From: a virus | DNA length: 27,086 nt | Strand: one strand, 5' to 3' | IMG/VR virus record: IMGVR_UViG_3300045912_000638 | Location: 1-27,086 of that record | Shown here: piece by piece, positions 1 to 27,086 of the stretch | Layout: every line of letters starts with the position of its first letter | Numbering within the stretch: the stretch's first letter is position 1 | Program-made: the position numbers and the translations under genes | The notes under the pieces: model-generated | What the model saw: only the letters and a program-made list of their open reading frames with translations | What the model was told of the DNA's origin: nothing | Database searches by the model: none

Positions 1-6
1 AGTGAA

Positions 7-237
7 ATGAGAGCGTTAAATGCGCGTGCGATCCTGATCGCAGTCGTGCTGCTCGTGCTGTTCGCCGCGGCGGGACAGGCAGCTTTTGGCGCGACTGACG
101 AACTAACCTGCATTCGGTTGTTTTGCAGCCGAATCCACGTGAGTACCTGTCCTGTCCCCGATTTGGGCGACATGACCTTCGCGGAATTCTGTAGTTCGTA
201 TTGGCAAAATCGATTCACGAAAGGAAATGTGAGATGA
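7..237 (+). CDS. Small secreted cysteine-containing protein of the lysis region
   Basis: This 76-residue protein begins with a short basic stretch and a hydrophobic segment (about residues 8-29, rich in Leu, Val and Ala) that reads as a signal peptide or membrane anchor. The mature part contains four cysteines (C35, C40, C48, C62), suggesting two disulfides outside the membrane. I do not recognise a family. Its stop codon overlaps the start of the holin-like gene in an ATGA arrangement (234-237), so the two are probably translationally coupled. Together with the glycoside-hydrolase-type lysin downstream this suggests an accessory lysis role, for example an antiholin-like or spanin-like function, but that rests on position only. 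The gene begins 7 bases into the window, so an upstream start cannot be excluded. Confidence 0.55.
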   Translation: MRALNARAILIAVVLLVLFAAAGQAAFGATDELTCIRLFCSRIHVSTCPVPDLGDMTFAEFCSSYWQNRFTKGNVR

Positions 238-584
238 AATACCTCAAAACGCTGCTGGTGGTAACTTTGGTGTTGGTAACTTTGCTAGCCGTCAGCCCGG
301 CGCGTGCTGACGACGGGACGGGCGCAGCCGTTGGCGCCACGGCGCAGTTAGTGTACGTGCTGCTCGGTGCGCTCGCCGGCGGACTGGGCGCTGTCGGCGC
401 GATGCTCATGGGTGTGCGCTTTGTACTGAATTCGCCTGTCTTGATTCACGCGATGGAAAACCTCGCCAACAGCTTTCCGCCAGACATGAAAGACCTGGTC
501 AACAGTCTCGGCGAACTGCTGCTCGAGGCGACTGACGACGTGCCGTACTCCGACAAGGACGACGAGAACAAGGCGGTCGGCTAG
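234..584 (+). CDS. Holin-like small membrane protein
   Basis: The start at 234 is preferred over in-frame codons further upstream because it overlaps the previous stop (ATGA) and begins a typical signal sequence. The 116-residue product has a basic N-terminus, a hydrophobic segment (about residues 4-20) and a likely signal-peptidase site after the SPARA motif (residue 25). A second Gly/Ala-rich membrane segment follows (about residues 32-60), then an acidic, charged C-terminal tail. Two membrane segments, small size and a position directly before a lysin gene fit a phage holin, which would perforate the inner membrane to release or activate the lysin. No specific holin family is recognised, so the call rests on topology and context. 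The C-terminal DDVPYSDKDDENK stretch is strongly charged, as holin tails often are. Confidence 0.55.
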   Translation: MKYLKTLLVVTLVLVTLLAVSPARADDGTGAAVGATAQLVYVLLGALAGGLGAVGAMLMGVRFVLNSPVLIHAMENLANSFPPDMKDLVNSLGELLLEATDDVPYSDKDDENKAVG

Positions 585-589
585 TCTAT

Positions 590-654
590 GCCGCTGCTGG
601 CGCGGTGAAGTCGCAGCGCTGCTGACGCGGGTGAGTTCGCAGCGCTGCTGACGG
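590..654 (+). repeat. Tandem palindromic repeat with GCAGCGCTGC core
   Basis: The gap between the holin-like and lysin genes contains about two and a half tandem units of 24-26 bases. A diverged unit starts at 590, then full units start at 613 and 639. Each full unit carries the perfect 10-base palindrome GCAGCGCTGC (613-622 and 639-648) followed by TGACG and a GTGAGTTC- or TGAAGTC-like tail. The same core with the same flanks recurs at 7287-7362, so this is an interspersed element and not local slippage alone. Confidence 0.75.
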
Positions 655-679
655 ATGAAGTCTAAAAAAGGTGATTGAA

Positions 680-1783
680 ATGCCAAGAGCTAGAACAACT
701 GCAAATCTGAACTTGCGCCTGAAGCCTGACCTGGGTGGGACTCGGGTAGCAGTCCTTCCCAGCGGGACGGAAATAGAAGTAGAGATGCTTGCCGACAATC
801 CCGAATGGGTCAAGGTCTCGACATACGTCAGTCGTCGCTTTGTGGAATTGGAAAGCAGTCAGCCGATTCCTACACTTCAATCCCGCTTGGGCTACCACCT
901 CATGGCGGGCAGCAGAAACTTCGACTTGATAAAACATCTAGAAACGATGCGTAGGCGCGGGACGCCAATCGCAGGTCTGACCGTGCTTTTTGTGAACAAC
1001 ACAAACACCGATTTGCCGCGCCTGATCAAACAAGCCAGCCCTGAGACGCTTGTGCTTGGGCGCATTTACACAGTAGATGAGCCGCACGGCGCAGGTTTAG
1101 GCGACCCTAATCCTGACAGCTGGGCGCGAGGTGACCTTTGGGTGAAAAGCCTAAGTTCGCAAATGGCAAATCCATACGTAGACTACTGGCAGATTGCGAA
1201 CGAATGGGGAACTTCAATGCCTGAATTCCCATCCGGCGCTGAGTTGGAGAGAGTCCAGAGAAAAGCTGAAGCGTTCAACAACTTTTACATCGCCGCGTCC
1301 GAGCAAGCCCGAGCGATTGGTAAGACGATCACGGTGGGCGATTTCTCGGTTGGACATCTTGAGGACTATTCTTTACCGTTTTTTGCGCCTCTCTTTAAAT
1401 ACGCGCAAGAAAATGGTAATCCGATCAACTACCACGCCTACAATGGGGACTCAAACACGGGCATTGACAAGCCAATACTGGGAAACAATGCGGAGTTCTA
1501 CTATGCAGGTCGCTTCATCCGCTGGACGCACAGATATCCTAAACTGCGCGTCATACTTGGCGAGGCGGGTGCGGGCGATGCAAGGTATTCAAGAAACCCT
1601 GCGCTGGAAATGCAGAGGATGCGGGAACTGGATCGGCTGTGCAGGGGTGAGGTTGGGCTGAACAACAACACGCTGTTTGCGACAAATGTGCTATTTTTCG
1701 CGTGGTGGTCGCTTTTTCCTCAAAACGACTGGTTGTTCTCCGATTTCGCGGCTGCCATTCCCGAGATCGAAAGAGCGTGGTGA
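680..1783 (+). CDS. SH3-domain glycoside hydrolase, probable endolysin
   Basis: I place the start at ATG 680 because AAGGTG (668-673) lies at good ribosome-binding distance; a GTG at 671 is the alternative. The 367-residue protein has an N-terminal bacterial SH3-like domain (about residues 5-57, with the LNLRLKPDLGGT and EWVKVS features of cell-wall-binding SH3b domains). A domain of about 300 residues follows that reads as a clan GH-A type TIM barrel. The motif YWQIANEWG gives a candidate acid/base Glu (about E175), YHAYNG precedes a later strand, and VILGEAGAG gives a candidate nucleophile (about E295). Its place directly after a holin-like gene suggests it degrades the host envelope at lysis. 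It is not one of the common amidase, lysozyme or peptidase endolysins I recognise. A virion-bound polysaccharide depolymerase is the alternative. Confidence 0.65.
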   Translation: MPRARTTANLNLRLKPDLGGTRVAVLPSGTEIEVEMLADNPEWVKVSTYVSRRFVELESSQPIPTLQSRLGYHLMAGSRNFDLIKHLETMRRRGTPIAGLTVLFVNNTNTDLPRLIKQASPETLVLGRIYTVDEPHGAGLGDPNPDSWARGDLWVKSLSSQMANPYVDYWQIANEWGTSMPEFPSGAELERVQRKAEAFNNFYIAASEQARAIGKTITVGDFSVGHLEDYSLPFFAPLFKYAQENGNPINYHAYNGDSNTGIDKPILGNNAEFYYAGRFIRWTHRYPKLRVILGEAGAGDARYSRNPALEMQRMRELDRLCRGEVGLNNNTLFATNVLFFAWWSLFPQNDWLFSDFAAAIPEIERAW

Positions 1784-1786
1784 TGG

Positions 1787-1819
1787 GGTGCGTCTTTGTG
1801 CAGCTGCACAAGACGCACC
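1787..1819. terminator. Inverted repeat between convergent genes, possible bidirectional terminator
   Basis: The arms GGTGCGTCTT(T)GTGCAG and CTGCACAAGACGCACC pair over about 16 base pairs with a single bulged T and essentially no loop. The element starts 3 bases after the lysin stop (1783) and ends just before the stop of the convergent ASCH gene (1824). Neither side has a clear T-tract, so intrinsic termination is uncertain, though the position is typical. Confidence 0.5.
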
Positions 1820-1823
1820 AAAG

Positions 1824-2183
1824 TCAGGCGAGGCAAAAAGAAATCACCCATACTTCAACTGCCAAGTCTGCCTGTGCGCCATGAATTGCCCGCCACGCTT
1901 CAAAGAACGCCTCGCGCGAGGCAAAGCCTTCCGCACGCGCATCCTTCGTGGAAATATCTTCAAGGCGTTCACGGCGCAATCCTGTAATCCTGATGCGGGC
2001 AACTGCCTTTTTGCCACGTCCCGGCTGCACTGCATACGTCTTATTCACTTGATAGACGCTGCGCTTGCCCTTCATATAGATAAATTGTTGATCGGGCGTG
2101 AGTGTTTCACCTGCTTTGACGAGGCGGCGTGTTTGCGATTTGCATCCGCTCAGAACAAGGTTCAATGTGTGGGCAAAAATCAT
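1824..2183 (-). CDS. ASCH-domain (PUA-like) protein
   Basis: This 119-residue protein has the layout of small ASCH-domain proteins, which share the PUA-like beta-barrel fold and are thought to bind RNA or modified nucleotides. The N-terminus MIFAHTLNLVLSGCKSQTRR matches the usual opening where the protein lists its target site of the form (G)xKTxTxR, followed by YQVNKTYAVQPGRGKKAVARIRI, the strand pair typical of the family, and a C-terminal EAFFEAWRAIHG helix before a final VWVISF strand. It is transcribed on its own, convergent with the lysin, from an extended -10 promoter near 2226-2234. Phages often carry single ASCH genes, but a role in the infection cycle is not established; translation control or modified-nucleotide chemistry are possibilities. 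The ribosome-binding site is weak. Confidence 0.75.
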   Translation of the reverse strand: MIFAHTLNLVLSGCKSQTRRLVKAGETLTPDQQFIYMKGKRSVYQVNKTYAVQPGRGKKAVARIRITGLRRERLEDISTKDARAEGFASREAFFEAWRAIHGAQADLAVEVWVISFCLA

Positions 2184-2225
2184 GGCAGTTTCACTTTTCT
2201 AGGCTAGAGACGGCACTATGCGGCG

Positions 2226-2234
2226 ATTATAACA
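2226..2234 (-). promoter_or_regulatory. Extended -10 promoter for the ASCH gene
   Basis: Read on the minus strand this is TGTTATAAT, a perfect extended -10 element (TGn followed by TATAAT), about 43 bases upstream of the ASCH start. No good -35 is visible, which is usual for extended -10 promoters. The rest of the 2184-2375 gap holds only this promoter and the two terminator hairpins. Confidence 0.5.
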
Positions 2235-2298
2235 TAGTCAGACGTGGGCGGCAGCGACGAAGACTAGCTCGCGCAGTCCAACGCACTACGTAAACAAA

Positions 2299-2333
2299 AC
2301 ATGCCCCTAGTCTGCTGTGGACTAGGGGCATGT
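2299..2333 (-). terminator. Intrinsic terminator, second of a tandem pair
   Basis: Arms ACATGCCCCTAGTC (2299-2312) and GACTAGGGGCATGT (2320-2333) form a perfect 14-bp stem with a 7-base loop. On the minus strand the hairpin is followed by TTTTGTTTAC, giving a good U-tract. It lies beyond the first terminator of the leftward gene ending at 2376 and would protect the ASCH promoter from read-through. Confidence 0.8.
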
Positions 2334-2341
2334 ATAACGAA

Positions 2342-2370
2342 AAGCCCCCAGTCTGCTCGGCTGGGGGCTT
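2342..2370 (-). terminator. Intrinsic terminator, first of a tandem pair
   Basis: Arms AAGCCCCCAG (2342-2351) and CTGGGGGCTT (2361-2370) form a perfect 10-bp stem. On the minus strand the stem ends in TTTTCGTT. It begins 6 bases after the stop codon of the 91-residue leftward gene. It shares the AGTCTGCT sequence at the start of the loop with the neighbouring hairpin, as though one was copied from the other. Confidence 0.8.
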
Positions 2371-2375
2371 GAAAA

Positions 2376-2651
2376 TTATCGCACGAACAGGCGGACGCGG
2401 TGGCGTTCGCAGAGCGCCAAGAATTCCCCTAGCAGCAGCGCGCTGTTGGCGCTGCTGGCGAGCAGCTGACGCGCTGCTGACGCTAATTGATGAAATTCTG
2501 ATGTTCGCGCCGTCTGGTCTGCCCAGACGCGTGCGATACGCACCGCGAAACGGGTTGTGTTCGGATCATAAGATAACAACGACTCGATGACCAGCAGCTC
2601 TGCTGCTAGGCGGTCTGACTTCAGTTGATTGATCTTGCTTTTCTTAGCCAT
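2376..2651 (-). CDS. Unknown 91-residue helical protein
   Basis: The family is not recognised. The protein has a basic N-terminus (MAKKSKINQLKSDR) followed by a Leu/Ala-rich, probably all-helical body and a basic C-terminus. A GAGAGGAAC ribosome-binding region precedes the start. It is transcribed alone from a strong sigma70-type promoter (TATAAT at 2688-2693, -35 TTGACT at 2711-2716, spacing 17), diverging from the Csx15-like gene and sharing that gene's candidate operator. Two strong terminators follow. This isolated, tightly bounded unit looks like an early accessory gene, possibly acting against or modulating the host, but nothing in the protein proves it. Confidence 0.6.
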   Translation of the reverse strand: MAKKSKINQLKSDRLAAELLVIESLLSYDPNTTRFAVRIARVWADQTARTSEFHQLASAARQLLASSANSALLLGEFLALCERHRVRLFVR

Positions 2652-2687
2652 TGTAGTTCCTCTCCCTTTTTCCCTGTCTTTTCCAAC

Positions 2688-2719
2688 ATTATACTATTGA
2701 GTTTATGTAAAGTCAATAG
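2688..2719 (-). promoter_or_regulatory. Leftward sigma70-type promoter with operator
   Basis: On the minus strand the -35 TTGACT (2711-2716) and -10 TATAAT (2688-2693) are separated by 17 bases. The promoter lies within a 26-base inverted repeat, CTATTGA-N12-TCAATAG (2694-2719), whose arms cover the -35 and abut the -10. It drives the 91-residue gene and belongs to the same family as the sites at 2764 and 5441. Confidence 0.8.
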
Positions 2720-2763
2720 TTATCGCACCCCAAAATTTGGGTACTAGCACCCAAACGTAAGTG

Positions 2764-2793
2764 TTGACATACGTTCGCGGTCAATAGTATAAT
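2764..2793 (+). promoter_or_regulatory. Rightward sigma70-type promoter with operator
   Basis: The -35 TTGACA (2764-2769) and -10 TATAAT (2788-2793) are both perfect, with 18 bases between. The spacer ends in GTCAATAG, which pairs with TTGAC of the -35 as an inverted repeat. The stretch from -35 to about 7 bases past the -10 is nearly identical to the promoter at 5435-5463 on the other strand. It drives the Csx15-like gene. Confidence 0.85.
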
Positions 2794-2835
2794 GTATTCA
2801 GAGTTCAAAAGCAGAAGGAAAGGGAAAATGATCGT

Positions 2836-3186
2836 ATGATTATATTAAACTTCTCGAAGCGCGTCATTTCCGCACGCACGCTCGCTGCCTTGGCGCGGCT
2901 CGGTGAGATGCCGATTGTTGTGACATCAGTGATTCCGCCGCGCAACGACATCGCGCTGCCGGCGCGTGTCGAGGCGGCGGTGCGGTCGCTTGGGTTGGAC
3001 CCTCGGCAGAACTATTCTATCGTTCTGCCCAATGATGCGTTGACGTCCGCGCTGCTGATCGCTGCCATTCGCAGCGCCCACGGGCATTTTCCGTGGGTAC
3101 TCGAATTGGCGCACGAAGGCACTTTAGCAGAGATTCATTCACTTTCGGCGCGTTACCCTAGCGCTGATGATAAGCAGAATGGGTAA
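2836..3186 (+). CDS. Csx15-like protein, candidate anti-CRISPR
   Basis: The 116-residue product resembles Csx15, a small protein found beside type III CRISPR systems. The shared features are the N-terminal strand MIILNFS (residues 1-7), a middle segment with SIVLPNDALTSALLIAAI (about 61-78), and the hallmark SAHGHFPWVLEL (about 80-91) corresponding to the Csx15 LHGRxGxFPxxxRL signature, followed by AEIHSL. Csx15 is associated with cyclic-oligoadenylate binding or turnover in type III immunity. A phage copy with no cas genes beside it is most simply read as an antagonist that removes or sequesters the signal. The gene follows a near-consensus promoter with an operator and is probably co-transcribed with the 133-residue gene downstream. 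The match is from memory of the family pattern, not from a search. Confidence 0.65.
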   Translation: MIILNFSKRVISARTLAALARLGEMPIVVTSVIPPRNDIALPARVEAAVRSLGLDPRQNYSIVLPNDALTSALLIAAIRSAHGHFPWVLELAHEGTLAEIHSLSARYPSADDKQNG

Positions 3187-3199
3187 CAGGAGTAGGAAA

Positions 3200-3601
3200 A
3201 TGAGTACAACATTCTACACGGGCAAAGGCCCGTGGCTTAAGTGGCGGGATAACATCCGCCCCGTCATGTGGGTGGCGGATGGGCTGGTCGTTTGGTCGTT
3301 CGATCCTGATGACTACACGGTCATCAGTCGAAAAGACACGACACTGCGAGATATGCTTCCGACTTGCGGGCTGCCGTTTGCGCCCTTCCGCCTCGTGCGC
3401 GATGATCCATCTGCGCCAGCGCCCATCCGATGGGCGAAGGTGGATATGAACAAACGGCCTCTGGTTCTTGTCAGCTTTGACATTGAGCCACCTGACTTAC
3501 CCTCTTTCTTTCCACCTTGCTACCCGCAAGTGTGCGTGAAGGACATCCCGCGCTACACCCGTGCCGGTCAAACCTATCACTGGTTCTTGTGCCGGCTATA
3601 A
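3200..3601 (+). CDS. Unknown 133-residue Trp/Pro-rich protein
   Basis: I choose ATG 3200 because ACAGGAGTAGG sits just upstream; an in-frame ATG at 3167 would overlap the Csx15-like gene. The family is not recognised. The protein is rich in Trp, Pro and aromatic residues, with GPWLKWRDNIRP near the start, a central VVWSFDPDDY strand and a C-terminal cluster of Cys, Tyr and His (CYPQVCVKDIPRY, TYHWFLCRL). No membrane segment or signal peptide is visible. It lies 13 bases behind the Csx15-like gene on the same transcript, which makes it a candidate partner in the same anti-host activity. A strong hairpin follows its stop. Confidence 0.55.
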   Translation: MSTTFYTGKGPWLKWRDNIRPVMWVADGLVVWSFDPDDYTVISRKDTTLRDMLPTCGLPFAPFRLVRDDPSAPAPIRWAKVDMNKRPLVLVSFDIEPPDLPSFFPPCYPQVCVKDIPRYTRAGQTYHWFLCRL

Positions 3602-3614
3602 TTAATAAAGAAAC

Positions 3615-3646
3615 CTACCCGCCGCGCTTGCAAGCGTGGCGGGTAG
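3615..3646. terminator. Hairpin terminator between convergent genes
   Basis: Arms CTACCCGCCGCGCTTG and CAAGCGTGGCGGGTAG form a 16-bp stem with one G-T pair and almost no loop. On the minus strand it is followed by GGTTTCTTTATTAAT, so it should terminate leftward transcription from the LexA-like gene well. On the plus strand there is no T-tract, but it sits 14 bases after the rightward stop codon. Confidence 0.7.
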
Positions 3647-3656
3647 CATCGCTATA

Positions 3657-3674
3657 CGATAAGTCTGCTTATCG
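3657..3674. terminator. Small hairpin with AGTCTGCT loop
   Basis: CGATAAG-TCTG-CTTATCG forms a perfect 7-bp stem in the gap between the convergent genes. It again contains AGTCTGCT across the loop, as do the hairpins at 2299 and 2342. There is no U-tract, so it may be an additional processing or stalling element. Confidence 0.35.
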
Positions 3675-3721
3675 GAAGTAACCACCCTCGGTTCAGTACC
3701 CTCTACGGGTCGCAGTCGTCT

Positions 3722-4171
3722 TCAACTAGCCCGTCCAACTGTCTCCCACCTTCCGTCTCGCGCCCGGCGCAGCTGCCCGCTTATTTCCAGCTTCTTCAAA
3801 TGAAACGCGGCACTGCTGGCATGCGCCAAACCCACGCCGTGCGCGATTTGCGTGTAGCTCGGAAAGCAGCCGTTTCGCGCCTCCCAACGCTTAACAAACT
3901 CCAAGATGCGTGCGCGCCGCGCCGCGCCTGAGCGCGTCCCATGACCGTCTGCGAGCGCCAAATCGTCCCGCCCCCCACCGCTTGCCGGGACGGCCTGGCC
4001 GTAGGGAGTCGCTTTGAGGTAGCCATCGGCGACTAAGCGCTGCACGTGGTAATGCGCGTTGGTGAGCGCGCAGCCAACTGCACGCGCAATATCGCGCAGT
4101 GATGGCGCGGTGGCGTGTTCGGCGTGGAATTGGCAGATGAAGTGATAAATCTTTCGGCGCGTTTCGTGCAT
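3722..4171 (-). CDS. Tandem LexA-type winged-helix DNA-binding protein, candidate repressor
   Basis: The 149-residue protein contains two copies of the LexA N-terminal winged-helix pattern. Copy one (about residues 3-56) has RRKIYHFICQF, APSLRDIARAVG and ALTNAHYHVQRLVADGYL. Copy two (about residues 84-137) has RRARILEFVKRW, FPSYTQIAHGVGL and SSAAFHLKKLEISGQL. A Gly/Asp-rich linker (about 61-83) joins them. The S24 self-cleavage domain of LexA and CI-type repressors is absent. Two fused DNA-binding domains could bind an inverted repeat as one chain. It lies between the operator-bearing promoters at 2.7 and 5.4 kb and is therefore my candidate for the regulator that binds them. GGAGAG precedes the start, and an inverted repeat, TTAAC-N6-GTTAA, lies upstream. 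Confidence 0.75.
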   Translation of the reverse strand: MHETRRKIYHFICQFHAEHATAPSLRDIARAVGCALTNAHYHVQRLVADGYLKATPYGQAVPASGGGRDDLALADGHGTRSGAARRARILEFVKRWEARNGCFPSYTQIAHGVGLAHASSAAFHLKKLEISGQLRRARDGRWETVGRAS

Positions 4172-4186
4172 CGCATCTCTCCAGCT

Positions 4187-4202
4187 TTAACTATGATGTT
4201 AA
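4187..4202. promoter_or_regulatory. Possible operator upstream of the LexA-like gene
   Basis: TTAAC-TATGAT-GTTAA is a perfect 5-6-5 inverted repeat 15 bases upstream of the LexA-like start codon, in the only gap available for a promoter. It is a candidate autoregulatory site. It differs from the CTATTGAC operators. Confidence 0.4.
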
Positions 4203-4209
4203 CACAAAA

Positions 4210-4236
4210 GCGCACACTGCGATGAACAGTGTGCGC
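4210..4236 (-). terminator. Intrinsic terminator after the 379-residue gene
   Basis: Arms GCGCACACTG and CAGTGTGCGC form a perfect 10-bp stem with a 7-base loop. On the minus strand it is followed by TTTTGTGTT. It lies 15 bases beyond the stop codon at 4252 and separates that gene from the LexA-like gene. Confidence 0.8.
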
Positions 4237-4251
4237 GGCGGGATGTGAGTG

Positions 4252-5391
4252 TTATTCTGCGCTGCTGAAAACGCCGAGCGCCGGCGGCAGTGATTCTAGC
4301 ACTGCCAATCCCTTTTTTGTTATCCGCCCGGCGTGGTCGAGCAGACCACGCTTTCGCAGATTCTTTCGAATCTGTCGGACGGAGAGGTACTTCGGTCGGC
4401 TGCCGACCGCGGCAGCGCGTAGGATTGCGACCGCCGTCTCCGAAAGCTGGCCGTCGGTACCCCAGGCAGCCTCGGCTGACTGGGCATCAATTAGCCACAT
4501 CCCATTGTGGCTGGCCAGCTTTACCGCGCTGATCAGCCCGGATTGGCACGCTTTCTGCACGGCGTCGCGGGTGATGCCGTAACGCTGTGCAGCTTCACGA
4601 ACTGTTATTTGTTGCGCTACTTCCACTTGATTCGCTCCTCGAGCAAACTGGTTGAATCGCGGCGGCGCGGGCGGCGGTGCGGGTGGCGGCGGCGGCGGCG
4701 GTGGCGATGGCGGCGTGTCGGGCGGTGCGTCAGGCGGCGTGTCGGGCGTATCGTCTGACGGCGTGTCGTCTGACGGCGGCGTGGGCAGCAGCGCGGCGAG
4801 CGCGGCTGCGATGGCGGCGTGGTCGGCGTCAGCGTGGGCATTCAGCCCGCGCGCACCAATCACCTTCCCATCCGCGTCACGTACCAACTCGCCGGGCGTG
4901 AGCAGGTCGGTGCGATCCGCAAGCGCAGACGCGAAGAGACCGGAAACGATGTAGAACGTGCCGGGTGTCACCGGCGGCACGTTCTCAGGCTGTCCGAAGG
5001 CGCTGACATACACGGCATAGCCGCGCACGTCAGCAACCTCGCGGCGCACGGTCGAAATGCGCGGGAGCGGCATGTCGGCTTTAGCAATTCGGAGGGTTTC
5101 CCCTTCCGCTGACACCAACACGATTTCGTGTGGTGTCGAATTTACAATGGTTGGCGTTGGGGTGGGCGCGGGCGCGTCGGGCGTGGACGGCAGGTAGTCG
5201 CGGATTGCATCCGCGATAACCTGATCCAACTCTTCTTCGGTGAACTCGCCGCCTTCGTAGACTATGAAGGTGCCAGTCAACTGCTCGATCTCAACGCGGA
5301 GTCTCTCCGCGTCATAATCGGCGATGAAGTCGTTGGTATCAAGATATGCGCGAATATAGCTGTCTAGGTTTTGGCTGTTCATGCTGTTCAT
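4252..5391 (-). CDS. Multidomain phage protein with IVNxTPH domain, Pro-rich linker and C-terminal HTH
   Basis: The start is set at 5391 because the promoter -10 lies at 5435-5440, downstream of the longer reading-frame start, and GAAGGAT precedes ATG 5391. The 379-residue product has an acidic N-terminal segment (about 1-67). A domain at about 82-184 opens with IVNSTPHEIVLV and ends with PGELVRDADGKVIGARGL, a pattern I associate with hypothetical phage and actinobacterial proteins of unknown function. A long Pro/Asp-rich linker (about 204-245) follows, then a helix-turn-helix (about 262-312, TVREAAQRYGITRDAV) and a second winged-helix-like tail (about 315-370). It has its own operator-controlled promoter and terminator. 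The architecture suggests a regulator or an origin- or centromere-binding factor, but its function is unknown. Confidence 0.7.
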   Translation of the reverse strand: MNSMNSQNLDSYIRAYLDTNDFIADYDAERLRVEIEQLTGTFIVYEGGEFTEEELDQVIADAIRDYLPSTPDAPAPTPTPTIVNSTPHEIVLVSAEGETLRIAKADMPLPRISTVRREVADVRGYAVYVSAFGQPENVPPVTPGTFYIVSGLFASALADRTDLLTPGELVRDADGKVIGARGLNAHADADHAAIAAALAALLPTPPSDDTPSDDTPDTPPDAPPDTPPSPPPPPPPPAPPPAPPRFNQFARGANQVEVAQQITVREAAQRYGITRDAVQKACQSGLISAVKLASHNGMWLIDAQSAEAAWGTDGQLSETAVAILRAAAVGSRPKYLSVRQIRKNLRKRGLLDHAGRITKKGLAVLESLPPALGVFSSAE

Positions 5392-5434
5392 GGTGTATCC
5401 TTCTTCTTTCTGTCTATCTCTATCATTTGAATAC

Positions 5435-5466
5435 ATTATACTATTGACTTTAACGCATGTCAATAG
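5435..5466 (-). promoter_or_regulatory. Leftward sigma70-type promoter with perfect operator
   Basis: On the minus strand the -35 TTGACA (5458-5463) and -10 TATAAT (5435-5440) are both perfect and 17 bases apart. CTATTGAC-N10-GTCAATAG (5441-5466) is a perfect 8-bp inverted repeat covering the -35 and the whole spacer. A bound protein would block RNA polymerase directly. It drives the 379-residue gene. Confidence 0.9.
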
Positions 5467-5469
5467 CAA

Positions 5470-5526
5470 AATCGAGCAATTTTACGAATTTACAAAAATT
5501 CATGAGTTGTTCTAAAGTGTTCTAAT
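5470..5526. other. AT-rich segment with short direct repeats
   Basis: Between the promoter at 5435-5466 and the end of the partition operon is a short AT-rich stretch, unlike the surrounding GC-rich DNA. It contains a small hairpin, GAATTT-ACAA-AAATTC (5486-5501), and two direct GTTCTAA copies 10 bases apart (5509-5515 and 5519-5525). It could be a weak terminator or a protein-binding site; I see no gene. Confidence 0.35.
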
Positions 5527-5850
5527 TCACAGTTCCAAGTCGTCGAGTCCGAGCGATGCACCGAAATCGGCGGGCGTGGCGGCGTCGGCGCTCTCCACAA
5601 TCTTCAAGTCCGCCGGCGGCGCTCCGAAGCCAAGCCCGCTGCCGCCCAACGCGCTTGCCAAGAACGGGAAGGCGCGGCGCAGGCGGCTTGTGTCGCCGCG
5701 GAGCAGGTCGCTGTAAAGCAAAATCGCCTGCACCACTCTTGCGCTCATCTGACGCTCAGTTTTCCAATCCGCCACCACGCGCATGACCTGACCCGACTCG
5801 GCGCGGGCGGGCAGCTTTACTTTCAGTGTCGGACGTGGCAGCTTACCCAT
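5527..5850 (-). CDS. Candidate ParR-like adaptor of the partition module
   Basis: The 107-residue protein follows the ParM-like gene, the place where ParR adaptors usually lie. Residues about 6-53 (PTLKVKLPA, then GQVMRVVADWKTER and MSARVVQAILLYSDLL) could form the strand-helix-helix of a ribbon-helix-helix DNA-binding domain. The C-terminal half is loose and ends in an acidic tail (FGASLGLDDLEL), which could contact the filament, since ParR proteins engage ParM through their C-termini. I infer that it links centromere DNA to the ParM filament. Sequence similarity to known ParR proteins is not obvious, so the call rests on order and predicted fold. A 12-bp hairpin lies between it and the ParM-like gene. 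Confidence 0.45.
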   Translation of the reverse strand: MGKLPRPTLKVKLPARAESGQVMRVVADWKTERQMSARVVQAILLYSDLLRGDTSRLRRAFPFLASALGGSGLGFGAPPADLKIVESADAATPADFGASLGLDDLEL

Positions 5851-5879
5851 TTTCTACTCACAGCTTTTCTTTTGGGACG

Positions 5880-5913
5880 TTTGGCGCAAAGGACAATTAG
5901 TCTTTGCGCCAAA
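5880..5913 (-). terminator. Hairpin between the ParM-like and ParR-like genes
   Basis: Arms TTTGGCGCAAAG (5880-5891) and CTTTGCGCCAAA (5902-5913) form a perfect 12-bp stem with a 10-base loop. It lies in the 75-base gap between the two genes. There is no strong U-tract on the minus strand, so partial attenuation or mRNA stabilisation is more likely than full termination. Confidence 0.5.
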
Positions 5914-5925
5914 GTGTCGTATAGG

Positions 5926-7032
5926 TCACGCACGGGCGCGCTTGCGCAGGTAGGTCGCAAGGCCCAGCACGTTCGCGCAGTCGGGATCGGGCGCGCTGAC
6001 GACTTGCCAGCCCTGCACGCGGAATGCGTCCGCGTACAGCGCGCCGGTGTGGTGCGCCGCGCCACCACTGAGCAAAAGCCGCGTTGGGCGCTCGGGATAG
6101 TTCGTCAGAACTTGCTGCACCACGCGCCGCGTGCGATCTGCCAAAAGTCGGTCGTAGAAGGCTGCTACGTCCAGCCGCATGCCGCGTGTGACTTGGATCC
6201 ATTTCTCGGTGTGCGGCTGGCTGCCCGCAATGTCGCGCAGGGCGAGGTCGAGGTGACTCTCGTCAATGCCGCGAACTTGCTTGCTTAACGCTTCAAGCAG
6301 ATCGCGCACCACGACGCCGAATCCCATACGCTCCAACGTACCGCTGCGCTCGCGGTTATACGCCATGCCGTCGAACCAAGCCAGGTTGATCGTCTCGTAG
6401 CCCTCGTCGAGGACGAGCGTCGTCCCCGTGACGCTGCGACCATCAGCCACCCTGAGCGTCTGTGGGTCGAATGCGTAGTGGAACAACGCACCCACCCCTT
6501 CGGGCTGCACCTTGAAGCGCTTGGGGTCGAAATAGATGCTGACGCTGCAACCATCAATGTCTTCTAGCTTGAATGTGCGACCGACGAATGCATCGTAGAA
6601 CTCTTCGACGTGCATCTCATCGTTGTAGACGCTGATCGGCACTGTCAGGATCACGATTGGCTTGATCGTCTCACCAGTGCCGCGCGTCTGGGGAAAGGCT
6701 TGCAGCAGCGCGACGCGGATCAGATGCATCCAATCCGAATCGGCTGAGGCGTCGTAGCGCTGCATCGAGTTAAAGCGCCGGACGCCGCTTTGCGTGCCAT
6801 GCAGACGCACGTCTTCAGCGCCAAAAACGAGCCGCTGCCCGCCGTGGACAAGTGTAAACCGCGGCTTGGTCTCGCTGTCCAGGTTGCGCTTGCGCGTCAT
6901 GGTCGCCAAGACGCTCTCAAAAGCGACCACCTCGCGGCGGTGCGACGACCAGACTTTGACCGATGAGTTGGCAGCGTCAATGACGGCCGCCATCGGCTCG
7001 CTGTCGCTTGTACTCGCAGTTTTCTTGCTCAT
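5926..7032 (-). CDS. parM: ParM/StbA-type actin-like ATPase, plasmid segregation
   Basis: The 368-residue protein shows the actin-fold nucleotide-binding pattern of ParM-type segregation proteins. The signs are a phosphate-1 loop AAVIDAANSSVKVW (about 15-28), a phosphate-2 strand-turn TTLVLDEGYETINLAWFDG (about 204-222), an adenosine-binding LLLSGGAAHH (about 319-328) and a C-terminal NVLGLATY helix. Length fits ParM and Alp7A relatives (about 320-380). Such proteins polymerise with ATP and push plasmid copies to opposite cell halves. The gene overlaps a small ribbon-helix-helix gene upstream by ATGA (7029-7032) and is followed by a candidate ParR. A phage carrying this module probably lysogenises as a plasmid. 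The alternative, used by some large phages, is a cytoskeleton that positions replicating phage DNA. Confidence 0.8.
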   Translation of the reverse strand: MSKKTASTSDSEPMAAVIDAANSSVKVWSSHRREVVAFESVLATMTRKRNLDSETKPRFTLVHGGQRLVFGAEDVRLHGTQSGVRRFNSMQRYDASADSDWMHLIRVALLQAFPQTRGTGETIKPIVILTVPISVYNDEMHVEEFYDAFVGRTFKLEDIDGCSVSIYFDPKRFKVQPEGVGALFHYAFDPQTLRVADGRSVTGTTLVLDEGYETINLAWFDGMAYNRERSGTLERMGFGVVVRDLLEALSKQVRGIDESHLDLALRDIAGSQPHTEKWIQVTRGMRLDVAAFYDRLLADRTRRVVQQVLTNYPERPTRLLLSGGAAHHTGALYADAFRVQGWQVVSAPDPDCANVLGLATYLRKRARA

Positions 7033-7205
7033 GCTTTATTTTCCTTTTCGCTTAAAATCGTCTCGCGCATCAGCCGGCGCATTTCGGCAGAGCGGCGGCG
7101 CTCCGTGAACCGCGCTAGATGCTGGACGATCACGGCGTCTAGTTCGGTGTTGAAATAGACCACATAGCGAAACGGCTTGCGTTTCTTGGATTTTTCTTGG
7201 TTCAT
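7029..7205 (-). CDS. Small ribbon-helix-helix DNA-binding protein of the partition operon
   Basis: ATG 7205 is chosen because AAGGAG sits at the right distance; an upstream in-frame extension would run across the palindromes at 7227-7272. The 58-residue protein has a basic start (KSKKRK), a beta-strand FRYVVYFNTE, helix LDAVIVQHLARF and helix RRSAEMRRLMRETILSE, the layout of CopG/ParR/Arc-type ribbon-helix-helix dimers. Its stop overlaps the ParM-like start (ATGA), so the two are coupled. It probably binds the palindromes just upstream, repressing the operon and perhaps forming the centromere complex. Either this protein or the 107-residue protein beyond ParM could be the true ParR. Confidence 0.65.
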   Translation of the reverse strand: MNQEKSKKRKPFRYVVYFNTELDAVIVQHLARFTERRRSAEMRRLMRETILSEKENKA

Positions 7206-7226
7206 CGTACTCACTCCTTGCTGATC

Positions 7227-7272
7227 TGATGTAGACATCATAACGTCGTCAAGTGTACAGAACTTGACGACG
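7227..7272. promoter_or_regulatory. Palindromic operator or centromere candidate (parC-like)
   Basis: Two adjacent palindromes lie just upstream of the partition operon: TGATGT-AG-ACATCA (7227-7240) and CGTCGTCAAGT-N7-ACTTGACGACG (7244-7272), both perfect. On the minus strand ACTTGACG could also serve as a -35 (TTGACG). This is the usual place for the centromere/operator of a ParM system, though tandem direct repeats typical of parC are not seen. Confidence 0.6.
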
Positions 7273-7286
7273 ATTATCATTTTGAA

Positions 7287-7362
7287 GTTCGCAGCGCTGC
7301 TCAAGCTCTTTCACTTTGTAAGAGTTTGAGCGTGGAAGTGAGTTCGCAGCGCTGCTGGCGCG
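7287..7362 (+). repeat. Second copy pair of the GCAGCGCTGC repeat flanking a hairpin
   Basis: AGTTCGCAGCGCTGCT occurs twice, with the palindromic cores at 7291-7300 and 7346-7355. Between them is a 12-bp stem, GCTCAAGCTCTT (7299-7310) and AAGAGTTTGAGC (7320-7331), with one G-T pair. The element overlaps the 3' end of the HTH gene ending at 7301 and supplies its last codons (RQQRCELTS). The same core and flank occur at 613-654. Confidence 0.7.
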
Positions 7363-7564
7363 AGGCGCGGACGCCAAGCGCTGCCACGCGCTTGACGTCG
7401 GCAGCATTCACGTAAACGCGCCGGCGGTGCGGCATCGCCGAGCGCACCGTGCCTTGTGCCGCCCACCGGTACAGGGTTGGGCGGGCGACGTAGAAGAGCG
7501 CCGCGGCGGCGTAGATCGGGATATAGATACCGTCACTCAGCGTGACCTGATCGACCTTCACCAT
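7301..7564 (-). CDS. Small MerR/excisionase-like helix-turn-helix protein
   Basis: The 87-residue protein contains a helix-turn-helix of the MerR or excisionase type (about residues 16-60): IYAAAALFYVARPTLYRWAAQGTVRSAMPHRRRVYVNAADVKR, with the classic Y-R-W recognition helix and a basic wing. The C-terminal 20 residues (RASRQQRCELTS...) are encoded by the palindromic repeat element, so the original gene probably ended earlier and was extended by repeat insertion. It overlaps the upstream gene by 32 bases and is the last gene of the small early cluster. An Xis-like or regulatory role is possible; no integrase is present in the window to pair with. Confidence 0.6.
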   Translation of the reverse strand: MVKVDQVTLSDGIYIPIYAAAALFYVARPTLYRWAAQGTVRSAMPHRRRVYVNAADVKRVAALGVRASRQQRCELTSTLKLLQSERA

Positions 7565-7808
7565 TCTTTTCTCTTTCCGCGACCACCTTCAGCAGCCGTG
7601 CGTGCAGCGCCCGCCGACGCTCGCCATCCGTCGCAGCCCGCCGGCGCGGGCGTTCTTTGTGCGTGATTCGCATTGCTTGCTGCAATGCCTTCACCGCGTC
7701 GCATGCGCGGCGGGCGAGCGTCGCAGTCGGTTCGCAATACGCATCGCGCATCTCGCAAAGCTGCGCGTGGATGGTCGTCAAGAGTTCTATGCGCTCGTCG
7801 TGTTTCAT
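7533..7808 (-). CDS. Unknown 91-residue basic helical protein
   Basis: The family is not recognised. The N-terminal half (MKHDERIELLTTIHAQLCEMRDAY) looks like an amphipathic helix pair. The C-terminal half is very basic (KERPRRRAATDGERRRALHARLLKVVAEREK) and could bind nucleic acid. It starts with an ATGA overlap with the upstream gene (7805-7808) and its 3' end overlaps the next gene by 32 bases. Both overlaps support it being a real member of the leftward operon. Confidence 0.5.
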   Translation of the reverse strand: MKHDERIELLTTIHAQLCEMRDAYCEPTATLARRACDAVKALQQAMRITHKERPRRRAATDGERRRALHARLLKVVAEREKNGEGRSGHAE

Positions 7809-8143
7809 GCCTCGTCCTCGTCCGCAAAGGGCAGCAAGTCGGTCAGGCTGACGGTCAGATAAGCGCGCACACCCGTGCCGGTTCGGTTGCTATACAGCCG
7901 ACTCTTGCCTACCACCGCCACGTCGTTTTGACTGCGCAGCCAAGTCAAAATGCTAAGCACCTCGTGCGGTGCGCCTTCGAGCCGCACGCGCACCGTCACA
8001 TCTGCCGTCCAGCCTGTTTCTGTGTCCCAGACGTAGCCCTCTTCGCGCAGGGCAGCGTACAGCGCCGTGCGCGAGGGCGGGATGGGCAGCTGCAAGCGCT
8101 CGGCAAGGGCGCGGGCAGCGAGCAGTTTGTTTGAAGTCGCCAT
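7805..8143 (-). CDS. Unknown 112-residue early protein
   Basis: The family is not recognised. The first 35 residues (LLAARALAERLQLPIPPSRTALYAALREEGYVWD) resemble a small helical, possibly winged DNA-binding segment. A beta-rich part follows (ADVTVRVRLEGAPHEVLSILTWLRS ... VRAYLTVSL). It sits 3 bases behind the 119-residue gene and overlaps the next by ATGA, so it is clearly part of the same transcription unit. Its neighbours are all small early proteins. Confidence 0.5.
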   Translation of the reverse strand: MATSNKLLAARALAERLQLPIPPSRTALYAALREEGYVWDTETGWTADVTVRVRLEGAPHEVLSILTWLRSQNDVAVVGKSRLYSNRTGTGVRAYLTVSLTDLLPFADEDEA

Positions 8144-8146
8144 GTC

Positions 8147-8506
8147 CTACTCCAGCTCTTCGCGGAGTTCTTTCAAACACTGTTCTTGGTCAAGCGTGCA
8201 GTTCCGGCGACCGATCATCGAGTCGATTCGGTCGCGGGCGCTTTCAAGCCCCTCCTCATAGCCCGCTTGACGTTCAGCCTTCGCGCGCTCTTCAAACGCG
8301 GCGAGGCAGAGTATCGCGCTGCGCGCTAGCATCAACAGCGCGTTATTGCTCAGCGCTTCAAGCTCGGCGTCGAGCGCGGCGACGCTCAGGAAGTCAATCT
8401 CGCCCTCGGGTATGTAACCGTTGGCGATTTCTTCGCGCCACGCCTGACGCTCCGCCTCGAAAGCTGCTGACCCGTCGTAATGGTCGTAGTCGTAATCTTC
8501 ATGCAT
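8147..8506 (-). CDS. Unknown 119-residue acidic helical protein
   Basis: The family is not recognised. The N-terminus is very acidic and Tyr/Asp-rich (MHEDYDYDHYDGS). The rest is mainly helical with heptad-like Leu/Ala spacing (VAALDAELEALSNNALLMLARSAILCLAAFEERAK) and an acidic, coiled C-terminus. AGGAG lies about 10 bases before the start. An acidic helical protein can act as a DNA mimic or as a partner of a basic protein, but there is no direct evidence. It is the first gene after a 124-base gap and may have its own promoter. Confidence 0.5.
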   Translation of the reverse strand: MHEDYDYDHYDGSAAFEAERQAWREEIANGYIPEGEIDFLSVAALDAELEALSNNALLMLARSAILCLAAFEERAKAERQAGYEEGLESARDRIDSMIGRRNCTLDQEQCLKELREELE

Positions 8507-8630
8507 GGTTCATTTCTCCTAGTTGAACATTTCTAACTGTACGGTTCGGCTCTACCAAGCGCTTGGGCTGCCAATAGTGTTGCCTTAAACCCGCGTGGAT
8601 AAGCCTCGCGGCGTTTGCTTATTCATGCCA
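8507..8630. other. Intergenic leader within the early operon
   Basis: This 124-base gap is the longest break inside the leftward early block. It holds a small inverted repeat, CCGCG-N11-CGCGG (about 8591-8611), and a CAAGCGCTTGG palindrome near 8556-8566. No convincing -35/-10 pair, terminator with a U-tract or tRNA is visible. It could hold a weak promoter or an RNA processing site. Confidence 0.35.
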
Positions 8631-8924
8631 TCACCAGCCTTTCCGCGCACGCTGCGCGGCTTTTAGATCGTCCCACTCGCTCACGGGCAGCAGGACGGTG
8701 ATCAGTTTGCGCTCGCGCTGGCATGTGATCACCAAGATTTCGATACCCTCACGGACGACGATCCGCGCACGGCGTCCGTTCCCGATCTCGTCCCGCCCAA
8801 AACGTGGCAGGTCGGCGGCGAGCGCCGGGCGGCCGTGGCGGTAAAGGCGCATGATCTCTTCAGGCGGGACGTTCAAGCGCGTCCGCGTCCTGTTCTTGAA
8901 GTGTTTGGTTGGTTTCTTCTTCAT
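8631..8924 (-). CDS. Unknown 97-residue basic protein coupled to the helicase
   Basis: The family is not recognised with confidence. The N-terminus is highly basic (MKKKPTKHFKNRTRTR). The second half has strands RARIVVREGIEILVITCQRERKLITVLLPVSEWDDL, reminiscent of small RelE-like or DUF4258-like folds with Cys and Arg near the centre. The start overlaps the helicase stop by ATGA (8921-8924), so it is translated with the helicase and may assist replication, for example as a small nucleic-acid-binding accessory. A toxin-like fold is possible, but no antitoxin partner is evident. Confidence 0.5.
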   Translation of the reverse strand: MKKKPTKHFKNRTRTRLNVPPEEIMRLYRHGRPALAADLPRFGRDEIGNGRRARIVVREGIEILVITCQRERKLITVLLPVSEWDDLKAAQRARKGW

Positions 8925-10294
8925 GATGTCCTCTCGATTTCAAACATTCCCTTGCCCGGCACAAAACCGAGCGTTAACATTGCGCTGCCATCCCCGCCGT
9001 AACGATCTTTCAGGATCATCAAGGCAGCCGTCTGCGCGGGGAAACGCGCGCTAGGCGCGAGCAGACCGCGCTGCACGTAGTAATCTCGGCGGTAGAGCGC
9101 CAAAAACAAATCGGCGTCCTCTTCGGGCGCGCCGCTCCCTTTTATGTCGCTCAGAGTCGGGACGTACTCATTGTCCTTGGACGGATTACGCCCGAACTGC
9201 CAAGTAGCGATCACCAGCACGTTTTTCTGCACTGCGATGTTCTGCAAAGCGTTGCTGACCGCCGTCACGCGGTCGAAGATAGTGCGACCCGGCACGCCAT
9301 CGCTCATTTTGCTCGCCGAATCAACAATAATCGCAGCCAGCCCGTCCCGCTGACTGCTCAGCATGTCCGCCATGGCTGCCAGACTGCGGACGTCGTTGAC
9401 GCCGTCCGGCATAAAAACCAGCCCGCGCTCGGCGAGCGAGCGGTACTCAGCCAGCTTTCGGCTGAGTGCGATGTACTGCTCTTCGGTCAGCCGCCCACGC
9501 TCCACTTCGCGGTAGGTCAGTCCACAGGCCTCGGCTGCCAGCATCAGTGCCGAGACGTCGGCGCGCATTTCAGTCGTCGCCCACAGCAGCCGCCCCTGGG
9601 GGAGGAGGCGGCGGATCAGACCGCGCACGAACATGCTCTTGCCCATGCTCGTCACTCCACCGACCTGTACCAACTGACCGCGCTTCAAACCGCACGTGAT
9701 GCGATCCAAAGTCGGCAAGCCCGTCTTGAATCCGCGCACGTCCGCCGGGTCTGCATACCAGTTTTCCATATTGGCGAGCGCCGCGCCGAACACGTCGGCG
9801 CCGGGCTGAAAACTGCGACGCATTCCATGCTGCACCACGCTGCCGACTTCCACCTGCGCGCGCCCAAGCGCCTCCTCGGTGGTCAGCGTCTCATCCCCGG
9901 CGAGCGCCGCCAGGCGGGTCGAGGCGGCGAGCAGGGCGCGGCGCACAGCTGCCAAGCGCACGATCTCACCGTAATGCGCGGCGTGCAGGTAGGTGGGCGT
10001 CCTGTTGGCGATCTCCATCACGCCCGCCATGCCGCCCACGTCGTCTAGTCGTTTTTGTGCGCGCAGTTCATTAATGACTGTCAGCGCGTCCACAGCCTCA
10101 GCGCCATCGCGTGCCGCAATGTCGCTGATGGCGCGCCAAAGCCATTGGTGCTTCAGGTCAAAAAAGGTCTGTGGCGTCAAGTTGACCAGCAGCGCGGGCA
10201 GCACATCCACGGCTGCGATCAGCACCGCGCCGATGACCGCCTCCTCCGCTTCAATAGAGTGCGGCGCAAGGCTTGCGCGCTCAGCTGTTTTCAT
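8921..10294 (-). CDS. dnaB: DnaB-type replicative helicase
   Basis: I choose ATG 10294, which opens with MKTAERASLAPHSIEAEEAV, the standard start of DnaB proteins; a longer frame exists but overlaps the initiator more. The 457-residue protein has the N-terminal helical DnaB domain (about 8-100), then the RecA-like motor with Walker A GGVTSMGKS (about 212-220), Walker B AAIIVDS (about 320-326) and the arginine-finger region DIKGSGAPEEDAD followed by LFLALYRRD (about 383-403). As a hexamer it unwinds DNA ahead of the phage fork, in the 5' to 3' direction on the lagging strand. It overlaps the end of the initiator gene by 14 bases, the same initiator-helicase pairing seen in many temperate phages and plasmids. 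No separate loader gene is recognised. Confidence 0.95.
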   Translation of the reverse strand: MKTAERASLAPHSIEAEEAVIGAVLIAAVDVLPALLVNLTPQTFFDLKHQWLWRAISDIAARDGAEAVDALTVINELRAQKRLDDVGGMAGVMEIANRTPTYLHAAHYGEIVRLAAVRRALLAASTRLAALAGDETLTTEEALGRAQVEVGSVVQHGMRRSFQPGADVFGAALANMENWYADPADVRGFKTGLPTLDRITCGLKRGQLVQVGGVTSMGKSMFVRGLIRRLLPQGRLLWATTEMRADVSALMLAAEACGLTYREVERGRLTEEQYIALSRKLAEYRSLAERGLVFMPDGVNDVRSLAAMADMLSSQRDGLAAIIVDSASKMSDGVPGRTIFDRVTAVSNALQNIAVQKNVLVIATWQFGRNPSKDNEYVPTLSDIKGSGAPEEDADLFLALYRRDYYVQRGLLAPSARFPAQTAALMILKDRYGGDGSAMLTLGFVPGKGMFEIERTS

Positions 10295-11195
10295 GAGTCC
10301 ACTCCATTCGGTAAGTCCCGTCGGGCTGCAAGACGGGCGCGTAGACCAGCCCACCGCACTTCGACTTGGCGCGTTTCCAGTCAGCCAAAGCGCGGCTGAT
10401 GGATTCGTATTTGCCGGGCGCGCTCAGGTTAGGGCGCTCAGCCGTCCACCACTTGTACATTGCGCGCAAATCACTCACCAACGCCGCCGCGTCCGCCGCG
10501 CTCGGCTTGCCGGCGCCGGCGCGGTCTTTTAACAGACGATTCGCCGTGACGCTCGTGAACTTCGTCCCACGCGGCGCGCTGTAGGCGGCGTAGGCAATCA
10601 GGTCGCTGATCGGGTCGCTCAGCCGCCCACCTCGTGGCTTTTCAGCCGCCCCACCCAGGGTGGGTTTAGAAGACTCGGGGACGCCCTGAAGGGACGCAGC
10701 CGCTCTGCGAGGGCCTGCTGCGCCTTCAGGCGCACCCGCTTCGCCCCCGGCGCCCGGTGGCGCTGCGGGCCCTGGGACGGTTCCAGGGTGGTTATAGGAC
10801 GGATCGGGTGACTCTCTGTCACCCCTGAGGTGACTCTCTGTCACCCCTCCGGTGACTCTCTGACACCCCTCCGGTGACTCTGTGTCACCGCTGGGGTGAC
10901 TTTCGGTCACCTCTGACGTGATGAGCGACGCTAGGATGCTCAGGTCAATGCGCCATAAGTTCGTGCGCTTGCCGCCGCCGACTTTTTCTCTGAGCAGCAC
11001 GCCCCGCCCTTCGAGTGCGCGCAGGACTCTCTGCGTCGCACGCGCTGACAGCCCGCACTTCGCAGCGATGGTCTCAACTGCCGGGTAGATGTTGGCGCCT
11101 TGGTGATCGGCATGATCAGCCAGCGCCAGCAGCACGAGTTTTTCGGTGGGTTTTAGGCATGCATCAAAGACCATGCCCATCACTTTCACGCTCAT
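10281..11195 (-). CDS. Replication initiator with N-terminal winged helix and embedded iterons
   Basis: The 304-residue protein opens with a helix-turn-helix domain of the phage replication-protein type (about residues 1-90; LKPTEKLVLLALADHAD, IAAKCGLSARATQRVLRALEGRGVLL). A low-complexity Pro/Gly/Ser linker (about 95-190) and a helical C-terminal domain (about 195-304; LSDPISDLIAYAAYSAPRG ... YKWWTAERPNLS) follow. The C-terminal part probably recruits the helicase encoded next door, as phage O and DnaD-type proteins do. The linker is encoded by five 22-base palindromic repeats (10807-10916), so the gene itself contains the likely origin, as in lambda gene O. GGAGGAG precedes the start, and the start overlaps the previous stop (ATGA, 11192-11195). 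Confidence 0.8.
   Translation of the reverse strand: MSVKVMGMVFDACLKPTEKLVLLALADHADHQGANIYPAVETIAAKCGLSARATQRVLRALEGRGVLLREKVGGGKRTNLWRIDLSILASLITSEVTESHPSGDTESPEGCQRVTGGVTESHLRGDRESPDPSYNHPGTVPGPAAPPGAGGEAGAPEGAAGPRRAAASLQGVPESSKPTLGGAAEKPRGGRLSDPISDLIAYAAYSAPRGTKFTSVTANRLLKDRAGAGKPSAADAAALVSDLRAMYKWWTAERPNLSAPGKYESISRALADWKRAKSKCGGLVYAPVLQPDGTYRMEWTHENS
10807..10916. repeat. Five 22-bp palindromic iterons, probable replication origin
   Basis: Units begin with GGTGAC at 10807, 10829, 10851, 10873 and 10895, exactly 22 bases apart. Each unit has the form GGTGAC-N5-GTCACC with small changes, then about 5 bases of linker. Because 22 is not a multiple of 3, the encoded protein is not repeated in register, so selection is on the DNA. 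Position inside the initiator gene matches the origins of lambda-type phages. Confidence 0.85.
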
Positions 11196-11587
11196 TCTTC
11201 GACTCCTCCGCTGTACTGCATGCCGTCGCGGAATCCGCGCCGGTACTCATCGTCGAGCAGCGCCATGGCGCTGCCCTCGGAGACGGCCACCTCAACTTGC
11301 AAATTCATCACAGCGTCGAGGGTTTGGCGCTGTGATTCAAAAACTTCCGCGTGGGCAGCGTGTAATTCTGCGATGGCAGCGTGAAGCGCGTCGAGGTCTT
11401 CGTTTTCAACTGCCTCATTGATGCTCGCCACGGCAGCCTTGAGGCTTATTCCGCTCATCAGGATTCCACGCAAAGCGTGGTACGTTTCATCTAAAGTGCT
11501 TTGAATCTCGTCACTCATGATTTGAAATGCTCCCTCACTGGCATCGCTAAAAGTTTCATCTAACGTGCTTTGAATCTCGTCACTCAT
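11192..11587 (-). CDS. Unknown 131-residue helical protein with internal start duplication
   Basis: The family is not recognised. The protein is acidic and almost entirely helical (SLKAAVASINEAVENEDLDALHAAIAELHAAHAEVFESQRQTLD), with a C-terminal DDEYRRGFRDGMQ segment. The first 12 residues, MSDEIQSTLDET, are repeated at residues 24-35 because of a 37-base DNA duplication (11484-11520 and 11553-11589, one mismatch). This provides two possible ATG starts, at 11587 and 11518. It overlaps the 201-residue gene upstream by 8 bases and the initiator downstream by ATGA, so it is tightly embedded in the replication operon. An oligomeric accessory factor is plausible. Confidence 0.55.
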   Translation of the reverse strand: MSDEIQSTLDETFSDASEGAFQIMSDEIQSTLDETYHALRGILMSGISLKAAVASINEAVENEDLDALHAAIAELHAAHAEVFESQRQTLDAVMNLQVEVAVSEGSAMALLDDEYRRGFRDGMQYSGGVEE

Positions 11588-11589
11588 GA
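11484..11589. repeat. 37-bp near-perfect direct repeat
   Basis: The 37-base sequence starting GTTTCATCTAA occurs at 11484-11520 and 11553-11589, differing at one base and 69 bases apart (23 codons, in frame). It duplicates the start region of the 131-residue gene. Confidence 0.9.
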
Positions 11590-12185
11590 GAACCCCCGAA
11601 CGCCAGTGCGCCTAGCAGATTTGACATCAGCTGTTCGACCTTCTGTTCCGTCTCCGCTCGGCGCGCAAAGTACGCCTCGCGCGCCGAGCGCGGCAGGTCA
11701 GCCATCAGCTCCTCAGCGCGCGCCCGCGTCGCAGCCTTAACTCTGGCGCGCATCTCTTGTACCTCTTCGTATGTGTACAATCCGCGGTGCGGTTTCGGCT
11801 CGGGCCAGCGAGCCATGCTGTCCCTGAACCGTTCTTTATCAGCGCATATGCGCTTGAAAAACTCAGGACTGCACCGAACCGCACGCTCGACTTCGACCCG
11901 CGGCGCAGGGGGGCTTGCGGGTAAGACCTCTAGGGCGGTCGGGGCGTCCGTTGACGGTGGCTCGTCTTGCGGCGCAGGGTCGTCCGGTGGTGGCGTCTCG
12001 TCTTGCACAGGCGTCTCGTCCGTTGGCGTCACCCGCTCGTCCGTCGGCGGCTTCGGCTCATCCGCCGGCGTCACCTGCTCGTCAGTCGGCGGCTTTGGCT
12101 CGCCCTTGATCGTAAGGCTGCCAGTGACTTGGGCGGAAAGCCCAAACACTTCGATCTTAAATTTGAATTCGACTTCGGTTTTCAT
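11580..12185 (-). CDS. Unknown 201-residue protein with acidic Pro-rich repeats
   Basis: ATG 12185 is preferred; a GTG lies immediately before it. The family is not recognised. The N-terminus (MKTEVEFKFKIEVFGLSAQVTGSLTI) looks like a small beta-hairpin domain. Residues about 30-80 are acidic Pro-Thr repeats (EPKPPTDEQVTPADEPKPPT and similar), probably a flexible linker. The C-terminal part (about 95-201) is charged and helical (FFKRICADKERFRDSMARW, MRARVKAATRARAEELMADL). It lies between the RecT-like gene (25-base gap) and the 131-residue gene (overlap). The position suggests a DNA-transaction accessory, for example a binding partner of the annealing protein, but this is inference. Confidence 0.5.
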   Translation of the reverse strand: MKTEVEFKFKIEVFGLSAQVTGSLTIKGEPKPPTDEQVTPADEPKPPTDERVTPTDETPVQDETPPPDDPAPQDEPPSTDAPTALEVLPASPPAPRVEVERAVRCSPEFFKRICADKERFRDSMARWPEPKPHRGLYTYEEVQEMRARVKAATRARAEELMADLPRSAREAYFARRAETEQKVEQLMSNLLGALAFGGSHE

Positions 12186-12210
12186 CACGGTGTCTCCATT
12201 CTCGTTCGGG

Positions 12211-13743
12211 CTACAGTCCGCAGATCATATCTGCGAACAGGATTCGGGCGGCGGCGGCGATGGCGCGCCACTTCCGCATGACGGCGGGCTGCTTGCGCCA
12301 ATTCTCTTTGGCCAGCCAACCGAGATTTTTCGCGTCGTCCATGCTGAACGACTCGGTGTGTGGCGACATACCGCGCCGCGTCATGACGACTGTGCATTTT
12401 GCGCCGTCGTCGCGCACTTCCAAGTTTTCCAGCTGTCCACTGCGCTGGATCAGCGCGAGCATCAGCTGTGGTTTGAGACTCAGACGTCCCTGAATGACAT
12501 CAATTCCGGTGACGGCCGCGATGGGCGTTATGCCCAGCTGCGCGGCGATCTCGAAAAGCGTCACGACTTGGGCGATGCTCTTGATGTTCGTCGGCAGTAA
12601 GCCTGAATCGAGGAACATCTCGGCTTTCTTGAGCAGCAGCCCAAAGCGCTCTGACTCGGTCTCGCCCTGCTCGCGCTTGGGCGCGGGCGGAAGTGGCGGG
12701 CTGAAACGCGGATCTGTTTGCGCCAGCTTCGCGCTCTCGGCAAACGACGCTACCCGTTCTTCGATCTGGGCGCGGGTCAGACCCTTGCCGATGGCCGCGT
12801 CGAGCGTCGGCTCGCCGACAGCTTCTTGGAACGCGCTGCGCAAATCGCGCAGCCCGGCGTCGCGTAGGAGCGCAATCAGCCGTGCGCGGAATTGCGACGG
12901 CGTCTCGGCGTCAGGTTCAGGTTCGGGATTGGGATTGGGATTGGCTGGTTGCTCTTGGCTTGGTTCACTATCTGAAACATCTTCATTCAGATCGTGACCG
13001 TCGGGCGCGGACAAGTCGTCCTGCGCGGGATCATCAAACATAGTATTAACCTCGATTGGGCTGGGCTGGCTGAACAGCCACGTCTCGGCTGCGTCCAGAC
13101 ATTCGGATAGGGACAAAAGATTGATCAACTCGGCCGTGATTGGCTGAGCGTCGGGCTGCTTGGCCGCGTTCACGGCGCGCTGCCAAGCCGCGGCTTTGAC
13201 GCACGCTTGCCACAGCAGCTGCGCGTCCTGCTCGGTCATGTCCGCGCCATTGCTCTGCCCACGGACGTCAATACCCGTCCACCGCTGCAAAGCGTCCGTG
13301 GCGGGTGTTTGCGGCTGCCCACGCGGGGCGGGCGCGGGGCGGGTAAATCCTTGTGGTTGGCTGCGCGGCGGGTGTGGCAGGTTGGCAATAGCAGTCAGTG
13401 CGCTGAGCGCGTGGAGACGCTTTGGCGTGCTGCTCTGTTCGTCAGCGCGGTAGCTGCACCGCGCCAATATCGCTTCGAAGAAAGCGCGGCGCGTCTCAAA
13501 AAGGCTCGGTAGGGTGTGGAGCGGCAGGGCGTTCTCGGCTTTGCAAGCGCGCTTGAGGATCAGCGCTACGGCTGAGTCGCTGAGCGGCTGCGGCGTGGCG
13601 GCGCGCACCAAGCGCTTGGCCATATCCAGCGCGCTGTTGCGCTGATATGGATTGGCGTGCCATGCCTCTCCCGCCCGCGCCGCGGGACGCACGGGGACGG
13701 TGGAAGATTCGGCGTTGACAAAATCTGAAGTTGGTGTTAGCAT
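12211..13743 (-). CDS. RecT-like single-strand annealing protein with long N-terminal extension
   Basis: The C-terminal part (about residues 365-510) matches the RecT-type pattern seen in many actinophage and phage annealing proteins: KAEMFLDSGLLPTNIKSIAQV, GITPIAAVTGIDVIQGRLSL, KPQLMLALIQRSG, the SFSMDDAKNLGWLAKENWRK motif, and a final RAIAAAARILFADMICGL. Such proteins pair single-stranded DNA ends for recombination and concatemer formation. The first 360 residues have no match I recognise and include helical segments and a Pro/Asn/Glu-rich linker (about 235-285). Total length is nearly twice that of typical RecT proteins (about 270-330). No exonuclease partner is seen in the window. AAGGAC precedes the start. 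Confidence 0.7.
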   Translation of the reverse strand: MLTPTSDFVNAESSTVPVRPAARAGEAWHANPYQRNSALDMAKRLVRAATPQPLSDSAVALILKRACKAENALPLHTLPSLFETRRAFFEAILARCSYRADEQSSTPKRLHALSALTAIANLPHPPRSQPQGFTRPAPAPRGQPQTPATDALQRWTGIDVRGQSNGADMTEQDAQLLWQACVKAAAWQRAVNAAKQPDAQPITAELINLLSLSECLDAAETWLFSQPSPIEVNTMFDDPAQDDLSAPDGHDLNEDVSDSEPSQEQPANPNPNPEPEPDAETPSQFRARLIALLRDAGLRDLRSAFQEAVGEPTLDAAIGKGLTRAQIEERVASFAESAKLAQTDPRFSPPLPPAPKREQGETESERFGLLLKKAEMFLDSGLLPTNIKSIAQVVTLFEIAAQLGITPIAAVTGIDVIQGRLSLKPQLMLALIQRSGQLENLEVRDDGAKCTVVMTRRGMSPHTESFSMDDAKNLGWLAKENWRKQPAVMRKWRAIAAAARILFADMICGL

Positions 13744-13770
13744 AGTCCTTGTTCCCTTCCTTTTCCCTTT

Positions 13771-13799
13771 CGCCGCGCGGGCACCACACCCGCGCGGCG
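13771..13799 (+). terminator. GC-rich hairpin with U-tract on the plus strand
   Basis: Arms CGCCGCGCGGG (13771-13781) and CCCGCGCGGCG (13789-13799) form a perfect 11-bp stem, followed on the plus strand by ATCTTTTTCTT. It faces rightward although no plus-strand gene lies upstream. On the minus strand, the direction of local genes, the stem is followed by A-rich sequence, so it is not an intrinsic terminator for the operon. Confidence 0.6.
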
Positions 13800-13808
13800 A
13801 TCTTTTTC

Positions 13809-14021
13809 TTACTTGCTAAACTTGTCGCGGACGCGGCGTGGACGGATGTCCTCGCAGCCGGCGATGGACAGCCAACGCCGCACCGTGACACAGTTCACGC
13901 CCAGTGCTTTGGCGGTAGCGTGGACTGATCCCATCTCTTCGAACTTTTCCCGCACCAGCTGAGCTGGCGCAACGCCCAACTCTGCGGCCATTTCGAGGAT
14001 TTTATAGCGTGGTCGTGCCAT
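13809..14021 (-). CDS. Small helix-turn-helix protein heading the replication operon
   Basis: ATG 14021 is chosen because GGAGGGAGG lies just upstream. The 70-residue protein has a helix-turn-helix with a transposase- or regulator-like pattern: ILEMAAELGVAPAQLVREKFEEMGSVHATAKALGVNCVTVRRWLSIAG, where SVHATAKALGVNCVTVRRWL is a classic recognition helix pair. The C-terminus is basic (RPRRVRDKFSK). It is the first gene of the leftward replication operon and directly faces the late operon, so it is a candidate early/late switch regulator. A palindrome of 18 bases (14050-14067) just upstream may be its operator. Confidence 0.65.
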   Translation of the reverse strand: MARPRYKILEMAAELGVAPAQLVREKFEEMGSVHATAKALGVNCVTVRRWLSIAGCEDIRPRRVRDKFSK

Positions 14022-14049
14022 GAGCCTCCCTCCTTCTAGCTTCAACTTC

Positions 14050-14067
14050 AAGTAGTGTACACCACTT
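14050..14067. promoter_or_regulatory. Palindromic operator candidate upstream of the HTH gene
   Basis: AAGTAGTGT-ACACCACTT is an 18-base palindrome with one mismatched pair, 29 bases upstream of the HTH gene start. A possible minus-strand -10 (TATATT, 14073-14078) lies just upstream of it in the direction of transcription, so a bound protein would block the early operon. No clear -35 is visible. Confidence 0.5.
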
Positions 14068-14103
14068 CGTAAAATATATCAAAGCCCAATTTAGCCCAAC
14101 CAA

Positions 14104-14127
14104 CTCAATAGTTTAGTCTGGTATAAT
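14104..14127 (+). promoter_or_regulatory. Extended -10 promoter for the late operon, with operator half-site
   Basis: TGGTATAAT (14119-14127) is a perfect extended -10 element facing the structural genes. CTCAATAG (14104-14111), the same half-site as in the operators near 2.7 kb, lies 10 bases upstream of the -10. A second, weaker candidate follows at 14170 (-35 TTGACA) and 14193 (TAATCT, spacing 17). Confidence 0.55.
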
Positions 14128-14226
14128 TTTAATCTTTAGGCGCGGCAGCTTATTAAAACAGTCGTGCAATTGACAGTGCATTTATTCTCATCTAATCTTT
14201 CATAAGACCTAATGTGAGTTTGAGTC

Positions 14227-14652
14227 ATGACCACGCGAAAGACAAAAGCTAACCGTAGACCACCCGGCGAAACGCAGCGCACCATGGCGCGCCGCGCCGA
14301 GGTGTGGCGTCTGCGCGCTGAAGGCGTGGCGATTGCGGAGATTGCTCGGCGGCTGAAGGTGACGCGCACGACGATCTGGACAGATATGAAGCGCACCGCT
14401 GCCGAGCTTAACGAAAAAACCCTTGACCTTGCCGAACATAATCGCCAAATCGACCTCGAGCGCATTGACGTTGCCATGCGCGCTGTCATGCCGAAGGTGC
14501 AATCGGGCGACCTGCGCGCTGTGGACACCATGACGCGGCTCATTGAGCAGCGCGCCAAGCTGCTCGGCTACTACGCCGCCCAAAAAGTCGATCTGACCAC
14601 GAATGGAGAACCCCTGAAGGTGCAGCTCGAAGTGGTGGAGACGGCATCGTGA
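14227..14652 (+). CDS. terS: Terminase small subunit
   Basis: The 141-residue protein precedes and overlaps the large terminase gene (GTGA, 14649-14652). It has an N-terminal helix-turn-helix (about residues 20-55; AEVWRLRAEGVAIAEIARRLKVTRTTIWTDMKR) of the homeodomain-like type used by small terminases to bind pac or cos DNA. A central helical oligomerisation region (about 60-125; LDLAEHNRQIDLERIDVAMRAVMPKVQSGD ... LIEQRAKLLGYYA) and a short C-terminal tail follow, probably contacting the portal or the large subunit. It recognises the phage DNA and regulates the motor. An alternative start at 14284 (MARRAEVW) would remove 19 basic residues. It is the first late gene behind the promoter at 14104-14127. 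Confidence 0.85.
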   Translation: MTTRKTKANRRPPGETQRTMARRAEVWRLRAEGVAIAEIARRLKVTRTTIWTDMKRTAAELNEKTLDLAEHNRQIDLERIDVAMRAVMPKVQSGDLRAVDTMTRLIEQRAKLLGYYAAQKVDLTTNGEPLKVQLEVVETAS

Positions 14653-15920
14653 GCGCCTCAGCCGTCCACCTGACCCGCCGCCGCGGTGTTTTCGAGCCAC
14701 CGCCGGGCGGCGTCCACCGCCTGCAACTCTATCGGCAGCAGCACGAATTCGTGATGGCTGAGCAGCACCACCTCGCGCTGCTCGGCGGCATCGGCAGTGG
14801 GAAAAGCATCGCGGGCAACGTGCGCGTACTGCTCGCCGCGCTCGGCGCGCTGCCATTCCTGCCCGCGCCCAATCTTGGCGTGGTCACTGCGCCAACCTAC
14901 AAGATGCTCGACGACGCCACCTATCGCAGCTTCAAGCAAGTCGCCGGCGCGTTTCTCGTAGACTACAACGCGAGCAAGGGCTTGGCGCGCATGGCCAACG
15001 GCTCTGAGATCATCTTTCGCAGCACGCAAGATCCCGACACCCTGCGCGGGCCAAGCATCAGCTATTGGCACGGTGACGAGGCAGCGCTCTCGCCGGCGGA
15101 AGTTTGGTCGATCATGTTGGGACGTTTACGCCAAGACGGACGGCAGGGCTACGCATGGCTGACCACCACGCCAAAAGGAAAGCAGTGGATTTACAAGATT
15201 TTCGCGCAGACTTTTGTTGACGATCCTGACTACCGCCTCATCCGCGTCAAGACGCACGCCAATCCATTCGTCAGCCGTGAATGGATTGAGGCGCTTGAGG
15301 CGAACTATCACGGTGAGTACGCTCGCCAAGAACTGTACGGCGAGTTCGTTGGTTGGGAAGGACTCATCTATCCCGAATTCGACCGCGCACGGCACACGAC
15401 CAACACCTTCCCCACGCACTACGAAGAAGTGATCGCCGGGGTGGATTGGGGCTTTAACAACCCCGGCGTCATTCAGGTGTGCGGAGTGCGCGACGGCGTG
15501 GTTTACAACATCCATGAAGAGTACGCGGCGCGGCGCGGGATTGACGATTGGGCGCGCATTGCCTTGCAGCTTCGGCACTCGTTTGGGGTCAGCGCGTTTT
15601 ACTGCGATCCGAGCGAACCCGCCTACATCGAGAAACTGCGCGAGCAGGGCTGCAAAGCGCACGCCGCGAACAACAGCGTGCTGCCGGGCATTCAAGCGAT
15701 CAAGCGCCGGCTGAACAGCAATACGCTGCTGCACTACGCTGGTGCAGTACATACGTTCGCCGAGTACGAGGCGTACCAGTGGGCGCGCAAGGGCAGCGAA
15801 AGTACTGAGCATCCACTGAAAAGCAACGATCACGCGCTCGACGCGCTGCGCTACGCGGTCATGGGCATCGAGCATGGCATGCGACCGCTAGCGGTTCGCG
15901 TCAGGGAAGGACTAGGTTAG
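14649..15920 (+). CDS. terL: Terminase large subunit
   Basis: The start is a GTG coupled to the previous stop (GTGA). The 423-residue motor protein shows Walker A GGIGSGKS (46-53), a Walker B region SYWHGDEA with catalytic D143-E144, coupling motif TTTPKG (172-177) and the RNase H-like nuclease: VDWGFN (D266), FYCDPSEP (D320) and SNDHALDALRY (D394, D398). It packages DNA into proheads by ATP hydrolysis and makes the cut that ends each packaging event. All catalytic residues expected of the family are present, and the length is normal for compact terminases. The mechanism (headful or cos) cannot be read from this window. Confidence 0.97.
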   Translation: MSASAVHLTRRRGVFEPPPGGVHRLQLYRQQHEFVMAEQHHLALLGGIGSGKSIAGNVRVLLAALGALPFLPAPNLGVVTAPTYKMLDDATYRSFKQVAGAFLVDYNASKGLARMANGSEIIFRSTQDPDTLRGPSISYWHGDEAALSPAEVWSIMLGRLRQDGRQGYAWLTTTPKGKQWIYKIFAQTFVDDPDYRLIRVKTHANPFVSREWIEALEANYHGEYARQELYGEFVGWEGLIYPEFDRARHTTNTFPTHYEEVIAGVDWGFNNPGVIQVCGVRDGVVYNIHEEYAARRGIDDWARIALQLRHSFGVSAFYCDPSEPAYIEKLREQGCKAHAANNSVLPGIQAIKRRLNSNTLLHYAGAVHTFAEYEAYQWARKGSESTEHPLKSNDHALDALRYAVMGIEHGMRPLAVRVREGLG

Positions 15921-15923
15921 TTT

Positions 15924-17363
15924 ATGAATCTAACATACGCGCTAGATCGCGTTTTGAAATTGAACATCGCGCTTGACGGATTACGTGGCGAATGGCAGCA
16001 GCGCGCTGAGAACGTTGCGCGCTTTCGGCGCTACGATGACGGTGAGCATGATAACAAACTGAGCGACGCCATGCGCCAAATGCTCAGAATTGGCACACGC
16101 GATGATTACACGCTGTCAGCGAATTACATGCCGCTGGTGATCGACACGCTCAACAATCGCCTGAGCGTGGTCGGCATTGAAGCCGACGCCGCCTCGCCAG
16201 AGGCAACCCAGTGGGCGCAGGTGCTGCTTGAGGCCGAGCGCTTTGATCGTCTGCAAACGACGGTGCACCGCGCTGCGATCCGAGACGGCGACTCGTTTGT
16301 TTTCGTGTGGTGGGATGCTAAGCAGCAGCGCGTGCGGCTGACTCTGCAAGAAGCGTTCGATGGTCGCGTGGGCGTCATCCCGATCTACTATACCGACGCT
16401 GACAGCGCACCGGGCGCGGTCATCAAGATTTGGCAAGAGACTCTGTCCGACGACGGTCGTCTGACCGCTCGCGTTCGCCTGAACGTCTATACTGATAGCG
16501 AGATCAGACGCTATGTTGGTAAGAACTTATCCGCGAACGATTTGCAGCCGTTCAGCGATGATGGCGTCCCGGCAGTGCAGGAGTGGCGGGACGCCGACGG
16601 CAGTCCACTTGGCATCCCGATCATCCATTTCCGCAACCGCCCGCGTGGGCAGTGGGGCGTCAGCGAAATTAGCAGCGCAATCGTCTTGCAAGACTGCCTG
16701 AACCGCACGCTCGCCAGCTTGCTGTTGGCAGCTGAGAAGACCGCGTTTACCGTGCGCGCTGCATTCGGTTTCGAGCCGCCCGCGCAGATCGGGGTGGGCG
16801 ATTGGGTCGTCGTCGCGCCCGGCGGTCTCACCAAAGAGCAGCAGGCGCGCATCGAAACGCTCGACGCCGGCGATGTTGCGACCCTGCGCGAGACGGTCAC
16901 TTTTTTCAAGAGTGAGATTGCAACCACGACTGGCACGCCCACCCCTGAGATGTTCAGCAGCAGCAACCTGAGCGGTGAAGCATTCAAGCAGCGTGAAGCG
17001 ACTCTGGTCGGGAAGATTAACGCGTTCCAACAGCATGCCGGCGCCAGCTGGGAGATGGTGCTGGACACCGCCTGGCGCGTGCAGGCAGCTTTCGGCGAAC
17101 AGCCGCCCGACTACGCTCGCTTCAACACGCGCTGGCTGCCCGCGCAGTCGCTCGACGAAAAACAGCGCATCGCCAACGCGGTCGCCGTGCGCGACTCCGT
17201 CTCGCGCCGCGCATTTTTGCGCTTGGTCGCAGCTCCGCTCGGCTTGGAGCAGTCTGACATTGACGTAATCCTGAACGAAATGCGCGAAGACGAACAAGCG
17301 AGTGCGCTGGCCAGCTTGAGCGCCGTGCCAGACTTCCGTGCGTTCGGGCTGAATGGGGAGTAG
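15924..17363 (+). CDS. Portal protein (SPP1 gp6-like)
   Basis: The 479-residue protein lies 3 bases after the large terminase. It has the layout of SPP1-type portals: N-terminal wing (DRVLKLNIALDGLRGEWQ ... RRYDDGEHDNKLS), the YMPLVIDTLNNRLSVVGIE signature (about 67-85), a clip/stem region (IIHFRNRPRGQWGVSEISS) and a long C-terminal crown helix with SGEAFKQREATLVGKINAFQ (about 348-367). Twelve copies form the DNA channel at one capsid vertex, dock the terminase and start capsid assembly. AAGGAC upstream serves as ribosome-binding site. Length fits the family (about 450-500). Confidence 0.93.
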   Translation: MNLTYALDRVLKLNIALDGLRGEWQQRAENVARFRRYDDGEHDNKLSDAMRQMLRIGTRDDYTLSANYMPLVIDTLNNRLSVVGIEADAASPEATQWAQVLLEAERFDRLQTTVHRAAIRDGDSFVFVWWDAKQQRVRLTLQEAFDGRVGVIPIYYTDADSAPGAVIKIWQETLSDDGRLTARVRLNVYTDSEIRRYVGKNLSANDLQPFSDDGVPAVQEWRDADGSPLGIPIIHFRNRPRGQWGVSEISSAIVLQDCLNRTLASLLLAAEKTAFTVRAAFGFEPPAQIGVGDWVVVAPGGLTKEQQARIETLDAGDVATLRETVTFFKSEIATTTGTPTPEMFSSSNLSGEAFKQREATLVGKINAFQQHAGASWEMVLDTAWRVQAAFGEQPPDYARFNTRWLPAQSLDEKQRIANAVAVRDSVSRRAFLRLVAAPLGLEQSDIDVILNEMREDEQASALASLSAVPDFRAFGLNGE

Positions 17364-17366
17364 TCA

Positions 17367-18371
17367 ATGCTGCCACGACTCTTGGAGCGCTTTAACGAAC
17401 TGCTAGACCAGACCTTTGAAGATGGCATGCGCGAATTCGTCAAGAGCCTAGCGCGGCTTTGGCGCACAGGCTCGGCGCTGCGTGCTGCATTCGACGAGGT
17501 GCGGGCTGCTGCCGAAACCGCGGAGAGTCGCGCTGAGCGCTTGCGTCCTGACGATCCATCCATCTCGGCATTTCTAGACGCCTTGGAAGTCGAGCTGAAT
17601 GGTCTCGCCGGCGCGCTCGGCACGGCGACCAACGCGATTGTGATCGCCATGCTCAGCATCAGCGGCAGCCTTGCGCGGCAAATCAGCCTTCCGCGCAGCC
17701 GAGACAACCTCTGGCGTCCACTCCGAATCGAAGACCTGCTGCGCGCCGGGCTGCGGAACTATATCAGCCGCCCTGAATTCGCGCAAATGCTGCGTGGATT
17801 CGGAGCAGCGTCGGTCGCGCAGGTGCGCCGTGCGGTGACACGCGAGTTTATGCGCGGTACATCGCCGCTGCGCCTAGCGCTGCTCTTGCAGCGCTTTGCG
17901 CGCCGCATGCCCGAGGCACGCGCCATGACCATCGCCCGCACGCTGCAATTGCAGACGTGGCGGGATGCAACAGTGCTGCATTATCAAGCCAACAGCGACC
18001 TCGTGACGCACATGATCCGCGTCGCGGCGCTCGACGGTCGCACTTGTCTCGCCTGCATCGCGCTGCACGGCACGCGCTTGGAACTCGGCGAGGCGCTGCA
18101 AGATCACTACAACGGACGCTGCACTGCCATCGGTGTGACGCGCTTTACGCCGCGTGCAATCGAGACTGGTGAGCAGTGGTTCAGGCGGCAGCCGCCCAGC
18201 TTTCAACGGCGCAGTATGGGCGGTGCGGCGTGGCGCGCTTGGCGGGCGGGCGCGGTCGTCCTCGATGATTTCGTCGAAGAAGTGGATGATCCACTTTTCG
18301 GCGAGATGGTGCGCGAGGCGTCGCTGCGCGGAATCCTCGGCAGCGCGGCGCGGGATTATTATGCGAAATAG
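17367..18371 (+). CDS. MuF-like head morphogenesis protein
   Basis: The 334-residue protein directly follows the portal (3-base gap), the usual place for MuF/SPP1 gp7-type minor capsid proteins. The N-terminal half is helical. The C-terminal region (about 195-265) shows the family's Cys/His pattern: ALDGRTCLACIALHGT and DHYNGRCTAIGVTRF, giving C227, C230, H234, H247 and C252 as possible metal ligands. A few copies sit inside the prohead near the portal and may be ejected with the DNA. The C-terminal 60 residues (RRQPPSFQRRSMGGAAWRAWR ...) extend beyond the core but resemble tails of phage MuF proteins. No polymorphic toxin domain is fused. Confidence 0.85.
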   Translation: MLPRLLERFNELLDQTFEDGMREFVKSLARLWRTGSALRAAFDEVRAAAETAESRAERLRPDDPSISAFLDALEVELNGLAGALGTATNAIVIAMLSISGSLARQISLPRSRDNLWRPLRIEDLLRAGLRNYISRPEFAQMLRGFGAASVAQVRRAVTREFMRGTSPLRLALLLQRFARRMPEARAMTIARTLQLQTWRDATVLHYQANSDLVTHMIRVAALDGRTCLACIALHGTRLELGEALQDHYNGRCTAIGVTRFTPRAIETGEQWFRRQPPSFQRRSMGGAAWRAWRAGAVVLDDFVEEVDDPLFGEMVREASLRGILGSAARDYYAK

Positions 18372-18399
18372 CGCGCTGTCGTTTAGAACAGACGTCAAA

Positions 18400-18429
18400 T
18401 TGACTCTCCTAGACCAAGTGTGCTACTTT
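18400..18429 (+). promoter_or_regulatory. Weak internal promoter candidate
   Basis: TTGACT (18400-18405) and TACTTT (18424-18429), the latter preceded by TGC as an extended -10, are 18 bases apart in the 84-base gap after the MuF-like gene. This could boost expression of the scaffold and capsid genes, which are needed in high amounts. Confidence 0.35.
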
Positions 18430-18455
18430 GAACGATAGGGAGAAAAGCGTAAGCG

Positions 18456-18800
18456 ATGAATCCATTAAATCCGCAGTTCGTCACAGCCCTCTCTGACGCG
18501 GGCGTTGTTATATCACTAATATTCTTGAGCATCTTGCTTGTGGTGTGCTTTGGCACGTTCGTGTTTGTCGGATTGCGCGGCAGCGCGATGATCACAGCCA
18601 ACGCGATCAAGCAGATGCGGCAGCAGTACACGATAGATATGCATAATCTGCAACGCCACCTCGATGGGCGCTTTGACAGGCTGGACAGCGTGTTGAGCAG
18701 TCTGAGCGAAGATGTGGAATCGGTGACCATCGCACTGCGCAGCAAAGCGAAACCCGGCTGGCTGGCACGCCTGCTGGGTATTGAGAGCATGGGAGACTAG
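18456..18800 (+). CDS. Single-pass membrane protein between MuF and scaffold
   Basis: The 114-residue protein has a strong membrane segment (about residues 14-40; AGVVISLIFLSILLVVCFGT). A helical, coiled-coil-like part follows (about 48-95; ANAIKQMRQQYTIDMHNLQ, LDSVLSSLSEDVESV), ending in a basic tail (KAKPGWLARLLGIE). AGGGAG lies about 15 bases upstream. No family is recognised. A membrane protein inside a head-gene cluster is unusual. It might be a second holin-like or superinfection-exclusion protein, or an internal virion protein released with the DNA. Its own promoter candidate upstream suggests partly separate expression. Confidence 0.55.
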   Translation: MNPLNPQFVTALSDAGVVISLIFLSILLVVCFGTFVFVGLRGSAMITANAIKQMRQQYTIDMHNLQRHLDGRFDRLDSVLSSLSEDVESVTIALRSKAKPGWLARLLGIESMGD

Positions 18801-18801
18801 T

Positions 18802-19371
18802 ATGCAAGACGATCAGGGCTTGAAGCCCAAAGCGGAAATGGCACAGGATGCCGAGCGACCAAGCGACGAATTGCAATCGTTGGTCGCACAGATTCAATCC
18901 GACCCTGAACAAGCCGCCAAGATGATCCGCGAACTGCGCGCCGAGGCGGCACAGCGCCGCGTGGCAGCGCGTGAGGCGGAGAGCAAAGCGCAGCGCTTAG
19001 AGCAAGAAGCCCAAGCCCGCGCCGAGGCGGAGATGATTGAGCAGGGAAAGTGGCGCGAATTGGCACAACAGCGCGAACAAGAACTCGCGGCAGCGCAAGC
19101 AGCTGTCGCAGCGCTAGATGCCTATCGTGCCTACACGCAAGCGCAAGTCCAAGACCGTTTGGCAGCCTTGACGCCGGAGCAGCGTGCGTTGATCGAGGAC
19201 GAAGATCCGATTAAGACGCTGAAACGACTTGAGGCTGCCGAAAAAGCCGGGCTGTTGAAGCCGCCTCGCCCCGCGCCACCAGTGATGGACGCGGAAGCCG
19301 GGCGCACGCCGACGGACGCCGAGCAGGTCAAGCTGCGCTTGTCTGGCATGAAGCCAAAGTTTAGGCTCTAG
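18802..19371 (+). CDS. Capsid scaffold protein
   Basis: ATG 18802 has GGGAG about 7 bases upstream; a TTG start 7 codons earlier is less likely. The 189-residue protein is highly charged and almost entirely coiled coil (about residues 22-140; Gln, Ala, Glu and Arg rich, such as AREAESKAQRLEQEAQARAE). A helical hairpin DRLAALTPEQRALIEDEDPI and a short basic C-terminus (LRLSGMKPKFRL) follow, the part that contacts the capsid protein in other scaffolds. It guides prohead assembly and leaves or is degraded before DNA packaging. Position just before decoration and capsid genes is standard. No protease gene is seen. Confidence 0.85.
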   Translation: MQDDQGLKPKAEMAQDAERPSDELQSLVAQIQSDPEQAAKMIRELRAEAAQRRVAAREAESKAQRLEQEAQARAEAEMIEQGKWRELAQQREQELAAAQAAVAALDAYRAYTQAQVQDRLAALTPEQRALIEDEDPIKTLKRLEAAEKAGLLKPPRPAPPVMDAEAGRTPTDAEQVKLRLSGMKPKFRL

Positions 19372-19381
19372 GAGATAAGAA

Positions 19382-19795
19382 ATGGCAGATATTGCATTAG
19401 TCGCTGATCGCGTGAACGTGATTTTTCCGCAAAACAGCGAGATCATTGACGTGAAGTTAGCAGAAGCCGTCACGCGGGGTCAGGTCGTCTATCAGTTGAC
19501 CGCCGGCACCTTTGGCGTGGCGGGTGCGGCGGCGGCAGGCAAGCAGCAGGCGCGTGGCATCGCCCTGCGCGGCGGCGCCGCGGGCGAGACGATCAGCATC
19601 GCAAAGCTGGGATTCGTCTCAGGGTACACGGTTGGCAGTCTGAACGCGGACGTGCCGATCTATCTGAGTAACACGCTCGGCGCATTGGCCGATGGCGCAG
19701 GCACGATGACCGTCATTTGCGGACGGGTGGTTGCTCTGCCGGACGGCGTGAAGGTCGTTTACTTCAACTTTGACTGGCTGCGGGCCTGGGCATAA
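19382..19795 (+). CDS. Head decoration protein, copy 1
   Basis: The 137-residue beta-rich protein between scaffold and capsid resembles small capsid-stabilising proteins of the DUF2190 or SPP1 gp12 position. It has AEAVTRGQVVYQLTAGTFGVA, QQARGIALRGGAAGETISIAK and PIYLSNTLGALADGAG, a pattern of strands and Gly turns. It probably binds the outside of the expanded head at three-fold or hexamer positions. It shares the GQVVY...A.GIAL.G.A.G pattern with the protein at 21523-21951, so the phage has two paralogues. An AGGAG site lies in the short gap upstream. Confidence 0.75.
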   Translation: MADIALVADRVNVIFPQNSEIIDVKLAEAVTRGQVVYQLTAGTFGVAGAAAAGKQQARGIALRGGAAGETISIAKLGFVSGYTVGSLNADVPIYLSNTLGALADGAGTMTVICGRVVALPDGVKVVYFNFDWLRAWA

Positions 19796-19806
19796 GGAGA
19801 TAAATC

Positions 19807-20889
19807 ATGGGACACATTGCGAGTATCCTTGGCATTACCGCTGCCGAGCGACAGTCAATCAACAGTATCGGTGAACGCATTGTTTACGATGCAGCAATGC
19901 AGTACGTTTTGGCGCGGCAAGAAGAAATCGCACTGACGACCAGTGCGCTGATCGGCGCGGAGACCGAGCTTTGGCAAGAGCAGTACGCCTTGCCCGGCGG
20001 CGGTATGCTGCCGCCCGTCAGTGGTGACACCGCTGCGCCGACCCGCCGCACTCTGGGCAGCTGGTCAGTCGCTTACCCGCTGGCCACCTACGGCGCGTCG
20101 CTCGGCTACACCCGAGAAGTGCTTGGCTACACGACGCCCGACGGCTTTGAGTTGCAAGTCAACGGCATCATTGAAGCCGGGCTGAACCGTCTGCGCCACG
20201 AGATCTTGCGTCGTCTGTTTAAGAACACCGCCGACAGCATCACTGAAGCCTACCCCGCGGGCGCGACGCTGACAGTGCAGCCTCTGGCCAACGGTGACAG
20301 CGTTGTTTACCCGCCCGTTGAGGGATCGAACACCGAGGCGACGGACAATCACTACTTGGCGAGCGGGTACGCAGCCAGCGGGATCAGCAACACCAACAAT
20401 CCGCTGCGCACCCTCGCCGACGAACTCTACGAACACTTCCCGGCGACGACGGGTGGGATCAACGGTGTGGTGTTCATCAACAACGCGCAAACCGCGCTGA
20501 TCTCAGCCCTGACCGAGTTCGACGCGGTGGTTGACAACTTCATCCGTGCCGGCAGCAACACTGACGTTCCGATCAACTTGCCGAACGTCCCGGGTAAGAT
20601 CATCGGCCGCGCAAATGTCAGCGGCGTGTGGGTGGTGGAATGGCGTTGGATTCCCGCGGACTACATGCTCGCGCTGAACCTGGAAGCCGACGGGCCGCTG
20701 AAGATGCGCGTGGACATGGCATCCTCGGGGCTGCCGCGCGGTCTGCACATGTCGTTCACCGACCCGAACCGTCCGATCCAAACGATGGAATGGAAACATC
20801 GTTTTGGGATCGGCGCGAGCAACCGCTTGAATGGTGTTGTGATGCAGCTTACAACAGGGTCGTACACGATCCCTAGCGCTTACGCATAG
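19807..20889 (+). CDS. Major capsid protein (HK97 fold)
   Basis: The 360-residue protein is in the normal place after scaffold and decoration. It begins with helical LGITAAERQSINSIGERIVYDAAMQ, then a loop with QYALPGGGMLPPVSGDTAAPTRRTLGSWSVAYPL, typical of the E-loop and spine start of SPP1-like capsid proteins, and a C-terminal domain with WVVEWRWIPADYMLAL and FTDPNRPIQTMEWKHRFG. It builds the icosahedral shell. An AGGAGA site precedes the start (19796-19801). There is no N-terminal delta domain of HK97 type, which fits the separate scaffold. Confidence 0.9.
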   Translation: MGHIASILGITAAERQSINSIGERIVYDAAMQYVLARQEEIALTTSALIGAETELWQEQYALPGGGMLPPVSGDTAAPTRRTLGSWSVAYPLATYGASLGYTREVLGYTTPDGFELQVNGIIEAGLNRLRHEILRRLFKNTADSITEAYPAGATLTVQPLANGDSVVYPPVEGSNTEATDNHYLASGYAASGISNTNNPLRTLADELYEHFPATTGGINGVVFINNAQTALISALTEFDAVVDNFIRAGSNTDVPINLPNVPGKIIGRANVSGVWVVEWRWIPADYMLALNLEADGPLKMRVDMASSGLPRGLHMSFTDPNRPIQTMEWKHRFGIGASNRLNGVVMQLTTGSYTIPSAYA

Positions 20890-20907
20890 TGAAAGTGGAG
20901 GCGGAAT

Positions 20908-21177
20908 ATGGCGACGGCTGAGAGCATTGCAATTCGCAGAGAACTCGCTTTGGAGCGCATTCAGCGCACTATCGAAATGCTGAGCGAGCGCGAGGGCTTG
21001 CGGTCGCCGTCGCTCGCGCAGGGCGCGGAGGGCATCCGTGACGCGAATCTAATCTTTGCGAAGATGCTTGAAAACATCGCGCAGTGGCTAGAAGACTACG
21101 CGGGGTCGGCTGCCTTGAGCGACACGCAGGAGGTGGTGGACGTCAGTCCGCCACCTCGTCCGCGTGGAAAGCGTTAA
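20908..21177 (+). CDS. Small unknown head-region protein
   Basis: The family is not recognised. The 89-residue protein is helical (IAIRRELALERIQRTIEMLSERE, ANLIFAKMLENIAQWLEDYAG) with a basic Pro-rich tail (PPPRPRGKR). AGGCGG or GTGGAGG upstream serves as ribosome-binding site. It sits between the capsid protein and the connector, where several phages encode small head or tail-joining proteins. It is 2 bases from the next start, so expression is linked. It might be a head-fibre base or connector accessory. Confidence 0.55.
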   Translation: MATAESIAIRRELALERIQRTIEMLSEREGLRSPSLAQGAEGIRDANLIFAKMLENIAQWLEDYAGSAALSDTQEVVDVSPPPRPRGKR

Positions 21178-21179
21178 GC

Positions 21180-21506
21180 ATGACCGCGACCTTCGACCCC
21201 GCGCTCGGCAACAGCATCAGCAAGGTGCGTTTTCATGTTGGCGATACTGACGTGAACAACGCTATGCTGCAAGACGAGACGATCACAGCACTGCTCGTCT
21301 CGCAGGGGACAATCGAGAAAGCTGTGATTGCAATCTTGCTGCACCTGATTAGTGAGATGAGTCGTCCCAATTTCCGCGCTGACTGGCTGCAAGTTGACCA
21401 TGACAGCGCGCTAAAGGGACTGCGTGATTTGTTAGCTGAGAAACGTGCAGAATTCGGTATTCCTGCGCTGACCGCATTTTTGAAGACGGTCGAGCGCGTA
21501 GACTAG
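21180..21506 (+). CDS. Head-tail connector protein (gp6/gp15-like)
   Basis: I take ATG 21180, which begins 2 bases after the previous stop; the longer frame upstream overlaps that gene. The 108-residue product is helical: SISKVRFHVGDTDVNNAMLQDETITALL, then IEKAVIAILLHLISEMS and ALKGLRDLLAEKRAEFG, which is the pattern of HK97 gp6 / SPP1 gp15 adaptor proteins. There, VRxxxGDTD and LxDEEIxxLL are family hallmarks. It forms the ring beneath the portal. Confidence 0.85.
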   Translation: MTATFDPALGNSISKVRFHVGDTDVNNAMLQDETITALLVSQGTIEKAVIAILLHLISEMSRPNFRADWLQVDHDSALKGLRDLLAEKRAEFGIPALTAFLKTVERVD

Positions 21507-21522
21507 AACAGGAGAAGAAAAA

Positions 21523-21951
21523 ATGGCTGATCTAACCATCACCGCCGCCAGCGTCAAGGCGAGCGACAAGGCGACCAAGATGATCAAGGAAGCGGGCGCA
21601 ACCATCACGGCGGGTCAGGTCGTCTACTTGGACGCTGACGACAAGTTTAAACTCGCGCAAGCGACCACCAACATCACCAGCGCGGTGCTTGGCATTGCGC
21701 TCTCGGGCGCGGCATCGGGACAGCCCGTGACGGTCGTGACGCGCGATCCTGAATTCACGCCCGGCGCGACGCTGAGCCTGAGCGCAGCCGGCGCGACGGG
21801 CTTGTACGTCCTGAGCGCGGCGAACGCGGGCGGTGTTGCGCCGCAAAGCGACCTAGTTGCAACGAACTGGCTGGTGCTTTTGGGCGCGGCTATCTCTACA
21901 ACCAAGCTGAACTTGCAGATCAACAACGCGCACGCGCAGATCGTAGCGTAA
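21523..21951 (+). CDS. Head decoration protein, copy 2 (capsid cement-like)
   Basis: The 142-residue protein is beta-rich and Ala/Gly/Thr-rich, with AGATITAGQVVYLDADDKFKLAQA, VLGIALSGAASGQPVTVVT and ATGLYVLSAANAGGVAP, the pattern of capsid cement or decoration proteins. It is similar in layout to the product of 19382-19795. Presence of a second decoration-like gene among the connector genes is uncommon. It may coat a different surface position or be a head fibre. AGGAG precedes the start. The stop overlaps the next ATG by one base. Confidence 0.7.
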   Translation: MADLTITAASVKASDKATKMIKEAGATITAGQVVYLDADDKFKLAQATTNITSAVLGIALSGAASGQPVTVVTRDPEFTPGATLSLSAAGATGLYVLSAANAGGVAPQSDLVATNWLVLLGAAISTTKLNLQINNAHAQIVA

Positions 21952-22313
21952 TGAACAAGATCGCGGCGAGCAGCATTCGCAAAGATGCCGAACGTTTTCT
22001 GACTGAGACCTGCACCATCAGCGCTGAGGTCATCACTACCGACGCCTACGGCGCGCAGGTTTCGGCTTGGCAGACGTTCGCTCAGGATGTGCCTTGCCGC
22101 GTCGTCACTTCGGGCATCTCGATGCAGGGCGTCAACGATGTTGGACAGCGCGAAACGATGCAGGAAACATACCGAATCGCAGTACCGGCGAGCATCGCGC
22201 TGTCTCCCAACCAACGAATCACGGTCGGTGGACGCACTTACCACGTCGTCATGCTCGCAGTCGATCTGACCGAAGCAGTCTTCAGGACATGCTACGCGAC
22301 GAGGCTGCTATGA
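21951..22313 (+). CDS. Head closure / head-tail adaptor protein (SPP1 gp16-like)
   Basis: The 120-residue protein has the beta-barrel layout of head-closure proteins: CTISAEVITTDAYGAQVSAWQTFAQDVPCRV, ETMQETYRIAVPASIALSPNQRITVGGRTYHVVM. The phrase RITVGGRTYHVV is a typical hallmark of this group. It would form the ring that plugs the filled head and joins the tail. It overlaps the previous stop by one base and the next start by ATGA. Confidence 0.85.
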   Translation: MNKIAASSIRKDAERFLTETCTISAEVITTDAYGAQVSAWQTFAQDVPCRVVTSGISMQGVNDVGQRETMQETYRIAVPASIALSPNQRITVGGRTYHVVMLAVDLTEAVFRTCYATRLL

Positions 22314-22717
22314 AAGTCGAAATCAATCTGGACAAGCGCAAGCTGGATCGGCTGGGACTGAGCGCTGCCGGCGTGTTGGAGACGATTATCGGCACTGCCG
22401 CCCACGATATCGCTAACGACATCGTCCTTTCCTTCGGCACGTCGCCGAACGGTCGGCGCTACGGACGACATATCGCGTCGCGGCCCGGCTATCCACCGAA
22501 TATTGATACGGGTGCGCTGCGGGCGTCAATCAAAGCCGTCCGCAAAGGTCGCTATGTCTGGTGGGTGCAGGATGGTGTGCCGTATGGGATCGAGCTAGAG
22601 CTGGGACGTGAGCGCACTGCGCCGCGTCCGTTTATGCGACCGATGATCGAGTTGTGGCGTCGCCAGCGCATGAGCGAGTTAGCTGAGCGCGTCAAGCGTG
22701 GGTTGGGAGTAAGCTGA
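22310..22717 (+). CDS. Tail completion protein (HK97 gp10-like)
   Basis: ATG 22310 overlaps the previous stop (ATGA). The 135-residue protein shows the gp10 pattern: a first helix LVL..IIGTAAHDIANDIVLSFG in middle, then SRPGYPPNIDTGALRASIKA, WVQDGVPYGIELELG and TAPRPFMRPMIEL. The motif PPNxDTGxLRxSI and YGxxLExG are clear family signatures. It helps join tail to head. Confidence 0.9.
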   Translation: MKVEINLDKRKLDRLGLSAAGVLETIIGTAAHDIANDIVLSFGTSPNGRRYGRHIASRPGYPPNIDTGALRASIKAVRKGRYVWWVQDGVPYGIELELGRERTAPRPFMRPMIELWRRQRMSELAERVKRGLGVS

Positions 22718-23154
22718 TGCAGACCGAGACCTCGTTGGGTGCAGTCTTCAAGACCTTACGCACGCTGCTGCTCGCCGGCACGCCGCCTTGGGCAGCGCGT
22801 GTGTTCATGAACATCGCGCCCGTCGGCACGGCGTACCCGTATGTGATCTACGCGCATGCGGGGGGTGGCGAACTGTCCTTGGCGCGCACGCCGAGCGACG
22901 AGCATGTGATTATGGTGCGCGCCGTGTCGGACGTCTACAGCACTGCCGAAATCGCAGCGCTGCAAATCAAAGAACGTCTAAATGATCGCGGCGCGGCGGA
23001 CTACCGCGCCGAAGCCCTGCCGAACTACGGCTGGAAAATTAGCACGATCACTGGTGAAGAAGAGTACGCGGTGACGGAGACGACTCAGGAAGGTCGCTTG
23101 ATCCACCACCGTGGACAGTATTTCAGAGTCTTTTGCGGAGGTATCACAACATGA
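22717..23154 (+). CDS. Tail terminator protein
   Basis: The 145-residue protein follows the gp10-like gene with a one-base overlap, as tail terminators (DUF3168 / gpU-like) do. It has the strand order APVGTAYPYVIYAHAGGGEL, HVIMVRAVSDVYSTAEIAALQIKERLND and GKISTITGEEEYAVTET, QYFRVFCGG. The hexamer caps the finished tail tube and provides the head-binding face. Confidence 0.8.
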   Translation: MQTETSLGAVFKTLRTLLLAGTPPWAARVFMNIAPVGTAYPYVIYAHAGGGELSLARTPSDEHVIMVRAVSDVYSTAEIAALQIKERLNDRGAADYRAEALPNYGWKISTITGEEEYAVTETTQEGRLIHHRGQYFRVFCGGITT

Positions 23155-23591
23155 CGCTACCAAGCACGCCGGTCGTGGTGGACAACCACAACCGATTTCA
23201 TCTGATTATCGATGGTTACGATTTGTCACCTTGGGTGATCAACGCTGATCTGAACGTTGGTGGGAGCATGGAAGACGCGCCCGCCGGCAACATCAGCAGC
23301 GAAGTCAAAAGTGCGGGACTGAAATCGCGCACGCTGACCGTGAGTTTGCGCGGCGATCCGCGTCTCGACACGGTGCTGCCAACCCTGCTCGGCTTCGGCA
23401 AAATCCTGCTGATCGAGTATGGCCCGGACGGGAATGCGCCCGGCAAGCCGCTGCACTATCAACGCTTCATGAGTCCCGGTTACGGCAAGACGCGCAGCAC
23501 TGAGAAATCACCAATCGCAATTGACGTCGAATTTGCAGGGACGGGAGAGCCGATCTATGACAGCACGGGCGAGCCGCCAGCAACTTTCTGA
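23151..23591 (+). CDS. Major tail (tube) protein
   Basis: ATG 23151 overlaps the previous stop (ATGA). The 146-residue protein is a beta-sandwich candidate: FHLIIDGYDLSPWVINADLNVGG, SRTLTVSLRGDPRLDTVLPTLLG, KILLIEYGPDG, and SPIAIDVEFAGTGEPIYDST. This reads as a compact tail-tube protein that stacks as hexamers round the tape measure. It lacks the Ig-like C-terminal domain found in larger tube proteins. Its last 35 bases overlap the next gene. Confidence 0.8.
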   Translation: MTLPSTPVVVDNHNRFHLIIDGYDLSPWVINADLNVGGSMEDAPAGNISSEVKSAGLKSRTLTVSLRGDPRLDTVLPTLLGFGKILLIEYGPDGNAPGKPLHYQRFMSPGYGKTRSTEKSPIAIDVEFAGTGEPIYDSTGEPPATF

Positions 23592-23904
23592 GCCAGTCAT
23601 CGCGCACGACAAGCCGATCATCGCGTATGACGACATGACGTTCTACGACTTGGAGATGCTCCAGCTGATCGGTCTCAAGAGTCAGAGCGAAAATAAGACT
23701 GAGGCTGATCTTCAGTCGCTCTACGCGCAAATGCGTGAGCTGATGGCGCGTTTGGTGCGCTACCTTCCGGCGAGCTACTTTTCGAGCCAAGCGCCGACGC
23801 CCTTGGATTTTAGCGCTCCGGACACTTACAAGTGGCTGAAATCCGCGCGCACGGCTGAGGTCATCACTCTGCTCGGCAATCCGGAGAGTGCCGCGGGGGA
23901 ATGA
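23557..23904 (+). CDS. Tail assembly chaperone (gpG-like)
   Basis: The start at 23557 lies inside the end of the tube gene (35-base overlap). The 115-residue protein is helical, with a first beta part DKPIIAYDDMTFYDLEMLQLIG and later LQSLYAQMRELMARLVRYLPASYF, fitting the tail chaperone placed between tube and tape measure genes in siphoviruses. It binds the tape measure protein during tail assembly. The next small gene begins by ATGA overlap in the -1 frame, the same relation as lambda G and T. Confidence 0.75.
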   Translation: MTARASRQQLSEPVIAHDKPIIAYDDMTFYDLEMLQLIGLKSQSENKTEADLQSLYAQMRELMARLVRYLPASYFSSQAPTPLDFSAPDTYKWLKSARTAEVITLLGNPESAAGE

Positions 23905-24125
23905 AAACGCGGATCGTCTTAGCGCAGATAGCCGATCCGCGTCTGACAGAATATCGCCTGACCCCAAACGAGGTTAGGCGCGTCAATCGTATCAACATCG
24001 CGCGCGAGTTGGGCTGCCTGCCCAGCCAGGTCGATCAGATGTCAGTGCAAGACTACATTGACATCTTGGCCGTCATTGGCGCAGAGCGGTACATGCAAGA
24101 GCGCGCAGCGCAGCGAGGCAAATGA
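23901..24125 (+). CDS. Second tail assembly chaperone (gpT-like position)
   Basis: The 74-residue protein (YRLTPNEVRRVNRINIARELG, MSVQDYIDILAVIGAERYMQE) lies between the first chaperone and tape measure genes. It overlaps both by ATGA. In lambda-like phages this frame is expressed as an extension by -1 frameshift. Here the relation is also -1, but it has its own ATG and I do not see a canonical slippery heptamer near the first stop. Either mode is possible. Confidence 0.7.
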   Translation: MKTRIVLAQIADPRLTEYRLTPNEVRRVNRINIARELGCLPSQVDQMSVQDYIDILAVIGAERYMQERAAQRGK

Positions 24126-26839
24126 TGTCTACCGGTGTCGCAAGTCTGCACGTGGAGATCGGGCTGAGGGATAATCTCTCAGACCCGCTGCGTCGTGCCT
24201 CGAGCGGACTGAGCGGCTTTAGCGCGCAGCTGGGCAGCGTAGGTGGCGTCGGCGTGCAGGTGTTCGGCGCTTTGCAGAGCGCGCTTGCCGGCGCCGCGGG
24301 CGCGTTTAGGAGCGGCATAAGCGCAGCCGCGAATTTCCAGACGACGATGGTCGAAATCAAAGCGCGCACCGGCGCCACGGCTGACGAGATGAAGCGCATC
24401 AGCAGCGTGGCCATGGAAATGGGCGCGGCGACTGTCTTCTCCAGTCAGCAGGCGGGCGACGCTATGCTGCAACTCATGACTTCTGGCCAGAGCGCCAAAG
24501 AAGCGATGGAGACGCTGCCCGCCGTCTTGAACCTGGCGGCGGCAGGCGGCATAGATCTCGGCAAAGCAGCCGACGGCGTGACGGACGTCATGGCTGCTTT
24601 CGGCATCACGGGCAAAGAGGCGGCTGAACTGGTCGCAGACTCTCTAGCACGCGCATCTGGCACGAGTTCAGCGACAGTTGACGCCCTGCTCGCCGGCTTT
24701 GCGAACGTCGGCCCAATCGCCAGAAGCGCCGGGATGGGTGTCGAGGAGACAGCAGCCGTCCTCGCGCTGTTCAGCGAGAATGGCATAAAAGGCGCTGAGG
24801 CGGGTACGCAGCTCAAGTCAATGTTGGCGAACCTGAACACTCGCACCGGACGCCGCGAGCTGGAGAGGCTCGGCGTCAGCATGTACGACTTGCGCGGTAG
24901 AGCGCGACCACTGAATGACGTCATTAATGACATTAGCAAAGCGATGTCAACTATGACGGATCAGGAGCGCACCGACGCGCTGACGGCATTGGGCGGATCG
25001 TATGGTAAGCTCGGCTTGGCAGCCCTGACCTCGGGCGACAGCATCCAAGGGATGCAGGAGAAAATGCGGGCGGCAGCAAGCGCGGCTGAGGTAGCACGTG
25101 CGCGCATGGATACTTTCCAAGGTGCGACTGACTCGCTGAAGGGCAGCATCGAGACGCTCGCCATCAAAGCCCTGACGCCGCTCATGGAAAACGTGCTGAC
25201 GCCATTGATCAAAAATATCACCGACGTCGTGAATGGAATCGGCAAGTTTGTTGACGACGTCCAAACGATTGGTTTCCGCGCTGCTCTGGAGAAGTGGTTC
25301 AAGGACGCTTGGGATTGGCTGTCCACGAATGGAGCAAGCATTATCAAGACTGCGATTGAGAATGCTTTTAAAGCGCTTGGCGACGTCGTGACTCTGATCA
25401 CCACATCCGCGCCGTCCCTGCTGAACGCGATCAACACTTGGTTTGGCAGTGCGTTCACCTTCATCGAGCAGCATGGTGGACAGCTGATCAAATACGCAAT
25501 CGAACAAGCCTTCGCGTTTCTTAAAAACAGCGTACAAGCCATTGCCGCCATTGCGCCCGACATTATCGAAGGCGTCAAGACGTGGTTCTCGAACGCATGG
25601 AACGCATTCAAAGAAGTCGCGCCCGGCATCGTGGAGACTGCCTTCAAAGAAGCCTTCAAGCTGATTAAAGAATTCGGTGGCTGGCTGCTGAAGAACGCGC
25701 CCGACATTGTCAAAGGTGTTATTGATTGGTTTAAGGGAGCGTTCGACTGGATAATTAAGGAAGGTGCGACCTTCGTCTTTGACGTGATCAGGGCGGTCTT
25801 TGACGGAATCGGCGAGGGGCTGGGGCTGGGCAAACTCGGCACGGAGATCATGAACGCGTTCACGGGTCTATTCGGGGAAGGCACGCCGCTGCGCGGACTC
25901 TTCGATGGTTTTCTAGGTTTTGTGAAGGGCATCTTTGACGCGATTAGCGCGATTATCCGTGCGCCAATCGAGGCTGTGCAGAACCTCTTGGGCATAAAGC
26001 GCGATGATTCGGCAGAAGGCGCGTCGAATCGCGGGCCAAGTTACGAGCAGCTTGCGCGCGGCTACCAGACTACGATCTCATCCGGTCAAGTGCCAATTGG
26101 ACAAGCACCTGTCATGACGCGATACTCCGAGACAGATGCCGGCTCGCGCGCCATTTTGAAAACAGCACTGCCAATTGATGTGCGTGCCTTAGAGGAGTCG
26201 GCGCAAAAGGTGGACGCGCTTAAGACGAAGATGTCGGAATTGGTCAACACCGCCGCGCCGAACATGACGACGTTCTTGCAGACAACTGTGCCTGGTCTGT
26301 TCACCATCGCTTTTGGCGAAAACAGCGCCGCCACAGTTACCGCCCAGTCACTTTTGGGCGAGAGCGGCTTGCTGTCCAGCCTGCTGGCCAGCGCCGGCAA
26401 GGACATGGAGCTTTTCGGCAGTAAGGCAGCCGGGATTGGCGACGCAATTGGCGCGGGCATGCAGCCCGTGGCGGGCAAGATGGTCTCGCCGGTAGCGGAG
26501 GGCGCAAAGCGAATTGCCAACTTGCTCAAAGCCTTAGGCGCAAAATCCCCATTTTTCTCAGAGCTAGCGATGTTGGGCGCGATCATGGAAGCTGAAGCGA
26601 ACAAGCTGATCGAAGGTCGCGCCGCGGGTGGGCCTGTCAGCGCAAACACGCCCTACCTCGTCGGTGAGCGCGGCCCTGAGTTGTTCATGCCCAGCCGCGG
26701 CGGGACGATTGTGCCAAACCACGCGCTTGCCGGCGGCACGTCGATCCACATTGCCAGCATCACGCTGAATGGTGTGAATGACCCGAAAGCGCTCTATGAT
26801 GCCATCGAGCGCGAGGCGCGCAAACGGAACAGACTATGA
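24122..26839 (+). CDS. Tape measure protein
   Basis: The 905-residue protein is the longest in the window. Its N-terminal third has the TP901-type tape-measure domain: NFQTTMVEIKARTGATADEM, FSSQQAGDAMLQLMTSGQSAKEAM, and GANVGPIARSAGMGVEETAAVLALFSENG (about residues 70-260). The centre is a series of hydrophobic helices and repeated Trp-containing units (KTWFSNAWNAFKEVAPGIVE, VIDWFKGAFDWIIKEGA; about 390-580). The C-terminus has the common GGPVSANTPYLVGERGPELF motif (about 842-861). It sets tail length; at about 0.15 nm per residue this suggests a tail near 135 nm. It overlaps genes on both sides by ATGA. An alternative start is the next codon. Confidence 0.95.
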   Translation: MMSTGVASLHVEIGLRDNLSDPLRRASSGLSGFSAQLGSVGGVGVQVFGALQSALAGAAGAFRSGISAAANFQTTMVEIKARTGATADEMKRISSVAMEMGAATVFSSQQAGDAMLQLMTSGQSAKEAMETLPAVLNLAAAGGIDLGKAADGVTDVMAAFGITGKEAAELVADSLARASGTSSATVDALLAGFANVGPIARSAGMGVEETAAVLALFSENGIKGAEAGTQLKSMLANLNTRTGRRELERLGVSMYDLRGRARPLNDVINDISKAMSTMTDQERTDALTALGGSYGKLGLAALTSGDSIQGMQEKMRAAASAAEVARARMDTFQGATDSLKGSIETLAIKALTPLMENVLTPLIKNITDVVNGIGKFVDDVQTIGFRAALEKWFKDAWDWLSTNGASIIKTAIENAFKALGDVVTLITTSAPSLLNAINTWFGSAFTFIEQHGGQLIKYAIEQAFAFLKNSVQAIAAIAPDIIEGVKTWFSNAWNAFKEVAPGIVETAFKEAFKLIKEFGGWLLKNAPDIVKGVIDWFKGAFDWIIKEGATFVFDVIRAVFDGIGEGLGLGKLGTEIMNAFTGLFGEGTPLRGLFDGFLGFVKGIFDAISAIIRAPIEAVQNLLGIKRDDSAEGASNRGPSYEQLARGYQTTISSGQVPIGQAPVMTRYSETDAGSRAILKTALPIDVRALEESAQKVDALKTKMSELVNTAAPNMTTFLQTTVPGLFTIAFGENSAATVTAQSLLGESGLLSSLLASAGKDMELFGSKAAGIGDAIGAGMQPVAGKMVSPVAEGAKRIANLLKALGAKSPFFSELAMLGAIMEAEANKLIEGRAAGGPVSANTPYLVGERGPELFMPSRGGTIVPNHALAGGTSIHIASITLNGVNDPKALYDAIEREARKRNRL

Positions 26840-27086
26840 TTCCCTATCCTTTCTCTGCCTTTAACGTCGAGTTCGACTACGGCGCGGGTCAAATTGACCT
26901 GACGCCTTACGTGAAGTCGTTCTCGGCGCGGGTCGGCATAGAAGACCCTTACGGCTTGGTTGCGAACGTCGGCACGCTGTCACTCACGCTCAAGAACGAG
27001 GATCGGCGGTTCTCGCCCGCCTATGCGGGCAGTCCTTACTTTGGTCAGCTGCTGCCCAACAGCCGCGTGACTGTCAGCATTGACGG
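26836..27086 (+). CDS. Distal tail or baseplate protein, incomplete
   Basis: An open frame starts at 26836 (ATGA overlap with the tape measure stop) and runs off the window end without a stop. The visible 83 residues begin MIPYPFSAFNVEFDYGAGQI and include DLTPYVKSFSARVGIEDPYG and GTLSLTLKNEDRRFSPAYAG. The TLSLTLKNEDRRFSP phrase is typical of the first tail-tip proteins after the tape measure (Dit- or minor-tail-like), which carry a beta-sandwich hub. It would form the hub between tail tube and host-binding tip. The rest lies outside the window. Confidence 0.75.
   Translation, partial: MIPYPFSAFNVEFDYGAGQIDLTPYVKSFSARVGIEDPYGLVANVGTLSLTLKNEDRRFSPAYAGSPYFGQLLPNSRVTVSID

Follow-up and report, generated by a model that had tools for sequence, protein, structure and literature searches.

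A probable remote homologue of Csx15 encoded by a phage close to a Crn4 ring nuclease gene: a candidate sponge for cyclic oligoadenylate

Does a phage gene resembling those for Csx15 encode a protein that acts on the cyclic oligoadenylate (cOA) signal of host type III CRISPR systems and, if so, would that protein cut the signal or hold it? The known Csx15 proteins are encoded by cells. One of them, PfCsx15, serves as a sponge for cA4; another, CliCsx15, neutralises type III immunity in vivo (PMC13148439). Csx15 was absent from a survey of 28,114 phages in which AcrIII-1, Csx20 and Csx16 were present (PMC12409355), and the absence of Csx15 from phages is remarked on by the Csx15 authors themselves (PMC13148439). 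The gene considered here lies in a linear IMG/VR virus record of 27,086 bases, which was analysed whole and is referred to below as the window. Its phage origin is backed by genes for terminase, portal, major head (capsid) and tape-measure proteins. A replication module is also present, with DnaB, an O-like initiator, a RecT-like protein and a partition protein. The features of the locus are collected in Table 1.

Table 1. Features of the csx15-like and crn4 region, in window coordinates.
Feature	Position	Strand	Basis
Third promoter, TTGACT-17-TATAAT, before ORF 2376-2651 (-)	2688-2716	-	promoter scan
csx15-like promoter, TTGACA-18-TATAAT	2764-2793	+	promoter scan
21-bp block GTCAATAGTATAATGTATTCA in csx15-like promoter	2780-2800	+	sequence comparison
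Leader mini-ORF ATG ATC GTA TGA, its stop overlapping the csx15-like start codon	2828-2839	+	read from sequence
csx15-like gene, 116 aa, ATG to TAA	2836-3186	+	ORF list
Next gene, 133 aa, closely downstream of the csx15-like gene	3200-3601	+	family search
Gene with N-terminal extension, Crn4 domain, Pro-rich linker and HTH	4252-5391	-	PADLOC, PDB, Pfam, PHROGs
Excisionase-like helix-turn-helix (HTH) of the Crn4 gene	4471-4611	-	HTH_17 E 2e-5, just under the Pfam cut-off; phrog_7506 E 6e-6
Crn4 domain, equivalents of Crn4a T13, H15 and R112 kept	4834-5151	-	PADLOC, PDB
21-bp block identical to 2780-2800, in crn4 promoter	5428-5448	-	sequence comparison
crn4 promoter, TTGACA-17-TATAAT	5435-5463	-	promoter scan

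The 116-residue reading frame, which an earlier note on this DNA had singled out, is real, and its exact coordinates were reproduced. Its position-specific GC content (0.62/0.47/0.66) is coding-like and resembles that of the accessory genes elsewhere on the contig. Both sequences on which the comparison with Csx15 had been founded are present, ILNFS at the N-terminus and the signature GHFPWVLEL. The overlap of the leader mini-ORF with the start codon would make translational coupling to the csx15-like gene possible. The protein of the next gene downstream gave no family match. Elsewhere in the accessory region, an ASCH-domain protein is encoded at 1824-2183 (-) (Pfam E 6.5e-6), and the protein encoded at 3722-4171 (-), a possible phage repressor, has two winged-HTH segments (a LexA-type DNA-binding domain plus HTH_20/HTH_36). 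Short repeats of TCGCAGCGCTGCTGACG are dispersed at 604-654, 2459-2483 and 7289-7361 of the window.

Profile comparisons indicate that the protein is very probably a remote homologue of Csx15. The NCBIfam Csx15 model NF040560, which is the sole NCBIfam match, scores it at 19.1 bits (E 0.0012) and thus short of the curated cut-off of 35 bits; the same model gives 43.1 bits for a 96-aa fragment of PfCsx15 and 109.6 bits for a fragment of CliCsx15. Csx15 is likewise the only PADLOC match (E 0.017), PfCsx15 (9tet) is the only PDB sequence match (E 0.074), and searches of Pfam and PHROGs gave no match. The Csx15 alignment set consists of Bacteroidota genes, mainly from Chlorobiaceae; the family search at E <= 0.01 over 394 Bacteroidota genomes gave no evident false match. 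An HMM of Csx15 alone scores the phage protein at 18.9 bits, against a maximum of 12.7 bits in 100,000 composition shuffles; of 392 segments of the window, the best-scoring unrelated one reaches 4.3 bits. With hhalign, the alignment to the Csx15-only set covers residues 2-105 at a probability of 94.3% (pairwise E 1.1e-7), whereas three other proteins of the window, used as controls, reach 0.4%. In register with the Csx15 alignment are the N-terminal I-N-F-S, a correctly spaced GHFP and, beyond the stretch to which the curated model matches, a C-terminal AEI..L. The protein is also of Csx15 size, and its identity to Csx15 is about 23-30%. The description "Csx15-like" therefore holds in the sense of a remote homologue on a phage, with a profile match that is real and above chance, but not in the sense of a score that passes the curated threshold.

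Structure prediction from the single sequence with AlphaFold2 reached a pLDDT of 45, too poor for use. When seven Csx15 rows were added, the pLDDT rose to 63.5 with a pTM of 0.52; this model is weak and, because Csx15 rows were supplied, partly circular. In it the strands and helixes follow the order expected from PfCsx15 (9tet) and CliCsx15 (9teu). The top 20 Foldseek matches of the weak model in the PDB include T. thermophilus Csm6 and Cam1, none of them significant. Csm6 and Cam1 are cOA-sensing CARF proteins. The solved Csx15 structures, 9tet and 9teu, are not among the matches listed, from a library that may or may not include them.

Would such a protein cut its ligand? Functional residues of PfCsx15 are S9, H11, H82, R116, R120 and R123, and those of CliCsx15 are H13 and H90: of their variants, PfCsx15 H11A no longer binds cA4, CliCsx15 H13A no longer cleaves, and CliCsx15 H90A has almost no activity (PMC13148439). 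With Pf H11 and Cli H13 as reference points for the numbering, we infer that H82 and H90 are the histidine of the LHG that directly precedes GHFP, and on the same numbering the GHFP histidine was rejected as the catalytic one. In the phage protein, where GHFP occupies residues 83-86 and AEI..L residues 98-103, PfCsx15 S9 is retained as S7. The motif-I histidine (Pf H11/Cli H13) is replaced by R9 and the second conserved histidine (Pf H82/Cli H90) by R79, so that a positive charge is retained at both positions, and the two arginines might conceivably re-create a surface that binds phosphate. For the conserved C-terminal arginines (R116, R120 and R123 in PfCsx15), the comparison was made with the Chlorobiaceae tail: opposite its arginines the phage protein has S104, Y107 and D111, and R106 lies close by.

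Because both histidines are arginine and the C-terminal arginines are unaligned, the protein is not expected to be a competent Csx15 ring nuclease. Cutting of cA4 in the Csx15 manner is very unlikely, and the candidate was rejected as a working ring nuclease on account of the two catalytic histidines. Of the two activities proposed in the earlier note, sequestration or cleavage of cOA, the second is thus left without a working Csx15 active site. The behaviour of PfCsx15 H11A suggests that the phage protein may have lost binding as well as catalysis. If it does bind cOA, the role of a sponge would be the more likely one.

The window had also been described as free of cas genes. No cas operon is seen, but a Crn4 ring nuclease domain had been overlooked about 1 kb from the csx15-like gene. 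The domain matches PADLOC Unk_01 at E 4.2e-18, and the protein matches Crn4a and Crn4b in the PDB (E 4.6e-13 and 3.2e-5, respectively); this match is stronger than the csx15-like finding itself, to which Crn4 is unrelated in sequence. As in the Crn4/Unk_01 proteins of known structure (9sma, 9qs9, 9r7b), the domain has the catalytic His and Arg. It is preceded by an N-terminal extension, of a kind described for some phage Crn4s. In a departure from the known Crn4 proteins, it is fused through the Pro-rich linker to a C-terminal HTH. The linker and excisionase-like HTH are unusual for a Crn4, and the extension past the Crn4 domain runs to about 190 aa, versus a maximum of 140 among 80 other viral Crn4s. 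Crn4 cleaves cA3, cA4 and cA6, and was found in 11 of 28,137 phages (PMC12830947). In our searches it occurs in 15 of 50,697 phage records, and relatives are present in at least 101 IMG/VR viral contigs (L059-L138 among them), which is wider than the 11 published phages. Since Crn4 is rare in phages, its close linkage here lends independent support to a role of the csx15-like protein against type III CRISPR signalling.

The promoters join the two genes further. The near-consensus promoter previously noted in front of the csx15-like gene was confirmed, with both hexamers perfect, and part of it recurs as an identical 21-bp block in the promoter of the crn4 gene. The sequence (G/C)TCAATAGTATAATG is common to these two promoters and to the third near-consensus promoter of the region, and all three contain an inverted repeat, TTGAC..(G/C)TCAA, which is possibly a shared operator. 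Judged by their sequences, the three promoters likely belong to a common phage regulon, and the csx15-like and crn4 genes are apparently under common control. A strong promoter that is partly shared with the Crn4 gene makes an anti-type-III role of the csx15-like protein plausible.

We suggest that the phage directs a non-catalytic cOA sponge, in the form of a diverged Csx15-type protein, together with the Crn4 ring nuclease against host type III signalling, a proposal that we hold to be evenly balanced between right and wrong. The strong promoter would give rise, perhaps early in infection, to a diverged Csx15-type protein with the fold of the CARF superfamily, and this protein would bind the cOA produced by the type III CRISPR system of the host. 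Without the catalytic histidines, it would hold cOA uncut, as a sponge does, and Crn4, made from its near-identical promoter, would degrade the same signal molecules. That the pair amounts to the first virus-encoded Csx15 serving as a cOA sponge with Crn4 under twin promoters, a sponge-plus-nuclease counter-defence, is offered more tentatively, with our judgement leaning slightly against it. In its strongest form, Crn4-HTH may also read the host cOA alarm and adjust phage promoters. If true, a phage-borne Csx15 would run counter to the reported absence of Csx15 from phages, and the locus, where the promoter sequence is shared with Crn4, would offer a natural experiment on whether sponging, added to degradation, is of use against type III CRISPR. 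It would also be a sign that phages deploy several proteins at once against a single signalling pathway.

AcrIII-1 (viral Crn2) and AcrIII-2 (a viral ring nuclease of the SAVED type) are also viral proteins directed at cA4 signalling, but these are active nucleases and belong to other sequence families. In a published structural comparison, Csx15 matched AcrIII-2 best (PMC13148439). The proposed sequestering of a defence second messenger without cutting recalls the phage sponges Acb2, Tad1 and Tad2, although they, too, are of other families, and the defences that they are known to counter are mainly CBASS and Thoeris rather than type III CRISPR (PMC12043709).

The histidine losses can be read in another way. 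Crn4 alone may counter type III immunity, with the csx15-like protein, derived from Csx15, having lost cOA binding and changed its job, for example to another nucleotide, a host protein or direct contact with host CARF proteins. The replacement of both histidines and the absence of aligned arginines at the C-terminus fit a change of job, as do the abolition of cA4 binding by H11A in PfCsx15 (PMC13148439) and the sufficiency of Crn4 by itself as a ring nuclease (PMC12830947). The csx15-like gene is, moreover, found in none of the 80 other Crn4-bearing viral contigs examined. Against this, the near-identity of the csx15-like and crn4 promoters suggests a common task, and R9 and R79 keep the positive charge of the positions that they occupy; we consider such a change, the chief rival to the sponge proposal, possible but doubtful. 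The unusual form of Crn4 prompts a further reading, in which Crn4-HTH regulates the shared promoters in response to cOA, with the csx15-like protein as a buffer of that signal. The fused excisionase-like HTH, a C-terminal extension beyond those of all 80 other viral Crn4s and an inverted repeat that could be the operator are in keeping with a switch of this kind. The intact catalytic residues of Crn4 fit degradation instead, and the match of the putatively DNA-binding HTH is just under the Pfam cut-off; we regard the switch as highly improbable.

The resemblance might instead be accidental, the N-terminus and GHFP of an orphan phage protein matching those of Csx15 without any kinship. The ORF was selected by motif, probably from many windows, which inflates chance similarity. 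For the search of an entire library the E-values are borderline, and a chance fragment picked by the motif pattern can score 16.9 bits. Yet the profile alignment is nearly full-length and takes in the C-terminal motif, the shuffles and controls score far lower, and the linkage to the rare Crn4 is independent evidence, so that an accidental resemblance appears unlikely.

In our searches the gene is a singleton; it would be the first viral member of Csx15, and a strongly diverged one. Among 50,697 phage records and 72,556 plasmids, tblastn found nothing convincing with the phage protein or with fragments of both solved Csx15s. Viral and genome contigs scanned with the phage protein alone gave no relative, and no match from scans of viral contigs with the Csx15 alignment was confirmed. 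Among 9,487 reading frames around the 80 other viral Crn4 genes, the Csx15 HMM gave 11.3 bits at best, and that best frame (L059 8374), which lies over a real ORF, was rejected as spurious. A GHFP-type DNA pattern picked out 14 stretches, none with the N-terminal motif and all judged to be chance. The earlier note had proposed looking for the same gene in related phages, and none was found to carry it. The downstream gene and DnaB, used as bait for related phages, gave nothing; the terminase led to one contig, L002, which is 94% identical but stops short of the csx15-like region, so that the gene is unconfirmed in a second contig.

In Chlorobiaceae (L003-L012 and related loci), the cellular Csx15 frames often extend upstream into a hydrophobic segment ahead of the Csx15 domain, which is possibly a membrane anchor. 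In another contig, L032, the longer protein encoded by an ORF starting at 900 (+) ends in a divergent Csx15 domain, and its N-terminal part resembles, by eye, an AlbA/Schlafen-type domain.
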